Source: Desulfoluna sp.
GTDB taxonomy: Bacteria > Desulfobacterota > Desulfobacteria > Desulfobacterales > Desulfolunaceae
NCBI RefSeq assembly: GCF_030145185.1
Contig: NZ_JAQYWB010000007.1
Coordinates: 1-64,000 of the forward strand
DNA length: 64,000 nucleotides
Direction: 5' to 3'
The number at the start of each line of letters is the position of its first letter. The stretch's first letter is position 1. Both the position numbers and the translations under genes were made by a program. Below the pieces are notes generated by a model. It saw nothing but the letters and a program-made list of their open reading frames with translations, was not told the DNA's origin and ran no database searches. This document shows, in pieces, positions 1-64,000 of this stretch.

Positions 1-108
1 TACAGTGCTGCGCCCCTGTTTTCTTTTTGAAATATCGAAGAATGCATAACCATTATGGCAAATAATGGATGGGGGGCTATTTGTCTCTTGACAGGGGGCA
101 ATCATATC

Positions 109-138
109 AGGATGGGCAAAGCGCGAAGCGTGCCCATC
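109..138 (+). repeat. family C repeat, one end only
   Basis: This short stretch matches the left end of the two longer family C copies at 25210-25366 and 38948-39104 (core GATGGGCAAAGCGCGAAGCG). It is an inverted-repeat hairpin end. The rest of the element is not recognisable here. Confidence 0.6.
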
Positions 139-506
139 ATTGATTGATAAACCGCCGCCGATCATAGTCCCCGAAACCCTTGCTCTTAGCCTATTCCTGT
201 TGTCGTGAGGGCACGCTTTATGTTTTGTCTTCCGTCATGTCAGCTGGAAGGGCTGTTCCTGCATTGGCCTATTCGGGCATCGATTTACAATCACACATTA
301 AGTTCAGATAGAATCACCGGGATTGTCATTTCTTTTGTGCTGGAATCAGCCGAGAAGAACACCTCATGACATGAGATTCACGGGCCGGTGCCTGTCCCCT
401 GGTTTGCTGGTTTTCGTCTGATCGTCTGATTGGTTGCACGGATCCGGTGCGGGTGGATCGTAAGGCTGCCGACTTGCTGGGGCTGAACCGGATACCCCGG
501 CACCTG
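139..506. other. intergenic, with traces of a decayed gene
   Basis: No intact gene is visible. Positions 387-405 carry the 19-mer GGTGCCTGTCCCCTGGTTT, repeated at 1661-1679. Just after it, plus-strand codons 462-512 read KAADLLGLNR and then run to a stop, which resembles the recognition helix of a Fis-type HTH. The second 19-mer copy also sits beside a Fis-type HTH fragment, so both may be relics of the same mobile or duplicated unit. Confidence 0.35.
387..405 (+). repeat. 19-bp direct repeat, copy 1
   Basis: GGTGCCTGTCCCCTGGTTT; an identical copy is at 1661-1679. Both copies lie within 100 bp of a degenerate Fis-type HTH reading frame, although in different arrangements. Confidence 0.6.
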
Positions 507-1370
507 TCATAGATTGGCATCGTGAGGTTCCTGATGTCTGACAACCACCATATCATTCTTCTCCACCCCCAGAAGTTCGGCAATGGGGGTGCATTTTGCG
601 ATCAGAAGAAAAAAGATATTCGGATGATCGTTTTCCATCAGCCCCTCAAAATTCCCCTGTCCTTTTGAAATCACCAGATCCGCTGCGTAAAACGCCTGTT
701 TGAATTCGTCCGAGCTGAGATCCATGAGTGTGGATGGCGCATCCGCTCCATTGGAAAGAATCCGGCACACGCGGTCCATGCCAACATACCCGGCATCTTC
801 TTCTGTCACGTCATTGATGATCGGCTTCCCTCGTACGACAAAGGTGACATTCGGATGCCCAAGGGTCTCAATCAGCAGCTTGTCAAAAATCACCTCGCCG
901 CAGTTATCCCCAAGGTAGAGCACGCTTTCCGCCCTGCCCAGCGCTTCTTTCAATTCCGCACGCATATCGACGGTCAGATCTCGTTGAAAAAAACCCTGGA
1001 TTTGAGCGGAGATATCACTGCTTACACTGTGAGCACCATAATCGATGATATTTCCGATCACGGCTAATTTTACGGCAGTGAGTAACGGTTCATCGGTGCC
1101 GCGCACCGTCTTTTCCCAGTCTGCATACTGGCTGAGCAGCAGATCATTTGCCTGTTTTTTTTCCGCTGCATACAGATTCACCTTGTCAAGGTGTTGCTTG
1201 GCAATTCGGTGAACCTGCGTTGCAAGCTGCGGATTCGGCATACCACGGTTGGCGGCCAGCAAGTCATGCACGGCAAAAATAAAGTCTTCTGCGGTCTCCG
1301 CATCCGGCGTGAATTTACGAACCAATGCCTCAACAGTCTTGATATGACAAAAATAACACTCGTGTCTCAT
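507..1370 (-). CDS. DUF89 / ARMT1-like metal-dependent phosphatase
   Basis: This 287-residue protein belongs by motif to the DUF89 (ARMT1-like) family of metal-dependent phosphatases, which remove phosphate from damaged or surplus phosphometabolites. Visible signatures are a CxxC pair near the N-terminus (C5, C8), the metal-site motif GDNCGE (D155, N156, E159) followed by FDK, and GKPIINDVTEED with D187 as a likely metal ligand. The start at 1370 is chosen because the N-terminal MRHECYFC block is typical and a GGAAAG ribosome site lies upstream; an extension to 1490 has no family similarity. The gene stands alone between decayed mobile-element remnants, so its substrate cannot be inferred from context. 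Confidence 0.75.
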   Translation of the reverse strand: MRHECYFCHIKTVEALVRKFTPDAETAEDFIFAVHDLLAANRGMPNPQLATQVHRIAKQHLDKVNLYAAEKKQANDLLLSQYADWEKTVRGTDEPLLTAVKLAVIGNIIDYGAHSVSSDISAQIQGFFQRDLTVDMRAELKEALGRAESVLYLGDNCGEVIFDKLLIETLGHPNVTFVVRGKPIINDVTEEDAGYVGMDRVCRILSNGADAPSTLMDLSSDEFKQAFYAADLVISKGQGNFEGLMENDHPNIFFLLIAKCTPIAELLGVEKNDMVVVRHQEPHDANL

Positions 1371-1528
1371 TGTGCTCTTTCCTTTCCTTTTTTCAAAAAG
1401 CGACCCGTCGGAGGCAACTGACCAACGCATGAAAAATGCCATGAAATGGTGTGCAACCTGACAGATCTCCCACCGCGTGGAGCAACCCAAACCCTCCCCA
1501 TCGATAAATGCAGCCCTGAAGTGGGGGG

Positions 1529-1659
1529 CTAATTCCCCCGTCTTTCGAACAACACCCCGAGTTTGTTCATTCGGCTCTTGAGCGTGTTAACCGGTAGCCC
1601 GAGGAACTCCGCGGCCCCGCCTTGCCCGGTGATTTTCCCCTTTGTGAGCCTGAGCTCAC
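1529..1659 (-). pseudogene. C-terminal Fis-type HTH fragment of a sigma-54 regulator
   Basis: The minus strand reads about 42 codons ending in a stop at 1529-1531: TKGKITGQGGAAEFLGLP, then VNTLKSRMNKLGVLF. This is the classic C-terminal Fis-family helix-turn-helix of sigma-54-dependent activators (GGAAxLLGLxxxTLRSRMxKLGI). No AAA+ domain or start codon lies upstream (towards higher coordinates), where the frame runs into the 19-bp repeat at 1661-1679. It is therefore a truncated remnant. The domain call is firm; the parent protein is inferred. Confidence 0.75.
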
Positions 1660-1660
1660 T

Positions 1661-1679
1661 GGTGCCTGTCCCCTGGTTT
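1661..1679 (+). repeat. 19-bp direct repeat, copy 2
   Basis: Identical to 387-405. It marks the breakpoint of the Fis-HTH fragment on its left and the recombinase remnant on its right. Confidence 0.6.
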
Positions 1680-1708
1680 TCTGCCTGGTCTGTTTTGACT
1701 TCAACCAT

Positions 1709-2041
1709 CTACAGTTCAATCGTTTTGTAAACGATATTCTTCACGAGACACAGGGAAATGTCTTTCCCGGTGGAGCTCTTAAATCCCTTTTCCTTAAGGG
1801 CCTCAGCGGTCTTTTTCAGGGAAAGGCGTTTACCGTTCTGGGGTTTCCTGCGGAGTCTTTGAATTTCTGCGATGAGTTCTGGTTGAGTCTCTTCATATGA
1901 CTTATGACCTTCACACGTCTCGGTTTTGGCCTTTATCCTGTCCCATGAGGCCTTCAGAGTCTGCATGGTCTTAAATCCTTCATTGTGGACCATGCCGTTG
2001 GTGCTTCTATTTTGATATCCATCTATGAAGTCTCCATAAAA
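1709..2041 (-). pseudogene. C-terminal remnant of a serine-recombinase-like protein
   Basis: The reading frame is open from about 2041 down to a stop at 1709 (about 110 codons; the first Met is at 1993). The segment CEGHKSYEETQPELIAEI, then LRRKPQNGKRLSLKKTAEAL and KGFKSSTGK, resembles the C-terminal DNA-binding part of resolvase/invertase serine recombinases, where a GRK or GHK turn precedes an HTH region. The catalytic N-terminal domain with its nucleophilic serine is absent, so this is a broken gene. It agrees with the mobile-element character of the surrounding 0-3 kb. Family assignment is by motif feel only and moderately sure. Confidence 0.45.
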
Positions 2042-2155
2042 ACGTTGTAATGGGCGCTAAATCCTTGGCTAGCTGTGCTGGATTCTTATCTGCCTTCTTC
2101 AGAGAGAAGGGTGGCTACACGTCAGACAAAGCATGCTTTCTACATAATTTCAATT

Positions 2156-2467
2156 GTAACTATTCAGCTTCTGTTAAATCAAAAGAAGTTCCGGTGAAAT
2201 GGGGCACGAAAAGGGAGGGCAAATGCGCTCGTATAAGACGCATTTTCCGCGGTGCGGGGACTATATGAGAAAGGGTGTGCTTGCGCACCATGGGCCAACC
2301 GTAACGGTCATGAAAACCCGTGGCCGGTGATCCCTTGCTCTGCCCAAAATGGCAAAAGTCGTTGGTGTTACAAGCAAATGGTGCGCAAGCACACCCTTGT
2401 GTGGTGTCACGTGGCGAAATGTTTTTGTTAACCTTTCGGCCTGAGGCAGATTGGGCTGAATAGTTAC
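2156..2467. repeat. family B-type element interrupted by a family D element
   Basis: The stretch is bounded by a perfect 13-bp inverted repeat, GTAACTATTCAGC (2156-2168) and GCTGAATAGTTAC (2455-2467), the same ends as the family B copies at 16168 and 36417. Inside it lies the complete family D element (2272-2397). This is consistent with D having inserted into an older B-type element. The internal B sequence is strongly diverged. Confidence 0.5.
2272..2397 (+). repeat. family D miniature element, copy 1
   Basis: A 126-bp element with perfect 18-bp terminal inverted repeats (AGGGTGTGCTTGCGCACC and its complement). The second copy is at 41644-41770, with shared interior words such as CCGTAACGGTCATGAAA and ATGGCAAAAG. 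No reading frame of note. It looks like a MITE. Confidence 0.75.
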
Positions 2468-2499
2468 AAACAATCTTAGGTAAATCGATAACCAAAAGC

Positions 2500-2607
2500 A
2501 CATTTGCAACCTGCTTTCCGAGGCGGCACACCTTGCCGCCGGGTTTATTCCGGTTAAAGTCAACGGCTGAGTTGAATTCTGAACACCTGCAACTCATGCA
2601 CTTGCGA
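2500..2607 (+). repeat. degenerate direct repeat, unit 1
   Basis: About 108 bp, roughly three-quarters identical by eye to 2779-2890. Both contain the family B core, an inverted repeat around ACCTTGCCGCC, followed by a GTCAAC...GAGTTGA hairpin. Unit 1 ends exactly where the family E element begins. Confidence 0.5.
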
Positions 2608-2717
2608 AATATTAACCCGGCGGTTAAATGCGTGAATGTCGAGGGACGTTATCGCCCCGAAAAAGTTGACATCTATTTTACCTGTTGTTTCGTATAGTAA
2701 GTTGCCGGGTTAATACC
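2608..2717 (+). repeat. family E miniature element, copy 1
   Basis: A 110-bp element. Its reverse complement recurs at 8225-8334 with the same length and about 85% identity by eye. Ends are imperfect inverted repeats of AATATTAACCCGGC. No coding potential. Confidence 0.7.
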
Positions 2718-2778
2718 GTGCGTTTCCTCGTAATTCACGCGAATGCGAATACATTTCAGCCTGGAGTAACGACTCCCA

Positions 2779-2890
2779 GTGCGCATTCGCAACCCGCTTT
2801 CGAGGTGGCATACCTCGCCGCCGGAGTTATTTCAGTTAATGTCAACCCATGAGTTGATACGGAAGCACCGGTAACTTATGTGCTTGCGAC
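2779..2890 (+). repeat. degenerate direct repeat, unit 2
   Basis: Second copy of the unit at 2500-2607, again containing the CTTTCGAGGTGGC...CCGCCGG core shared with family B. A third, shorter occurrence of the core is at 2961-3006, just before the ferredoxin-type gene. Confidence 0.5.
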
Positions 2891-3020
2891 ACACGAGGTA
2901 CCCCCTCACCCTTCACGCGAATGCGGACGCGGGGTGCTGCAAGTACCGATAGCCAGGGAGCATTCGCAAACCCGCTTTCAAGGTGGCGCCACCTTGCCGC
3001 TGGAGGCCCGATTTTGGTTT

Positions 3021-4139
3021 TTACTCCAATCCCCTGGCCTTCTCAATCTCCGTAAACGAATGAAACGGCATGGGACGGTTTTTTTCATTTTGGATCCGGT
3101 CGTACATAGCCTGGACGCTTTCCGGAACATCCGGCATCCGGTCGGTGTCGCGTTTGCTGAGCTGTGCGGCGCCTTCGGGGCAGGTGGTGGTGCAGAGCCC
3201 GCAGCCCATGCATTTCTCTGGGTGGATGGAGGCTTTGCCGTCGATGATGCGGATGGCTTTGAACATGCAGCGATCGAGGCAGGTTCCGCAGCCGGTGCAT
3301 TTATCCAGGTCCACTGTGTTGATGTATGAGGCCTTGGTGAGCTGGTTGTGGAGGCCCAGGTGGACCACGGTGGCCATGATGCCGCAGCTGCATTTGCAGC
3401 AGTTGCAGATGTAGTCGAGGTCTCCGGCGGAGTTCTGGGTCTGGGTGACGAGGCCTTCCCGGTCGGCCATATCCATGATGGCGATGGCCTCTTCCTTGGT
3501 GATCTCTTCGGCGCGCAGGTCGTTTTCAATAAAGAAGTCGGCGCATCGGTTGAGGGAGAGGCAGGTTCGGATCGGGTGGTCACAGCCTCGCCCTTCAGCC
3601 TTGGATTTCAGGCGACAGAGGCAGTCGGTGAGGGCGATGCGATCCGCTTCCATGATTTTTGTCTTCACCACATCGTGGGGAAGGATCTCCTGAATGGATT
3701 CCACGCTTTTCTCAACGGGTACGATGCGGAACAGGGAGGTTTGACTCCCGAACACCTCGAATCCCATGGCCTCCATCATGTATTGATTATGAAGGTCTGT
3801 GTACTCTTTATCCAGACGATTGATCTGATATTCGTAGATTCCTACGATGTAGGGCGCCAGGATGTAATGGCGTTCACCTTCGATATCGGTGTTGATGAGG
3901 AGGCCACGCTTTCCCATGCGGTTCAGTCGGTTTTTGCAGAGCTCTTCCGTCAGCCCCGCTTTTTTTGCCACTTCATCTGCCCGCTGGGGGGTGGGGATGA
4001 GGGTCAGTGTCAGTTCGGCCTCCTCGGGCTCGAACATTTTTTTTAAGAGGGCGATGTCCACACCGCTTTCGGTGGCGGGGAACCCCATGGGGAGCTGGTT
4101 GAGGTGCTCTTGAAGTTTTCTGTAGACGGAATCCGGCAT
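3021..4139 (-). CDS. HTH-containing 2x[4Fe-4S] ferredoxin-like protein
   Basis: This 372-residue cytosolic protein has an N-terminal region with winged-helix character (about residues 43-90: TPQRADEVAKKAGLTEE, then RLNRMGKRGLL) and a C-terminal bacterial-ferredoxin domain with two complete cluster motifs: C281, C284, C287, C291 and C310, C313, C316, C320, the last followed by Pro. Between them lie ten further cysteines, including the dense CNCCKCSC stretch at 245-252 and C173/C175/C186/C193/C199. Proteins of this architecture are common in sulfate reducers and are annotated as 4Fe-4S binding proteins; their electron partner is unknown. The gene is monocistronic. The HTH may mean redox-responsive regulation, but that is inference. 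Confidence 0.8.
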   Translation of the reverse strand: MPDSVYRKLQEHLNQLPMGFPATESGVDIALLKKMFEPEEAELTLTLIPTPQRADEVAKKAGLTEELCKNRLNRMGKRGLLINTDIEGERHYILAPYIVGIYEYQINRLDKEYTDLHNQYMMEAMGFEVFGSQTSLFRIVPVEKSVESIQEILPHDVVKTKIMEADRIALTDCLCRLKSKAEGRGCDHPIRTCLSLNRCADFFIENDLRAEEITKEEAIAIMDMADREGLVTQTQNSAGDLDYICNCCKCSCGIMATVVHLGLHNQLTKASYINTVDLDKCTGCGTCLDRCMFKAIRIIDGKASIHPEKCMGCGLCTTTCPEGAAQLSKRDTDRMPDVPESVQAMYDRIQNEKNRPMPFHSFTEIEKARGLE

Positions 4140-4626
4140 GAGGTCTCCTCGAAAATATCTGTGTCGTATTGTTTTGAGACAGTCAAGACGGTGGGTTTAC
4201 TACCGCCTTGTAGATGGAGCATGACGGGCTGATGGCCCGGATCTGTAATTGCGTCTGTGAGGCTATCGGAAGTGGTGTGCCTTTGTCAATATACTTGATG
4301 TACGAACTAAAAAAGCTTGTTGTTCAATCTTCTGTCGTGTTGTGTACACACAAATAATGCGGTGTTTGGTGTGTCCGGTGTGGTTGGAATGGATGTGCAT
4401 GAATGAAAGGAGTGCGTTTTATGGCAGGCGGGCGATACGATTATTCATCAGATATTATGAATTATTCTTAAATGATATTAGGAAAGTTATATTCTGTTTG
4501 AAAAAAAACTTTTAAAGTTTACTTGTATTGAAGCGATTAATGTAGAAAAGTGTCCATGACTGAATATAGCTCTGGTCGCTGCAGTATAGTTATGAATGAT
4601 GCAGGGTCCTTTGATTCTGTGAATAA
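4140..4626. other. intergenic region, no gene seen
   Basis: Divergent intergenic region between the ferredoxin-like gene and the chemoreceptor. It becomes AT-rich towards 4440-4560. No reading frame with a ribosome site or family similarity was seen. The promoter of the ferredoxin-like gene should lie near 4150-4250, but I cannot point to a convincing -35/-10 pair. Confidence 0.5.
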
Positions 4627-4653
4627 TAAATGAAGTAGTGTGACGGCAGATAG
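4627..4653 (+). promoter_or_regulatory. candidate sigma-28 (FliA) promoter of the chemoreceptor gene
   Basis: TAAATGAA, an exact 11-bp spacer, then GCAGATAG. The FliA consensus is TAAAGTTT-N11-GCCGATAA, so TAAA and six of the eight -10 bases match with the right spacing. Transcription would start near 4661, 27 bp before the ATG at 4688. Chemoreceptor genes are often in the sigma-28 regulon. Confidence 0.5.
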
Positions 4654-4687
4654 CCGTTTTTGTGGTTCTGAAACAGGGAGAGAGTCT

Positions 4688-6196
4688 ATGGCTGGTGGAC
4701 GTATTGAACGACAACACAGGGATCAGGTAAATGAGAAAAAATACCAGGATCTTTACTCACTTTCGGGTGCTGCCGTGGTGGCATTTTTTGTAATTTTTTG
4801 TATTCTTCTGGGGGTCACGCCGATTGCGAAAGAGCACTCGGGGCTGGCGGGTTGTTTTTCCCTGGCCATCATCATCATGTGTGGGGTAAGGCTCGCGGCT
4901 TCCCGGCAGGTCGAGGACGCCTATGAGGGGAATCCCGAGTTCTGGAATCATTTTTTTGTTATTTCCACCATTGTGTCCGGGCTCCTTTGGGGCGTTTTAG
5001 AGTCTTGCGTGATTCACTGGTATGGTGTCACCTCAGCCTACAGCGTTTATTCCATGGTGATGACCTGCGGTTTGGTGGGGGGGTGTGTGATCTCCCTTGC
5101 ACCGGATTATAAGCTTCTGGCCGGGTATGTTCTGTGTCTGGTGGGCCCCGTGATTCTTCTGACCGGGGTGACCATGGATTGGGCCATTGCCCTTGTATTT
5201 TTTGTGTATTTGCTGGGAATGATAAGCGTTGGGAAGAAGACCAACGCCTCGTACCGGCTGAATATTGAAAATTCCGTGTTGCTGGACGAAAGGGCCTCGG
5301 CCATTTCCCTTCTGGTGCATGAGTTGTCAGAAAAAGGTGAGAATCTTACCGGGACCTCCAAGGCCCTGCGAGATATTTCTGAAGAGATGGTCGGTGCCTC
5401 GGAAGAGACCTCCAGTCAGATTCATGGTGTGAAATCCGACGCCTCGGTCATGCGGGAGAACCTGGCCTCTATCTCTGCGGCGGTGGAGCAGGCATCCGGA
5501 AACATGGACACCACTTCGATCTCCATGAAAGAGATGGCCGATGCCGTGACTGAAATCGCCGGTCAGTCCTCACGGGCTCTTGAGATTACGGCCCAGGGCG
5601 TTCTTCGCGCTGAGGAAGCCTCGGTGAAGATCACAAGGCTCGATGAGGCGGCCCGGGAGATCGGCAAGATCACCGAAGTGATTACCGAAATATCAGAACA
5701 GACCAACCTTTTGGCCTTGAACGCCACCATCGAAGCCGCAAGGGCCGGGGAGGCAGGCAAGGGCTTTGCCGTGGTGGCCAATGAGATTAAGGAGTTGGCC
5801 CGTCAGACAGCCGAAGCCACCAGCGGGATTCGAGGGCAGGTGGGGGGGATCCAGGATGCCGCAGCCGATTCAGCAAAACAGATTGGACTCATTGCCCATG
5901 TGATTACCGATATCGATGCGATTGTTAACGGCGTGGCCGCCGCCATCGAAGAGCAAACCGCTTCGACCCGTGAAGTGGATCTCAATGTGGGAGAGATGAG
6001 CGGAGGCATGGGGGACATCACCTCCAAGGCAGCGGAAAGCAACCATGCCAGTGAAAACATCCTTGGTCGCATCGAACAGGCGGCCACGCAAACCCGGGGC
6101 AACTTGCAAAACAGTCGCCGGGTCATGGATCGCGCCAAAGAGGTCCTCGATATGGCCGACGCGTTGAATGAGGCGGTGGGAAGGCTTTCTGTCTAA
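4688..6196 (+). CDS. methyl-accepting chemotaxis protein without a periplasmic sensor domain
   Basis: This 502-residue membrane protein has about six hydrophobic segments within residues 25-180 joined by very short loops, then a long coiled-coil signalling domain. The conserved hairpin tip is present ([20 protein letters not shown], about residues 335-354, followed by [15 protein letters not shown]). It therefore signals to CheA/CheW. No dCache or four-helix ligand domain is present, so sensing must occur in or near the membrane (energy state, or a small or hydrophobic signal). The start at 4688 is preferred because GGGAGAG precedes it and because the upstream Met at 4640 would lie before the predicted sigma-28 transcription start. 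No che genes adjoin it. Confidence 0.9.
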
Positions 6197-6231
6197 AGGA
6201 CCGCTGATATCAAAAGGTATTTGTCTCAGGT

Positions 6232-6304
6232 AAGGCCGTTTTTTGTGATCATCCGGAGCGCTTGATGCTTCGACGGGTGATCGCTGGAAAGCGGCCTTTT
6301 TTGG
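6232..6304. terminator. bidirectional terminator between convergent genes
   Basis: A nested hairpin: outer stem AAGGCCG...CGGCCTT, inner stem GATCATCCG...CGGGTGATC, then TTTTTT on the plus strand and a T-run on the minus strand. It separates the chemoreceptor gene from the convergent exporter gene. Confidence 0.65.
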
Positions 6305-6324
6305 GTGTGCCCACGGATTTGGGT

Positions 6325-7206
6325 TTATTCGTTTGCCTGTTCCTGGGGTGCCAGAATGGTGAGAAGGACCCCGGTGAGAATGAGCACGCTGCCACCGTAT
6401 CCCAGGAGCCCCATGGTTTCGTTCCAGAGAAGCCAGGCGAAGAAGGTGGCGACAACGGGTTCCAGAGTGGCCGTAAGGACCGCCCGGGTGGGGGCGAGGT
6501 AGCGCAGGCCCATGTAGTAGAAGCTGTTGGCGCTGTAGGAGAAGAAGGCCAGGAGCACCAGGTGGAACCAGTTGATGGGAGTCTTTGTGGTGAACTCCAC
6601 AAAGGGGAGAAGGCCCAGGATGCCGGTGGGCAGGATCCAGAAAAAGAGGGTGTAGGGGGGGTAGGTGCCTGAGAATTTTTTCCCGATGATGTAGTAGAGG
6701 GAGTAGCAGACACCGGCGGTGAGTCCCCAGAGGACCGCTGTGCCCACGGACTCACCGGCCACAGGGCCGCCGTCGAGGCAGATGCCCCAGACTCCGGCGA
6801 CCGCCAGCATCATGGCGACACCTTTAATAAGGGTCATGCGTTCTCCGAAGAGAAAGTAGGAGAAGAGGGCGACCCAGAAGGGAGCCGTGTACAGAAGGAC
6901 CGAGGCGAGGGCGGCGCCGCCTTTGTCGATGGCCATCATGTTGGCGACATAGAAAAGAGAGATGCCCACAAACCCAAAGGCAAAAAGGATGGGCAGGTCT
7001 TTTTTATCGGCCTTTACCTGTTTTTTTGCGGTGGCATGGATGGCAAACATGATCCAGGTCAGGAGGGCACGGTAGAAGCTCGCTTCGATGGGGGTGATCC
7101 CTGCTGCGAAGAGGTATTTTGAGACCGGTCCGAGGAGACCCCAGAGAAGGGCGGCTCCAAAGATGAGAAAATAACCTCTGAGGCTGGATTGCGGGGTGTT
7201 CGTCAC
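6325..7206 (-). CDS. EamA/DMT-family transporter
   Basis: A 293-residue inner-membrane protein with about ten predicted hydrophobic helices arranged as two EamA repeats, typical of drug/metabolite transporters that export small metabolites. The substrate is not predictable. The GTG at 7206 is chosen as start because a strong GGAGGAG box sits seven bases upstream; the longer Met-initiated frame from 7257 would include that box within coding sequence. The gene converges on the chemoreceptor gene and shares its terminator. Confidence 0.8.
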   Translation of the reverse strand: MTNTPQSSLRGYFLIFGAALLWGLLGPVSKYLFAAGITPIEASFYRALLTWIMFAIHATAKKQVKADKKDLPILFAFGFVGISLFYVANMMAIDKGGAALASVLLYTAPFWVALFSYFLFGERMTLIKGVAMMLAVAGVWGICLDGGPVAGESVGTAVLWGLTAGVCYSLYYIIGKKFSGTYPPYTLFFWILPTGILGLLPFVEFTTKTPINWFHLVLLAFFSYSANSFYYMGLRYLAPTRAVLTATLEPVVATFFAWLLWNETMGLLGYGGSVLILTGVLLTILAPQEQANE

Positions 7207-7456
7207 AGGGTGCTCCTCCACGTATTTTGGAAATTCATTACGACGTATTCTCTCCACGGGAATTTGCGGACTATCTTCCGATCGCCGGAGGCTAAGCTGA
7301 ATAACGATGGCAAGTCAAGTTTTAAGGTGTTCGTGGGGGCTGCGTTCAGAGGGTGTCTGGGAAGAGTGAACCACAGAAATTTCATGACTCTCCGTTTTTC
7401 AATGCATAGTTCATGCGGTGGATGGCCTTTTTCGGGTGAGCCTGTGGTTACCACTA
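7207..7456. other. intergenic region, nothing recognised
   Basis: Upstream region of the exporter gene, then unassigned sequence up to repeat A1. No gene or clear promoter was identified. Confidence 0.5.
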
Positions 7457-7621
7457 TAACCCGGATATTTCACAAGTCGAGTGCGCCCATATTCAAGGCA
7501 CAAAAGCTGCAAATGCAGTACATTTTGCATTTTTGAAACGACTGAAAATATTACTGCAAAAATCTGTAATTATGAATTATTCCTTTGCCACGATTGTTTT
7601 CTCATGAAATATCCGGGCTAA
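7457..7621 (+). repeat. family A element, copy A1 (internally deleted)
   Basis: Starts TAACCCGGATATTTCACAAG and ends CTCATGAAATATCCGGGCTA, near-perfect 20-bp terminal inverted repeats. It keeps only part of the optional hairpin module (CGCCCATATTCAAGGCA). The region 7622-7987 between A1 and A2 holds nothing I can identify. Confidence 0.8.
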
Positions 7622-7987
7622 AGCCGCGGCAGGGGGCATGGTCTGGTGGCGTTCCTTGTTGCGTCCAGGCAAAAAGGTTGACAATAAAAATTGTGGCATG
7701 GTATTTCTGATTGATAGTTTGCTCAGATCCATTGTTTTTTTCTTGATCCAAGTCGGGTTTTCCCTTTTCAACGATTCCGTGAATGATAGCCCTTGTAGCG
7801 CCTGTTGACAGTGCTGTCATCTCTCCAGGGATGGCCCCTCGGGAGGGTCCGTACCCGCTGCGACCCGATTGTGGCTGTCTCTATCCGTCTTTTGATCGAA
7901 AAGAGGCTTCTATAAGCCCCTCCCACCCACCAAAGCACCTAAGCTGTCGGCTTATCCATCGGTTTTCTCTTTGAATATGCCTCCTCT

Positions 7988-8231
7988 AACCCGGATATTT
8001 CACGAGTCGATTGCACCCATGTTCAAGGTATCAAAGCTGCAGATGTAGTGGTTTATCTTAAATCTCTGATAACGCAGAAGCTGGGGGGCACTCGGCTCAT
8101 CCGAAGGGTGAGAAAAGCGAGCAGAAAACGGTGAATTACGGTTTGCATTTTTGAAGTGTCTGCATCTTTCTTGGTAACGATCTGTAATAACGCATTATTA
8201 TTTTGAAGCGGTCGTTTTTCATGAAATATTA
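7988..8231 (+). repeat. family A element, copy A2 (long form)
   Basis: A long form with the hairpin module and the CGAAGGGTGAGAAAAGCGA core. Its right end, TTTTCATGAAATA, merges directly into the left end of family E copy 2, so E probably inserted at or fused with the A terminus. Confidence 0.8.
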
Positions 8232-8334
8232 ACCCGGCAACTTAATATACAAAAAAGCAGATGAAAGAGATGCCAGCTTTATCGGGGTGATAACGCTCCT
8301 CGACATTCATGCATTTAACCGCCGGGTTAATATT
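8225..8334 (-). repeat. family E miniature element, copy 2
   Basis: A 110-bp inverted copy of 2608-2717, ending 41 bp before the sucC start. It therefore occupies the likely promoter/leader region of the sucCD genes. Confidence 0.7.
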
Positions 8335-8375
8335 CGGGTTCGTTTCTCTTTATCAACCCTGCATTGGAGACATCC

Positions 8376-9536
8376 ATGAAGATTCATGAATACCAGGCAA
8401 AGGAACTCTTCAGGACCCACGGCATCTCTGTCCCCGAAGGGGTCGTGGCACGCACCCCGGGTGAGGCGGCTTTTCGTGCGGTGAGCATGAAAGGATGGCC
8501 AGTGGCCGTGAAAGCACAGATTCATGCCGGGGGACGTGGCAAGGCGGGCGGGGTGAAGCTGGTGCATTCGGCAGAAGAGGCAGAAGCCGCGGCGGAAGCC
8601 ATTCTGGGGGCGACCCTGGTGACCCAGCAGACCGGTCCCGAAGGCAAGGAGGTGAACACCCTTCTTATTGAAGAGGGGCTTGATATTGCGAGGGAACTCT
8701 ACCTCGGTATCGTTCCGGATCGGAAGAGCGGTGATATCGTGATCATGGCGAGTCTGGAAGGTGGCATGGAGATCGAAGAGGTGGCGGAAAAAAGTCCGGA
8801 AAAGATACTCAAGGTGCGCCTCGACCCCCTGGCAGGACTTTGGCCCAGTCATCTGCGTCAAGTGGTCTACGGCCTTGGGTTGGAAGGGGGGGCGGCCAAG
8901 TCAGTGATGGCCCTCATTAAAAAATTGTATGAATTCTTTGTGGCCAAAGACTGTTCTCTTGTGGAGATTAATCCTCTGGTTATCACCCGCGATGATGAGG
9001 CGGTCGTCCTGGATGCCAAAGTAGATTTTGACGACAACGCGCTTTATCGCCACGCAGAGATTTCTATCCTCCGGGATATTACCGAAGAGTCTCCTCTGGA
9101 GGTGGAAGCCTCCCGGCATCGCCTTAATTATATCAGTCTCGATGGCAACATCGGCAATATTGTCAATGGCGCTGGCCTGGCTATGGCCACCATGGATCTG
9201 ATTAAACTGGCCGGCGGGAAACCCGCTAACTTTCTGGATGTGGGCGGCGGTGCGACCAGTGAGATGGTGGAAAATGCCTTTCGTATTCTCCTCAAGGACA
9301 AAAAGGTCAAGGGCGTCCTCATTAATATTTTCGGAGGGATCCTCCGGTGTGACATTTTCGCAAGGGGAGTGGTGGATGCAGCCGCCAAAATTGGCATGAC
9401 GGTTCCTGTCGTGGTGCGCATGGAGGGGACCAATGTGGAAGACGGGCGCCGTATTCTTAAAGAGTCCGGCCTTGATCTTCAGACTGCCGTCGATCTAAAT
9501 GACGCTGCAGAAAAAATTGCGGCCATTGTGGGCTGA
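8376..9536 (+). CDS. sucC: succinyl-CoA synthetase (ADP-forming) beta subunit
   Basis: A 386-residue ATP-grasp protein and the nucleotide-binding subunit of succinyl-CoA synthetase, which interconverts succinyl-CoA and succinate with substrate-level phosphorylation. It begins with the family signature MKIHEYQAKELF, has the ATP-grasp loop GGRGKAGGVKL, and contains INIFGGILRCD and MEGTNVEDGRRIL near the C-terminus; its length is standard. The start at 8376 has a GGAG box and excludes the Met at 8364. sucD follows after 148 bp. In a propionate oxidiser the enzyme links methylmalonyl-CoA-derived succinyl-CoA to succinate. Family E copy 2 lies just upstream. Confidence 0.95.
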   Translation: MKIHEYQAKELFRTHGISVPEGVVARTPGEAAFRAVSMKGWPVAVKAQIHAGGRGKAGGVKLVHSAEEAEAAAEAILGATLVTQQTGPEGKEVNTLLIEEGLDIARELYLGIVPDRKSGDIVIMASLEGGMEIEEVAEKSPEKILKVRLDPLAGLWPSHLRQVVYGLGLEGGAAKSVMALIKKLYEFFVAKDCSLVEINPLVITRDDEAVVLDAKVDFDDNALYRHAEISILRDITEESPLEVEASRHRLNYISLDGNIGNIVNGAGLAMATMDLIKLAGGKPANFLDVGGGATSEMVENAFRILLKDKKVKGVLINIFGGILRCDIFARGVVDAAAKIGMTVPVVVRMEGTNVEDGRRILKESGLDLQTAVDLNDAAEKIAAIVG

Positions 9537-9684
9537 TTAACCACCGAAGGAAAGCGCAGATGCGCTGCCTCAGCAGGCCAATGGGGTTCGGACGCAATTT
9601 CTCTGGATTCGAGGAGACTCGGGTGAGATGCCTCGGCCGTCTGTTGGGTGCTTGTTTTTGTCCATGCTGGAAAGGAGGTTTTTT

Positions 9685-10557
9685 GTGAGTATATTCATTG
9701 ATCAATCGACACGACTTCTGGTTCAGGGAATGACTGGGCGCGAAGGGAGTTTTCATACCGGCCAGTGCAAGGCGTATGGCACCCGGGTGGTGGCGGGGGT
9801 GACCCCGGGCAAGGGCGGGCAGGTGCATGAAGGTACCCCTGTGTTTAATACGGTCATGGAGGCCAAACGAGAGACCGGGGCCACCGCCGCGATGATTTTC
9901 GTGCCGCCTCCTTTTGCCGCCGATGCCATTGTGGAAGCCGCAGAGTCTGGACTCGGGCTGGTGGTTTGCATCACCGAGGGGATTCCCGTCCTCGACATGG
10001 CCCGGGTGAAGAAGGTTCTCAAAGGGACATCAACGCGCCTTATCGGGCCCAATTGCCCGGGTATCATCACGCCTGGTGAATGTAAGATAGGGATCATGCC
10101 CGGTCCCATGCATCGGTCCGGTGGTCCGGCCGGGGTGGTCTCTCGATCCGGGACCCTTACCTATGAGGTGGTTCACCAGCTGTCGGCCCAGGGCATCGGG
10201 CAAACGACCTGTGTGGGGATCGGCGGAGATCCGGTGAATGGCACCTCATTTATCGATGTTCTTGAAGCCTTTCAGGCCGATTCTGAGACCCGGGGGGTGG
10301 TCATGGTCGGCGAGATAGGCGGTGACGCCGAAGAGGAAGCGGCAGAGTATATTAAAGCCCATATGACCAAGCCTGTGGTGGGCTTTATCGCCGGTCTTAC
10401 CGCTCCCCCCGGACGGCGTATGGGGCATGCCGGTGCCATTATCAGCGGGAACAGCGGTACGGGACAGGCCAAGGTCGCGGCCATGAAAGCCTGTGGGGTT
10501 CATGTCTGCAAAGACCTGGGCCGACTGGGGGAGATGTGCCGGGAGGTTTTTATGTAA
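9685..10557 (+). CDS. sucD: succinyl-CoA synthetase alpha subunit
   Basis: A 290-residue alpha subunit with the N-terminal CoA-binding Rossmann domain ([14 protein letters not shown]), the [20 protein letters not shown] block and the phosphohistidine loop [12 protein letters not shown], where H248 is the phosphorylated residue. The start is a GTG at 9685 behind a strong AAGGAGG box; upstream Met codons at 9628 and 9664 lie before that box. It forms the SucCD enzyme with the preceding gene, although the 148-bp gap is longer than usual for an operon pair. Confidence 0.95.
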
Positions 10558-10600
10558 GGATCACCGGTTGCTCTGTGCCCTCAAATAGAACAACGTCACC

Positions 10601-10744
10601 TAGCCCGAAGTGCGGGAAAATCGAACAGAAAATCGGGAATTACATTTTGTGTATTAGAAATATCGAAATTTTTAGCAATAACTGTCTGCAATAACGACTT
10701 GTTTCTTTTGGCTTGATCGGTTTCTCATGAACTGTCCGGGGTAG
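10601..10744 (+). repeat. family A element, copy A3 (left end lost, decayed)
   Basis: Begins TAGCCCGAAGTGCGGGAAAA and ends TTTCTCATGAACTGTCCGGG. It retains the AATTACATTTTG core and the CAATAACG motif, but both ends are mutated. It lies between sucD and sdhC. Confidence 0.6.
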
Positions 10745-10805
10745 GGCGTTTTTTATGGGGTGATCCAGCTCCACAGAATTGAATGAATCAAGCAAGGTGA
10801 TAATC

Positions 10806-11450
10806 ATGGATTTCATCGGACGAATCGAGACGCCTGTGGGGAAAAAGATGCTCATGGGGATCACGGGGCTGGGATTTTGCGGGTTTCTGCTGGTGCACCT
10901 GGCAGGAAATTTTACCCTGTTTCAAGGGTCGGAAGCGTTTGGCGCGTATACGGCTAAGCTCCATTCTCTGGGCATTTTGCTTAAACTTTCTGAGTTTATC
11001 CTTTTGGTGATGGCCGCTCTGCATGTTTTGACGGGGGTGGTGCTGGCCTTGGAAAACCGGGCCGCTCGGCCGGAAAAGTACCAGATGACGGCTCGCCACG
11101 GTGGCCGGACGCTGGCCTCATCCTCCATGATATACACCGGCCTGTTGACTCTGGCTTTCATTACCCTTCACCTTATCGGCTTCAAGTTTGCCCCGTCCTC
11201 AGGGCCTTCCCGATACCCTGTGGTTGTGGCGACCTTCGCGCATTTTGAATATGTCGGGGCTTATCTCCTTGGGGTTATCGCGATCGCGTTTCATGTGAGC
11301 CATGGCTTTTGGAGTGCCTTTCAGAGCCTGGGGGCCAACGGGGAGGGGGGCACTCCTTTTTTGAGGCGGTGTGCCTTGGGGCTGGCCTTGGGGGTGGGTG
11401 TGGGGTTTGGATCGATGCCGGTGATTTTTTTTCTATTTCAGGGGAGATGA
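10806..11450 (+). CDS. sdhC: succinate dehydrogenase/fumarate reductase cytochrome b subunit
   Basis: A 214-residue membrane anchor with about five hydrophobic helices, of the single-anchor (type B, di-heme) kind found in Wolinella, Bacillus and sulfate reducers. Histidines suited to heme ligation lie in helices (VHLAGNF, ALHVLTG, LHLIGF, FHVSHGF). It tethers the flavoprotein and iron-sulfur subunits and exchanges electrons with the quinone pool. The start at 10806 follows AAGGTGA; an upstream Met at 10779 lacks support. The stop is three bases before sdhA. Confidence 0.85.
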   Translation: MDFIGRIETPVGKKMLMGITGLGFCGFLLVHLAGNFTLFQGSEAFGAYTAKLHSLGILLKLSEFILLVMAALHVLTGVVLALENRAARPEKYQMTARHGGRTLASSSMIYTGLLTLAFITLHLIGFKFAPSSGPSRYPVVVATFAHFEYVGAYLLGVIAIAFHVSHGFWSAFQSLGANGEGGTPFLRRCALGLALGVGVGFGSMPVIFFLFQGR

Positions 11451-11453
11451 TGA

Positions 11454-13367
11454 ATGGCGCTTGACGCAAAGATTCCGGGCGGGCCTTTGGAGGAGAAGTG
11501 GGATCGGCATTGCTTTGATATGAAGCTTGTCAACCCCGCGAATAAGCGCAAATACACTGTCATTGTGCTGGGGACAGGGCTTGCTGGGGCATCGGCATCG
11601 GCCACCCTGGCTGAGCTGGGCTACCGGGTGAAGACCTTTTGCCTTCAGGACAGCCCCCGAAGGGCGCACAGCATCGCAGCCCAGGGGGGGATTAATGCGG
11701 CCAAAAATTATCAGAATGACGGGGACAGCGTCCATCGTCTCTTTTATGACACGATTAAGGGGGGGGATTTTCGAGCCCGTGAGGCCAATGTGTACCGCCT
11801 GGCTCAGCTCAGCTGCAACATCATCGATCAGTGTGTGGCACAAGGGGTACCCTTTGCGCGGGAGTACGGGGGGCTTCTTGCCAATCGGTCCTTTGGCGGG
11901 GCTCAGGTGTCGCGGACATTTTATGCGCGGGGTCAGACCGGGCAGCAGCTTTTACTGGGGGCCTACGGCGCTTTGTCCCGGCAGGTGGCGGCAGGGGGCG
12001 TGACTCTATTTACCCGCCGTGAGATGGCGGAGCTGGTTGTGGAAGAGGGGAGAGCTGCGGGGGTTATCGTCCGGAATCTTGTCACCGGTGAGCTGGAACG
12101 TTATGCGGCCGATGCCGTGGTGATGGCCACGGGCGGGTACGGCAACGTGTTTTATCTCTCCACCAACGCCATGAGTTGTAATGTGTCTGCGGCTATGGGC
12201 GCATACCGGAAGGGGGCACTTTTTGCCAACCCCTGTTTTACCCAGATTCATCCCACCTGTATCCCGGTTCATGGCGAGTGGCAGTCCAAATTGACGCTGA
12301 TGAGTGAGAGCCTGCGAAATGACGGCAGGGTCTGGGTGCCGAAAAAAGCCGGGGATACGCGGAAGCCGTCAGATATCCCGGAAGGGGAGAGGGATTACTA
12401 TCTGGAAAATAAATATCCGGCCTTCGGCAATCTCGTGCCCCGGGACGTGGCCTCCCGAAATGCCAAGGAGCAGTGCGACGCGGGTAAGGGGGTCGGGGCG
12501 ACGGGGTACGCCGTTTATCTGGATTTCCGTGACGCCATCGTGCGGGACGGCCGGGATGTGATTCAGAGAAAATACGGCAATCTCTTTGCCATGTATCAGC
12601 GTATCACAGATGACGATCCTTATACCCTGCCTATGCGTATTTACCCGGCGTCTCACTACGCCATGGGGGGGCTTTGGGTGGATTATAACCTTATGAGTAC
12701 TGTCCCCGGTCTTTTTGTGCTTGGGGAAGCCAACTTCTCTGATCACGGCGCGAACCGGCTGGGTGCCAGCGCCCTGATGCAGGGCCTTGCCGACGGTTAT
12801 TTTATTATTCCCTACACCCTGGGCGGCTATCTGGCCGATCGGCCTTATAAGGCCCACACCGAATCTTCCGGGGCTTTTAACGATGCCGAAGAGGCCGTAA
12901 GACAACGCATCGAGGGACTCTTGAATGCCAGGGGGAGACGTACCTGTGACGATTTTCACCGTGAGCTGGGGCGCATCGTTTGGGAACATTGCGGCATGGC
13001 TCGCAGCAATGTCGGCCTGGATAAAGCCCTCTCCCGAGTGGAGGCGCTTCAGGAGGCCTTTCGGCAAGACCTGGCCATGGTGGGGACGGCCAAGGGGGTG
13101 AACCAGACCCTTGAAAAAGCGATGCGGGTCTCTGATTTTATCTCCTTTTCCAAAGTGATGATCGCCGATGCAAGGGCTCGCCAGGAGTCCTGCGGGAGCC
13201 ATTACAACCTCGCATTTCAAACCGAAGACCATGAAGCGAGGCGAGACGATGCTGATTTTGCCCATGTCTCAGCCTGGAAATACACGGGGGAGGATGAGGC
13301 CCCGGAGAGGGAGGTCGAGAGGCTGACCTTTGAACATGTCAAGCTGAGCCAAAGGAGTTATAAATGA
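11454..13367 (+). CDS. sdhA: succinate dehydrogenase/fumarate reductase flavoprotein subunit
   Basis: This 637-residue catalytic subunit interconverts succinate and fumarate. It has a Rossmann-type FAD site ([13 protein letters not shown]), the covalent FAD histidine in [10 protein letters not shown] (H72), the HPTCIP substrate-site block, and the capping-domain signature [17 protein letters not shown]. Its length fits type B enzymes. It overlaps sdhB by four bases and follows sdhC by three, so sdhCAB is one translationally coupled operon. Direction (oxidation or reduction) cannot be told from sequence; propionate oxidation would need succinate oxidation. Confidence 0.95.
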
Positions 13368-14116
13368 CCCAATCCCTCGGATTGACCTTAAAAATCTGGA
13401 AGCAACGTGGCCCTGATGTCAAGGGGGCCCTTCAAACTTATGAAGTAAGGGATATTTCTACCGAGGCGTCTTTTCTTGAGATGCTTGATATTTTAAATGA
13501 GCGGTTGGTGCTGAATGGCGAGGAGCCTGTGGCCTTTGACCATGATTGCCGGGAAGGGATCTGCGGGGCCTGCGGGGCGGTGGTCAACGGCAAGGCCCAC
13601 GGTCCCTTGAAGGAGACCACCTTGTGCCAGCTTCACATGCGTCATTTTAAAGACGGGGACGTGGTGGTGATTGAGCCCTGGCGATCCCGTGCGTTTACTC
13701 TGATTAAGGACTTGATGGTGGATCGAAGCGCTCTGGATGCCATTATTCAGGCGGGGGGGTATGTTTCTGTGAATACCGGGGGCGCTCCCGACGCCAACGC
13801 CGTGGCTGTTTCCCAAGAGCTTTCGGAAAAGGCCATGGACGCCGCCGAGTGCATCGGGTGCGGTGCGTGTGTGGCGGCGTGCCCGAATGGAGCAGCCATG
13901 CTTTTTACCAGCGCCAGAGTCTCCCATCTGGCTCAGCTCCCCCAGGGAAAGCCTGAGGCAAAAAAGCGGGTGGCGTCCATGGTGGCGTGTATGTCGGAGC
14001 AGGGATTCGGCAACTGCGGGAATGAAAGGGAGTGTGAGGCAGCCTGTCCTAAAGGAATTTCTATTACTCATATCGCACGCATGAATCGTGAATTTCTAAA
14101 ATCCTTCTTTAAATGA
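13364..14116 (+). CDS. sdhB: succinate dehydrogenase/fumarate reductase iron-sulfur subunit
   Basis: A 250-residue electron-transfer subunit. The N-terminal [2Fe-2S] domain has C62, C67, C70 and C88 ([10 protein letters not shown]...C). The C-terminal domain carries a [4Fe-4S] motif C163-C166-C169-C173 ([14 protein letters not shown]) and the remaining cluster ligands around C209, C218, C224 and C228. The ATG overlaps the sdhA stop (ATGA), which supports coupled translation and 1:1 assembly. Confidence 0.95.
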
Positions 14117-14272
14117 CTGAAAGTGAGTGGAATATCCATTTTTCATGCAATAGATAATTCTTTTCAAGCCTCTGTCCAGACGAGATATAACATGCTATAA
14201 AAACGCCGATACGTGCCGAAAATGAAAGGAATGGAAGTTATCTGCTTTTTTGATGAAGGGGATAGATGAAAT

Positions 14273-16000
14273 ATGGGTATTTATGATTTGCAGTTTGATG
14301 AATACGGCAACACCAGGGGCCTGAAGGTCAACGCGAAAGGCAATGCCGTTCTCTTCCACAACTACACGAATAAAGGAGTTGCTTTCTCTGAGGATGAACG
14401 CGAAAGATTCGAAATCAGCGGGCTGATTCCCCCTGAGGTGAAAAGCCTTTCCCAGCAGGTTCTCAATGTACAGGAGATCATCAAAGGGAAGGAGAGTGAT
14501 TTTGAAAAATTCATTTATATCCGTTCCCTCTTTGACCGGAATGTCACCTTGGCCCACGCCCTCCTTGCAAGCGATATAACCCGCTACATGTCCATCGTGT
14601 ATACCCCCACCGTGGGGCTGGTGTGCCAGAGATTTTCTGCCATGTTTCGGCAGGGCAACGGCCTTCACTTTTATCCCGGTAATATCGATCAGGCCGAAAA
14701 AATTTTGCGTCGCTACGAGCGGGGAGACATCCGTGTGGCCGTGGTTACTGACAACCAGGGGATCCTGGGAATCGGCGATCAGGGCGCAGGAGGTCAGGCC
14801 ATCTGTCTCGGCAAACTCATGCTTTACACCCAAGGGGCAGGTATTGCTCCCTGGCACTGCTTGCCCATTTCCCTGGATGTGGGTACCGACAACGAAAGGC
14901 TCTTGAATGATCCCAAATACATCGGGTGGCACCACAGACGCCTTACCGGGGATGCGTACTTTGATTTTGTGGAGACCTTTGGGAAAGCCTTTAAGAAAGT
15001 GTTTCCCAAAGCCATCTGCCAGTGGGAAGATTTTTCCAAGCAGAATGCCTTTACCGTTCGTGACACCTACGTGGATGAGATGATCAGCTTCAACGACGAT
15101 ATCCAGGGTACCGGGTCCGTTGCTCTGGCCGGAATCTTTGCGGCCCTGAAGGTCAAGGCAGAAGGCCTTAAAGATCAAGTCTATCTGATCCACGGGGCCG
15201 GGGCGGGCGGCGTGGGAATCGCCGAACAGATCGAAGCGGCATTGATTGAAGAGGGCCTGGCCGTGGATGAGGCGCGTGCGAGAATTTATACTCTGGACTC
15301 ACGCGGTCTCGTCACCACAGACCGCAAACTCGATCATTATAAAGAGAAATTTGCCAAAGATCCTGATGCACTGGCATGGTATGGCAACTCTGAAGACGGT
15401 GCCCTTCTCAATGTGATTGAAAAGGCGGGGGTTACCGTTCTCATCGGCACCTCGGGTCAGTATGGCTGTTTCACAAAAGAGGTGGTGACCAGGACCCTTA
15501 AAAATACCGATAGACCCATTATTTTTCCCTTGAGCAACCCCACGGCCAATGCCGAAGCCATTCCATCTGATATTTATGCCTGGACCGATGGAAAAGCCCT
15601 CGTGGCAACGGGCAGTCCCTTTGACTCTGTTGTTCACAATGGCTCTGAATATCGCATCGGGCAGTGTAACAACGTCTTTATCTTTCCCGGTGTAGGGCTG
15701 GGCGTTATTGCCTCCGGTGCGACCAAGGTGCTCCCCGAATTTTTCACCGCCGCCGCCTTCGCCGCAGCCAGTTGCGTGAGTGACGAGGAGCTGAAACGCG
15801 GGGCTCTCTTTCCTTCCGTGGATCGCCTCCAGGAGGTGACCGTGAAAGTGGCCAAGGCCGTTGGTCGCACAGCCATCCGGAACGGTGTGGCCCAGAAATG
15901 CGCTTTCAGCACCTTCGACCACCAGATGGATCCGGATCGCCTTGATGAGGCCATCGATCAGATGATCTGGAGACCGGTTTATCTGCCTTTGGAGGCTTAA
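14273..16000 (+). CDS. NAD-type malic enzyme
   Basis: A 575-residue malic enzyme that oxidatively decarboxylates malate to pyruvate and CO2. Diagnostic blocks are VYTPTVGLVCQRFS, VTDNQGILGIGDQGAGG (NAD-linked family signature), the metal/substrate motif FNDDIQGTGSVALAG, and the second nucleotide site HGAGAGGVGIAEQI. The length fits the long bacterial/eukaryotic class. It follows sdhB and, with sucCD and sdhCAB, completes succinyl-CoA to pyruvate except for fumarase, which is not in this window. The TAA stop (15998-16000) is also the first three bases of repeat A4. Confidence 0.92.
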   Translation: MGIYDLQFDEYGNTRGLKVNAKGNAVLFHNYTNKGVAFSEDERERFEISGLIPPEVKSLSQQVLNVQEIIKGKESDFEKFIYIRSLFDRNVTLAHALLASDITRYMSIVYTPTVGLVCQRFSAMFRQGNGLHFYPGNIDQAEKILRRYERGDIRVAVVTDNQGILGIGDQGAGGQAICLGKLMLYTQGAGIAPWHCLPISLDVGTDNERLLNDPKYIGWHHRRLTGDAYFDFVETFGKAFKKVFPKAICQWEDFSKQNAFTVRDTYVDEMISFNDDIQGTGSVALAGIFAALKVKAEGLKDQVYLIHGAGAGGVGIAEQIEAALIEEGLAVDEARARIYTLDSRGLVTTDRKLDHYKEKFAKDPDALAWYGNSEDGALLNVIEKAGVTVLIGTSGQYGCFTKEVVTRTLKNTDRPIIFPLSNPTANAEAIPSDIYAWTDGKALVATGSPFDSVVHNGSEYRIGQCNNVFIFPGVGLGVIASGATKVLPEFFTAAAFAAASCVSDEELKRGALFPSVDRLQEVTVKVAKAVGRTAIRNGVAQKCAFSTFDHQMDPDRLDEAIDQMIWRPVYLPLEA

Positions 16001-16072
16001 CCCGGATATTTCACAGTAACAGCCTGTTGTTGATATCTTATTACTGTGGCAGGATCGTTTTCTCATGAATAA
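15998..16072 (+). repeat. family A element, copy A4 (large internal deletion)
   Basis: Left end TAACCCGGATATTTCACAG, right part CAGGATCGTTTTCTCATGAA; only about 75 bp remain. Its first three bases are the stop codon of the malic enzyme gene. Confidence 0.65.
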
Positions 16073-16167
16073 GGCTGACCGTGTGCCCCCGAAGGAAAGG
16101 TGATCCCCTGTTTCTCGGGGGGCAAAAGATGGTATTAAGCCGGCAAGTCATATATGAATGGTCAGAT

Positions 16168-16379
16168 GTAACTATTCAGATAGTGCCTCCGGCGGCCCTG
16201 CCGGGGGCTAAACTTTTGAAAAGTTTAACAAACAGGTCTTAAATAAATATTTCAAATTTACGTCGACCCAAATACGGATGTGATTTGATCCGAGGAACGA
16301 GGGGCAAAGCGCGTTCGTAACCAGCTTTCAAGGTGGCACACCTTGCCGCCGGAGGCTTTTTTTGGAGGTGAATAGTTAC
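16168..16379 (+). repeat. family B element, copy B1
   Basis: A 212-bp element with terminal inverted repeats GTAACTATTCAG and GTGAATAGTTAC. Internal landmarks shared with B2 (36417-36628) are CCTCCGGCGGCCCTGCCGGG, the AAACTTTTGAAAAGTTT palindrome, and the CAAGGTGGCACACCTTG palindrome before GCCGCCGGAGGC. Non-coding. Confidence 0.8.
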
Positions 16380-16496
16380 GGTCAGATGATGAAGACAGCA
16401 GGCATCCCAGGGTGCCTGTGCGTATCGACAATTCTGCATTTCACCGCCGGATTAATAAATAAGTAAAGTACATTGTAAGGGGACCATTTTTCACCC

Positions 16497-17339
16497 ATGA
16501 CCCGAGATTTTCTGTTAATTCATGTGGCAACCCTGCTTTTTGGCGTGGCAGGGCTTTTTGGTAAACTGGTTTATCTTTCGCCCGTGGGCATCGTCTTCGG
16601 GCGTGTTTTTTTTGCGGCTCTTTTCCTGGGGCCTGCGCTGTTTCTGGCCGGGCGAAAGATAAGGCTTCAAAGAAGACAGGATTACGTTTTTCTCGGGCTT
16701 CAGGGCCTGATTCTGGCCCTTCATTGGGGAACTTTTTTCAAGGCCATCCAGGTCTCCTCGGTGGCGGTGGGGCTTCTGACCTTTGCCACTTTTCCTGTGT
16801 TTACAACGCTTCTGGAACCTCTTTGTGAGAGGAAGGCCTTTCAGTGGACGTCCCTGGCCCCGGCTCTCTGGACCCTTGTCGGTGTCTTCCTGGTGGTGCC
16901 CAGCTTTGAGGTGGGAAGCGCGATGTGCGAGGGCGCGCTCTGGGGCCTGGCCTCTGGCCTCACCTTTGCCGTACTCTCCCTTTTTAACCGTCGTTTTACC
17001 AGGCGTTACCATGGTGCTGTGATCTCATTCTGGCAGGATACCGCCGCGGCTCTTTTTCTGCTTCCCGTCCTTCTCATATCGCCTGAAATTCCCACGAAAG
17101 CCGATGTCGGTCTTCTTCTCCTTCTCGGTGTGCTCTTTACCGGTATCTCCCATACCCTTTTTATCCAAGGCATGCGTACCGTCTCCGCTCGAAGGGCAAG
17201 CATCGTCGTTTCCCTGGAACCCGTCTACGGCATCGCCGCAGCGCTTTTGATCTTAGGGGAAGTGCCCGCCGTAAGATCCCTTGCAGGCGGTGCCATGATT
17301 CTTGCTGCGGCATCGTGGGTGACCTTGCGCAGGGCATGA
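16497..17339 (+). CDS. EamA/DMT-family transporter
   Basis: A 280-residue integral membrane protein with about ten hydrophobic helices in two EamA repeats (GVAGLFGKLVYLSP early; the late VSARRASIVVSLEPVYGIAAA block is typical of EamA repeat 2). It probably exports an unidentified small metabolite. It lies 13 bp upstream of mutY and so may be co-transcribed with it, although no functional link is obvious. It is only distantly similar to the exporter at 6325-7206. The ribosome site is weak. Confidence 0.8.
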   Translation: MTRDFLLIHVATLLFGVAGLFGKLVYLSPVGIVFGRVFFAALFLGPALFLAGRKIRLQRRQDYVFLGLQGLILALHWGTFFKAIQVSSVAVGLLTFATFPVFTTLLEPLCERKAFQWTSLAPALWTLVGVFLVVPSFEVGSAMCEGALWGLASGLTFAVLSLFNRRFTRRYHGAVISFWQDTAAALFLLPVLLISPEIPTKADVGLLLLLGVLFTGISHTLFIQGMRTVSARRASIVVSLEPVYGIAAALLILGEVPAVRSLAGGAMILAAASWVTLRRA

Positions 17340-17352
17340 AAAAAAGGCAACC

Positions 17353-18441
17353 ATGACAGACATATTGAATGCGTCGCTTTTACTGGAATGGTACGACACC
17401 CACAGGCGACTTCTGCCTTGGCGAGAGACGGGTGATCCTTATCGGATCTGGCTTTCTGAGGTGATGTTACAGCAGACCCAGGTGGCCACGGTGATTCCTT
17501 ATTATGAGCGGTTTATCAAGGCGTTTCCCACCCCCACGGCCCTGGCGGATGCCCCGGATGATCGGGTGCTGAAGATGTGGGAAGGGTTGGGGTACTACAA
17601 CCGGTGTCACAATTTTCTTAAAGCGATGCGCAGGGTTCGGGACGAGCATGGGGGCCAGGTTCCCGATATACCGAGCCTGTTTTCATCATTGCCCGGTGTG
17701 GGGCCTTACACCTGCGCGGCGGTTCAGAGTATCGTTTTCGGCCATCGGCTCGCAGCCGTGGATGGGAACGTAAATCGTGTGGTAACACGTCTTTTTGCCA
17801 TGGAGGGGGTGGTGACCGGCGCAGCCGTGAGGCGAGCCATTCAAGACGCCGTGGACATTGCCATTCCTGAAGAACGCCCTGGAGATTTCAATCAGGCGAT
17901 GATGGAGCTTGGGGCCATCGTCTGCACCCCGAGACGACCGGATTGTCTCCATTGCCCTCTGCGGATAGGGTGTCAGGCCCGGATCCTTGGCCGGCAGGAA
18001 TCCTTTCCCGTTCAAGGCATGAAGAAAAAAGTCCCCTTATACCCCGTGGCCCTGGCCGTGTTGGTGGATGATGGAAAAATTCTTGTCCAGAAACGCCCTG
18101 CAACCGGACATCTTGCCGGGATGTGGGAGTTCCCGGGGGGGCGTATCCTGACGGGTGAGGATCACGCCATGGCACTGAAAAGATGTCTCTCCGAAGAGCT
18201 GGGGGTGGTCCCGGAGGTGGGGCTCCTGGTGGGATGCGTCACCCACGCCTATTCCCATTTTAAGGTGGAGCTTTCCCTTTACCTTGCCACCGTTCGAGAG
18301 GGCACCGCTCTCCCCAAAAAAGGCCAGGCCCTGGCGTGGATTACCTCGGAGGCGTTTGAGACTCTGGCCTTTCCTGCGGCCAATCGAAAACTTTTTCCCT
18401 TGCTGGCGGACGCGTTGAAAGTTCTGCCTTCTGCGATTTAA
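17353..18441 (+). CDS. mutY: A/G-specific adenine DNA glycosylase
   Basis: A 362-residue base-excision-repair enzyme that removes adenine mispaired with 8-oxoguanine. It has the catalytic glutamate in SEVMLQQTQV (E36), the helix-hairpin-helix LPGVGPYTCAAV, the VDGNVNRV block with the catalytic aspartate, the [4Fe-4S] loop with C-x6-C-x2-C-x5-C spacing (CTPRRPDCLHCPLRIGC), and a C-terminal Nudix-like 8-oxoG recognition domain (WEFPGGRI...SEELGV). Full length for the family. The defence-type cassette begins 278 bp downstream, and two further DNA-repair genes (tag and photolyase) lie on its other side. Confidence 0.95.
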   Translation: MTDILNASLLLEWYDTHRRLLPWRETGDPYRIWLSEVMLQQTQVATVIPYYERFIKAFPTPTALADAPDDRVLKMWEGLGYYNRCHNFLKAMRRVRDEHGGQVPDIPSLFSSLPGVGPYTCAAVQSIVFGHRLAAVDGNVNRVVTRLFAMEGVVTGAAVRRAIQDAVDIAIPEERPGDFNQAMMELGAIVCTPRRPDCLHCPLRIGCQARILGRQESFPVQGMKKKVPLYPVALAVLVDDGKILVQKRPATGHLAGMWEFPGGRILTGEDHAMALKRCLSEELGVVPEVGLLVGCVTHAYSHFKVELSLYLATVREGTALPKKGQALAWITSEAFETLAFPAANRKLFPLLADALKVLPSAI

Positions 18442-18671
18442 TCTTGGTAAAAATTTGCCATCGGCCTTAAGGCGCCCCCTTGAAAACAGGTTGAGAATAT
18501 TCCCAACCGTCGTACCTCGGGTCGATTGCATTTATAGACGCTATCCGGCCGTTGTGGATGTCCAGGTATGGACATTTTCTCAGGGTATTTTGCATGCGTG
18601 TTGATGCGTGAGGTCTGCTATCTGGAGTAGGGTGTTTGAAATATGAATTGATTTAATACGTGGAATCGTTA
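18442..18671. other. intergenic, probable control region of the cassette
   Basis: No gene is visible between mutY and the HTH gene. Composition drops towards AT-rich near 18640-18700, where promoter elements of the cassette should lie. No classical terminator for mutY was found. Confidence 0.4.
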
Positions 18672-18699
18672 TCATACGTTATCATTTATTATCGTATGA
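18672..18699. promoter_or_regulatory. inverted repeat, candidate operator of the SIR2-HerA cassette
   Basis: TCATACG (18672-18678) and CGTATGA (18693-18699) form a perfect 7-bp inverted repeat with a 14-bp AT-rich spacer, 20 bp before the HTH start. Related words (GTTATCA) repeat within it. It is a plausible site for the adjacent MerR/excisionase-type HTH protein. Confidence 0.4.
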
Positions 18700-18719
18700 A
18701 TCCAAACAGGTGACACTAT

Positions 18720-18917
18720 ATGGACGTGATGAAGGACAAATGGCTGACCATTGATGAGCTGGTAGCCTATCTTAAGATGGGGCGGACCAAACTCTACACA
18801 ATGGCTCAAAAGGGAGATATTCCTGGCTGCAAGATCGGTAACCAGTGGCGCTTTGATCGTGAAGAGATCGATGAATGGATTAAATCTGGGCGAGCTGCCG
18901 ATATGAGTAAATCTTGA
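18720..18917 (+). CDS. excisionase-family (MerR-type) HTH DNA-binding protein
   Basis: A 65-residue protein consisting almost wholly of an excisionase-type winged HTH: LTIDELVAYLKMGRTKLYTM (helix-turn-helix), then GDIPGCKIGNQWRFDREEIDEWI (wing and last helix). Such small proteins act as recombination directionality factors or as local regulators of defence and restriction operons. AGGTGA six bases before the ATG fixes the start. The SIR2 gene follows after 60 bp on the same strand, so it may be the first gene of the cassette and its regulator. No integrase is nearby, which argues against a phage excisionase role here. Confidence 0.8.
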   Translation: MDVMKDKWLTIDELVAYLKMGRTKLYTMAQKGDIPGCKIGNQWRFDREEIDEWIKSGRAADMSKS

Positions 18918-18977
18918 AATTGTGGACATGACATTACGATTATATGGATTCCACGTTTATATAGAGATAGGCGAATA

Positions 18978-20078
18978 ATGAAACCGCAACTGACAAAAGA
19001 GATCGCGTATAAAGCCCTTCAAAATTTTTTCACCCATAAACCCTTTGTCCTTTTTGGCACCGGGACCTCTTGCGCCGTGGATAAAAATTTTGGCATGGGG
19101 GCATTAGAAGCCTATCTAAAAGATGAAATCCCCAAGGTTATTCAAGATGATACCCAGATAAGTGAGTGGGGGAAAGTGTTGGAGGCGTTGAAGGATCATG
19201 GTGATTTCGAAGCCTCCATGAACTCCATTCAAGATGAGACGTTGCTTTTTCAGGTAATTAACAAGACAGCTGACTTGGTCTCACGTGTAGACCGCAAGAA
19301 TGCGTATTTAATTTTAAATGGGACGATTAAATGGCCTGCCATCGGTTTGCTTCAACGCCTTGTGGAACGGCTTCCTGAAACGGATCGTACCCTTCATGTG
19401 GCGACCCCTAATTATGATTTGATGGCTGAGTATGCATTCGTGAAGGCCAATATCCCTTACACAACTGGCTTTTGGGGAGGTGTGTTGCGTAAGCTTGATT
19501 GGACGCAGGCTGAGCGACAGATGACCAGACCTGAAAAAATGGTGAGTGGACGAACTAAGGTGGCCTATATAACCCGGGTAATAAAACATCTTCGTCTTTA
19601 CAAAGTGCATGGGTCGCTGAATACCTTTGTCCATGACCACCAAGCGGTGGAAACGGATATGTGGAGTGTGGTTCCCAAAGGTGTGGAGAGACTTATGATA
19701 ACACCTGGGACGTCGAAACATGAAAAGCTTCTTGGTTGCAGGGACATTCTCCTTAAAGATTATGATCGTGCCGTCAGTGCGCACAGCGCCTTTCTCTTTC
19801 TTGGCTTTGGATTCAACGATAAACAGTTGGTAGACAATGCCATTGGAGAGAAGCTATCCTCACAATGTTCTCCGGCCTTGATCATTACGCGCGACAGTAA
19901 TCCTCGGATTGAAGCATTGCTAAAAGTAAGCCCGAAAACCTGGCTTGTATGCAAGCATCCCGATAATGATAATTCTTCTACCGTTATCAAAAATTCTCAA
20001 TATATGAATGACCTTATTTTGTCGGATAGCAGGCTTTGGCAATTCGACCACTTTACATCTGAGATTCTCGGAGGCTGA
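18978..20078 (+). CDS. SIR2-like NAD-hydrolase domain protein
   Basis: A 366-residue protein with the SIR2-like layout: nucleotide loop FGTGTSCAVD (G27-S31), TPNYD (N145, D147), a candidate catalytic histidine in KVHGSLNTF (H211), and the late Rossmann motif FLGFGFNDKQL near residue 272. SIR2-like proteins of defence systems (ThsA, DSR, SIR2-HerA) destroy NAD+ on phage infection. The next gene, starting one base after the stop, encodes a HerA ATPase, matching the known two-gene SIR2-HerA module in which the two proteins co-assemble. Domain calls are from motifs; NADase activity is inferred. Confidence 0.8.
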   Translation: MKPQLTKEIAYKALQNFFTHKPFVLFGTGTSCAVDKNFGMGALEAYLKDEIPKVIQDDTQISEWGKVLEALKDHGDFEASMNSIQDETLLFQVINKTADLVSRVDRKNAYLILNGTIKWPAIGLLQRLVERLPETDRTLHVATPNYDLMAEYAFVKANIPYTTGFWGGVLRKLDWTQAERQMTRPEKMVSGRTKVAYITRVIKHLRLYKVHGSLNTFVHDHQAVETDMWSVVPKGVERLMITPGTSKHEKLLGCRDILLKDYDRAVSAHSAFLFLGFGFNDKQLVDNAIGEKLSSQCSPALIITRDSNPRIEALLKVSPKTWLVCKHPDNDNSSTVIKNSQYMNDLILSDSRLWQFDHFTSEILGG

Positions 20079-20079
20079 T

Positions 20080-21816
20080 ATGGCACTTTTTGAATTCATT
20101 GATAACGCACATCTTCTGGGTACGGTCAGGGAAGTGGATACCCGCAAAGTCTCCATTCATGTCAAAAGTGATGAAGACCTCCGGAAGGCGAGGGTAGGGC
20201 AGCTGGTGTCACTTCAAATTCCAGGTGGTGTTGAAACCTGGCTTATCGGTTTGATAGATAAGGTGATCAAATCGGTCGCCATCACCCCGCCAACAATGAA
20301 TTCGGAAGAGGTTGAAGAGCTCGAACTTGAGGGTGCAAGTGAGGAGGTCGTTAATACGGTGCGTTTGACGTTGGTGGGTACGGCGCGTTGGGATGCCGCA
20401 ACAAGCCGAAATGTGTTTTCTCGATCCCTCATGCAGGTGCCGGAGATCGAGTCTCGATGTTATGTCCTTCAGGACAAGCAGCTTGAGTCATTTATGAATC
20501 TTCTTGTAACAGCTGGAGATACGGAACACTCCCTTGCTCTTGGGGTTTATGCCATGGATGATTCAGCAACGGCGTATTTGGATGGAAATAGGTTTTTCCA
20601 GCGGCATGCTGCTCTGCTTGGGAGTACAGGCTCTGGCAAATCGTGGACCGTTGCTTCCATTTTGGAGCGGGCCTCCAAACTTCCCACATCAAATCTTATT
20701 GTTTTTGACCTGCACGGTGAATACAGAAAACTCAGTTATGCACGGCATCTTCGCATTCCCGGTCCTGAAGAGTTGGGGCAATCTTCAGACAATCTTCTCT
20801 ATCTTCCGTACTGGCTTTTAAATGCCGATGAGATGCAGGCGATGTTCATCGATCGGTCTGAATTCAGTGCCCACAATCAGGTGATGGCCTTTCAGGATGC
20901 CGTGATAGAAGAGAAAAAGGCTGTCTTGCAGGAGCTTGGAAAATCAGAGGTTTTAAATGCCTTTACTTTGGACAGCCCCATTCCATTTTCCATCGACCGT
21001 GTGGTCACGAAACTGACAGATCTTAACGAGGAGATGGTACAGGGTGCCCGGGGGCTCAAGCAGGGGAATTTTTATGGTCAATTCAGCAGGCTCCTGACTC
21101 GCCTCCGAAGCAAGTTGAGCGATAAACGATACGGTTTTCTTTTTCATGCTCCCGAAAAAGCACACCATTACGATGCCATGGCAGCCATGGTGCACCAGTT
21201 GATGGATTACAAATCGGACAAGGCACAGGTCAAAGTCATCGATTTTTCCGAGGTGCCTTCGGAAATTTTGCCGGTGATAGTGGCGCTTGTGGCTCGGATT
21301 GTCTATCAGGTTCAGTTCTGGACCAATCAGGAGACGCGTCGTCCTATTGCCCTGGTTTGTGACGAGGCTCATCTTTACTTGCCTAAAAAAGAGGGCCAGA
21401 ACCCTGTGGAAAGGCGAGCCATTGAAGCCTTTGAGAAGATCGCCAAAGAGGGGCGGAAGTACGGGGTGGCCCTTCTCATTGTCAGCCAGCGACCGTCGGA
21501 TGTGAGTACCACGGTGTTGAGCCAGTGCAACAATGTGATTGCCTTGCGGCTGACCAATGGAGATGACCAGTCAACAGTGAAGAAATTGATGCCTGAAAGC
21601 CTTGAAAGTTTGCTTGATGTGTTGCCTATTATGGATGTCGGGGAGGCCCTGGTGGTGGGGGATGCGGTGCTTCTTCCAAGCCGGATCAAAATTACCGAAC
21701 CCACAGAGAAACCGTTGAGTGCGACCATCGATTTTTGGTCGGAGTGGCAACAGGATGCAGATCAACCCGATTATGTGCGTGCGGTTGAAAACATGCGTAG
21801 ACAGGGGCGAGGTTAA
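20080..21816 (+). CDS. HerA-family ATPase/translocase
   Basis: A 578-residue protein of the HerA/FtsK-like superfamily (DUF87). It has an N-terminal HAS-barrel-like beta region (about residues 1-110), Walker A GSTGSGKS (from G181), FDLHGEYRKL, Walker B LVCDEAH (D428, E429) and the sensor block SQRPSDVSTTVLSQCNNVIALRLTN, which is diagnostic for HerA. HerA forms a hexameric ring; in SIR2-HerA defence it complexes with SIR2 and may control its activity. The start at 20080 follows GGAGG that overlaps the end of the SIR2 gene. The next ATPase gene begins immediately after the stop. Confidence 0.9.
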   Translation: MALFEFIDNAHLLGTVREVDTRKVSIHVKSDEDLRKARVGQLVSLQIPGGVETWLIGLIDKVIKSVAITPPTMNSEEVEELELEGASEEVVNTVRLTLVGTARWDAATSRNVFSRSLMQVPEIESRCYVLQDKQLESFMNLLVTAGDTEHSLALGVYAMDDSATAYLDGNRFFQRHAALLGSTGSGKSWTVASILERASKLPTSNLIVFDLHGEYRKLSYARHLRIPGPEELGQSSDNLLYLPYWLLNADEMQAMFIDRSEFSAHNQVMAFQDAVIEEKKAVLQELGKSEVLNAFTLDSPIPFSIDRVVTKLTDLNEEMVQGARGLKQGNFYGQFSRLLTRLRSKLSDKRYGFLFHAPEKAHHYDAMAAMVHQLMDYKSDKAQVKVIDFSEVPSEILPVIVALVARIVYQVQFWTNQETRRPIALVCDEAHLYLPKKEGQNPVERRAIEAFEKIAKEGRKYGVALLIVSQRPSDVSTTVLSQCNNVIALRLTNGDDQSTVKKLMPESLESLLDVLPIMDVGEALVVGDAVLLPSRIKITEPTEKPLSATIDFWSEWQQDADQPDYVRAVENMRRQGRG

Positions 21817-23742
21817 ATGAAACGCAATACATTTGGAATCAACGTGGATGAGGGGATCGCTCTTACCACGGATGAGGAGTTTGACCAACTTTTTGTCGAT
21901 GTTGACTCAGAAGCGGCGGTAAAACTGGAAGCCTGGATGAAAACAGGTCGACTGTCTGCTCTTTTCGGGGGGCAGATTGGTTGCGGTAAAACAACGCTCA
22001 TTGAATACATCTTTAAGAAAACAGGGTGCCTACCGGATATTACCTTCCATTTTGATAGAGGGAGCCTGAATCTTTCATCCATTGATGCTTGGTCAATCGT
22101 ATTTACGGGCTTGTTTAAATACATTGCTGAGATGTCACATGAGTCTATTCCTCTGATTCCCAAAGATTTTTGTGGGATTATTGGTAATAATCCAGAGGCT
22201 ATTCTTCAGTCTGTTTCACAGATTCGGCTGGAATCTTTTTCTACTGAGGCTCGTGAGAAAAATAGACGATTCAGCGATCTTTTAAACTCGATTGAATCTG
22301 ATTTATCATCATTTTTCGAGACCATTGTCGCTGATTTAGAATCCAAAAGAACCACCCCGTTGTTTTTTTTCGCCTCCGGTATTGATAAATTTGAGCCAGG
22401 AACAACAGCCTTTTATGCCTTAAGGGAGGTGGTTTATCCTCTGTCAGAAGAAAAAACCCTATTTGAGGCCAATGCTGTTCATCTTTTTTTGAATGAGCCC
22501 CTGATGATGGCTGCAGATAAAATTTATCTTGCAGCATGGGATACGCCCCAAATCGTGGAGATGCTAAAAAAACGCCTGGGTGGATATGCCAATGCCTACG
22601 ACAAGGAGTTGCCTTTGATCGCGGAGTTTTCGGCGGGCATGCCGCGGCAGGCACTTCGACTTTTGGACTCATTTTTAGCTCATAGGAAAAAGGCAGCTAA
22701 CTTTACAGAAGCCTTTACTCAGGCCGTGGCCCAATCGAACCGGGATTTTTTTGCATTTGCCCCGAGGCCGGAACAGGACCTCATGGCTGCGGTGTCCAAA
22801 AAGGAGATGTTGGAAACGAGTTTGGTGGGTGTGCCTGGGGACTCAGCCACCGCAAAAAGGGCTGTTTTTGGCAACTGGATTGTGTTGAAAAGCCCCGCCG
22901 CAGAAAGTTGGTGGAAGGCATCCATAAATCCCTTGATCAAGGACACCTTTGTAAAGGTCACCCCTGAGGAGCCGGAAAGGGTTTTATTGAGAGAGTACGC
23001 TCAGCAGCAGGGGATGAGTGATTTTGGGCTTGATGTGAGGGTTGATTCTTTTAAAGGAAATCAGATCTTGCAGGATCAGTTGGAAACGCCCATAGCCCAT
23101 CGGATCTTGCAGGATCAGCTGGAAACGCCCATAGCCCATCAGATCCTACTGGGTCAGTTAGAAACGCCCATAGCCCTTAATGTGACCGAGATTCTCGATG
23201 CGATTTCCAGTGCGTTGTTGTCGGTTAATCGATCGGACCGTGTGATTGTCGCCTACGAAGACAAAGCCATAGCAGGTGTGGTGCGGGCCTATTTTGCGGC
23301 GAATTCCAATGCGTATGAATATCAGACGTGGAAACATCACAGCCTTCGGGGTGATTCCGAAATTTCGCCGCTTTTTCAGCTCATGGAGATATTTTCCGAG
23401 AATGCTGCTGATATTATTTCCCTCGATTTTGTAGGAGATTTTTCCCAAGAATCCTTGGATGAATTGAATGTACGAAGAGATTCATTTCTGGACAGGCAAC
23501 TTATCTGGTGGATTCCCAAAGATAAATTGAACACGTACCTCGCACGGTGGACTCAGCTGAGGCAGCTTTTTCAGGTCTTTGTTTTGGAAGAGGACTTGAG
23601 AAGATCCCTGAGCGTCGAAGAGATTGAAGCGGATCTTGATTTCATGGCGGAGCTTGTGGATTCAGAAGGGACGGCACCTTTTTCTTATGTCCAGAATTTA
23701 AAGGTTGTTCTGGCGTATCTGAAAGGGGTGAATCATGGCTAA
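21817..23742 (+). CDS. P-loop ATPase of STAND/Orc1-like type, third gene of the cassette
   Basis: A 641-residue protein. Visible are Walker A GGQIGCGKTT (K58), a Walker B-like strand LFFFASGIDKF (about residues 180-192, resembling the hhhhDGxDK of STAND and Orc1/Cdc6 ATPases), and AGMPRQALRLL (about 273-283), like the sensor-2/winged-helix junction of such ATPases. The C-terminal half is unassigned and includes three tandem copies of a 13-residue unit, ILQDQLETPIAH (residues 416-454). The start codon abuts the herA stop and its end overlaps the next gene by eight bases, so the genes are tightly co-expressed. I know no such partner in classical SIR2-HerA pairs. It may be the sensor or a regulator. 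Confidence 0.7.
   Translation: MKRNTFGINVDEGIALTTDEEFDQLFVDVDSEAAVKLEAWMKTGRLSALFGGQIGCGKTTLIEYIFKKTGCLPDITFHFDRGSLNLSSIDAWSIVFTGLFKYIAEMSHESIPLIPKDFCGIIGNNPEAILQSVSQIRLESFSTEAREKNRRFSDLLNSIESDLSSFFETIVADLESKRTTPLFFFASGIDKFEPGTTAFYALREVVYPLSEEKTLFEANAVHLFLNEPLMMAADKIYLAAWDTPQIVEMLKKRLGGYANAYDKELPLIAEFSAGMPRQALRLLDSFLAHRKKAANFTEAFTQAVAQSNRDFFAFAPRPEQDLMAAVSKKEMLETSLVGVPGDSATAKRAVFGNWIVLKSPAAESWWKASINPLIKDTFVKVTPEEPERVLLREYAQQQGMSDFGLDVRVDSFKGNQILQDQLETPIAHRILQDQLETPIAHQILLGQLETPIALNVTEILDAISSALLSVNRSDRVIVAYEDKAIAGVVRAYFAANSNAYEYQTWKHHSLRGDSEISPLFQLMEIFSENAADIISLDFVGDFSQESLDELNVRRDSFLDRQLIWWIPKDKLNTYLARWTQLRQLFQVFVLEEDLRRSLSVEEIEADLDFMAELVDSEGTAPFSYVQNLKVVLAYLKGVNHG
23062..23178 (+). repeat. 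three in-frame 39-bp tandem repeats
   Basis: Three consecutive 39-bp units encode 13 residues each (core QLETPIA, always GAAACGCCCATAGCCC in DNA). The third unit has diverged at its start (ILLGQ). High nucleotide identity indicates a recent expansion, so the copy number may vary between strains. Confidence 0.9.
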
Positions 23743-24445
23743 AGCGAAAGGCATGGATGAAAAAATAATTCGGGCTTACCTTTGGCAGGATATTCTCAGA
23801 CTGGCTTTTTCTCCCTCTAAGACGAGTGATCAAAAAACGTGGTTGCTACTTTATGGGCGTAGCTTAAAAGATTTTTGGGGGGTAGAATCGTATCCGAGTC
23901 TTCCCGGGCGCAAAGGTAAAGGACCACTATCAGGCGAAGTCGATTCTTGCGCGGATTTTGGTGTTACTTTTGAGTATGATATTACAACCGATCAAAAGTA
24001 TGGTACCACATGGAATCATTATCCACCCTCTCAAGAAAAACAACCGATGTGGGTTCATGATGTGGATGGGAAGTATTTCACTATTCCAGTTCAAGAGTTG
24101 CTTACGGCCCATGGTTCACGAAATGACGCTGCCCGGAAGATGAAGTCAGAAGATGTGTCATTCGTTGTCGAATCTATGATTTTTCATCCAATGTCTCACC
24201 AGCATATCGATAGCAAAATCATCATGGATGATGATACCGACGAAATGAAAAAGAAGAAGCATACAATACGTATTGGTGGGGGTATTTTAAACCCCTTTCA
24301 TTACCTGTTCCATCTGAGAGTCCAGCTCTGTTTGGATCAGAGAATAAAAAATCTGGAGAAGGCGCGTTTGAAAGATCTTTTTACCACTGCGATAAAGACG
24401 AATAGCCCCATTTCGGCCAATGATTTGATGAGAGTTCCATCATAA
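23735..24445 (+). CDS. unknown protein, fourth gene of the cassette
   Basis: I do not recognise this 236-residue protein. It is predicted soluble, without a signal peptide or membrane helix. It has an aromatic-rich central part (MWVHDVDGKYFTIPVQEL), a strongly charged stretch DDDTDEMKKKKH, and a C-terminal amphipathic helical region. The ATG overlaps the end of the preceding ATPase gene by eight bases and follows AAGGGGTG, so it is translationally coupled to that gene and functionally tied to the cassette. It could be an effector, an adaptor or a target-recognition subunit; nothing in the sequence decides this. Confidence 0.65.
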   Translation: MAKAKGMDEKIIRAYLWQDILRLAFSPSKTSDQKTWLLLYGRSLKDFWGVESYPSLPGRKGKGPLSGEVDSCADFGVTFEYDITTDQKYGTTWNHYPPSQEKQPMWVHDVDGKYFTIPVQELLTAHGSRNDAARKMKSEDVSFVVESMIFHPMSHQHIDSKIIMDDDTDEMKKKKHTIRIGGGILNPFHYLFHLRVQLCLDQRIKNLEKARLKDLFTTAIKTNSPISANDLMRVPS

Positions 24446-24475
24446 TCACAAAATGTATGGATAACGAAATTGACC

Positions 24476-25066
24476 ATGAATACATTTGAAAAATGCCCCT
24501 GGTGCGGTGAGACCCCTGTCTATGTGGCGTATCATGACGAAGAGTGGGGCGTTCCAGAGCGCGACAGCAGAAAGCTTTTTGCCATGCTGCTCCTGGAAGG
24601 ATTCCAGGCCGGGCTCTCCTGGATTACGGTGCTCAAGAAGAGGGAACACTATCTTGAGGTGATGGATGGGCTCGATCCGGAGAAGATTGCACTCTATGAT
24701 GAAACGAAAATCGCGGCGCTTCTGACCGACCCTGGGATTATTCGAAACAAGCTGAAGGTACGGGGTGCGGTGAAAAACGCAAAAGCGCTTCTGGCTTATG
24801 AAGCCGAGGTCGGCTCTTTTTCTGACCTTCTCTGGAGTTTTACCGGTGGGAAGACCCTGGACAATGGGTTTGTCTCCATAGAGGAGGTTCCGGCCAGCAC
24901 TCCGGCGTCTGATGCCATGAGTAAGGACCTTAAAAAACGTGGATTTACCTTTGTGGGGTCCACCATCTGTTATGCGTTCATGGAGGCCGTGGGAATGGTG
25001 AACGATCATCTGGTGACCTGCCCGAGGTACCGGGAATTGGGCGGGGTTAAAACCAGAATCAGTTAA
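24476..25066 (+). CDS. tag: DNA-3-methyladenine glycosylase I
   Basis: A 196-residue glycosylase that excises 3-methyladenine from alkylated DNA. It has the zinc/N-terminal block CPWCGETPVYVAYHDEEWGVP and the active-site region LEGFQAGLSWITVLKKRE typical of Tag, with the C-terminal GSTICYAFMEAVGMVNDH block holding the remaining zinc-site residues. The start at 24476 is chosen; a TTG six bases earlier is possible. Only 30 bp separate it from the unknown cassette gene, so read-through transcription is possible. It most likely belongs to the ancestral mutY-tag-photolyase repair neighbourhood. Confidence 0.92.
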   Translation: MNTFEKCPWCGETPVYVAYHDEEWGVPERDSRKLFAMLLLEGFQAGLSWITVLKKREHYLEVMDGLDPEKIALYDETKIAALLTDPGIIRNKLKVRGAVKNAKALLAYEAEVGSFSDLLWSFTGGKTLDNGFVSIEEVPASTPASDAMSKDLKKRGFTFVGSTICYAFMEAVGMVNDHLVTCPRYRELGGVKTRIS

Positions 25067-25209
25067 GCATGCGCGGATAATTTTTAGAAGAACCGGCCTA
25101 TTTTTAATGTGGCTGGCCGAAACGATGAGTAAGTCCGCTTTTTGATATGCTTTTGGCTCATCTTAAGCTTGCAGTATAAATTCTGTACACTGGGTATTGT
25201 TGGCAACCT

Positions 25210-25366
25210 GTAGGATGGGCAAAGGTAGTGCCGTGCCCATCTGGCGCGGGTGCAACCGATCACACCGGGGAGAGATGCTGCGTCGTCAAAATTTATACAA
25301 TTTTCAGCGTTGTGGGTTTCCCGACTGCCAGATGGGCACGCTTCGCGCTTTGCCCATCGATGCTAC
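25210..25366 (-). repeat. family C element, copy C2
   Basis: A 157-bp element, inverted relative to C3 (38948-39104). Ends GTAGGATGGGCAAAG and CGCTTTGCCCATCGATGCTAC are inverted repeats; each end is itself a hairpin with a GATGGGCA/TGCCCATC stem. The photolyase stop codon (25363-25365) lies within its right terminus. The remaining 25067-25209 holds no feature. Confidence 0.7.
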
Positions 25367-26754
25367 GCTTGTTCTGCCCTCACCAGCTCTGCCACCCTCT
25401 CAACATACCCTTCAATATTGCATTTTCGTTTCAGGCCTGAGGCCATCATGGACCGCACCTTCCCAAAACCGGGTTGGTTGGGCCAGGCGCGGTCGTGGAG
25501 CCCGAAGATCCAGCCTACCCCGGCGTAGGAGTTGGGGTCCCTTCCGTCCAGAAAGTATCGGTTGTTGAGGTAAAGTGCTGTTTGATAGGCCTCCTTGGCA
25601 TCGCGGTGCCATTCTAAAATTTTTTTTCCCCAGTACATTCGCATGTAGTTGTGCATGAAGCCGGTGTGGACCATCTCGGCCATGGCGGCGTTCCAATAGG
25701 GGTCATGCGTGGCACAGGCCGTGAGCTGCTCCCGGGTGTAGAGGTCTTTTTTGATGCCGCGGGCAGCCAGAGTCTCTATCGCCCATGCAGGGGCTGTCGC
25801 TTCGAAGGTGTCGTAATCGGGTTCATACCAGGCGTAATTGACGGCCAGCTCCCGACGGACGATGAGCTCCTCGATAAAAACAGCCACGGAGTCTGAATGG
25901 CCTGCGTCGTTATGGCTTACGGCAAGGGCTGCTTCTATGGGGGAAAGCTGGCCGAAGTGGAGGTAAGGGGAGATTTCAGATATGGCATTTTCCTCGGGGC
26001 GGTTTCGATGGGTGGCGTATCGTGGAAGGCCCTCATCAACAAAGAGGTGCAACCGCCGGAGGGCTTCTTTCTCTCCTCCCTTAAAACGTTCGGTTGCCCC
26101 CACGTCGCGGTCTACATGGAAGCTCCCCGGAAGGGATTTTAAGGGATTGATTCGGTCCGAAGGCAGCAGGGTAGACGGACAGGGATTTTCAATGGGCGTT
26201 GGGACAAGCCCGATGAGATAGCGATCCAGGAGCCTCTCAATTTTGGGGCGAAGGGTCCGGGCTGCATACTCTCGTTTGATCGAAGCAACCTCCACCGGAA
26301 TCACGGCATCCGATTCTACCTCCATAACGGGGCAGGGGATTCGTTTTGCCATCTCTTTTCGCCACATCCTCTGATGGCGAAGATAGCCCCGATCACAGAC
26401 GAGAAAGGCGGCCTCTTCTCCCAGCTTGATGGCTGCGTCTACCGGGGTTCCGTTGAGGATGCAGAAGCCAATTCCCCGTTCATCCAGTCGTTTCATCACC
26501 TCAACGAGACCCTCCATCATAAAGTGATAGTGGCGGTATGTGGCCTCGGGGTAAGCTTCCATGAGGCCAAATCCTACGAGAAGGGGCAGCCCGAGTGTGT
26601 TTGCCTGACGGACCGCATACTCCAGGGCATGGTTGAAACGAGTGCGCTGACTTTGTTGCATGAGGTAGAGGACATAGCGTCCCGGTACCGGTTGGGTTTC
26701 GTTGAGACGGTGGAGGCGACTTTCGTCGATGAAGGGGGTTGCGGTGATGACCAT
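25363..26754 (-). CDS. class II CPD photolyase
   Basis: A 463-residue flavoprotein that uses blue light and FADH- to repair cyclobutane pyrimidine dimers. Class II features are RELAVNYAWYEPDYD, MHNYMRMYWGKKILEW, LNNRYFLDGRDPNSYAGVGWIFGLHDRAW and the end block GKVRSM. The N-terminal alpha/beta antenna domain (VLYLMQQSQRTRFNHALEYA) is complete. It is convergent with tag. A light-dependent repair enzyme in a presumed strict anaerobe suggests exposure to lit surface habitats. The TAG stop comes from the end of repeat C2. Confidence 0.92.
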   Translation of the reverse strand: MVITATPFIDESRLHRLNETQPVPGRYVLYLMQQSQRTRFNHALEYAVRQANTLGLPLLVGFGLMEAYPEATYRHYHFMMEGLVEVMKRLDERGIGFCILNGTPVDAAIKLGEEAAFLVCDRGYLRHQRMWRKEMAKRIPCPVMEVESDAVIPVEVASIKREYAARTLRPKIERLLDRYLIGLVPTPIENPCPSTLLPSDRINPLKSLPGSFHVDRDVGATERFKGGEKEALRRLHLFVDEGLPRYATHRNRPEENAISEISPYLHFGQLSPIEAALAVSHNDAGHSDSVAVFIEELIVRRELAVNYAWYEPDYDTFEATAPAWAIETLAARGIKKDLYTREQLTACATHDPYWNAAMAEMVHTGFMHNYMRMYWGKKILEWHRDAKEAYQTALYLNNRYFLDGRDPNSYAGVGWIFGLHDRAWPNQPGFGKVRSMMASGLKRKCNIEGYVERVAELVRAEQA

Positions 26755-26954
26755 GATGATCTCCAGAGCCCTTTTTTGATGGCGTGTGTCTGCTTTAAAG
26801 GTATGAAATCTATTTTCTCACGATTGCGGGATCAGGGCAATGAAGATGCAGAGGGTTGAAGAGACAGGACGATACGCTCGGCTGTGGTCGGGGTATCCGT
26901 TCCGGGGGCAGGAAAAGGGGTTCCACGGCTTTGTGGGGTGAGGTAGGTTTAGAA

Positions 26955-27115
26955 GGCGAAAGGTGAAAGGTGAAAGGCAATAGGCGAAAGGCAATAGGCA
27001 ATAGGCAATAGGCAATAGGCGAAAGGCCAAGGGCGATAGGCAAAGGGCAAAGGGCAAAGGGCGAGGGGCAAAGGGCAAAGGGCAAAGGGCGAGGGGCAAA
27101 GGGCGAGGGGCGAGC
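26955..27115 (+). repeat. heptamer tandem array H1 (23 units)
   Basis: Exactly 23 consecutive 7-bp units in one register without a slip, of the form GGCRAWR (GGCGAAA, GGCAATA, GGCAAAG, GGCGAGG). Subtypes are clustered: GGCAATA on the left, GGCAAAG/GGCGAGG on the right. It lies between the photolyase start and the small membrane protein gene. The rest of 26755-27227 holds no gene. Confidence 0.95.
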
Positions 27116-27227
27116 GTTAAACGTAAAAGATCGATTGGCGTATTGAATGTCGGGTGGGTTCATGGTTTTTTGTAAAAGGATCATATTCGGGTTTCGTTTG
27201 TTTTGTTGACGTATCATATGGGAAATC

Positions 27228-27395
27228 ATGAAAGAGTTTAAAGAAAAGCTACGATATTATGGTGAAATTGTCATTGTGGTCTTGCTCCCTGGGTTGGGAT
27301 ATGTGGCAGGGCTTTTTTTATATCTCTGGGAGTATGGCATTGAAGGCCGGAAACCTCATCGAGTTCCGGGATTGGACAGGAGGAACCTTCGATGA
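27228..27395 (+). CDS. small single-span membrane protein
   Basis: A 55-residue frame. After a short charged start (MKEFKEKLRYY) comes one hydrophobic helix, EIVIVVLLPGLGYVAGLFLY, then a basic tail (IEGRKPHRVPGLDRRNLR). It has no recognised family. The case for it being real is that its TGA overlaps the ATG of the glycosyltransferase gene (ATGA) and the AGGAGG of that gene lies within it, as in coupled pairs. It could anchor or modulate the glycosyltransferase. Confidence 0.5.
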   Translation: MKEFKEKLRYYGEIVIVVLLPGLGYVAGLFLYLWEYGIEGRKPHRVPGLDRRNLR

Positions 27396-28636
27396 AGAAT
27401 CAACCCTCCTCTCTTCGCATCTGTCTGGTGAGTTACCGGAGTAACCCTTATTGCGGCGGTCAGGGTGTCTATATCCGCCATCTTGCACGCGCCCTGGCGG
27501 ATTTGGGGCATCAGGTCCATGTCCTCTCTGGCGATCCGGCGCCTCATCTCGATGATGATATCGGTTTGACGGTCCTGGGGGGGCTGGATCTGTACAGCCG
27601 AGAAAACTTCGATCAGATGCCCGCCTATAAACGGTTGAAAACCCCCCTTAACTTGTGCGAGTGGTGGATCAATTCAACCATGGGGTACCCCGAGCCCTTT
27701 GCCTTTGGGATCCGTGCCCAACGGTTCATGGAAACCGAGGGGCACAGGTTTGATATCATCCACGATAATCAGTCGCTTTCGTGGGGGCTTCTCCATATCA
27801 GCCGGAACATTCCCACGGTGGCCACCATTCACCATCCCATAACAAGGGATCGGGATATTGAGGTTATGAGTACCCGATCCCTCTGGAAACGGGCCAAAGC
27901 CATGCGGTGGTATTCGTTTATCGGGATGCAGAAACGAGTGGCTCGAAAGCTCCCGGCCCTCATCACGGTCTCTCATGTCTCGAAGAGAGATATTGTTGCT
28001 GACTTCAGCGTGTCTCCCGATAAATTACATGTCATTCCCATTGGCATCGATACGACTCGGTTTTATCCCGTCGAGGGGATCCAGAGGGAACCCCATCGGT
28101 TGATCGTGACCAACAGCGCAGACAGCCCGCTAAAGGGGCTCTATTACCTGATGCATGCCGTGGCCTCCATGAAGAAAAAAAACCGCTTTGTGCTGCTTAC
28201 TGTGATTGGCCAGCCCAAGGAGGGGGGGATCGTTCAGCGGCTTGTGACCTCTCTGGGGCTTTCCGAGGTGGTGGAGTTTACCGGACGGGTTTCTGACGAG
28301 CGCCTTGTCGAGGAGTATGCACGGGCCTCCGTGGCGGTGGTCCCCTCACTGTATGAAGGCTTTGGCTTGCCCGTTGGTGAGGCCATGGCCTGTGGTGTCC
28401 CTGTGGTTTGTACCGACGGAGGCGCATTGTCGGAGGTGGCAGGGGATGCGGCACGGATCGTGCCGGCCGGTGATGTTTCTGCCCTTGAAACAGCTATTTG
28501 TGATCTTCTTGACGACAGAAAGCTGGGTGTTGACCTTGCGCGTAAAGGCGTCGATAGAGTTCATGAGCGTTTTGTCTGGAGGCAGACGGCCGAAGCGACG
28601 GTGAGTGTTTACCGTCGGATGATTCATTCGCGCTAA
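27392..28636 (+). CDS. family 4 (GT4) glycosyltransferase
   Basis: A 414-residue GT-B glycosyltransferase with the N-terminal glycine loop YCGGQGVYIRHLARAL for acceptor/donor binding and the C-terminal nucleotide-sugar site EGFGLPVGEAMACGVPVV with the E-x7-E pair. Retaining enzymes of this type build lipopolysaccharide, capsule or glycolipids from NDP-sugars at the inner membrane. A strong AGGAGG precedes the ATG at 27392, which overlaps the small membrane protein gene. No other polysaccharide genes are near, so the acceptor is unknown. Confidence 0.85.
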   Translation: MKNQPSSLRICLVSYRSNPYCGGQGVYIRHLARALADLGHQVHVLSGDPAPHLDDDIGLTVLGGLDLYSRENFDQMPAYKRLKTPLNLCEWWINSTMGYPEPFAFGIRAQRFMETEGHRFDIIHDNQSLSWGLLHISRNIPTVATIHHPITRDRDIEVMSTRSLWKRAKAMRWYSFIGMQKRVARKLPALITVSHVSKRDIVADFSVSPDKLHVIPIGIDTTRFYPVEGIQREPHRLIVTNSADSPLKGLYYLMHAVASMKKKNRFVLLTVIGQPKEGGIVQRLVTSLGLSEVVEFTGRVSDERLVEEYARASVAVVPSLYEGFGLPVGEAMACGVPVVCTDGGALSEVAGDAARIVPAGDVSALETAICDLLDDRKLGVDLARKGVDRVHERFVWRQTAEATVSVYRRMIHSR

Positions 28637-29158
28637 ACAATCCGTTATTTGATTTGCCAGGATTATTTTCGGATTGACAGAATGGATCGAGGTGATCAAC
28701 TGAACCGCAACCTCGCGAGGAACTAAGGCGCGTGCTAAAGATAATGTGTATTTAGACGAATTTATATAATTTACGCGAACAAGGTTGACACGCTGTGACT
28801 ATGTTTATAGGCTATTTGTGCTTTTTTGATGGTTTTGTAAAAAAGTTCGTGTGTCGGTTTATGGTCACTGGCATTGTCTCCTGTTTTGAGTTTTCAGGTA
28901 TGAAGTTTTAATGCCTGTCGATGATGTTTTTTAAGGACGATTTTATTCAGTACGCACGATTCGGCACGTCTCACGAAGTGAAGGTGATCGTGCCGGTGGT
29001 TGCCCTCAAAGTTGATGGTGGATGATTGCGGCCAGTCAATGATGACTGGTTCATCACCTTTGCACATGGGGGAAGAGGGGAGAGAAGGGTGAGCAGGATG
29101 CTTTGGTTATGATGCATTCGTAAGGATTTAAATGGTCGAATTGTAGGGAGGTATGGCT
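28637..29158. other. intergenic region, weak promoter candidate only
   Basis: No gene is visible. TTGACA at 28785-28790 with TATAGG 15 bp downstream (28806-28811) is a possible but short-spaced promoter for the CoA-transferase gene, which would leave a leader of about 340 nt. I found no riboswitch-like pattern I could name in that leader. Confidence 0.3.
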
Positions 29159-31345
29159 GTGATTGATCACAACGGACCCACATATTACACAGATGTTGCT
29201 GCTGTCGTGGATTATATTATTGAAAAGTTTGATAAGAAGATCACCTTTTGTATGCCGATCGCCTTGGGTAAATCGTATCAGATTTCTAATGAAATGTACC
29301 GACGAGCCAAGAATGATCCGTCGATTGATTTGACGTTCGTCACGGCTCTTTCCCTCGAGAAACCCACGTGGTCAAACGATCTCGAGAGACGTATGATGCA
29401 GCCCCTTCGAGATCGTGTCTGGAAGGGCATCCCTGATTTTGATTATATGTTGGACCTGAGGAAAGGGGCTCTGGCACCCAACGTGAAGATGAAAGAGTTT
29501 TACTACAAGGCCGGCTCCGTTAAAAGTGATCCCATGGCCCAGCAGAATCATTATAGCTCCAATTACACCCATGTGGGTCGGGATATGATGGATGAGGATT
29601 GCAATATTCTCTATTGCCATATTGTGGCCAAGAAAGAGATCAATGGCAAGGTCTGTTACAGTGACAGCTGCAACGCCGACCTGAGTCTTGATATCAAGAA
29701 ATATATCCCCGACGCCAAAGCAGCCGGGCGCAAATTTCTCCATATAGGGCATGTGAACAACGCGCTGCCGTTTATGTACGGCGATGCTGTGGTAGGAGGG
29801 GATGATTACGATATTATTCTGGAAAACCCTGAGTACGACACGCCGCTTTTTTCTGTCCCCAAGGCACCGGTGACCACAGCCGACCACATGATTGGTCTCC
29901 ACGTCAGCTCCCTTGTCAAGGACGGTGGGTCCCTTCAGATCGGTATCGGCTCTTTGGGCGACGCCATTGCCGCCGCGCTTATCATGCGAAATAAGGCCAA
30001 TTGGGATTACAAAAAGGTCCTCGACGCTGTGGGCGTCAATTCAAATTATGGTGATCTTGTGGATCGCATTGGAGGGCGGGAGCCTTTCGAGGAGGGGTTG
30101 TACGGGACCACAGAGATGCTCGTAGACGCCTTTGTCGAGCTTTATACTGCCGGCGTTATCAAGAGGAAGATTTATGGCAATCTCGAGATTCAGCGTCTCG
30201 TTAATGAGAAGGTTCTTACAGAAACCCTGACCCGCGAATCCGTGAAGGCTCTTCTTTCCCAGGATGCTTTTCAGCCTATTTTGAAAAAAACTGACTTTGA
30301 AAGTCTGCAGAAGTATGGCGTGTTCAAGGAAGCTCTGGTCTGGGACGACTACGCCATCGTGGACGGCGAGTCCCGTTACTCGACCGATTTACGAGAGGCC
30401 GCCAATCTGGATGCGATTTTAGACCATTGCATCGGAGAATCCCTTGAAAACGGTGTCATCGCCCATGGTGGCTTCTTTATCGGGCCCAATCAGTTCTACG
30501 ATACCTTGAGAAATATGAGCGAGAAGGAGCGAAAGCTCTTTGAGATGACCGGTGTGGCCGTCCTTAACCAGCTGTATGGGGATGAAAAGCTTCGGACCCT
30601 CCAGAGAAAGGATGCGCGTTTCGTCAACGCAGGGATGATCGTTTCGATTGTGGGGAACATTGCCTCTGATGCGCTTGAAAACGGCACCGTCATCAGTGGG
30701 GTTGGGGGGCAGTATAACTTTGTTTCCATGGCCCATGCCATTGAAGATGCCCGGTTGATTATGATGATCCGAGCGGTAAAGGAGACGGCTCAGGGACCCA
30801 AGTCCAATGTGGTTTTTAATTATGGCTATACCACGGTTCCCAGGCATCTTAAGGACATTGTGGTGACCGAGTACGGGATCGCTGATTTGCGAGGCAAGGT
30901 GGATCACGAGGTGGTGGAAGCGCTCATTAACGTGGCGGACTCCCGCTTCCAGGACGAACTGGTTCAAAAGGCGAAGAAAGCCAGGAAGCTGACGCCTGAC
31001 TACGAGATTCCCGCACAATTTCGAAACAACTATCCCGAGGTCATTGCCAAAAAACTGGCTCATTTCCGTCAAATGGGCAATGGATATTTTGATGTGTTCC
31101 CCTTCGGCTGTGAATTTACCAAAGAGGAGATCGTTCTCGGACGATCCCTGCGTGAGTTCAAGTCCAAGATGGACAAAGATAAGATCAAGACCATCATGGG
31201 GTTGGCAAAGCAGATGCTGACGGGCCTTCCTGAGGGCTCCGAGCCCTACCTGAAACGGATGCAGCTGGATCATCCCCAGGCGTTCAAAGAGAAGCTTACT
31301 CAGAAGCTGGTTGCCTTTGCTTTGAAGAGCTCAGGGCAGATCTGA
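29159..31345 (+). CDS. acetyl-CoA hydrolase / acyl-CoA:acetate CoA-transferase family protein
   Basis: A 728-residue member of the acetyl-CoA hydrolase/transferase (Cat1-like) superfamily, which exchanges CoA between acyl-CoA and a carboxylate through a glutamyl-CoA intermediate. The C-terminal half has the family blocks GVGGQYNF (the GGQxDF-like oxyanion loop) and VVTEYGIADLRGK. The protein is longer than the usual 430-540 residues, having extra N-terminal sequence. I prefer the GTG at 29159 because GGGAGG lies seven bases upstream; the ATG at 29153 is only one base from that box. In this organism it could move CoA between acetate, propionate or succinate. A terminator follows repeat A5 downstream. 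Confidence 0.82.
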   Translation: MIDHNGPTYYTDVAAVVDYIIEKFDKKITFCMPIALGKSYQISNEMYRRAKNDPSIDLTFVTALSLEKPTWSNDLERRMMQPLRDRVWKGIPDFDYMLDLRKGALAPNVKMKEFYYKAGSVKSDPMAQQNHYSSNYTHVGRDMMDEDCNILYCHIVAKKEINGKVCYSDSCNADLSLDIKKYIPDAKAAGRKFLHIGHVNNALPFMYGDAVVGGDDYDIILENPEYDTPLFSVPKAPVTTADHMIGLHVSSLVKDGGSLQIGIGSLGDAIAAALIMRNKANWDYKKVLDAVGVNSNYGDLVDRIGGREPFEEGLYGTTEMLVDAFVELYTAGVIKRKIYGNLEIQRLVNEKVLTETLTRESVKALLSQDAFQPILKKTDFESLQKYGVFKEALVWDDYAIVDGESRYSTDLREAANLDAILDHCIGESLENGVIAHGGFFIGPNQFYDTLRNMSEKERKLFEMTGVAVLNQLYGDEKLRTLQRKDARFVNAGMIVSIVGNIASDALENGTVISGVGGQYNFVSMAHAIEDARLIMMIRAVKETAQGPKSNVVFNYGYTTVPRHLKDIVVTEYGIADLRGKVDHEVVEALINVADSRFQDELVQKAKKARKLTPDYEIPAQFRNNYPEVIAKKLAHFRQMGNGYFDVFPFGCEFTKEEIVLGRSLREFKSKMDKDKIKTIMGLAKQMLTGLPEGSEPYLKRMQLDHPQAFKEKLTQKLVAFALKSSGQI

Positions 31346-31362
31346 TCAGAGGCTCTGGCCTC

Positions 31363-31500
31363 TATCCCGGATATTTCACGAGTCGAAAACGGTGAATTAC
31401 ATTTTGCATTTTTGAAATGGCTACATCTTTCTATGCAACCAGCTGTAATGACATATTATTATTTTGCCCCGTCCGTTTTCTCATGAAACATACGGGTTAG
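31363..31500 (+). repeat. family A element, copy A5 (short form)
   Basis: TATCCCGGATATTTCACGAG ... TCTCATGAAACATACGGGTT. It lacks the hairpin module; the left end joins directly to AAAACGGTGAATTACATTTTG. It lies between the CoA-transferase gene and its terminator. Confidence 0.8.
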
Positions 31501-31530
31501 CTCGTGTGACCCTGAGATGCAACAGTGATG

Positions 31531-31570
31531 AACCGGTCGGTGTGGAAACACATCGGCCGGTTTTTTTTTT
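31531..31570 (+). terminator. rho-independent terminator after the CoA-transferase gene
   Basis: A 14-bp stem, AACCGGTCGGTGTG against CACATCGGCCGGTT (two G-U pairs), with a GAAA tetraloop and a run of ten T. Repeat A5 lies between the gene and this terminator. Confidence 0.85.
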
Positions 31571-31625
31571 GTGCTGGCAGTGCCTTGGCGGGTTAGACTT
31601 ATCTGCGACCACCAAGGGACCTTTT

Positions 31626-33359
31626 TTATTCTTGAGAAACCTGAATGAAGCATCCGCCACTGCTGCTGCTTGAAGACGCTGGAGCTGCCTGGGTCGTGAA
31701 GGTCCAGACGACTGGTGCGGCCAAAGCGTTGCCAGCGGTATCCTGAATGCCGGGGGTCAGGGTGAAGGTGTAGGCGGTGAGGGGAGCCAGAGGTGACTCT
31801 GGCGTGACGGTGGCCGTGCGGCTGGCCGCATCGTAGGTGACCTGTCCGGAAAGTCCTCGGTTGTTTGTAAAGGTCGCAGCAGAGAGTGTGTCGGGGTTCA
31901 TTGTCTCGTTGAACTGGACCGATATTGAGCTGTTGACTGGAATCTCCGAGATGCCATTTGAAGGGTAGGTCCGGACAACGGCCGGTGGCACGATATCATA
32001 GGTAATGGAAAGGCTCTGGCTGGTTTCGTTCTGAGTCGTGGCATTGTCTGTTGCCGAGACTGTGATGGTATTGCTTCCGGTGACCAGGGGGACCTCGGCA
32101 CTCCAGGTCGCGGTTTCCCCGGTAGTCGCGGAGCCGCCCTCGGCCGGTAGCCCGTTAACCGTTACCTGTTGGACTCCTGAGTCTCCTCGTCCCAGGTCAG
32201 ATGCGGTGCCGGTCAGGGTGAGGGTGTCGGTTTTAACCAGGTCACCCGAGGTATGACTGGTAATGGAAAGCAGAGGACCCACCAGGTCGTCGAGTCCGTC
32301 GGGCATGGTGACCGTGAGGGTGGAGGGGCCGTTTATCAGTGTATGGGCAACCGTCTGGCTGAAACCGCCGATGGATGCGCGGATTCGGACGGTACGACGG
32401 GTTGGATGGATGGCATTCGTCAGTCCCGAGGCGTTGGTCAGATCAAAGGGGGTCTGGTTGATATAACTCCCGCTTGGGGCTTTGTCTCCCATGAGAACGT
32501 CGCTGTGGGTGACGTCGCCATACACACGCCCACCTTCAAGGCTGTCTTGGCCGTCTCGTGGGGCGGCGGCGTCCAGAAGCTCGACAGTGATACCGGGGAC
32601 GGGTATATCAGCGTTGTTGACCACTTTTACGGTGAAGGTGCTGACGGGGTACCCATGAATCAAGGCGGCTGCATCGTCTAACTCCAGGCTTGCTTTGTTA
32701 TTCTGTCCCGGGTTCCCCGCTGAATAGAGCCAATACATGGTCGCCTCCTCGAAGTTTGCGCCACACCCTTCAGAACCGGCATTCTGACACTCAACCCCGG
32801 CATGGCTGAGGCCTGCGCTGTGACCGCTTTCATGGGCGACGACGGCCGTGGTATTGATGGTACCGCCGGTGCCGTCTCCCCAGTTGAATTCTTCACCGTT
32901 AAAGGCGATATCTGATTCTACGGCACGGTACGAGGTACCGCTTCCCTGGGTCCACGTGGTGCTGATGGCCAGAATTCCCTCGCCGATCATGTTATTTCTT
33001 GTGGCAAAATCAGGGTCGATGTTGATGAGGTTTGTTTCGTCTTTTGAGACGGATGTGAAGGCTGAGGTACCTTGATAATCGAAGAGAAAGGAACTCATTT
33101 CCAGGCTGTTCCACAGGTCAATGCCGGCTTTCAGGGAGACAATGAGGGGATCGGGTGTGACGTCGGAAATGCGGTATTCTATTGTGCCGTCGGTCCAGAG
33201 GCGGAGGTTCCCGTTGCAGCAGGACTGTTTGTATTGGGACGACGCGCAGCCCAGGGAAGTGCTGCCCGTGTCGCGGATCCAGCACCAGGCATGGAGGCTT
33301 GCAGGGCACAGCGACAGCGCAAGAAGAGCCGTAAAAATTTTCAAAGAAAGTAATTTCAT
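31626..33359 (-). CDS. secreted matrixin-like zinc metalloprotease with Ig-like domains
   Basis: A 577-residue exported protein. The signal peptide is residues 1-24 (LLALSLCPASLHA). The N-terminal domain carries the metzincin site HESGHSAGLSH (H176, E177, H180, H186) preceded by a matrixin-like strand DIAFNGEEFNW. The middle and C-terminal parts are repeated beta-sandwich domains, including LTLTGTASD...VTVNG and a Big-type domain (PPAVVRTYPSNG...ISVQFNETMNPDTL...YTFTLTPGIQDTAGN). The tail SSSSSSGGCFI resembles the start of a CFI-box C-terminal sorting signal found in Deltaproteobacteria, but only five residues follow. It sits six bases downstream of its secreted partner gene, in one operon. 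Confidence 0.8.
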   Translation of the reverse strand: MKLLSLKIFTALLALSLCPASLHAWCWIRDTGSTSLGCASSQYKQSCCNGNLRLWTDGTIEYRISDVTPDPLIVSLKAGIDLWNSLEMSSFLFDYQGTSAFTSVSKDETNLINIDPDFATRNNMIGEGILAISTTWTQGSGTSYRAVESDIAFNGEEFNWGDGTGGTINTTAVVAHESGHSAGLSHAGVECQNAGSEGCGANFEEATMYWLYSAGNPGQNNKASLELDDAAALIHGYPVSTFTVKVVNNADIPVPGITVELLDAAAPRDGQDSLEGGRVYGDVTHSDVLMGDKAPSGSYINQTPFDLTNASGLTNAIHPTRRTVRIRASIGGFSQTVAHTLINGPSTLTVTMPDGLDDLVGPLLSITSHTSGDLVKTDTLTLTGTASDLGRGDSGVQQVTVNGLPAEGGSATTGETATWSAEVPLVTGSNTITVSATDNATTQNETSQSLSITYDIVPPAVVRTYPSNGISEIPVNSSISVQFNETMNPDTLSAATFTNNRGLSGQVTYDAASRTATVTPESPLAPLTAYTFTLTPGIQDTAGNALAAPVVWTFTTQAAPASSSSSSGGCFIQVSQE

Positions 33360-33365
33360 GGGAAC

Positions 33366-33950
33366 CTATGGGTTTCGTGTTTCGTCGGATGGAGGAAGCA
33401 GGTCTCGAACACGCTGGAAAAAAGCATCCAATCCTTCACCCTGAGGAGGCAGGGGATTGAGGCGGAGAGCTTTTGTGTTTAAGCTTTGGGTGGTTCGGGC
33501 TCGGAACAGGGGGCCACTGACTCTTTGAGTGGCATCCAGCGGGTCTGTTTCGATGCGGCAGAGGCCATAATAGAGCCCGAAGATCGTGTAGGCCTGGTCG
33601 TCTTTTTTGAGAAAGAGGATCACCTCGTCATCGACCTTAAGTCGGGGCACGCCATGGACCTCCATGCGCATGTCGTCGACCTGGCCCCCGAGGGTTCTAA
33701 CAACAATGACCGTAGGACGATCTGGGGTGGGGTGCTTGAGGAATTCCATGGTTTCTATGGTGATATCGGTGTAGATGCGGCCTTCGTCCCAATAGGCTTG
33801 GGACTCCTGCACAACACCGGCCACGATGGTGTCCGCCTTTTCAGTCAGTTGGGTAAGGCTGACGGGAAGCACGGTTGTTGCCGACAGGGACGGAGGGAAA
33901 AAAAAGAGGAGCGGGATGAGAAAAAAAATGACGTGACGCAGGGGAGCCAT
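33366..33950 (-). CDS. exported protein of unknown function, partner of the matrixin-like protease
   Basis: A 194-residue protein with a clear signal peptide (MAPLRHVIFFLIPLLFFF...SLSA). The mature part begins with LTEKADTIVAGVVQESQAYWD and contains TDITIETMEFLKH, a pattern typical of small all-beta periplasmic proteins. I cannot name the family with certainty. The start at 33950 is supported by GAGG five bases upstream; a Met at 34004 is less likely. The gene precedes the protease gene by six bases, so the two are co-expressed; it may act as chaperone, inhibitor or co-secreted factor. Confidence 0.7.
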   Translation of the reverse strand: MAPLRHVIFFLIPLLFFFPPSLSATTVLPVSLTQLTEKADTIVAGVVQESQAYWDEGRIYTDITIETMEFLKHPTPDRPTVIVVRTLGGQVDDMRMEVHGVPRLKVDDEVILFLKKDDQAYTIFGLYYGLCRIETDPLDATQRVSGPLFRARTTQSLNTKALRLNPLPPQGEGLDAFFQRVRDLLPPSDETRNP

Positions 33951-34060
33951 ACAAGCCTCATTTGTTTCTTGTGTCATGGTTATTGTGTTTGATAATCTAT
34001 ACATATCTTATCGGCATGATCGGTGAAATAGTAGCGGTTTTTTTTTAAAAGAATATTATT

Positions 34061-35365
34061 TTATTTTAATTGGATAAAGCCGAGCTCTTTCAAAAGAGCG
34101 AACAGGGTTGTGGCAGCTGCCATTCCGCTTTTTTTATCAAAGGTTTCATTTTTCCCATGGGTGAGTCGCTGGGGCCGGGTATGGCGCTGCGAGCGGGTGC
34201 CGGGGCCCATTACCACGGGGAAAAAGCGGGCGGCCAGTTTGGGCTCCATGGTGTTGAGGATGGTGGACGCATCTGAAATGCCGGTGTTGTGTTCTATGGT
34301 GATCGCAAGGGGAGGGGGCGTCATCGTGGCGAGAGCCTTCTGGAAGGGAGACCCTTCCCAGCGACTCCTCATGTCCATGCCCGGTGAGATGCGGAATTCT
34401 TTGAGCTCCCGGTAGCGGATGCCCGCGAGCTGCTTCTGGACCTCTGTGAGGCTGTCAAAGGATCGGTTGCTTAAGATCAGGGCGTGGGACAGAGGTCGTG
34501 CGGCTTTCCCCCGTTTGATTTCTGTGGGGATAACCCCAAAGCTGTCAGGTTGTCCTGCAGAAAGCAGGTCTGTTCCATCGGCCGAGAGGATGATCTCGGT
34601 GAGGCGGTTTTTTTCCCGCGGGATGGAGCATGCGTGTCCTCCCTTCTGGGTGATGACCTCGCTCCAGAGGGGGGGAGATGTTTCCGGATAAATGCAGATT
34701 GGGTTCCAGCTCTGGAGCTGTGTCAGGGTCTGCTGAAGTTCAGTAAGGGGCCCGGAAACCTCAATGACGAAATTTCCTCTCTCCGCCGTGTAAAGGCCCA
34801 GGGAGGGCGATGCTCCTGTGCTTACCGTGTTCTCCAGAACGAGCAGGAGGGTCTCTGCTTCACTGACGGGAAGGCTTTTGCCAAGGGCCCGGCCTATATG
34901 GACGGCGCTCTTGTGGCCCGCCCCTTCCTCTTTAAAACTAAGGCTGAAGATGAGGTTCTCAAACTCCATGTCCCCGGCGCCGGCAAGCTCGGCCAGGAAG
35001 AGCTGAAAGGCTACACCGGCTTTGCAGTCTGAAACACCGCGGCCCACCAGTTCATCTTCGCTCTCATAAGGGACAAAGGGGGAAAAGGGGGCATCCCATT
35101 CATCCTGATGTGCGTCGACGGTGTCCACGTGGGCGCTCAAATAAAGAAGGGGCTTTTTCAGGTTGAGGGTGTGGGGGATAGCCAGCAGATTTCGGCCTGG
35201 GTCCTCATAAAGGGTAAAGCCGGGCAGGTGGGTCTCCAGAGTCTTCCTGCAGTACCTCATGGCCTTGTCCACATCGTCTGGTCGGGTAAAGACCGACGGG
35301 ATGGCGACCAAGGCGCGAAGATGGGAGAAAAAAAGCTCTGCTTTTGCTGAAACTAAGTTTGTCAT
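34061..35365 (-). CDS. M20-family zinc peptidase (ArgE/RocB-like)
   Basis: A 434-residue di-zinc amidohydrolase of the M20 family. Metal and catalytic motifs are LSAHVDTVD (H and D ligands), GRGVSDCKAGV (bridging D) and FKEEGAGH (catalytic E and ligand E), with a late histidine in the C-terminal block. M20 enzymes cleave N-acyl amino acids or short peptides in the cytosol. ATG at 35365 is preferred over GTG at 35374 because AAGGAG lies eight bases before it. Gene context does not reveal the substrate. Confidence 0.85.
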   Translation of the reverse strand: MTNLVSAKAELFFSHLRALVAIPSVFTRPDDVDKAMRYCRKTLETHLPGFTLYEDPGRNLLAIPHTLNLKKPLLYLSAHVDTVDAHQDEWDAPFSPFVPYESEDELVGRGVSDCKAGVAFQLFLAELAGAGDMEFENLIFSLSFKEEGAGHKSAVHIGRALGKSLPVSEAETLLLVLENTVSTGASPSLGLYTAERGNFVIEVSGPLTELQQTLTQLQSWNPICIYPETSPPLWSEVITQKGGHACSIPREKNRLTEIILSADGTDLLSAGQPDSFGVIPTEIKRGKAARPLSHALILSNRSFDSLTEVQKQLAGIRYRELKEFRISPGMDMRSRWEGSPFQKALATMTPPPLAITIEHNTGISDASTILNTMEPKLAARFFPVVMGPGTRSQRHTRPQRLTHGKNETFDKKSGMAAATTLFALLKELGFIQLK

Positions 35366-35508
35366 GATCCACACTCCTTACGCCAGAAAGCCCGAATAAG
35401 CCGGCTTTAAGGCGGATTTAACGGGTGCGGTTATTAATTTCGCTTGTTGCATACCACAGTGGGGCTTGACTTGGAAAGGCAAGCTTTTTATTCTGAAGCT
35501 AAGTGATT

Positions 35509-35660
35509 TAACCCGGCTCGCCCGAAGGGTGAGAAAATCAAACAGAATACCGTGGATTACATTTTGCATTTTTGAAACGACTGAAAATATTTCTGCAAAG
35601 AAGTGTAATGACGAATTATTCCTTAGTGCTGATTGTTTTCTCATGAAATATCCGGGTTAA
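35509..35660 (+). repeat. family A element, copy A6 (short form)
   Basis: TAACCCGG joins directly to CTCGCCCGAAGGGTGAGAAA, exactly the sequence expected if the hairpin module had been excised between its two CCCGG-like arms. The right end is CTCATGAAATATCCGGGTTA. The remaining 35366-35814 contains no gene. Confidence 0.85.
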
Positions 35661-35814
35661 ATGAAAGATGGGGATTTTACATGCCCTCATCGTCCCTCCT
35701 GAATGCGATATATCCTCGAAAATGAGATCAGTCCTGTCTGCAGAAAACGGAAACGGTTCAGCACATCCAATGGCCGTGTCCACTGGAATAAACCCATGAA
35801 AGAGGTGCAGCGTC

Positions 35815-36363
35815 ATGACACGATCGGAAAAGGAAGAGAAAAGGGCGAAAGTGATTGAGGTGTTGAACAAGGCCCGGGCCATGGAACTCCAGGCCATTGG
35901 GCAGTATATGAATCAACACTACAGCCTTGATGATCTGGATTTTGGTGAGCTGGCGGCACAGATGAAGCTGATCGCCATTGATGAGATGCGTCATGCCGAG
36001 ACCTTCGCCGAGCGTATCAAGGAACTGGGGGGGGAGCCCACCACCTTTGCTGCAAATACTGTGGAGCGCGGCCAGGGGATCGAAGTGATTTTTGGTTTTG
36101 ACACCGAACTGGAAGATGAGGGCATCACAGCATACAATCATTTTCTTAAGGTGTGCCAGGATTGCGGAGACAGCGTCAGTGTCAAACTTTTTGATGCGGT
36201 CATTGATGAAGAGCAAGCCCATTTTAATTATTTTGACAATGTGGATGGCCATATTAAAAAATTGGGGGCCGCTTACCTGGCTCATAAAGCCGGGTCGTCA
36301 TCTGCCACAGGCCTTAATACCCAAGGCTTTGTTGCACGTAGATCCGGAGCCACGCCGGTGTAA
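35815..36363 (+). CDS. ferritin-like / bacterioferritin-type protein
   Basis: A 182-residue ferritin-like four-helix protein. Di-iron ligands are visible as the glutamate in AMELQAIGQY, the ExxH pair in DEMRHAE, a glutamate in ELEDEGITAYN and a final ExxH in DEEQAHFN. It would oxidise and store iron or scavenge peroxide, useful for an anaerobe meeting oxygen. No methionine suited to bacterioferritin heme binding is obvious, so ferritin-like is the safer label. AGAGGTG precedes the ATG. Confidence 0.85.
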   Translation: MTRSEKEEKRAKVIEVLNKARAMELQAIGQYMNQHYSLDDLDFGELAAQMKLIAIDEMRHAETFAERIKELGGEPTTFAANTVERGQGIEVIFGFDTELEDEGITAYNHFLKVCQDCGDSVSVKLFDAVIDEEQAHFNYFDNVDGHIKKLGAAYLAHKAGSSSATGLNTQGFVARRSGATPV

Positions 36364-36416
36364 GTTTTTTGTCTTCGAAGGGGCTCATCGGTTTTGATGA
36401 TGGGTTAAAAAAACGG

Positions 36417-36628
36417 GTAACTGTTCAACTTATGCCTCCGGCGGCCCTGCCGGGGGCTAAACTTCTGAAAAGTTTAACAAATAGGTTTTAAAAATCATTT
36501 TTGATTAAATTTTATCTTAAAGGCGAATGTGATTTGACCCGAGGGACGAGGGGCAAAACGCATTCGCAACCTGCTTTCAAGGTGGCACACCTTGCCGCCG
36601 GAGGCTTTTTTTGGAGCTGAATAGTCAG
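36417..36628 (+). repeat. family B element, copy B2
   Basis: 212 bp, the same length as B1 and very similar in both halves (CCTCCGGCGGCCCTGCCGGG; CAAGGTGGCACACCTTG); only about 40 bp in the middle differ. Ends are GTAACTGTTCA and CTGAATAGTCA. The remainder of 36364-36824 has no recognisable gene. Confidence 0.8.
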
Positions 36629-36824
36629 CATTTTTTTATTCTCAGGCCTTCAGATTTTTCCCTAACTGGCGATATAAGACATGAGCATTCGGGTTCATCC
36701 GGCTGATGAATTCATCATTATTTTATGCTCTACAGAGCTCAGAACAATCCCGCCACATGGATGCGTCGGGCTGGGCTCCTTGTTGCGGAGGCAGCAAAAA
36801 CCCGTTGATTGACCAAGGAAGGTT

Positions 36825-37655
36825 ATGGGACGACTTGCGATTTTAAAGATTCTAAGTGCCATTTGTGCACTGATGTTGTTGGGCCTCGTCTGTTCTCCGG
36901 CCTGGGCCGGGGGGGTCAATGGGTACGGCCCTGATGGGTTGAAGCCTGACGCCGAGGCGATTGCCGTTGTGGCCAAGGCCGTGGAAGAGGTCTCCGCACG
37001 TCTTCGTGACGCGAAAGAACGGATGGTGATCCTTGCCGTTGAAGGCAATAACACGCGTGATGAAGCCCGGGAGATTGTTCTTCTGGAAGAGGTGCTTTTC
37101 AGCCATAAACGTGAGTTTGCAGGGATGGTTCAGGTTGTGGCCGATGCCGGTGAAATACCTGTGTGGCTCAAGGGAACGATGGCCGTTGTCCTGGAAAAGC
37201 AGGGATCCATCGCCGATCCTCATTTTGCGGTAAAAAAGCGTTATCGAAGCCTTCACGCCGACCTGGCCACTCAGATTGAGAAGAGTGATGTGGGGTCATG
37301 GCTTACCCTGGATAAAAATCGAACCGAGCTGGTGGTTCACCTGGAACTTCCCGTGATTTTTTCAGCGGGGGGGAGCCGGGTTTCCGGTGAGTATCGTGAA
37401 ACCCTTCATCGTGTGGCTGACGTCTTGAAACCTTATCGCCCGGCGGTGATGGTGACGGGATACACCGATACCTCAAAGGCGAAAAAACATTTTGTTTTAA
37501 GCGCAGAACGGGCGGCCAATGTGGCCCGTGAGTTTCTGGATGCGGGGATGACTTCAGATGATTTATCCATCCGAACCCGTCAGGAAAAGTCGGGGATGGA
37601 CCGGGTTGAGGTCTCTTTTCGCATCCCAGCGTCCCGGGAAGTCGTTCCGGGTTGA
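36825..37655 (+). CDS. OmpA-family outer-membrane/peptidoglycan-binding protein
   Basis: A 276-residue exported protein with signal peptide ILSAICALMLLGLVCSPAWA. The N-terminal mature half is helical, without beta-barrel repeats. The C-terminal part is an OmpA-like peptidoglycan-binding domain: LPVIFSAGGSRVSGEYRETL, then VMVTGYTDTSKAKKHFVLSAERAANVA, matching the GHTD...N..LS..RA pattern. It may link the envelope to peptidoglycan. It is monocistronic and followed by repeat-derived intergenic sequence. Confidence 0.82.
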   Translation: MGRLAILKILSAICALMLLGLVCSPAWAGGVNGYGPDGLKPDAEAIAVVAKAVEEVSARLRDAKERMVILAVEGNNTRDEAREIVLLEEVLFSHKREFAGMVQVVADAGEIPVWLKGTMAVVLEKQGSIADPHFAVKKRYRSLHADLATQIEKSDVGSWLTLDKNRTELVVHLELPVIFSAGGSRVSGEYRETLHRVADVLKPYRPAVMVTGYTDTSKAKKHFVLSAERAANVAREFLDAGMTSDDLSIRTRQEKSGMDRVEVSFRIPASREVVPG

Positions 37656-37978
37656 TTTATCGCTTCAAGCCAGGCCCCCCTGCAGGATCGCCTGAGCCTT
37701 TTTTCCAAGGCATTCCGATGGACACCCAGAAGGCTTGTGTTCCCTGCTGAATCTTCTTGACAACCAAAAATCCGCCGTGGTATTCCTGTCTCTACTGAGC
37801 ATTCGTTCAGAATATAAAACATCGTTTATAGTCTTGCAGCACAGCTGAGTTTTTCTTACTCGTCTTTTTCATCTCCTATTTTCATGAAATATTCGGGATA
37901 GGGCTTTTGAGCCCTCGAACCGAATCCATTCGACAAATCAACAGATCAAGCTGGCGTTTATCATGGAAGGAGAACCCC
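37656..37978. other. intergenic region with a family A right-end remnant
   Basis: No gene. At 37881-37903, TTTTCATGAAATATTCGGGA matches the right terminus of family A; the rest of that copy has decayed. Confidence 0.5.
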
Positions 37979-38401
37979 ATGAAGGTGCTCCACGTGGACC
38001 ACATTGGTATTGCGGTACACGGGATTGATGCAGGTCGCCTCTTCTGGGAGGACGTTCTGGGTCTTTCCTTTGAGGGAGAGGAAACGGTCGTTGAGCAGAA
38101 GGTGACCACTGCTTTTTTTCCCGTGGGTGAGAGCGAAGTGGAACTCCTTGAGGCCGTGGAGGCTGACAGCCCGGTGGGGCGATATCTTGCGAAAAGAGGC
38201 GAAGGGGTTCACCACATCGCTTTTCGCGTCGAGGATATCGATGCGGCCCTTCAGGAGCTTAAAGCCAAGGGGATCCGTTTGATTGACGAGATCCCCCGCA
38301 CCGGTGCGGGGGGAGCCCGTATCGCCTTTATTCATCCCAAAGAGACGCAAGGGGTGCTGGTAGAGTTGTGTGAGAGGTCGGGGAAAGGCGATGGGCGATA
38401 G
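37979..38401 (+). CDS. mce: methylmalonyl-CoA epimerase
   Basis: A 140-residue vicinal-oxygen-chelate protein that interconverts (2R)- and (2S)-methylmalonyl-CoA. Metal-ligand blocks are present: VDHIGIAVHGID (H7), GVHHIAFRVEDI and GVLVELCE. The start at 37979 follows AAGGAGAA. The last five or six residues (GKGDGR) and the TAG stop are encoded by heptamer array H2, which has run into the gene's 3' end, so the C-terminus may vary between strains. It works with the mutase gene downstream. Confidence 0.93.
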   Translation: MKVLHVDHIGIAVHGIDAGRLFWEDVLGLSFEGEETVVEQKVTTAFFPVGESEVELLEAVEADSPVGRYLAKRGEGVHHIAFRVEDIDAALQELKAKGIRLIDEIPRTGAGGARIAFIHPKETQGVLVELCERSGKGDGR

Positions 38402-38505
38402 GTGATAGGCAATAGGCTAAAGGTGATAGGCAATAGGCTAAAGGCGATGGGTCAAAGGTGATAGGTCAAAGGTGATAGGCCAAAGGTAATAGGTCATAGG
38501 CGCTT
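38387..38505 (+). repeat. heptamer tandem array H2 (17 units)
   Basis: Seventeen 7-bp units in one register (GGCGATG, GGTGATA, GGCAATA, GGCTAAA, GGTCAAA). An additional GGGGAAA precedes it. The first two units encode the final mce residues, and the second unit supplies its stop codon. Confidence 0.95.
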
Positions 38506-38692
38506 TAGACATAGTTTCGGCCGAAGGCCCTTTATGCTTTTTATGTCCTTCGTGATAAATACATTTTTTCCCCTCTTCCCCCTATGACGTCAATTTGCAA
38601 ACAACTTTCGCTTGAGCCGGAGAATAAAAATCTGATGCCCATCCATTCTAAGCAACACGTGATCGTTTCATTGTGAGTCTGGGAGAAGCCCT

Positions 38693-38943
38693 CACCCGGA
38701 TATTTCATGAGAAAACGATCGATTCGAAGAAATAAACATTTATTGCAATGAGTTATTGCGGAAAATTCAGTTATTTCAAAAATACAAAATGTAATTCACG
38801 ATTATCTGTTCGCTTTTCTCACCCTTCGGGCGAGCCGGGTGCACTCATCTGCTGCGTTATCAGAGCTTTGAGGTAAACCACTACATCTGCAGCTTTGATG
38901 CCTTGCAGATAAGCGCATCCGACTCGTGAAATATCCGGGCTAA
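38693..38943 (-). repeat. family A element, copy A7 (long form, inverted)
   Basis: 251-bp inverted long form with the hairpin module (GATGCCTTGCAGATAAGCGC). It ends immediately before repeat C3 (38948). No gene lies in 38506-39388. Confidence 0.85.
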
Positions 38944-38947
38944 CCCC

Positions 38948-39104
38948 GTAGGATGGGAAAAGCGCGAAGCGTGCCCATCATTGTTCGATCAACCTCCGCG
39001 GACCATATTATTATCAGCACCACAGGCAGCCCAACATCCTGCTCCCGGCAGGGGCGGTTGCCACCCATTGAGATGGGCACGGCATGACCTTTGTCCATCC
39101 TGCG
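38948..39104 (+). repeat. family C element, copy C3
   Basis: 157 bp, the same length as C2. Starts GTAGGATGGGAAAAGCGCGA and ends GACCTTTGTCCATCCTGC. Interiors differ from C2, but both ends and their sub-hairpins match. Confidence 0.7.
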
Positions 39105-39157
39105 ACGCCGCCGAAATTCCAACGGTGTTGGCGACATGGGGCCTGAATTTATAATGG

Positions 39158-39337
39158 ATGGAGCGCAGCGACGCCTCGAACGAAGCACGAAGAACAAAGA
39201 ACGAAGAACCTCCATTTATGGAGCGTAGCGACGCCTCGAACGAAGCACGAAGCACGAAGAACGAAGAACCTCCATTTATGGAGCGCAGCGACTCCTTGAA
39301 CGAAGCACGAAGAACAAAGAACCTTCATCGATGGGTG
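39158..39337 (+). repeat. three 60-bp tandem repeats upstream of mcm
   Basis: Three units of exactly 60 bp start at 39158, 39218 and 39278, each beginning ATGGAGCG and containing CTYGAACGAAGCACGAAG. The interior is itself built of near-repeats of AAGAACGAAG. They read through as an open frame but carry no ribosome site, so they look like leader sequence of the mutase mRNA. Confidence 0.9.
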
Positions 39338-39388
39338 CTGAGAAAGGGCGGCGATCAGATTGCTTTTTACCCTGAAAGGAGAATCGGT

Positions 39389-41515
39389 ATGGGCCGTGGC
39401 AATTGTCTTGAAGCCTGGCGGAAGTTGGCGGAGAAGGAGCTTCGGGACAGGGAACTTGAGAGCCTGACCCGGACCACGCCGGAGGGGATATCCATCAAGC
39501 CCTTGTATACAGAGGGAGACCTGGAGGGGCTGCCGTGGGCGGGGGCGTTGCCGGGGTTGCCTCCTTATGTCCGGGGACCGAAGGCCACCATGTACGCGGG
39601 GCGTCCCTGGACCATTCGGCAGTATGCTGGCTTTTCCACGGCGAAGGAGTCCAACGCCTTTTATCGAAGAAACCTCGCAGCAGGTCAGAAGGGGCTCTCC
39701 GTGGCTTTTGATCTGGCCACACACCGCGGGTACGACTCGGACCACCCGAGGGTGGCAGGCGATGTGGGCAAAGCCGGGGTGGCCGTGGATTCCGTGGAGG
39801 ACATGAAGATCCTTTTCGATGGGATCCCCTTAGATGCCATGAGTGTCTCCATGACAATGAACGGCGCGGTGCTTCCGGTGCTGGCCGGATACATCGTGGC
39901 CGCGGAAGAGCAGGGCGTGCCCCACGAGAAACTCACCGGCACCATTCAGAACGATATTTTAAAAGAGTACCTCACCCGCAACACCTATATTTATCCCCCG
40001 ACGCCCTCCATGCGTATTGTCTCGGATATCATCGGCTTCTGTTCAAAGGAGATGCCCCGGTACAACACGGTGAGCATCAGCGGGTATCATATGATGGAGG
40101 CCGGGGCCGATTCGGTGCTTCAGTGTGCCTTTACCCTGGCGGATGGCCTGGAGTATGTGAAGGCGGCCCTTGACGCCGGGCTCGATGTGGACGATTTTGC
40201 TCCGCGACTCTCCTTTTTTTTCGGCATCGGCATGAACTTTTTCATGGAGATCGCCATGCTTCGGGCGGCCCGCTTCCTCTGGGCGGAGATCATGGCCCGG
40301 TTCAGCCCCAAAGACCCACGATCTTCCATGCTGCGCACCCATTGCCAGACCTCCGGGTGGAGCCTGTCCCGGCAGGACCCCTACAATAATATTATTCGCA
40401 CAACCGTGGAGTGCCTGGCCGCCGTCCTGGGAGGTACTCAGTCCCTTCACACCAACGCCTTTGACGAGGCCGTTGGCCTGCCCACGGAGCTTTCATCCCG
40501 GGTGGCCCGCAATACGCAGATTGTCGTTCAGGAGGAGAGTGGGGTCTGCAACGTGGTTGATCCTCTTGGGGGCTCGTATTATGTGGAGTCCCTCACCCGG
40601 GAGATTGTGCTCAAGGTGCGTGACATTCTTGGCGAGGTGGAAACCCTCGGCGGCATGGCTCGTGCCATTGAATCGGGCATGCCGAAAATGCGTATTGAGG
40701 AAGCCTCGGCCCGTCGTCAGGCCCGTATCGATCAGGGGCTCGATGTCATCGTGGGCGTGAACCGTTATCAGGTGGAGGACGAAGACGAGCTGGAGGTGCT
40801 TGACGTGCCCGCCACCATCCGGGAAGAACAGATCGAAAGGCTTCAGGCTCTAAAGAAAAATCGTAATCAGGACGAAGTGGACGGTTGCCTTTTGGCCATC
40901 ACCCGCTGTGCCGAAGGAAAAGGCAATCTCCTGGAGGCAGTGATCCCGGCCATGCGTGCCCGCGCCACCGTGGGAGAGGTCTCCGATGCCATGGAGACGG
41001 TGTTCGGCCGATTCACCGCCACCACCCGGTGTATCTCCGGGGTTTATGCCGGAGAAATGGGAGACAGCGACACCCTGGCCACCCTCCGAAATCGTACCGA
41101 TGCCTTTGCTGAACATCATGGAAGACGACCGCGTATTCTCCTGACCAAAATGGGCCAGGACGGCCACGACCGGGGGATAAAAATTATCGCCACCGCTTAC
41201 GCCGATTTTGGTTTTGACGTGGATCTCTCCCCCATGTTTCAAACCCCCGAAGAGGCAGCGAAAATGGCCGTGGAAAACGACGTCCACGCCGTCGGGATTT
41301 CTTCTCTTGCCGCCGGTCATAAAATTTTAGTCCCGGAATTGATCCACCACCTCACCGAGCACGGCGCCCGCGATATCGCCGTCTTCGTGGGCGGTATCAT
41401 CCCGCCGGCAGATTACGACCTTTTGGCGAAGATGGGCGTGGAAGATATTTTTGGCCCAGGCACCCGCGTCACCGAATCCGCAAACCGAATTCTTAATGTT
41501 CTGCTGGACGAGTAG
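39389..41515 (+). CDS. mcm: methylmalonyl-CoA mutase, single-chain form
   Basis: A 708-residue adenosylcobalamin enzyme that rearranges (2R)-methylmalonyl-CoA and succinyl-CoA. The N-terminal catalytic barrel includes [17 protein letters not shown] (substrate tunnel) and [12 protein letters not shown]. The C-terminal cobalamin domain has the base-off DxHxxG motif (GQDGHDRG, about residue 590) and a final [15 protein letters not shown] complete single-polypeptide version, so no separate small subunit is needed. The start at 39389 follows AAAGGAGA; an in-frame upstream extension to 39158 is tandem repeat and not coding. It is followed by its chaperone meaB after 344 bp. Confidence 0.95.
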
Positions 41516-41643
41516 GGGATGGGCGAACCACAGAGGCTCAGTGTGCACAGAGGAAGGGCGAAAAAGCGTGCCAGGCTCGCGGTATGGGTTATGCGAGCAC
41601 GCCCTTATGTGACGCGTTGCCGATGGTGTAGGGGATGTGAGGT

Positions 41644-41770
41644 AGGGTGTGCTTGCGCACCGCCGAAGAACCGTAACGGTCATGAAATCTCATGTACGGG
41701 TGACCTTCAAGCCGCATAGAAATGGCAAAAGACGTTGGTTTTCCGAACAAATGGTGCGCAAGCACACCCT
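41644..41770 (+). repeat. family D miniature element, copy 2
   Basis: 127 bp, with perfect 18-bp inverted ends AGGGTGTGCTTGCGCACC / GGTGCGCAAGCACACCCT, as in 2272-2397. It lies between mcm and meaB, directly before array H3. Sequence 41516-41643 has no feature. Confidence 0.75.
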
Positions 41771-41777
41771 ACCAGCC

Positions 41778-41854
41778 GTTCACCGTTCACCACTCACCAT
41801 TAACCCTTCACTACTCACCACTCACTACATACTACATACTACATACTACATACT
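41778..41854 (-). repeat. heptamer tandem array H3 (11 units)
   Basis: Eleven 7-bp units in one register; on the minus strand GGTGAAC, GGTGAGT, AGTGAGT and four final AGTATGT. It ends five bases before the meaB ATG and so occupies the position of the ribosome binding site. Confidence 0.95.
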
Positions 41855-41859
41855 ATCCT

Positions 41860-42837
41860 ATGCCCACTTACTCCTACAACGCCACCCGTCTGATCCAAGG
41901 TGTCCTCGCCGGAAACCGGCGGGACCTCGCCCGAACCATCACCCTTTTTGAAAGCAGAAACCTTGCCCATCAAGAGGTCGCCTCTGACGTGATGCGGGGG
42001 CTCGCCCCCCATGCCGGGGGCGCTCTGCGCCTGGGAATCACCGGTGTCCCTGGGGTGGGGAAATCCACCTTCATCGAGAGTTTTGGGATTTATCTGGTTG
42101 ACCGGGGCCACCGGGTGGCTGTGCTGGCCGTGGATCCCTCCAGTCGGCTCAGCAGGGGGAGTATCATGGGAGACAAGACGCGCATGGAAGGCCTTTCGCG
42201 GCGTGATGAGGCCTTTATCCGGCCCTCTCCCTCGGGAGGGACCCTTGGCGGTGTGGCAGCACGGACCCGTGAGGCCATGGTGGCCTGTGAGGCAGCCGGG
42301 TTTGACGTGATTCTCGTGGAGACGGTGGGGGTCGGGCAGTCCGAGACCACCGTGAAAGGCATGGTCGATTTTTTCCTGCTCCTGATGCTGGCCGGAGCCG
42401 GAGACGAGCTCCAGGGCATCAAACGGGGCATCATGGAGCTGGCCGATGCCGTGGCCATTACCAAGTCCGACGGAGAGAACCGGGAGCTGGCAGAAAGAGC
42501 ACGGAAATCTTATGAAAACGCCCTCTCTTTTTTCAGCAGGGATCGAAAGGTGCCCGTGGTGACAGCCAGTGCCCTGGATGGCAAGGGGTTGGATTCCCTT
42601 GAAACCATTTTGTCTGATTTCTATACAGAGGACAAAGCGTCCGGTGCCTTAGAGCATCGACGGAAAAAACAGCAGATTGACTGGCTATGGGCGCTGGTGG
42701 AAGAGGGGCTTATGGAACGGTTTAAACAAGCTCCGAAGGTTGTTTCTCTTGTGGATGAGATGGTGGCTGGGGTGGAAAAAGGGGAGATTTTCCCCGGCCA
42801 CGCAGCGCGGAAGCTTTTGGATCGGTTTTCAGGGTAG
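41860..42837 (+). CDS. meaB: methylmalonyl-CoA mutase chaperone GTPase MeaB/ArgK
   Basis: A 325-residue G3E-family GTPase that loads and protects cobalamin in methylmalonyl-CoA mutase. It has the P-loop GVPGVGKST (about residues 61-69), the switch/Mg block VLAVDPSSRLSRGSIMGDKTRM, VETVGVGQSE and the base-recognition-like TKSD. The ATG at 41860 starts the family-typical sequence, but no Shine-Dalgarno sequence precedes it, because heptamer array H3 ends five bases upstream. Expression may therefore be weak, leaderless or repeat-dependent. Confidence 0.93.
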   Translation: MPTYSYNATRLIQGVLAGNRRDLARTITLFESRNLAHQEVASDVMRGLAPHAGGALRLGITGVPGVGKSTFIESFGIYLVDRGHRVAVLAVDPSSRLSRGSIMGDKTRMEGLSRRDEAFIRPSPSGGTLGGVAARTREAMVACEAAGFDVILVETVGVGQSETTVKGMVDFFLLLMLAGAGDELQGIKRGIMELADAVAITKSDGENRELAERARKSYENALSFFSRDRKVPVVTASALDGKGLDSLETILSDFYTEDKASGALEHRRKKQQIDWLWALVEEGLMERFKQAPKVVSLVDEMVAGVEKGEIFPGHAARKLLDRFSG

Positions 42838-42850
42838 GGGAATTGCCTTT

Positions 42851-42965
42851 GTAACTATTTAGCTCCAAAAAAAGCCTGCGGCGGCAAAGTGTGCCATCTT
42901 GAAAGCAGATATCGGATGTGAATTAACCCACGGTTCTCGGGTAAATTACATCCGTTTTTTTTCGT
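42851..42965 (-). repeat. family B remnant
   Basis: GTAACTATTTAGCTCCAAAA is the complement of a B right end, followed by the inverted GCCTGCGGCGGCAA...TTGAAAGCAG core and a degenerate interior up to about 42965. A perfect 10-bp hairpin (ATTGCTCTCG/CGAGAGCAAT, 42970-43000) follows, without a T-run. Confidence 0.6.
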
Positions 42966-43419
42966 TTCATTGCTCTCGTCTCATAAGCCGAGAGCAATAG
43001 TAATGACTGTTGTGGATGGCCTCATGATAACTTAAAAATGTACGATTTGAGATTCATAAGTAATATAGCAAGGAGGGGTTTGAGATATGATTTAATCACA
43101 AATAGATCGCGAATGCTGAATATGATTTTATCGTCTTTTCTCCATAGAACCACATTCTAAGCTCTTGATAATTGTTTCTATCTTTGCTATTTTTCAATCC
43201 ATTAGGTAAGCACAAACTCTGGTGCCCCCCGGTTTGACCGTTTCACCAGTGGCCATTGAACATCAAAATTCGATGTTATGACTAAAAAACAGGCATTTCT
43301 AAAATGCCAATGATTATCCGCTACGGAACAAACTGTAAGATTTAATGGCCAACGTTCTATCCGTCCATTAGCCCGAGCTGAGCCGTGATAAATACGTCAG
43401 GATAAATTATAGCGTTCGT
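42966..43419. other. intergenic, AT-rich, no gene seen
   Basis: Apart from the hairpin near 42970-43000, nothing is recognisable. Composition shifts to AT-rich, and this continues through the next two genes. Confidence 0.5.
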
Positions 43420-43563
43420 TTAGCCCGAAGGGTGAGAAAATCAGACAGAATACCGTGGATTACATTTTGTATTCTTGAAACAACGGAAAATATTGCTGCA
43501 AAGAACTATAATTACAATTTATTCCTTAGCCCTGATTGCTTTCTCGTGAAATATCCGGGCTAA
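43420..43563 (+). repeat. family A element, copy A8 (left end truncated)
   Basis: Starts TTAGCCCGAAGGGTGAGAAA and ends CTCGTGAAATATCCGGGCTA. The left terminal repeat and hairpin module are collapsed to TTAGCCCG. Confidence 0.8.
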
Positions 43564-43641
43564 ATCGCTTTGGACAGCCATCAAGTCTGCGTTTTGACAA
43601 GATGTCATAACTTAAAAGAGCAAATACAAGGAGTCTATGGA

Positions 43642-44229
43642 ATGAAGAAGTTTATTTTAATGTTTCTTTTAATCTTAATACCCATTGAATCGCCTGCAGC
43701 GATGTGGACAAAACAAGTCGACGCAAAAAGCGCTGATGATCTATTTGATGGTTATTATATACAAACGACGGATAATAAATTTTATGAACTGAATATGGGG
43801 TGGGACGTGTACCCCTCCAGATTTATGGACTGTTATGATGCTGAAAAATTCTCTTCCAGAGAAGAAGCAAGAAAGAGTCGTAGTCACATATGTTGCCTCA
43901 ATCCTAAAGATAGCTCACATGAAATTTATAAAACAGACATTTCTGCAGATAAAATAAAATTTTTTATTTATGTGCCAGATAGTAGTAACCATGATTGGAT
44001 GGGTTTGAAAATGAGAGAACTCAAGAAAAAGAATGTTTATTTTCGTGATGACGAAAAAGTAAGTCGATTTACTTTTTCTGAAGACAAGCGATATGATATC
44101 TTTTCTAAAGAACGAAAAAGAAATGGAATTATAATTATTAAATTGAACGAACATCCAAAATCAGAAGTTCCTTACATTATAAGCTATGTTGGTGAGGGTA
44201 GATACAGCTTTCCCATCCAGTTTAAGTAG
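43642..44229 (+). CDS. exported hypothetical protein
   Basis: I do not recognise this 195-residue protein. It has a signal peptide (MKKFILMFLLILIPIESPAA) and a charged mature part with four cysteines (C in MDCYDAEKF, CC in HICCLNP) that may form disulfides. AAGGAG eight bases before the ATG supports translation. The gene is markedly more AT-rich than the core-metabolism genes, with AAA/ATA-rich codon use, and is bracketed by family A copies A8 and A9, which suggests acquired DNA. It is upstream of the caspase-lipoprotein gene but separated by about 590 bp. Confidence 0.65.
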   Translation: MKKFILMFLLILIPIESPAAMWTKQVDAKSADDLFDGYYIQTTDNKFYELNMGWDVYPSRFMDCYDAEKFSSREEARKSRSHICCLNPKDSSHEIYKTDISADKIKFFIYVPDSSNHDWMGLKMRELKKKNVYFRDDEKVSRFTFSEDKRYDIFSKERKRNGIIIIKLNEHPKSEVPYIISYVGEGRYSFPIQFK

Positions 44230-44596
44230 TATCTGCTGAGTTTCTGTTTTATCGGCGAAAAGAACCTGTTGAATGGAGTCACTTCCAACCGCTGTGTTCT
44301 ATTTTTGAAACAGGTCGGTGGACTTTTTGGCCTCTCAAATTGAGAGGCTCACCGAATTAAAGATCCTCGAGACGGAAAGAAGGTTTGTGTGGCACATTCA
44401 CGACGTATCGTTTCAAACTTTTGTTGAATCGATTGCCGTGCCTCCTGAAGAATCAGTGCTGGATTTTGATGGCACTGATGATCCACATTATTGGGATCAA
44501 GTCGGCATATTCTGCAACTCATATTAGGACCATTATTGGTTTTTCCACTGGATGTATCTTGTAGCACACAGCTGCTTGTACCGAATCTCAGGCTGT
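44230..44596. other. intergenic, unassigned
   Basis: A 69-codon frame at 44318-44527 (MDFLASQIERLTELKILETE...) has no ribosome site or recognisable family; it may be a decayed gene. Nothing else was seen. Confidence 0.35.
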
Positions 44597-44600
44597 AGTG

Positions 44601-44741
44601 GCCCGAAGGGTGAGAAAATCAAACAGAATACCGTGGATTACATTTTGCATTTTTAAAACGATTGAAAATATAGCTGCAATATACTGTAATTGCTGGCCAT
44701 TCCTTAGTCCAGGTTGTTTTTTCATGAAATAATCGGGTTAG
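44601..44741 (+). repeat. family A element, copy A9 (left end truncated)
   Basis: Starts GCCCGAAGGGTGAGAAAATC and ends TTTCATGAAATAATCGGGTT. Same truncated form as A8. Confidence 0.8.
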
Positions 44742-44820
44742 GTGCAGAAATAGATCGCTTTGAGCGGTTAACAACCAAGCCTCCTGTTTGACGGGAGGTT
44801 ATGATTTTCGAGGACGTATT

Positions 44821-47800
44821 ATGCAACGAGCACTCAGTCTATTTATCGTAGCTGTTCTTTTCATCACTCAAGGTTGTATGTCAAGCCGCATGAATTTGAC
44901 CTCAATTAATAGTAGCAGAACAGACACCCCAAGTATGTCACTGCTTATTGAAGAAGGCTTAAACTCCGGGTGGAAGCACCATACAAGCCATGATGGTAGC
45001 TTGATAGCTGTCTACAATGGTAAAGATATAGTTATTAAATCAATATCAACCGGAAAGACAATTAAGCGCCTTAAAATAGACACCTATTTATTTGCGTTCG
45101 CATCGGCAGCAAATTTTTTCTATGTGAAAGAAAAAGGCAAACTACATGTCTGGAATATTAATGATGGCTGGAAGCACAGCTCCTTTAAAATACCTAAAAA
45201 TATAGTCGCTAAATTTTACGTCAGCCCTTCTGGACAGAAGGTATTCGTAAAATCATGGAGCAAAAATGCAACGGCCTATATTTATTCCATAGATGGTAAG
45301 AAACTGAGTAGTTTTCCTTTCTTGTATAAGAAGAATGAACTAACAGAAAGGGTTGTGTTCTCCGGTGAGAATGAGCTGTTGACAACCTATAAATATAGAT
45401 TGCTTAGAGTGACATTTGGGGCAAACCGTCACTCCATACGAATTGTTTATAATGGAAAGTCTAAAGCGAGGTTTAAGGACTTTGATAAACAATTCTACAG
45501 TAACGGCGAAGTTAAGGGGATTAGCCGGAACGGGAAATATTTTGCAACAGGTTACATTGATCCACATAAAAATGTGAATATGAAAGGAGAGACAACAACC
45601 ATTAAGATAAGAAGGTGTCGTGATGCCAGGGTTGTACGCCGTTTTACCGTGAATAAAAATTATGATGAGCGTCCTTCTCAAAATTCAGCCATATCCATCT
45701 CCAATAATGGCCGGTATATCGCAGCCAGCGTGAATGGGATACCGACAATCTTTCACAATAAAACCGTTAAAAAGTTCAAAGATCACAGAGGTGGAGATAT
45801 TGAATTTATTGAAGGTCTGTCACTGGCACTGGTGATCCCGGATAAAGGGGCATCGATACCATCGGTACTGTACGATATAGATAACGAGTTTGTTGTTACT
45901 GAATTCAGTCCCGGGCAGCGTCACGTTAAACGGCTGGTTTTTAATGATAAAACCAGTGATCTGTTTATGGATGGTTATCGGGTTAACCTGTCAACCGGTG
46001 CTTATATTCCATACCCATATAAAGATGGGCAGATTATAGTCAACAGCCTTGGAGAAAGCCTCTCGGTTACCACACGTGGTGAAATCTATAAATTAAATAA
46101 CTTATCGTGGAAGCGTGTTTATGCATTAAATAAGAATCATATATATAAAGGGTTAGGGGATAAGTTTTTCGATTCTCTTGAATTTCACTATGAGGTATCT
46201 GGTGATAAAAATACCTTGGTCGCCATATCATCCATCGGGGACATGTTTGTTATTGACCTAAGGAATTTGATAGTAAAAGAAGGGCTGCCAAGATTTTCAT
46301 CACCATATCAATATACAGACCTTGCTTACTATCGTCGAGTTGATGGGCGGTTGGGGCGCTACGTTTTCAATGAAAACGGATCTTTTATTGGGTTTAAAGA
46401 CTATCCTGGGACCTCAGCCTTACTTCAGAAGTACAAAGACTATTTAAAGACAACATTTAATCCTCTGAAACATGGTTTAAATTCCAATTCGCGTGTTGCG
46501 GCCCTGTCTCCCAACGGCCGTTACCTGGCGGTCTCTGAATCGGTAACCGGCCATCAGCCCGCAAATGCCATTCGTGTTTTTGATTTGAAATTTAACAAAG
46601 TTATGGCCTCTTTTGATGCACAAGAATTTGACTTTAAATCAAATAGGAGCATGCTGGTTGATTATCTGGAATTTACCCCAGATGGAGAATGCCTCGTTGC
46701 TGTCTCCCAGGGGGGGACACTCTACAAAAAAAAGGGACAGCCGCAAGTTTGCAATGATATTAAGGTTTGGCGAGTCTCCAATGGTGATGTTGTTTATACC
46801 CCCCGGGGAAAGATGGGGGTCCCCCTCTTTGGTTTGGTTGTCTCCCTTGACTCTAAACAGGTCGCTGTGCGTGGAGAATCTGGCGGACTAAGAGTCCTTG
46901 ACCTCAACTCAAAAAGGGTTGAAGTGTTTAACGGAGTCGACTTGAGAGGGGTTACAGCCCTGAAGGCAACCCGCAGTGGGTTTGTTGTCGGTTTATCGGA
47001 TGGGTCTTTCTATGATGTGAATAGCAACAGGCATGTGCATGGCTACTTCAAAGAAAAGATCACTGACATCATCGATTTGGGTGATCGTTTGGCTATTTCA
47101 AGTGATGATGGCTCTGTCAAAGTCTTTGATGCCGGACCAATGAAGTACCTGTACAGCGTTGTCTCTCTTTTAAAAGACAACTACTTGATTGCAAACAGTG
47201 ACAACTATTACATCTCTTCACCGGAAGCCAGTAAGTATGTCCGCTTTAAAGAGGACGATACGTTCTATTCATTTGAAGATTATGACTTAACGCGCAACCG
47301 GCCAGATCGAGTTTTGAATACGATAGGCTTAACCTCTCCTGGGGTTATTGATTTTTATCAAAAATTACATAAGCGAAGAAATCAGCTTTATAATCAGGGC
47401 AATCTATCCGCAGAGTCGGGAAGTGATCTGACACAAACGCGTCCCGAAATTGATATTACCCATGAGGTTCCGTTTGTTGTCAACACGAGCAAGTTAAATT
47501 TGACGTTTGATTATGATGGGCATGGTGTTGGAATCGCAGCTGTTCACGCCCGCGTAAATGGGGTCCCACTGTTTGGGGCAACGGGGAAAAAGATCTCGGT
47601 AAGTGCAGCATCACAGAATAAAATGTCAGTGCCATTGGTTTTTGGCCGTAACAAAATTGATCTGTTTGCCATCGACAACAAGGGTGTGCAGTCAAAAAAA
47701 TCAACGGTATTTACCAATAACATCCGAGAGCAGGTCACAAATCTGTATGTTGTGAGTATTGGTGTTTCTGACTACACTGATAACAGACTCGACTTAAAGT

Positions 47801-48567
47801 ATGCAGCAAAGGATGCTCACGATGTTGCCTCGTCACTGCTTCGCCAATATGATCAGAAAACAATCAACAAAGCTTATAAATTGGTCATCACCGATAAAAG
47901 GGCGACAAAGAAAAATATTCTTACCAAAACCCGTTCATTCCTGGCTAAGGCGAAGTTCAATGATATTGTCGTGCTGTTCCTGGCTGGGCATGGCTTTAGT
48001 GAAAACGGCCAGTATTTCTTTGCTTGTAATGACATCAACATAGATAAAGTTGTTGAATCGGGGCTTCCATTCGACACCTTGGATGCGCTACTAAGCAGTA
48101 TTACCCCCAACAGAAAGCTCATGTTATTTGATACCTGCTTTAGTGGCCAGGAAGATCTCTATAACTCGGCAGAATCAAAGCGGCTGTTAAGCAGCAATGT
48201 GCGTTCCAGAAGTATTCCGATCAGTCGGGGATTAACGCTTAAAAAGGGGCCTTCGATACGATCTGAGATTGTAGAACGATTGGCATTTAATAACCTGAGT
48301 CAGGGCTCTGGCGCCATTGTGTTATCCAGTTCGGGTCAGCAGGAATTCAGTTATGAAGATGGCACTTACAAAAATGGTATCTTTACCTATTCACTACTCA
48401 AATCATTGAGTGATAAAGCATCGGATTTGGATGGAGATGGAAGCCTTTCCATTAGAGAAATCGAAACGTATATTTCGAATAAAGTTGAAGAGTTAACCTC
48501 AGGGCAACAACAGCCTAATATTCGTAATGAAAATGTGAATATGAATTTTGAGTTGGTTTCGCAATAG
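44821..48567 (+). CDS. lipoprotein with beta-propeller-like region and C-terminal caspase (C14) domain
   Basis: A 1248-residue protein. The start at 44821 follows GAGG and gives a lipoprotein signal, FIVAVLFITQGC (lipidated C19, Met at +2). Residues about 45-830 contain recurrent WD40-like blades with motifs such as SPSGQKVFV, ALSPNGRYLAVSE, FTPDGECLVAV and VSLDSKQVAVRG ending in KVWRV/RVFDL strands. After a linker with an Ig-like stretch (HEVPFVVNTSKLNLTF), the C-terminal caspase fold follows: VVSIGVSDY, catalytic histidine in LAGHGF (H1057) and cysteine in DTCFSG (C1106), then a late SSSGQQEFSYED...GIFTYSLL block typical of C14. It would be a membrane-anchored periplasmic or surface protease. 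The gene is AT-rich and isolated, ending in a strong terminator. Confidence 0.85.
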   Translation: MQRALSLFIVAVLFITQGCMSSRMNLTSINSSRTDTPSMSLLIEEGLNSGWKHHTSHDGSLIAVYNGKDIVIKSISTGKTIKRLKIDTYLFAFASAANFFYVKEKGKLHVWNINDGWKHSSFKIPKNIVAKFYVSPSGQKVFVKSWSKNATAYIYSIDGKKLSSFPFLYKKNELTERVVFSGENELLTTYKYRLLRVTFGANRHSIRIVYNGKSKARFKDFDKQFYSNGEVKGISRNGKYFATGYIDPHKNVNMKGETTTIKIRRCRDARVVRRFTVNKNYDERPSQNSAISISNNGRYIAASVNGIPTIFHNKTVKKFKDHRGGDIEFIEGLSLALVIPDKGASIPSVLYDIDNEFVVTEFSPGQRHVKRLVFNDKTSDLFMDGYRVNLSTGAYIPYPYKDGQIIVNSLGESLSVTTRGEIYKLNNLSWKRVYALNKNHIYKGLGDKFFDSLEFHYEVSGDKNTLVAISSIGDMFVIDLRNLIVKEGLPRFSSPYQYTDLAYYRRVDGRLGRYVFNENGSFIGFKDYPGTSALLQKYKDYLKTTFNPLKHGLNSNSRVAALSPNGRYLAVSESVTGHQPANAIRVFDLKFNKVMASFDAQEFDFKSNRSMLVDYLEFTPDGECLVAVSQGGTLYKKKGQPQVCNDIKVWRVSNGDVVYTPRGKMGVPLFGLVVSLDSKQVAVRGESGGLRVLDLNSKRVEVFNGVDLRGVTALKATRSGFVVGLSDGSFYDVNSNRHVHGYFKEKITDIIDLGDRLAISSDDGSVKVFDAGPMKYLYSVVSLLKDNYLIANSDNYYISSPEASKYVRFKEDDTFYSFEDYDLTRNRPDRVLNTIGLTSPGVIDFYQKLHKRRNQLYNQGNLSAESGSDLTQTRPEIDITHEVPFVVNTSKLNLTFDYDGHGVGIAAVHARVNGVPLFGATGKKISVSAASQNKMSVPLVFGRNKIDLFAIDNKGVQSKKSTVFTNNIREQVTNLYVVSIGVSDYTDNRLDLKYAAKDAHDVASSLLRQYDQKTINKAYKLVITDKRATKKNILTKTRSFLAKAKFNDIVVLFLAGHGFSENGQYFFACNDINIDKVVESGLPFDTLDALLSSITPNRKLMLFDTCFSGQEDLYNSAESKRLLSSNVRSRSIPISRGLTLKKGPSIRSEIVERLAFNNLSQGSGAIVLSSSGQQEFSYEDGTYKNGIFTYSLLKSLSDKASDLDGDGSLSIREIETYISNKVEELTSGQQQPNIRNENVNMNFELVSQ

Positions 48568-48574
48568 ATAAAAA

Positions 48575-48606
48575 GAAAGGCAAATATTTTATATATTTGC
48601 CTTTCT
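48575..48606 (+). terminator. hairpin terminator after the caspase gene
   Basis: Perfect stem GAAAGGCAAATAT / ATATTTGCCTTTC with a 6-nt TTTATAT-type loop, eight bases after the stop. The following T-run is short (CTTTCTC), so efficiency is uncertain. Confidence 0.6.
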
Positions 48607-48700
48607 CAATGGTGCCTGTGGCCTCTCGTAAAAAGGGGAAAAATTGACCGGCCACGCAGCGCTGAACCTTTTGAATCGATTTTCAGAATAGCCTCTCCCT

Positions 48701-48745
48701 TAAAAAAAAAGAAAACAGGCGGACTCTGGGAAAGTCCGCCTGTTC
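48701..48745 (-). terminator. rho-independent terminator, minus strand
   Basis: Stem AACAGGCGGACT / AGTCCGCCTGTT; on the minus strand it is followed by TTTTCTTTTTTTTT. It would stop transcripts from the AGPS-like operon that escape the first terminator at 49127-49170. Confidence 0.75.
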
Positions 48746-48873
48746 TCTAAGGGGGGAATGCTGTTGATGAGGGGAATTACTTTAAGATGTAATATATGCG
48801 AAAAATGGAGACGCGTCTATGAAGTGAAAGGCTCAAATTTATGGGGGGTATTCCTGGGAAACGGGAAAAAGTG

Positions 48874-48964
48874 GGTGAATGGTGAGTAGGGAATAGTGAG
48901 TGGTGAATAGTGAGTGGTGAATGGTGAGTAGGGCATAGGGAGTAGGGCATAGGGAGTAGGGAAG
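48874..48964 (+). repeat. heptamer tandem array H4 (13 units)
   Basis: Thirteen 7-bp units in one register (GGTGAAT, GGTGAGT, AGTGAGT, AGGGCAT, AGGGAGT), alternating in pairs. It shares unit types with H3 on the complementary strand. No gene lies in 48568-49171. Confidence 0.95.
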
Positions 48965-49040
48965 GGGGGGGCATTTTGTGCTGAAAAGTACAAAAGGGCC
49001 GACCCATCAGCGGATGTGGTCGCCCTGAGGAACGAAGGGC

Positions 49041-49090
49041 GGGAGCATTCGCAACCTGCTTTCAAGGTGGCACACCTTGCCGCCGGAGGC
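49041..49090 (+). repeat. family B core fragment
   Basis: GCATTCGCAACCTGCTTTCA, then the CAAGGTGGCACACCTTG palindrome and GCCGCCGGAGGC, as in B1/B2. The terminal repeats are missing. Confidence 0.65.
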
Positions 49091-49126
49091 ACGTTTTTGC
49101 CCCGAACTTTAACCATAGAAGAGATA

Positions 49127-49170
49127 AAAACCGCCTCCCGGGTGTGGTGTTACCCGGAGAGGCGGTTTTT
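49127..49170 (-). terminator. terminator of the FGGY kinase / AGPS-like operon
   Basis: Stem ACCGCCTCCCGGGT / ACCCGGAGAGGCGGT with an 8-nt loop. T-runs flank both sides, so it can act in both directions. It lies directly beyond the stop of the AGPS-like gene. Confidence 0.8.
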
Positions 49171-49171
49171 T

Positions 49172-50884
49172 TTACGAATCGATGGGCTCATCGAGTCCCA
49201 GGGTGCCGCCGGGATTCATGATGTTGTGGGGGTCGAAGTGTTTTTTAAGGGCTTTTAATGTGTTCATTTGGCCTTTGCCCAGGTGTTTCTCCATGAAGGG
49301 CGCCATCATGCGCCCCACGCCGTGGTGGTGGGAGAGGGTCCCGCCGTTGGCTTCGATGCTGTCGATGACGCCGCGTTGAAAAGTGACGAATTCTTCGCGG
49401 GTTTCAAATTTACCGATGAAGATGAAGTAAAGATTGGTTCCCTGGGGATAGATGTGGGAGCAGTGGGTCATGCAGAGGGTGTCGGGGCGTTTTTTTATGT
49501 AGTGCCGGACGCCCATGTGGACCTGGTGGAGGTTGTCCCATTTGACGCCGGTCTCCAGGGTGTCGATGACCACGCCGTAGTCGTTAAAATCTTCTCGCAT
49601 ATAGGGGTCGTTGAAACGGCCATGCTGCCAGAGCTTGACGGGGTAGCCGGTGAGGCTCATGGCGCCGTTGGCCTTTGCGATGCGATGGACGTTTTTACGG
49701 ACGTTTTTGGAGAAGCCTTTTTCGCCCTCGGTGTGTCCGAGGAGGAGGCAGCGCTGCTCGGATTTGTAGCCCTTTAAGCCCATCAGGGTGTCGAGAAGGG
49801 TCCCTTCGATGCCGTGTTGTTTGAGGCCGATGGTGGTCTCTTCGGGGTCGGAGATGCGGAAGACCGAGGGCATGCCGCATTCGGCCTGGGAGATTTCCCG
49901 GGTGGCGTTGACTGCGTCCTGCCAGGTCGGAAAGATAAAACTGAATCGCCTGCGGGTCTTCGGGGTGTTGCGGAAGACCTTGAGGGTGGCCCGGGTGAGG
50001 ACCCCGTAGGCGCCTTCACTTCCTTTCAGGATGTCGTTGACCATGGGGCCGGTGGCGGTGCCGGGAAAATCGAGGGTGGTCACCTTACCTGTCGGGGTGA
50101 CGCAGGTCTGGCCGAGGACGAGGTCCACGGCGTCGCCGTAGTAGGAGGACTGCTGGCCTGAGCCTTTGGCTGCGATCCAGCCGCCCACGGTGGAGAACTC
50201 GAAGGACTGGGGAAAGTGGCCGCAGGTGTATGAGTGCCGGGTGTTGAAGGTGTTGGGGGCGTTGTTGAGGAGGCTTTCTAAGGCTGGCCCCATGATGCCG
50301 CACTCCACGGTGATGGTCTGGTTGGTTTCGTTAAACTCCACCACGCGGGTCATGTGGGTGGCCATGACCAGGGTGACACCGCCCTTGCCGGGTGTGAGCC
50401 CTAAGGTGACGGAGCTGCCGCCTCCGAAGACGTGCAGGGGAATTTTTCGATCATGGCAGAGGGCCACGATTCGGGAGATCTCTTCTTCGGTGCGGGGGTG
50501 AATGATGAGGTCGGCGAGCTTGTCCGGCTTGCCGTCTCTCAATGCGTAAATCTCCTCCATGGTTTTGCCGGTGGAATATTTGACGCGGTCGTAATCGCTT
50601 GCCGAGATATTTTCTGCACCGGAGATCGCTGTCAGGGCTTCGACGGCCTCTGAATCGATGACAGGGGCGTGGTTTTTAAGTGTGACGGGGTCGTCTCCGG
50701 TGCCCACCGGAGCGCTGAATGCCTCGTCGGTAAGGCCGAAGGTCTCTTTAAGCAGGGCATACAATTTGGTGTTGGGGTGTTTGAATCCGTCGGGTGCCCC
50801 CCACTTGAAAATGGAGCGCCAGCTTCCGGGTTCGGGGGGGGTGGTTCGCCATTGGGGCTCAAAGGTTTTCTTTTTTTGTTTCAT
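49172..50884 (-). CDS. alkylglycerone-phosphate-synthase-like FAD-binding oxidase
   Basis: A 570-residue flavoprotein of the PCMH/VAO type. The FAD domain includes PLHVFGGGSSVTLGLTPGKG and FEFSTVGGWIAAKGSGQQSS, and the C-terminal cap ends with the histidine-rich loop LSHHHGVGRMMAPF that is highly characteristic of alkyldihydroxyacetonephosphate synthase (AGPS), the enzyme that replaces the acyl group of acyl-DHAP with an alkyl ether. In bacteria, AGPS-like genes are tied to ether-lipid synthesis, but related flavoproteins oxidise other alcohols. The start at 50884 follows AAAGGAG. The FGGY kinase gene ends 13 bp upstream, so the two form one operon. Confidence 0.82.
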   Translation of the reverse strand: MKQKKKTFEPQWRTTPPEPGSWRSIFKWGAPDGFKHPNTKLYALLKETFGLTDEAFSAPVGTGDDPVTLKNHAPVIDSEAVEALTAISGAENISASDYDRVKYSTGKTMEEIYALRDGKPDKLADLIIHPRTEEEISRIVALCHDRKIPLHVFGGGSSVTLGLTPGKGGVTLVMATHMTRVVEFNETNQTITVECGIMGPALESLLNNAPNTFNTRHSYTCGHFPQSFEFSTVGGWIAAKGSGQQSSYYGDAVDLVLGQTCVTPTGKVTTLDFPGTATGPMVNDILKGSEGAYGVLTRATLKVFRNTPKTRRRFSFIFPTWQDAVNATREISQAECGMPSVFRISDPEETTIGLKQHGIEGTLLDTLMGLKGYKSEQRCLLLGHTEGEKGFSKNVRKNVHRIAKANGAMSLTGYPVKLWQHGRFNDPYMREDFNDYGVVIDTLETGVKWDNLHQVHMGVRHYIKKRPDTLCMTHCSHIYPQGTNLYFIFIGKFETREEFVTFQRGVIDSIEANGGTLSHHHGVGRMMAPFMEKHLGKGQMNTLKALKKHFDPHNIMNPGGTLGLDEPIDS

Positions 50885-50897
50885 TGGAAGGGCTCCT

Positions 50898-52445
50898 TTA
50901 TTCGGGGTATCCGGTGATATCCCGGATCTCTTTGTAGATGGGGTCCAGGCGTGGGTAGATGCGCTTATAGACCCGTTGGTATAATTTATTGTAAAGGGCT
51001 GCGCGGTCGGGGCTCGGCTCAAAGGTCGTGTCGTAGTGGACCATGGTGTCGATGGCGGTTTGAAAGTCTGCGTGGAGTCCAAGACCCACAGCGGTGACGA
51101 TGGCGGCCCCCAGCCCAGATGTTTCCGTGGTTTTTCCCCGGACCAGGGGGCGGTTGAAGATATCGGCCGAGATCTGGCAGATCTGGTCACTTCGAGAGGC
51201 CCCACCGGAGACGGCGAGGCGCTTTACAGGTATTTTTGTCTTTTTTTCAAGTCGTTCCAGACCTTCCAGCAGAGCGTATCCCAGCCCTTCAATCACCGCT
51301 TTATACACATGCTCTTTTTTGTGAACATCACCGAACCCAATCATGGCTCCCTTGGCGTTGGGATGCTCAAGGCCCGGCCCCCAATAGGGCTGAACCATGA
51401 GCCCCATGGCACCGGGGGGGGCGTTCTCCAGGAGGCGGTCCATCTCGGCTTCCGGGGCAATCCCCTTTTCTTCGGCGCGTTCCACCTCTTTGTGGGAAAA
51501 CTCATTTTTAAACCAGGTGATCATCCAGTAACCCCTGAAGATTTCAATCTCCGGGTTCCAGTGGCCGGGGATGGGGGCCGGGTAGGCGGGCATGAAGCGC
51601 AGGGGCTCAAAATAGCGGGTGGTGCTGAGCTGAACCGTGGCGGTGGTGCCAAAGCTGAGGCTGGCCATTTGTTCATCGAGGACGCCCATGCCGAGGGTTT
51701 CGCATCCTTTGTCCGACCCGCAGGCTACGACGGGCAGGCCTTCGGCAAGGCCCGTGTCCATGGCGGCCTTGCGGGTGATGTGTCCCAGCACCTCGCCGGG
51801 AGCCACGATTTCGGGGAGTTTCTCCCTTTCTATGGGAAAAAGAAGCGAGGAGGGCTCGAAACGGGACGCCCAGCATCTTTTTTTGTAATTGAAGGGGATG
51901 TGGCCGATCTGGGAGGCCGAGGAGTCTGCGAATCGTCCGGTGAGCCGGTGGTTGAGAAATCCGGAAACCTGGAGATATTTATGGGTGTTTTCCCAGATGT
52001 CGGGCTGATTCTGTCGGATCCAGTTTGCTTTGCCCTCTTTTTGAACCTTGGTCAGGATGGACCCCACGCCGATGGCGTTGAGGATGGGACCTAAGGGAAA
52101 GGGGGGGGTGAATACAGGGGCTGCTTTTCTCTGGTCCAGCCAGGTGATGGCCGGGCGCAGGGGAGTGCCGTTTTCATCGACATTGATCATGGTGGCCCGC
52201 TGGGTGGTGATGCCCACCCCTTGAATGGCGGCCATGTGATCGGGGCAGCGTTTCTGGAGCGCCTGGCATCCGTCCACCAGGCTGTCCCACAGCAGTTCCG
52301 GATTCTGTTCGGCCCAGCCTGGATTATCGCTGAAATAGGGGGTGTATTCCACCTGCTCGCTGTCCAGAAGGGTGCCGTCCCCGGAGAAGAGGAGGGCCCT
52401 CATGCTTTGGGTGCCGCAGTCGATAGAGAGGATCACAGGTTTCAT
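50898..52445 (-). CDS. FGGY-family carbohydrate/glycerol kinase
   Basis: A 515-residue sugar/polyol kinase. The N-terminal ATPase fold starts VILSIDCGTQSMRALLF; TTQRATMINVDENG and ITWLDQRK form the substrate side; LSFGTTATVQLS and AVSGGASRSDQICQISADI are the phosphate/adenosine motifs of the C-terminal domain. FGGY kinases phosphorylate glycerol, xylulose, erythritol and similar; the neighbouring GlpD-like and AGPS-like genes favour a triose or glycerol-type substrate, but this is inference. The start at 52445 follows AAAGGAG; an N-terminal extension to 52601 is not supported. Confidence 0.87.
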   Translation of the reverse strand: MKPVILSIDCGTQSMRALLFSGDGTLLDSEQVEYTPYFSDNPGWAEQNPELLWDSLVDGCQALQKRCPDHMAAIQGVGITTQRATMINVDENGTPLRPAITWLDQRKAAPVFTPPFPLGPILNAIGVGSILTKVQKEGKANWIRQNQPDIWENTHKYLQVSGFLNHRLTGRFADSSASQIGHIPFNYKKRCWASRFEPSSLLFPIEREKLPEIVAPGEVLGHITRKAAMDTGLAEGLPVVACGSDKGCETLGMGVLDEQMASLSFGTTATVQLSTTRYFEPLRFMPAYPAPIPGHWNPEIEIFRGYWMITWFKNEFSHKEVERAEEKGIAPEAEMDRLLENAPPGAMGLMVQPYWGPGLEHPNAKGAMIGFGDVHKKEHVYKAVIEGLGYALLEGLERLEKKTKIPVKRLAVSGGASRSDQICQISADIFNRPLVRGKTTETSGLGAAIVTAVGLGLHADFQTAIDTMVHYDTTFEPSPDRAALYNKLYQRVYKRIYPRLDPIYKEIRDITGYPE

Positions 52446-52565
52446 GGGGGCTCCTTTGGGGTTAGCTCCGTAAAAGGGTCGGTGTGGCTGCGATGCCACC
52501 CGATCTTTGCCATGGGGTCCGACTAAACTCAGGTGTATAAGGCTGTGAACAGTACAGAGATAGGC

Positions 52566-52817
52566 TAACCCGGATATTTCATGAGAAAACGACCATACCA
52601 AAGCAATAATACGTTATTACAGCGTGTTACCAAGAAAGATATAGACATTTCAAAAATACAAAATGTAATTCACCGTTTTCTACTCGCCTTTCTCACCCTT
52701 CGGGCGAGCCGAGTGCACCCATCTTCTGCGTTATCAGAGCTTTGAGGTAAACCACTACATCTGCAGCTCTGATGCCTTGAATATGGATGCACTCGACTCG
52801 TGAAATATCCGGGCTAA
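52566..52817 (-). repeat. family A element, copy A10 (long form, inverted)
   Basis: 252-bp long form with both ends intact (TAACCCGGATATTTCATGAG; CTCGTGAAATATCCGGGCTA), lying between the divergent kinase operon and the FadR-type gene. Confidence 0.88.
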
Positions 52818-52874
52818 ACCTGTTTACGTTCAACGTACAATTATTTTTTACAGGGTAATCAGGCTGTTGATGCC

Positions 52875-52904
52875 TTGACACCGTTTTACGTATAGTGGTA
52901 TGAC
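52875..52904 (+). promoter_or_regulatory. sigma-70 promoter of the FadR-type gene
   Basis: A perfect -35 TTGACA (52875-52880), an 18-bp spacer, then TATGAC (52899-52904, five of six consensus bases). It overlaps the operator palindrome, as expected for autorepression. Confidence 0.6.
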
Positions 52905-52908
52905 CACT
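52894..52908. promoter_or_regulatory. palindromic operator for the FadR/GntR regulator
   Basis: AGTGGT-ATG-ACCACT, a perfect 6-bp inverted repeat with a 3-bp centre, matching the TGGTNNNACCA core recognised by FadR-subfamily GntR proteins. It covers the -10 region of the downstream gene, so binding should block transcription. Confidence 0.7.
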
Positions 52909-52957
52909 TATCAGATATTGACTTTGCTGCAAAGAAAAAAATGGAGGATATCAAGCG

Positions 52958-53653
52958 ATGAGTAGCAGTGCCAACCCTTTACGTCCCACGAAGTCCTTTG
53001 AGCACAAGCTCGTGAGTGCCATTTTGGATGGTACCTACCCTCCGGGGGCCAAATTGCCTGCAGAACGGGCGTTGGCCGTTGAAATGGGGGTGACCCGTCC
53101 GACGTTGCGGGAAACCCTGAAGCAGATGGAGGCTGAAGGGTGGATTACCATTGCCCACGGGAAACCCACCGTGGTGAATGATTATCTGAAGACGGGTGGG
53201 TTGGGGATTCTCTCCACCTTGACGCGTCACAAAGGCTTTGTATCCAAATCCTTTGTTTCTCATTTTCTTGAGCTGCGCTCTGCGCTCATGCCCCGGATGG
53301 CTATGTTTGCTGTCTGGGAGGAGAGGGATCCGTTGCTGGCATACCTGAGGGAAGCCGAGGCCCTTAAGGAGGATTCGTCTTCCTATGTGACGTATGACTG
53401 GGGGTTGCATCTGAGGTTGGCGGATCTCTCAGGGAATCCGTTTTATCGCATGATTTTAAATGATTTTGGGGAGATGTATCTTTCCATGGGGACGCTCTAT
53501 TTCGATGAGCCGGACCATCGCAGGGACTCAAAGCTCTATTATGGGGCCTTGCGGGAAGTGGTCGAAAATGGGGATTGTAAAGGGGCTTCGGAGTTGGTGC
53601 GGGAGACCATGGAAAATGCGTCTACGCTCTGGAGATCCATGGTCGGGGCGTAA
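52958..53653 (+). CDS. FadR-subfamily GntR transcriptional regulator
   Basis: A 231-residue regulator with an N-terminal winged HTH (KLPAERALAVEMGVTRPTLRETLKQMEAEGWI) and an all-helical effector domain like FadR (FVSHFLELRSALMPRMA...GLHLRLADLSGNPFYRMILNDF). E. coli FadR binds long-chain acyl-CoA; here acyl-CoA or a related lipid precursor is a plausible ligand. A fitting palindrome overlaps its own promoter. It sits between the kinase/AGPS operon and the GlpD-like gene and probably controls one or both. Its TAA stop (53651-53653) is the first three bases of repeat A11. Confidence 0.88.
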   Translation: MSSSANPLRPTKSFEHKLVSAILDGTYPPGAKLPAERALAVEMGVTRPTLRETLKQMEAEGWITIAHGKPTVVNDYLKTGGLGILSTLTRHKGFVSKSFVSHFLELRSALMPRMAMFAVWEERDPLLAYLREAEALKEDSSSYVTYDWGLHLRLADLSGNPFYRMILNDFGEMYLSMGTLYFDEPDHRRDSKLYYGALREVVENGDCKGASELVRETMENASTLWRSMVGA

Positions 53654-53770
53654 GCCCTGATATTTCACGAGTCGGTGTCGTTTTGAAATAATTGCATTTT
53701 CAGCAATAACCTATTGCAATAACCGTTTATTGCTTTGAATTGATCGTTTTCTCATGAAATATCCGGGTAA
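53651..53770 (+). repeat. family A element, copy A11 (short form)
   Basis: 120 bp: TAAGCCCTGATATTTCACGA ... TCTCATGAAATATCCGGGTA. No hairpin module. It fills the whole gap between the FadR-type stop and the GlpD-like start. Confidence 0.82.
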
Positions 53771-53775
53771 GGGTG

Positions 53776-55350
53776 ATGAAAGGGGGAGTGATGGGTCGAT
53801 GTTTTGAAAAGAGCGCAGTGGATTTGGTGATTGTCGGCGGAGGCGTAACCGGCGCGGGGGTGTTCCGGGAGGCGGTTCGAAACGGGTTGAGGTGTCTGCT
53901 GGTGGACCAGAAGGATTTCGCCTGGGGGACGTCGAGTCGGTCGTCCAAGTTGATACACGGCGGGCTTCGTTATCTGAAAGAGGCGCAGTTCAAGCTGACG
54001 CTGGAATCGGTGAAGGAGAGGGAACGGCTCCTGACGGAAGCCGAGGGGTTGGTTTCGCCCATCGATTTTATCATGCCCCTTTATGATGGAGCCGGTCCTG
54101 GCCGTGCTGCGATGGCCGCAGGGTTGACAGTCTATGACATTCTGGCGAAAAAGTTTCGGCATCGTTATCTGCGGAGTCACCGTGTAAAGGAGTTGATTCC
54201 CGGAATCAACACCGAAACGTTGAAGGGCGGCTATCTTTTTATGGACGCTCAGGTTGACGATGCCCGGCTGGTACTTCGGCTGATTGGCGAAGGCGTGCGC
54301 CAGGGGGGGCGAGCCCTTAATTATACGTACGCCCGGTCGATCCTGCGGGATGCTGAAGGGCGGGTGACAGGTGTCTCTTTGATGGACCAGGCGACCGGCG
54401 CAGAGTTTGAGGTGTCGGCTCCTGCTGTCGTCAATGCCACCGGCGTCTGGGCAGAAGCGCTGCATCCGTCGCCGGAGGCCCACTTGCATCTTCGGCCCTT
54501 GCGGGGAAGCCATCTTGTTTTTTCCCGGGAAAAACTCCCGGTGGACCAGGCGATCAGCTTCTTCCATCCCACCGACAAGCGCCCTTTGTTTATCATCCCC
54601 TGGGAGGGGGTGGTGCTTCTCGGCACCACGGATCTGGACCATGAGGGCGATGTAAACCTCGAACCGGCCATCACCGATGCGGAAGTAGAGTATCTGCTGG
54701 GGGCCCTTAAGGGTGTGATTCCCCATGCCGGGCTCACTCGGGAAGATGCCCTGACCTCCTTTGCCGGGGTGCGGCCGGTCCTCAGCGAAGGCGGGAAGTC
54801 GGCCTCCCAGGAGTCCCGGGAGCATGCGGTCTGGGTGGATCGGGGGCTGGTGACCGTGACCGGGGGCAAGCTCACCACCTTTCGAAAGCTGGCCTGGGAT
54901 ACGTTGAATGCAGCGCAACCTTTTATTCGGGAGGACCCGCTGACCGGAGAAGGGGACGCGGTTTTTTCCGAACGGAGAGGGACAACCCCGGAAGGCGTGG
55001 GGCACGAACTCTACAAGCGCCTCTGGAGTCGATATGGCAAAGGAACCCTGGCGCTTCTGCAGGGCGCTGGGCCGCAAGGCCTTGAGTTGATTTCAGGGAC
55101 GCCTTATGTCTGGGCGGAGTTGGCCTATGCTGCGGAGCATGAGGGGGTGTGCCACCTTGAGGATTTGTTGCTCAGGCGGGTTCGCATCGGGTTGATTCTG
55201 AAAAATGGGGGGCTGGATCAGATGGCCTCCATACGGGCGGTGGTTGAAAACTATCTTAACTGGGATGATGAACGATGGGAAAAGGAGGTGGCGGATTACA
55301 GGCGGTTGTGGCAAGGTTGCTACAACCCGTGCCCACCAGAAAATAAATAA
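53776..55350 (+). CDS. FAD-dependent glycerol-3-phosphate dehydrogenase (GlpD/GlpA-like)
   Basis: A flavoprotein of about 524 residues that oxidises glycerol 3-phosphate to dihydroxyacetone phosphate and feeds electrons to quinone. It has the dinucleotide loop DLVIVGGGVTGAGVFREA, then the family block WGTSSRSSKLIHGGLRYL, later PWEGVVLLGTTDLDHEGD and TVTGGKLTTFRKLAW. Its substrate product DHAP is also the backbone for AGPS-type ether-lipid synthesis. The exact start is unclear: GTG 53773, ATG 53776 and ATG 53791 are all close to purine-rich boxes with poor spacing. Repeat A11 lies directly upstream and may carry its expression signals. Confidence 0.88.
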   Translation: MKGGVMGRCFEKSAVDLVIVGGGVTGAGVFREAVRNGLRCLLVDQKDFAWGTSSRSSKLIHGGLRYLKEAQFKLTLESVKERERLLTEAEGLVSPIDFIMPLYDGAGPGRAAMAAGLTVYDILAKKFRHRYLRSHRVKELIPGINTETLKGGYLFMDAQVDDARLVLRLIGEGVRQGGRALNYTYARSILRDAEGRVTGVSLMDQATGAEFEVSAPAVVNATGVWAEALHPSPEAHLHLRPLRGSHLVFSREKLPVDQAISFFHPTDKRPLFIIPWEGVVLLGTTDLDHEGDVNLEPAITDAEVEYLLGALKGVIPHAGLTREDALTSFAGVRPVLSEGGKSASQESREHAVWVDRGLVTVTGGKLTTFRKLAWDTLNAAQPFIREDPLTGEGDAVFSERRGTTPEGVGHELYKRLWSRYGKGTLALLQGAGPQGLELISGTPYVWAELAYAAEHEGVCHLEDLLLRRVRIGLILKNGGLDQMASIRAVVENYLNWDDERWEKEVADYRRLWQGCYNPCPPENK

Positions 55351-55763
55351 AAAAACGCTGATTGTAACTTGCGCCCCATTGTCTGTTCAATGAGCCGTTT
55401 CGTTCCTGACTTTTAAAACATTCTGGGGCGAAGCGGCTTTACGGTTTGCCCCCCTGTTCTTTCTCTTTATTTTCATCCTTATCTTGAGTCTGTTGCCCTC
55501 TGCTTTCAGGTGTATTTAAAGTCAATGGCTTGCTGCCTTTGGGGTATTCTGTTACATAAGGGAGGTACTTGGCAGTTGCGATGGGTACACGTCCGGGGGC
55601 AAGAAAAAAACGACGGCTCCATAGATAATCAGAGAATTGTATGGCGATGTACCGATGTCGGGTTGCTTGATTTGTATGACAAAGTGGATGATGGCTTATC
55701 TCCTTTGTGGTGACTTCAGCGACGGCATCATTTTTTTTCCCACATCTCAGTGCGGATACCACC
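55351..55763. other. intergenic, possible weak terminator
   Basis: A G-U-rich hairpin, AGCCGTTTCGTTCC / GGGGCGAAGCGGCT (55393-55438), could end the GlpD-like transcript, although its T-run is poor. Otherwise no gene was seen. A 112-codon minus-strand frame here was rejected. Confidence 0.4.
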
Positions 55764-58082
55764 ATGAAATCCTTCAAAAGGATCCTCCCTTTATTCCTGC
55801 TGCTTGCCGCTGTTTTCTCTTTTTTTCCTGAGAAGATTGATGCTCTGTGGCGCCTGGCCGATCACTGGCTGCGGGCCATTGCTGAATCACTCACTTTTTT
55901 TATCTTGTTTATATATAATGATGCACCCGTCACAGAGGAGGGGATAGCTTTCTTCCTCGTGGCAGGGCTTGTCGGGGTGGGCTTCCTGAGTGTCTTTTCA
56001 TCAGACGAAAAGAAAAATGACGAGGGGCGCTCTCAAGATGACGGCACCCTCTCTGAGTCGGAACACGACGATGAGGTGGAGGTTGAATATCGTTACGTCG
56101 AAGCGGATGTGGTGAAACACTTCTTAGAGATCTATCGTGCTCAGCTCGGGGCACGGGTGGATGCTCCCTGTCGGTTCGAGCCTATGGAGGGGTCCAAGGG
56201 TGCCTCCGACGTTATTTATGAGCTGGGCATCATGACTGGGGGGGAGTGGCATACGCGCCGATTGACCATCGGTCCTCTGGGGGAAGCCGGAACCCAGAGA
56301 AGTTACACATGGTTTGTCATTTACGATCGCTATATCGTGGTGAAAATTCCTCCCAGACCTCTGACAGATTTCAGCGCCTACATCAAGGAGTTGGTCTACG
56401 GCAATTCCCTTGCAGCGCGTCTTTCCCCCACCGAGTGCGTGGTACCGAATGTCTCGGTGATCATGGAACTTCTCACTCCGAATCGGAACACCTCTCTTTC
56501 GACCACTGAAATTGAAAAAGGGCATGTGGGCGGGCTCTCGGTGAATGGCAATTATCAGAAACATCTGATGATCGGCCCCTCCTTTGCCTTTTTCATGGAC
56601 CTGTCAAAATACTATTTTCTTGGCAAGGTTCTGGATGATATCCACATTTCTCAGAAATCCATTGAAGAGGAAATCGTCGGGCATCCCCATATTCTCTGGG
56701 ATCCCAATGACTTTGAGGGCCGTTACGGTAAAGAGCGGGCCGTGTTCTGCCTTAAGATTACAGGCGTTTTTGAGCTGTTTGAAGAGGGGGTCAATCGTCT
56801 CCTCGTCCAATTTGGTATCGGTACCTCTTTGCCTGTTTTTAGTGTGCGCTCATGGTTTGTTCAGTATCTTGCCGGACGAAGGACCCCGATCACGGACCAG
56901 AATCTGTCGGCGACGTTTATGGAGGAACTCAACACCATGGCCACCCTGACCATGGCAGAACAGGCCGAAACCATTTCGTCATATCGCAAGATGATCCACG
57001 GTTACCTTTTTGAAAAGAATCTGTTGAAGACCCGGGCCATGATCTGCAGCATTGTGACCAATCTACTGGATCTTCTGGCAGGGCTTAACAAACGCTATAT
57101 TTCTATTCGTGATATCAAGCCAGATAACCTCCTCATCGCCGGGAGCCCTGAAAATTATCCCAGTTTTTTGACAAGTCCCACGGGTTTTAAGGTGGGTATC
57201 ATCGATGTGGAGACGGCGGCCTATCTCTCCATGGGAGAAAATGGTCGTATCGATCAACCCCTTTTGGGTGGCACCCCCAAATACGCCACGCCAAGTAACC
57301 TCTTCTCCAATGACGTCATTCGGGAACACTTTGGTGAGGTCGCTCGTATTTTAAGGCTTCAGGATTGGTATGCCACCACCGCGCTGATTTTCAAGGTTGT
57401 GACGGGCAAGGATCTTTTTGAAGATTCTGCGCAGCTGATTCCCGAAGTGCTTCGGATTTTAACCGTGGCTTCGGATGAGCAGGGACCGGAAGTGCACGAA
57501 TACGTCAGCCGTATCTATTTTAAGAGAGCCCTGACGGAGTTTGACCAGAAAATTTACGCTCACAAGGCTGTTTTAGATGGTTTTCAGATTATTGTGCTTC
57601 GAAAGAATCAGAAGATTCTGAGAACGGAGGTCGAATTCTGCAAGGTGGGGCTTGAGGCCCGTGTAGAGCAGTTGGTCGAGGCACAGACTCTCTTTCAGGG
57701 GGAAAAGAATACCGACACCTTGAAACGGGCCAGTGCCGATCAGATTGCCCGTTTGATCGCGACGTGGAAAAAGAGGGTATGCAAAACGGAACAGGAGCGC
57801 CTTCGGGTCGTGGAAGCGGTTCGTTTTTTGCGGGTTCTTTACCGGTTCAAGGGCCAGTATGAAGGCATTGCCCGTTTTATGGATCTGTTTAATGAGGGGG
57901 GCATGAAGGTCTCTGCGTCCCGGCTGATCCATGCCATGTTTCACACGGTCTTTTACTCCATGTACACCCGAGTCTGGGGTGAACTGGAAGGGGCGGAAGG
58001 GTTTGAGGCAAAGGAAGAGGCTGCCGAACGGACCCTGGAACGCACCCTGGATCCTGACCCAGGGACCACCGCCGTTCATTGA
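55764..58082 (+). CDS. membrane-anchored protein-kinase-like protein
   Basis: A 772-residue protein. Two N-terminal hydrophobic segments (ILPLFLLLAAVFSFF and GIAFFLVAGLVGVGFLSVF) precede an acidic linker (about residues 90-115). The kinase-like core follows: an ATP-anchoring lysine in YIVVKI (K194), a catalytic loop IRDIKPDNLL (D450, K452, N455), a metal motif IIDVETA in place of DFG (D481 kept), and an activation-segment block GGTPKYATPSNLF. Catalytic residues are retained, so activity is plausible. The C-terminal 180 residues are helical and unassigned. No strong ribosome site precedes the ATG. The secreted nuclease gene follows after 32 bp, suggesting an operon. Confidence 0.75.
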   Translation: MKSFKRILPLFLLLAAVFSFFPEKIDALWRLADHWLRAIAESLTFFILFIYNDAPVTEEGIAFFLVAGLVGVGFLSVFSSDEKKNDEGRSQDDGTLSESEHDDEVEVEYRYVEADVVKHFLEIYRAQLGARVDAPCRFEPMEGSKGASDVIYELGIMTGGEWHTRRLTIGPLGEAGTQRSYTWFVIYDRYIVVKIPPRPLTDFSAYIKELVYGNSLAARLSPTECVVPNVSVIMELLTPNRNTSLSTTEIEKGHVGGLSVNGNYQKHLMIGPSFAFFMDLSKYYFLGKVLDDIHISQKSIEEEIVGHPHILWDPNDFEGRYGKERAVFCLKITGVFELFEEGVNRLLVQFGIGTSLPVFSVRSWFVQYLAGRRTPITDQNLSATFMEELNTMATLTMAEQAETISSYRKMIHGYLFEKNLLKTRAMICSIVTNLLDLLAGLNKRYISIRDIKPDNLLIAGSPENYPSFLTSPTGFKVGIIDVETAAYLSMGENGRIDQPLLGGTPKYATPSNLFSNDVIREHFGEVARILRLQDWYATTALIFKVVTGKDLFEDSAQLIPEVLRILTVASDEQGPEVHEYVSRIYFKRALTEFDQKIYAHKAVLDGFQIIVLRKNQKILRTEVEFCKVGLEARVEQLVEAQTLFQGEKNTDTLKRASADQIARLIATWKKRVCKTEQERLRVVEAVRFLRVLYRFKGQYEGIARFMDLFNEGGMKVSASRLIHAMFHTVFYSMYTRVWGELEGAEGFEAKEEAAERTLERTLDPDPGTTAVH

Positions 58083-58114
58083 TTTAAACCATCATTTTTC
58101 TTCTCAAGGGTACC

Positions 58115-59740
58115 ATGTCTGACAGGCTGGTGATCTTTATCCGGATTTTGGCCGGATTTTTTATTATTTTACTCGTCTCTCCCGCCTCGGCGCAGCCCCG
58201 GTTTCGCCTTGTCTCTTACAATGTTGAAAATCTGTTTGATCTTACCCAAAATGGCAGCGAATACATTGGCTACATTCCCCACACCGTCTATGGCTGGAAT
58301 GAGGCGGCGGCACGGGTGAAGTATGCCCATATTGCCTCTGTGATTGCAGACGCAGGCGCTCATGTGGTTGTGCTCTCTGAAGTGGAGACTCTGGAGGCGC
58401 TGGAGCGGCTCCAGGCTTCTCTTTTGGCGTTGTGCCATCCCCTGGACCATGGGGTCATCTCCAAACATCCCTCCATTGTAAGGTGTGCTGTGCTCTCTTC
58501 TTTTCCGGTGGTGGAACGCCGGGAGGTGGTGGTTGGAACGGGGATGCGGTCGATATTAAGGGTGACCCTGGATATCACGGGCACTCCGGTCGTGATTTAC
58601 GCAAATCACTGGAAATCGAAACGCGGGCCAGAGAGTGGGCGCTTGCCGTACGCCCGGGCCCTGGCCGCAGATATCGCCACCTTGCCTGCCGGAACCGATT
58701 ACATCCTTGCCGGTGATTTTAACTCCGATTACAACGAGTGGCAGATGTTTCACAGGGAGCCGAGGCTTAATGACACGGAAGGGGAGACCGGTATCAACCA
58801 CGTCCTCGCCACCTGTTATAACGATGCCATGGTTACCGAAGAAGGGCTCAAAAAGGGCTGGGGGTGCCATTACGATCTTTGGATGGAGATCGAGCCGGCG
58901 AGGCGATGGAGTTACAATTTTTTTGGCAAAAAAGGAAGCCTCGATCATATCCTGCTTCCAGCCGCCCTCTATGACAATCGGGGTCTGAGTTATGTGGACG
59001 GTTCCTTTGGCCGGTATGCCCCGGATCGGCTCTTTCAAAACGGGGGCATCTATCGCTGGCAGCGAGAGAAAAAGGGGCAGGGCAGGCATCTCGGCAAAGG
59101 GTATTCGGATCATTTGCCCCTCTACGCAGATTTTATCGTCGGGCCTTTTGTGGCTGCCACCGAGAAGGCTTTTCGTGGTGACATGCGGGTTGAAAGGATT
59201 CCCCAGACCAACAACAGCGTTGAGGATTTGTACAATTTGCCTCCGGGCCTTGCCAACTATCGCCTCAAGGGACTTGTTGTGGTATACAGGGCGGCATCCG
59301 GTGTGGTGGTCAAGGCCAGGCATGGCAGGGCCATTTATCTCTACAGGGCCGGAGAGACCCTTAAGCCGGGTTGGGTTGTCGATCTGACGGTGACGCAGCT
59401 AAGTGATTATTACGGACTCCGAGAGATCACGGCTGTGGCCGATGTGGAGAAACGCGGGGAGACCGATCTTGCGCCACACCTTCTACCCGTCGATGGGGAC
59501 GTTGACCTTTGCGAAAGTCGTCGGATCAATGAGGTTGTGGATAGCGTTTGTGGCCATTATATTAATGGTCGGCTTCGATATGGTGCCGGGCGTTCCGTTC
59601 GTGTTTACACGGTTAAAGGGATCAACCGTCCGAAAAATGATACGCCTGTCTGTCTGAGCCGGGTACGGGTCGGGTTTCACCGGACACCCGAGCTGGTGGT
59701 AGAACGTCAGGAACAGCTTCGTGTGGGTGACAGACCATAG
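58115..59740 (+). CDS. secreted endonuclease/exonuclease/phosphatase (EEP) family protein
   Basis: A 541-residue exported hydrolase. The signal peptide ends in VSPASA (about residue 26). The EEP catalytic fold is complete: FRLVSYNVENLFD, VVLSEVE (metal E), YANHWKSKRG (catalytic H), LAGDFNSDYNEW (D, N), SLDHILLP and YSDHLPLYADF (terminal D-H pair). The C-terminal 170 residues are beta-rich with an OB-fold-like pattern (RLKGLVVVYRAASGVVVKARHG...LYRAGETLKPGWVVDLTVTQLSDYYG), seen in extracellular nucleases such as ExeM-type. It probably degrades extracellular DNA to gain phosphate or nucleosides; a lipid-phosphatase role is not excluded. Confidence 0.82.
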   Translation: MSDRLVIFIRILAGFFIILLVSPASAQPRFRLVSYNVENLFDLTQNGSEYIGYIPHTVYGWNEAAARVKYAHIASVIADAGAHVVVLSEVETLEALERLQASLLALCHPLDHGVISKHPSIVRCAVLSSFPVVERREVVVGTGMRSILRVTLDITGTPVVIYANHWKSKRGPESGRLPYARALAADIATLPAGTDYILAGDFNSDYNEWQMFHREPRLNDTEGETGINHVLATCYNDAMVTEEGLKKGWGCHYDLWMEIEPARRWSYNFFGKKGSLDHILLPAALYDNRGLSYVDGSFGRYAPDRLFQNGGIYRWQREKKGQGRHLGKGYSDHLPLYADFIVGPFVAATEKAFRGDMRVERIPQTNNSVEDLYNLPPGLANYRLKGLVVVYRAASGVVVKARHGRAIYLYRAGETLKPGWVVDLTVTQLSDYYGLREITAVADVEKRGETDLAPHLLPVDGDVDLCESRRINEVVDSVCGHYINGRLRYGAGRSVRVYTVKGINRPKNDTPVCLSRVRVGFHRTPELVVERQEQLRVGDRP

Positions 59741-59898
59741 ACGCCTGGTACCTTGAATGTATGGGCCGGAGCGTACCGGAAACGGTCTTGGCTTTTGAAC
59801 TCGCGGGGCCTCGCAGGGAGTACGGGAACACCTGAGGCCGAGTGGGTTTCAGCCTTTAATGATTTTAAATTGTTTTGTTTGTCTGAATAAGTTGTGGG

Positions 59899-60789
59899 AT
59901 GGATTGTATGGTCGTGAGTCAAATGAAAAAGTGGCAACATTGTGAAACGATTTCCGGCATGCCTGTTGAAGCCGGGGCCTGTCTGGCCGCCTCGACGGGG
60001 CTCTCCCGGGGGCGGGTGAAGCTGGCCATGAAGCAGGGGTCGGTCTGGATCCGTCAGGGAAAAAAGAGGCGCCGGATCCGTCATGCCAAGCGGACGGTTC
60101 AGCCCGGCGAAACCCTGGAAATATATTATGACGAAGCCCTGCTGACCTCCGCACCACCTGAAGCCTGGTGTTTGAAAGACGGGGAAGATTACAGCGTCTG
60201 GTTTAAACCTGCCGGACTTCTCACCCAGGGGACCCTTTACGGCGACCATTTTTCTCTGGAACGTAAGGCGGAACTTCATTTTGCCGGAACGCGCCATATC
60301 CATCCTGTGCATCGCCTCGACCGGGAGACCGCAGGGCTGGTGATTTTAGCACATGGGAAAAAGAGCGCGGCGGCCCTTTCGGCTCTGTTTCGGGAGAGCC
60401 GCATCGAAAAGATTTATCGCGCTGAGCTCCTTGGCGATCTCCCCCCTTCCGGGACCGCGTCATTTATCGATCTCCCCATCGACGGGAAAGAGGCAAAAAC
60501 AGAATTCGTCCTTGAATCCGTGGACGCGGAGAATCATATCTCCACGGTCCTTGTCCGCCTTCATACCGGTCGGATGCACCAGATCCGCCGTCATTTTGAT
60601 ATGATGGGTCATCCCGTCATGGGCGATCCCCGCTACGGCGAGGGCAACAAAAACCGCTTCGGGCTTCGCCTCGCCGCGGTCCGGCTCTCCTTTGTCTGTC
60701 CTTTTCTTAAACGACAGGTGGTCTTTACCACAGACGAGACACTGCCGGACCCTATCTTCAGGCAGCCCCACGGCGGCATGTTTGGTTGA
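59899..60789 (+). CDS. RluA-family pseudouridine synthase
   Basis: A 296-residue RNA-modifying enzyme. The N-terminal S4-like domain (STGLSRGRVKLAMKQGSVWI) precedes the RluA catalytic block HPVHRLDRETAGLVILA, whose Asp is the nucleophile, followed by KIYRAELLG and TGRMHQIRRHFDMMGHPVMGDPRYG. Which rRNA or tRNA uridine it modifies cannot be told. The start may be 59899, 59908 or 59923. A strong terminator lies beyond, after repeat A12. Confidence 0.88.
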   Translation: MDCMVVSQMKKWQHCETISGMPVEAGACLAASTGLSRGRVKLAMKQGSVWIRQGKKRRRIRHAKRTVQPGETLEIYYDEALLTSAPPEAWCLKDGEDYSVWFKPAGLLTQGTLYGDHFSLERKAELHFAGTRHIHPVHRLDRETAGLVILAHGKKSAAALSALFRESRIEKIYRAELLGDLPPSGTASFIDLPIDGKEAKTEFVLESVDAENHISTVLVRLHTGRMHQIRRHFDMMGHPVMGDPRYGEGNKNRFGLRLAAVRLSFVCPFLKRQVVFTTDETLPDPIFRQPHGGMFG

Positions 60790-60823
60790 CGTGCTGATTT
60801 ATCAGCCGGTCTGTTTTTCCATC

Positions 60824-60977
60824 TAACCCGGATATTTCACGAAGGGTGGGAAGGGTGAGTAGAAAAAGGTGAATTACATTTTGTATTTTTGAAACGACTG
60901 AAAATATTACTGCAAAGAACTGTTATTACAAATTATTCCTTACTCCTGATTGTTTTCTCATGAAATATCCGGGCTAA
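60824..60977 (+). repeat. family A element, copy A12 (short form)
   Basis: TAACCCGGATATTTCACGAA ... CTCATGAAATATCCGGGCTA, 154 bp, without the hairpin module. Confidence 0.88.
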
Positions 60978-61024
60978 GGAGCTTTCCTCCTTGTCTGCCC
61001 TCCATTCAGGCTGAATAGTTAATG

Positions 61025-61059
61025 CAAGGCCACGATTATTAATAATCGTGGCCTTTTTT
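61025..61059 (+). terminator. rho-independent terminator
   Basis: Perfect 15-bp stem AAGGCCACGATTATT / AATAATCGTGGCCTT with little loop, then TTTTT. It is preceded by CTGAATAGTTA, a family B-like end. Confidence 0.85.
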
Positions 61060-61771
61060 TATGCTTAAAAAAGTATGTCCTTTTTTAGGGAAAGATATTT
61101 CGTCAAGGATCGTTAAATTTTTGTATCTCTTCGCCGTTTTAATGCTTGAGAGGAAAAGGGGTGCGTCGGAGAGTCTATTTTTTAATAGATCGCGAATTGT
61201 TGCGAAAAGAAGCGTAGATGTATTTTGTGGGTGATACCAGTTCGCTTTAGTCGCCGTAAATATTGCATAAATGGGGCATGCTTTCTGCGGCCATTGTTTA
61301 ATGAAACACCATTTAATTTTTTAACATTTATTAACTGAATTAATAATAAGTATTGAAAAAATAAAAAAAATATCATAAGTCATTGTTTTGAAGAAATATA
61401 AATTATTACAATTGATATAAGTAAAAACAATTGTATCATAGGTATGCTATTGATTAACCCTATCTCAAAAGGTGATCAGACGACCCTGTATTGAAAGATG
61501 AAAATAGATACCTCGCCTATCTACCTGTAATAATGTTTTAAAATTCAAAATATCTGGAGGCGTCATCCTCAGTGTTGGGCGGTCTTCCATGTTATAGTAT
61601 ACTCGTGTTTACCTGTGTCTTGAGCAAAGAGAGTGCTTTTTAAAAAAATCGTCGTAGGGCCGCTGTAGATATTCGTGAGAAGTAAAGAGTGCTGAGGGAT
61701 TTCAGTGATCCATCTTTTAGAAACAATCAGGAACGAGTCATGCTTGCCTTCATAAAAACCATTAGGAGCAC
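61060..61771. other. AT-rich intergenic region, no gene seen
   Basis: Very AT-rich from 61180 to 61560. A 64-codon minus-strand frame (61182-61376) has no ribosome site or homology I recognise. Possibly a horizontally acquired or spacer segment before the type VI secretion cluster. Confidence 0.45.
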
Positions 61772-62024
61772 TAACCCGGATATTTCACGAGTCGGGTGCG
61801 CTTATCTGCAAGGCATCAGAGCTGCAGATGTAGTGATTTACCTCAAAGCTTTGATAACGCAGCAGATGAGTGCACCCGGCTCGCCCGAAGGGTGAGAAAA
61901 GCGAACAGATAACCGTGAATTATATTTTGTATTTTTGAAAAAACTGAATTTTTCGCAATAACCAATTGCAATAACTATTTATTGCTTTGCGTCGATCCTT
62001 TTCTCATGAGATATCCGGGCTAAC
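61772..62024 (+). repeat. family A element, copy A13 (long form)
   Basis: 253-bp long form. The hairpin module runs from CGAGTCGGGTGCGCTTATCT to GCAGATGAGTGCACCCGGCT, whose arms are complementary. It joins head-to-tail with A14, sharing CTAA. Confidence 0.92.
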
Positions 62025-62272
62025 CCGGATATTTCACGAGTTGGGTGCGCTCATATGCAAGGCATCAGAGCTGAAGATGTAGTGGTTTACCTCAAAGCTC
62101 TGGTAACGCAGCAGATGAGTGTACCCGGCTCGCCCGAAGGGTGAGAAAATCAAACAGAATACTGTGGATTACATTTTGCATTTTTTAAACGACTGAAAAT
62201 GTTACCGCAAAGAACTGTCATTACAAATTATTCCTTAGTCCTGATTGTTTTCTCATGAAATATCCGGGCTAA
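62021..62272 (+). repeat. family A element, copy A14 (long form)
   Basis: 252-bp long form in tandem with A13: CTAA at the junction serves as the end of one and the start of the other. The left modules of A13 and A14 are nearly identical, but the right halves differ (CAATAACCAATTGCAATAAC versus AAAATGTTACCGCAAAGAAC), so they are two separate family members rather than a fresh duplication. Confidence 0.92.
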
Positions 62273-62533
62273 AGAGTATCCGAAATTATAGTATATCAAT
62301 CGTCGTGTGCTCTTTTTGTGGTAAAAATTGTCCTCTTTAAGCCTCATGATTTCAGTCGGATGGGTGACCATGCGCCTGTATTTTACAGCTTGATAATATA
62401 TTGTTTCTATGCTGCGGGATCGATCGATGTGATGCCTTTGTTTTTGCTTGTCGTCTTTTGTTCAAGAAACAATGGGACTGTTGATTCTCGTGAGCTCGTA
62501 ATTCGCGGGCCATTATCGGGTAAGGAGTTAAAT

Positions 62534-63067
62534 GTGAAAAAAGTCGTCCTTGGAGTCATGGTGTTTCTTATTGTTACGATCAGTGCGTGTGGTCTGTCGC
62601 CCGTTTCTCCACCGGACTGGAAACTTCAAAAAGAGGGAATTATCCTTCATTTTGACGCAGATAATCAGCTGAACCAGAGCCATGGGAAAGCATACACCTT
62701 ATATCTTGTGCTCTATCAGCTTAGTGATCCCAATTCATTTAATCAGCTTTGTGAAGATCAAGACGGACTCTCGACGTTACTGGAAGGCAAAGTGTATGAC
62801 GAGAGTGTCGCGTCGGTTAAGAGTGTGTATATCTATCCGGGGAGTGATGTGACGCACAAGCTGGAGCGGGCGGAAGGGGCGAGATACCTTGGTATCGTCG
62901 CAGGTTATGGTGTACTGGCGAAAGAGAGAATTGTGCGGTTGGTGGAGGTCCCGGTATACATTGAACGAACCCGTACTTTCAGTATGAATAAAAAACTGGT
63001 CCCCGGACAGTTGCGTTGCGATTTTGTCCTGGGCCCGGATCAGATTGAAGACGTAAAGGATATCTAG
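62534..63067 (+). CDS. tssJ: type VI secretion system lipoprotein TssJ
   Basis: A 177-residue outer-membrane lipoprotein (TssJ/SciN/VasD family) that anchors the TssLM membrane complex. The lipobox is VTISAC (C19). The mature domain matches the TssJ beta-sandwich: the variable loop around LYQLSDPNSFNQL and the LGIVAGYGVLAKERIVRLVEV block, close to the family pattern YLGVVAAYRDL. The start is the GTG at 62534, six bases after TAAGGAG; an upstream extension to 62318 has no family similarity. tssK follows two bases after the stop, the usual T6SS order. Confidence 0.88.
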   Translation: MKKVVLGVMVFLIVTISACGLSPVSPPDWKLQKEGIILHFDADNQLNQSHGKAYTLYLVLYQLSDPNSFNQLCEDQDGLSTLLEGKVYDESVASVKSVYIYPGSDVTHKLERAEGARYLGIVAGYGVLAKERIVRLVEVPVYIERTRTFSMNKKLVPGQLRCDFVLGPDQIEDVKDI

Positions 63068-63069
63068 GT

Positions 63070-64000
63070 ATGGAGAAACCACTTTTCTGGCACCAGGGGC
63101 TTTTCCTTCAGCCCCAGCATCTTCAACTGACACACGGGTACCATGAGTCGTTGCTGACGCCTTTCAATCGTCATCTTCAACCGCATCTTAACGGGGTAGG
63201 TGCCTTGTCCATACGACGCTCGGCGGTATCCGGGCAGTCCATTCATATTGACACAGGGGCCTTCTGGTTTTTGGATGGGACCTATGCCGTGATTGGGGAA
63301 AACGCGTTGCTGGAGGCCAGGCGTTTTCAAGACTCCTGGGTGGATGGGAGTAAACCTCTGGTGGTTTATGTGGGCGTTAAAAAGACGAACCGGCTTCAGA
63401 GGAATGTCACTGTTCTTAAATCCGGGGTCAATCCGGCTGTTGTCACCACCCGATACGTGGTCGGGGAGGAGCCGGAGAGTATGAATGATCTTCACCACGA
63501 CGGTCCGCCGGCATTGCTTAAAACCATGAGCCTCCTTCTTAAGGTTTTTTTTCATTCGGAGCTGGACCAGCTGGGTGGGTATGAGCTGATTCCCGTTGCC
63601 ATGCTGGAGAGGAGTGGGGATGAAACCGTCCTCTCCTCCCGTTTTATCCCTCCCGTCTACACGTTGAATGCGTCCCCGGCCTTATGGGGTCTGGTTCAGG
63701 ATATTTATGATCAGCTTTCTTACAAAGGGCATGATCTGGAGAGTTACAAAAAAAAACGGGGTGTTCATAACGCGGAGTTTGGATCGCGCGATATGGTATT
63801 TCTCTTGTCTTTGCGGACTCTTAACAGATACATCCCCAAATTAGCCCATCTGATTGAACACAAGGAGGTCCACCCTTGGGACCTCTATGCCATCCTGCGA
63901 CAGATCATTGGCGAGCTCTCCTCGTTTTCAGATCGTGTGAATGTACTGGGAGACAGGGAAGAGGGGGGCGAGGGGCTCCCAGCCTATGACCATAACAACC
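63070..64000 (+). CDS. tssK: type VI secretion baseplate subunit TssK (3' end outside the window)
   Basis: 310 codons are visible and the frame is still open at the window end. The start MEKPLFWHQGLFLQPQHLQ matches the TssK signature (xVxWxEGMFLxPQHFQ). TssK is a trimeric baseplate component that links the TssEFG wedge to the membrane complex. It follows tssJ with two bases between them. Expected family length is about 440 residues, so roughly 130 codons remain beyond the window, where tssL and tssM are to be expected. Confidence 0.9.
   Translation, partial: MEKPLFWHQGLFLQPQHLQLTHGYHESLLTPFNRHLQPHLNGVGALSIRRSAVSGQSIHIDTGAFWFLDGTYAVIGENALLEARRFQDSWVDGSKPLVVYVGVKKTNRLQRNVTVLKSGVNPAVVTTRYVVGEEPESMNDLHHDGPPALLKTMSLLLKVFFHSELDQLGGYELIPVAMLERSGDETVLSSRFIPPVYTLNASPALWGLVQDIYDQLSYKGHDLESYKKKRGVHNAEFGSRDMVFLLSLRTLNRYIPKLAHLIEHKEVHPWDLYAILRQIIGELSSFSDRVNVLGDREEGGEGLPAYDHNN

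Follow-up and report, generated by a model that had tools for sequence, protein, structure and literature searches.

The locus and its setting

The gene described here occupies positions 44821..48567 on the + strand of the window, the 64,000-nucleotide stretch of Desulfoluna DNA that was analysed, and its translation is a predicted lipoprotein of 1248 amino acids in which a WD40-like region is followed by a caspase domain. As a preliminary description of this DNA had claimed, the large reading frame is open throughout, from an ATG at 44821 to a stop codon ending at 48567, and by eye the start codon is preceded by a GAGG and a seven-base spacer. The gene lies in an AT-rich stretch (42838..48691) flanked at one end by the methylmalonyl-CoA mutase and MeaB genes and at the other by a gene for an FAD-linked oxidase, with a GC content of 0.37-0.45 across 43000-48500 compared to mostly 0.50-0.61 on the flanks. 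Upstream of the caspase gene, the stretch carries an orphan gene (43642..44229, + strand) for a 195-amino-acid protein that looks exported from its signal-peptide-like N-terminus and has no Pfam match. The far edge of the stretch repeats the 3' end of meaB imperfectly, over 38 nucleotides at 84% (48654..48691, + strand).

In one genome of the genus, G003, the two flanking sides are only about 0.4 kb apart and enclose DNA that is 86% like window positions 48707-48845, and the gene-carrying stretch is thus extra relative to that genome. The distance from meaB to the FAD-oxidase gene is 6.3 kb in the window, 8.7 kb in G001 and 39 kb in G005, while in G002 the region is split over contigs. The duplicated meaB 3' end raised the idea that the AT-rich stretch marks an attachment site. 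No second copy of this end was seen in G001 or G005, whose gaps were covered (that of G002 was covered in part), and a role as a general integration site is unsupported; G003 is uninformative on this point because the query missed that genome's own meaB end. In G001 an OmpA-family gene lies between meaB and the FAD-oxidase gene (gaps compared in L094-L097 and L100).

A dispersed repeat of 140 nucleotides, longer in some forms, is found at 43423-43562, 44601-44740, 35520-35662, 62132-62273, 60840-60985 and 61883-62023, with minus-strand copies at 38695-38831 and 52566-52705. Scoring 40 of its 373 candidate stretches gave at least 42 matches across the genome, and G002 has it as well. Its right end reads AAATATCCGGGYTA in most of 33 copies, and in two the left end is approximately the inverse of this (TAACYCGGATATT). 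We considered the copy upstream of the gene as an integron attC site and rejected this assignment, since the dispersed positions and inverted ends better fit a MITE-like element; Rfam gave no match to the repeat. Downstream of the gene, 48874-48971 holds a 14-nucleotide head-to-tail repeat of the GGTGAATGGTGAGT type.

The caspase domain

The C-terminal part of the protein, about residues 974-1248 (47740..48564, + strand), is certainly a C14 caspase domain: the Pfam model Peptidase_C14 scores 65.7 bits over residues 980-1239, above its cut-off of 21.4 (E 6.4e-18). A GHG motif from residue 1056 and DTCFSG from residue 1104 place the catalytic dyad at H1057 (47989..47991, + strand) and C1106 (48136..48138, + strand), with D1104 two residues N-terminal to the cysteine. 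Among solved structures, the closest to the modelled domain are the MALT1 paracaspase (Z 23.6), Arabidopsis metacaspase 4 (Z 22.5) and Geobacter GSU0716 (Z 22.1), followed by yeast-type metacaspases (Z 19-20), the structure aligner having been limited to Foldseek's top 1000 chains. The caspase fold and the H1057/C1106 pair named in the preliminary description are thus both in place. MALT1 and the metacaspases, which share this fold (Z 19-24), are eukaryotic and carry other partner domains. Arginine/lysine cleavage is the specificity of paracaspases and metacaspases, and the conserved aspartate at position C-2 together with the similarity of fold suggests that the C14 domain probably has the same P1 preference and cleaves after Arg or Lys.

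The dyad is intact not only here. Across 55 aligned rows, one of them the window protein, the cysteine is invariant (55/55), the aspartate at C-2 is present in 54/55 and the histidine is invariant too (55/55), the last partly by construction since one of the two search patterns held the histidine; the cysteine was in neither pattern. Both residues are likewise invariant in a second alignment of 24 rows, which adds little because most of its rows were selected by a pattern requiring both. Across 79 loci encoding relatives, the histidine motif occurs in 79/79 (again partly by search construction) and the DxCxxG motif in 78/79. This conservation argues against the idea that the exported protein has a caspase domain without proteolytic use, kept for binding or for structure, a reading that we regard as unlikely even though dyad substitutions have been described among bacterial forms (PMC3501461; PMC6426788). 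The linker between the p20 and p10 parts is richer in Lys and Arg than the remaining domain in only 17/55 rows, which does not support a Lys/Arg-rich self-cleavage linker as a general feature.

The WD40-like and Ig-like regions

The N-terminal half, about residues 45-790 (44953..47190, + strand), is a WD40-like region of perhaps two propellers. The match to Pfam WD40 reaches 24.6 bits and so falls below the cut-off of 27. A motif marking blade starts is repeated at residues 56, 135, 235, 294, 563, 619, 675, 717 and 761, and taken alone it is weak evidence because the motif also matches at residues 286, 293 and 790 and at residue 1060 within the caspase domain. The preliminary description had called for structure prediction. 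In a model of residues 49-1248 built from the 55-row alignment (mean pLDDT 64.6), ten-residue blocks mostly score 73-98 in the Ig-like and caspase domains, 35-45 in the p20-p10 linker and anywhere from 22 to 89 in the propeller part. Residues 38-801 modelled without an alignment gave a poor result (pLDDT 39.2), and the alignment of the propeller part alone (A7) was too poor for folding.

The N-terminal part of the alignment-based model superimposes on single WD40 propellers with Z 16.0-16.6 and an rmsd of 3.7-4.3 over 267-296 residues, and on tandem WD40 propellers with Z 16-17 and a poor rmsd (9 and above). Tandem WD40 proteins make up most of the best Foldseek matches, at low TM-scores (0.12-0.20, normalized by query length), and at E 0.1 the full-length sequence has no match among solved structures. 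Because the alignment-based model matches solved WD40 propellers, we consider that this is likely a WD40-type propeller region with degenerate blades. The architecture first proposed is accordingly borne out for the export signal and the caspase, while its WD40-like blades stand as a likely assignment, matched by the model at Z of about 16-17 and by Pfam just under the cut-off.

The propeller region is followed by a linker (47191..47430, + strand; SDNYYISSPE...NRPDRVL) that by eye corresponds to a block of the form TPxGYYDASPG...YRPDVI in relatives. An Ig-like beta domain would then span about residues 871-973 (47431..47739, + strand). The Ig-like stretch of the preliminary description is recovered as modelled strands at about residues 876-967 (block pLDDT 67-91), but not by Pfam, whose Ig models gave no match to the window protein at E 1; the Big_7 model is matched by 11 of the 48 relatives scanned.

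Export signals, relatives and proposed function

The N-terminus, MQRALSLFIVAVLFITQGC-M, reads as a signal peptide (residues 1-18; 44821..44874, + strand) ending in the lipobox I-T-Q-G-C19, followed by Met. Lipoboxes are judged by a rule of the PS00013/PS51257 type, and the predicted lipidation site at C19 (44875..44877, + strand), also recognized in the preliminary description, fits it on direct reading and passes a scripted version, with Q at -2 not being the commonest residue.

How usual such signals are was assessed with a home-made rule. It accepts a protein if, reading from any start within the first 90 codons (proteins of the order) or the first 70 (the 79 relatives), it shows either a match to the lipobox pattern or a hydrophobic segment that is free of charges and preceded by a basic residue. 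The order is probably Desulfobacterales, two of its sequences being identical to ones of known name. The sample of 71 C14 proteins from it comprised 17 from the genus and family (all those found, in five of the seven genomes), 48 hand-picked among the matches listed from 76 genomes, five from the window's own genome and the window protein itself. Without the window protein, 44 of the 70 have a signal peptide by this rule, 19 a lipobox and seven neither; with it, 64/71 pass as exported and 20/71 as lipobox proteins, compared to 31/77 and 7/77 among the remaining ORFs of the stretches that carry them (Fisher p 9e-11 for export), figures to be read with the rule's high background and with rows that are non-independent, several coming from one genome and part being hand-picked. 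An earlier control (47/99) was less clear-cut because it still included some C14 ORFs, which were then removed by position and blastp. The genus and family proteins divide into nine with signal peptides and eight with lipoboxes. The window's own genome (96.9% complete) yielded six C14 proteins, and each of them passes as a lipobox protein, the least sure being the one in L059, with its Cys at position 35 of the best start; of the ORFs in the window itself, 12/35 pass.

Relatives from many phyla tell a similar story. Ten of the 79 are open at the 5' end and were excluded; 50 of the remaining 69 pass (46 with signal peptides, four with lipoboxes), and nine of the 19 failures show a signal peptide by eye. 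In the control for these loci, which includes overlapping shadows, 68/216 other long ORFs pass. The statement that WD40-caspases are usually cytosolic, made in the preliminary description, is therefore unsupported for this group. Since most relatives carry export signals by this simple rule, the window protein is typical in having one, and what distinguishes it from clade mates with readable N-termini is the predicted lipid anchor rather than export.

These relatives were obtained with the caspase-domain alignment A3, which gave 141 confirmed stretches, the best 80 of 141 being kept (79 loci); scanning genomes with the one protein alone as query had confirmed no relative. Proteins combining WD40 and C14 domains are spread over many phyla, mostly with export signals. 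Among 48 scanned with Pfam, 48/48 match Peptidase_C14 and 47/48 match WD40 (E 0.001), while 24 proteins from the window's own genome and order match C14 in 24/24 cases, as expected from the way they were chosen, and WD40 in 16/24. Near the host, the five genus and two family genomes have no relative at E 1e-10. Besides the window protein itself, only partial relatives were found in the class (9/147 genomes at E 1e-20, own genome counted) and phylum (4/395 at E 1e-25, own genome counted). None of 57 pattern-matching stretches in viral contigs was confirmed, and plasmids gave one partial match at E 1e-10, which covers 36% of the query with 28% identity.

A tree of the caspase domain (104 rows) groups the window protein with L102, L103, L104, L105, L107, L117 and L082 (SH-aLRT 99); its exact sister is unsure because the tree was built by a quick method and long branches meet. 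The exported proteins of L102-L180, mostly about 960-1100 amino acids, have the domain order, export signal, dyad and linker block in common with it. However, their WD40 repeats are canonical and their signal peptides mostly ordinary, whereas in the window protein the blades are divergent, the length exceeds that of most and a lipobox is present. L082, an 808-residue protein of the same order, is 27-30% identical over residues 560-1243 or 766-1243 and shares the long p20-p10 linker, but is shorter, with a smaller WD40 region and by eye an ordinary signal peptide. The five other lipobox C14 proteins of the own genome (L056, L059, two in L060 and L061) share with the window protein the lipobox by rule and the C14 domain; the four included in the tree all fall in separate branches. 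The protein thus appears to be a divergent representative of the exported caspases, a group that is widespread, and not something new.

We favor, with moderate confidence, a model in which the protein is a Sec-exported, envelope-anchored caspase that cuts after Arg or Lys. We envision that after Sec export a lipid on C19 would anchor the protein to the outer face of the inner membrane or to the outer membrane, where the WD40-type region could bind a periplasmic or surface partner, as a scaffold or a sensor. Between it and the C-terminal caspase domain, the Ig-like domain may serve as a spacer; the caspase domain would be an active cysteine protease using H1057 and C1106 on envelope or secreted proteins, a plausible role that the preliminary description also suggested.

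A more specific proposal, which we consider improbable, is that of a surface-exposed outer-membrane lipoprotein that acts on extracellular proteins and is activated outside the cell by calcium binding to the p10 part. By the Lol rule of E. coli, a member of another phylum, Met at +2 would direct the lipoprotein to the outer membrane, the placement suggested in the preliminary description, and residues 1202-1213 (48424..48459, + strand), in the p10 part, form an EF-hand-like loop, DLDGDGSLSIRE, that may bind calcium. Control by calcium through this loop is possible, but the loop is rare, occurring by pattern in 6/70 C14 proteins of the order and by a looser pattern in 8/79 relatives, and the steps required for surface export were not seen here. 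We give least credence to a reading in which the caspase is cytosolic and belongs to a death or anti-phage system, its hydrophobic N-terminus being no more than a membrane anchor: a PADLOC caspase model does match (46 bits) and reviews link caspase homologues with WD40 to cell death (PMC7475262), but the lipobox directly follows the hydrophobic stretch and recurs in the five other C14 proteins of the genome, PADLOC found no defence gene among seven neighbouring proteins (its sole match being MeaB, at 21 bits) and the NCBIfam model for EACC1-associated caspases scores 72.4 bits, under its cut-off of 140.

The pairing of WD40 with a caspase domain is itself already known. A survey of 1463 genomes counted 671 prokaryotic caspase homologues, 73 of them with WD40 and 104 with transmembrane helices, and pointed out that helices at the N-terminus may be signal peptides (PMC3501461); the cyanobacterial review describes some with WD40 outside and the caspase inside the cell (PMC7475262). 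Discussion of bacterial caspase homologues in the literature, to the extent consulted, is largely about programmed death; exact wording for secreted or periplasmic caspases had no match in the literature searched, and the idea may nonetheless be published.

Taken singly, the gene is otherwise unremarkable, a divergent member of its group; what merits proper testing is the frequent export of C14 proteins in the order. Should most caspases of the order indeed be exported, the place to look for what they cleave would be the envelope and the extracellular space, and this shift in outlook can be tested. More tentatively, we speculate that the order's caspases might form an extracytoplasmic protease system serving an envelope function and not cell death. 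On this view genomes would pick up several exported, mutually unrelated caspases that bear sensor domains, those held by this lineage having been turned into lipoproteins.

The window locus is without any of the neighbours that recur at the relatives' loci. There, some relatives sit next to genes of envelope type, in keeping with the proposed envelope role: one ORF cluster is found in 10/79 loci (five members checked, all DUF4384), a second in four (two checked, both CHASE2 with a cyclase) and a third in two (one checked, FecR). In L108, L110, L113, L127, L137 and L180 the relatives adjoin DUF4384, CHASE2-cyclase or FecR-TPR genes, possibly a recurrent envelope set.
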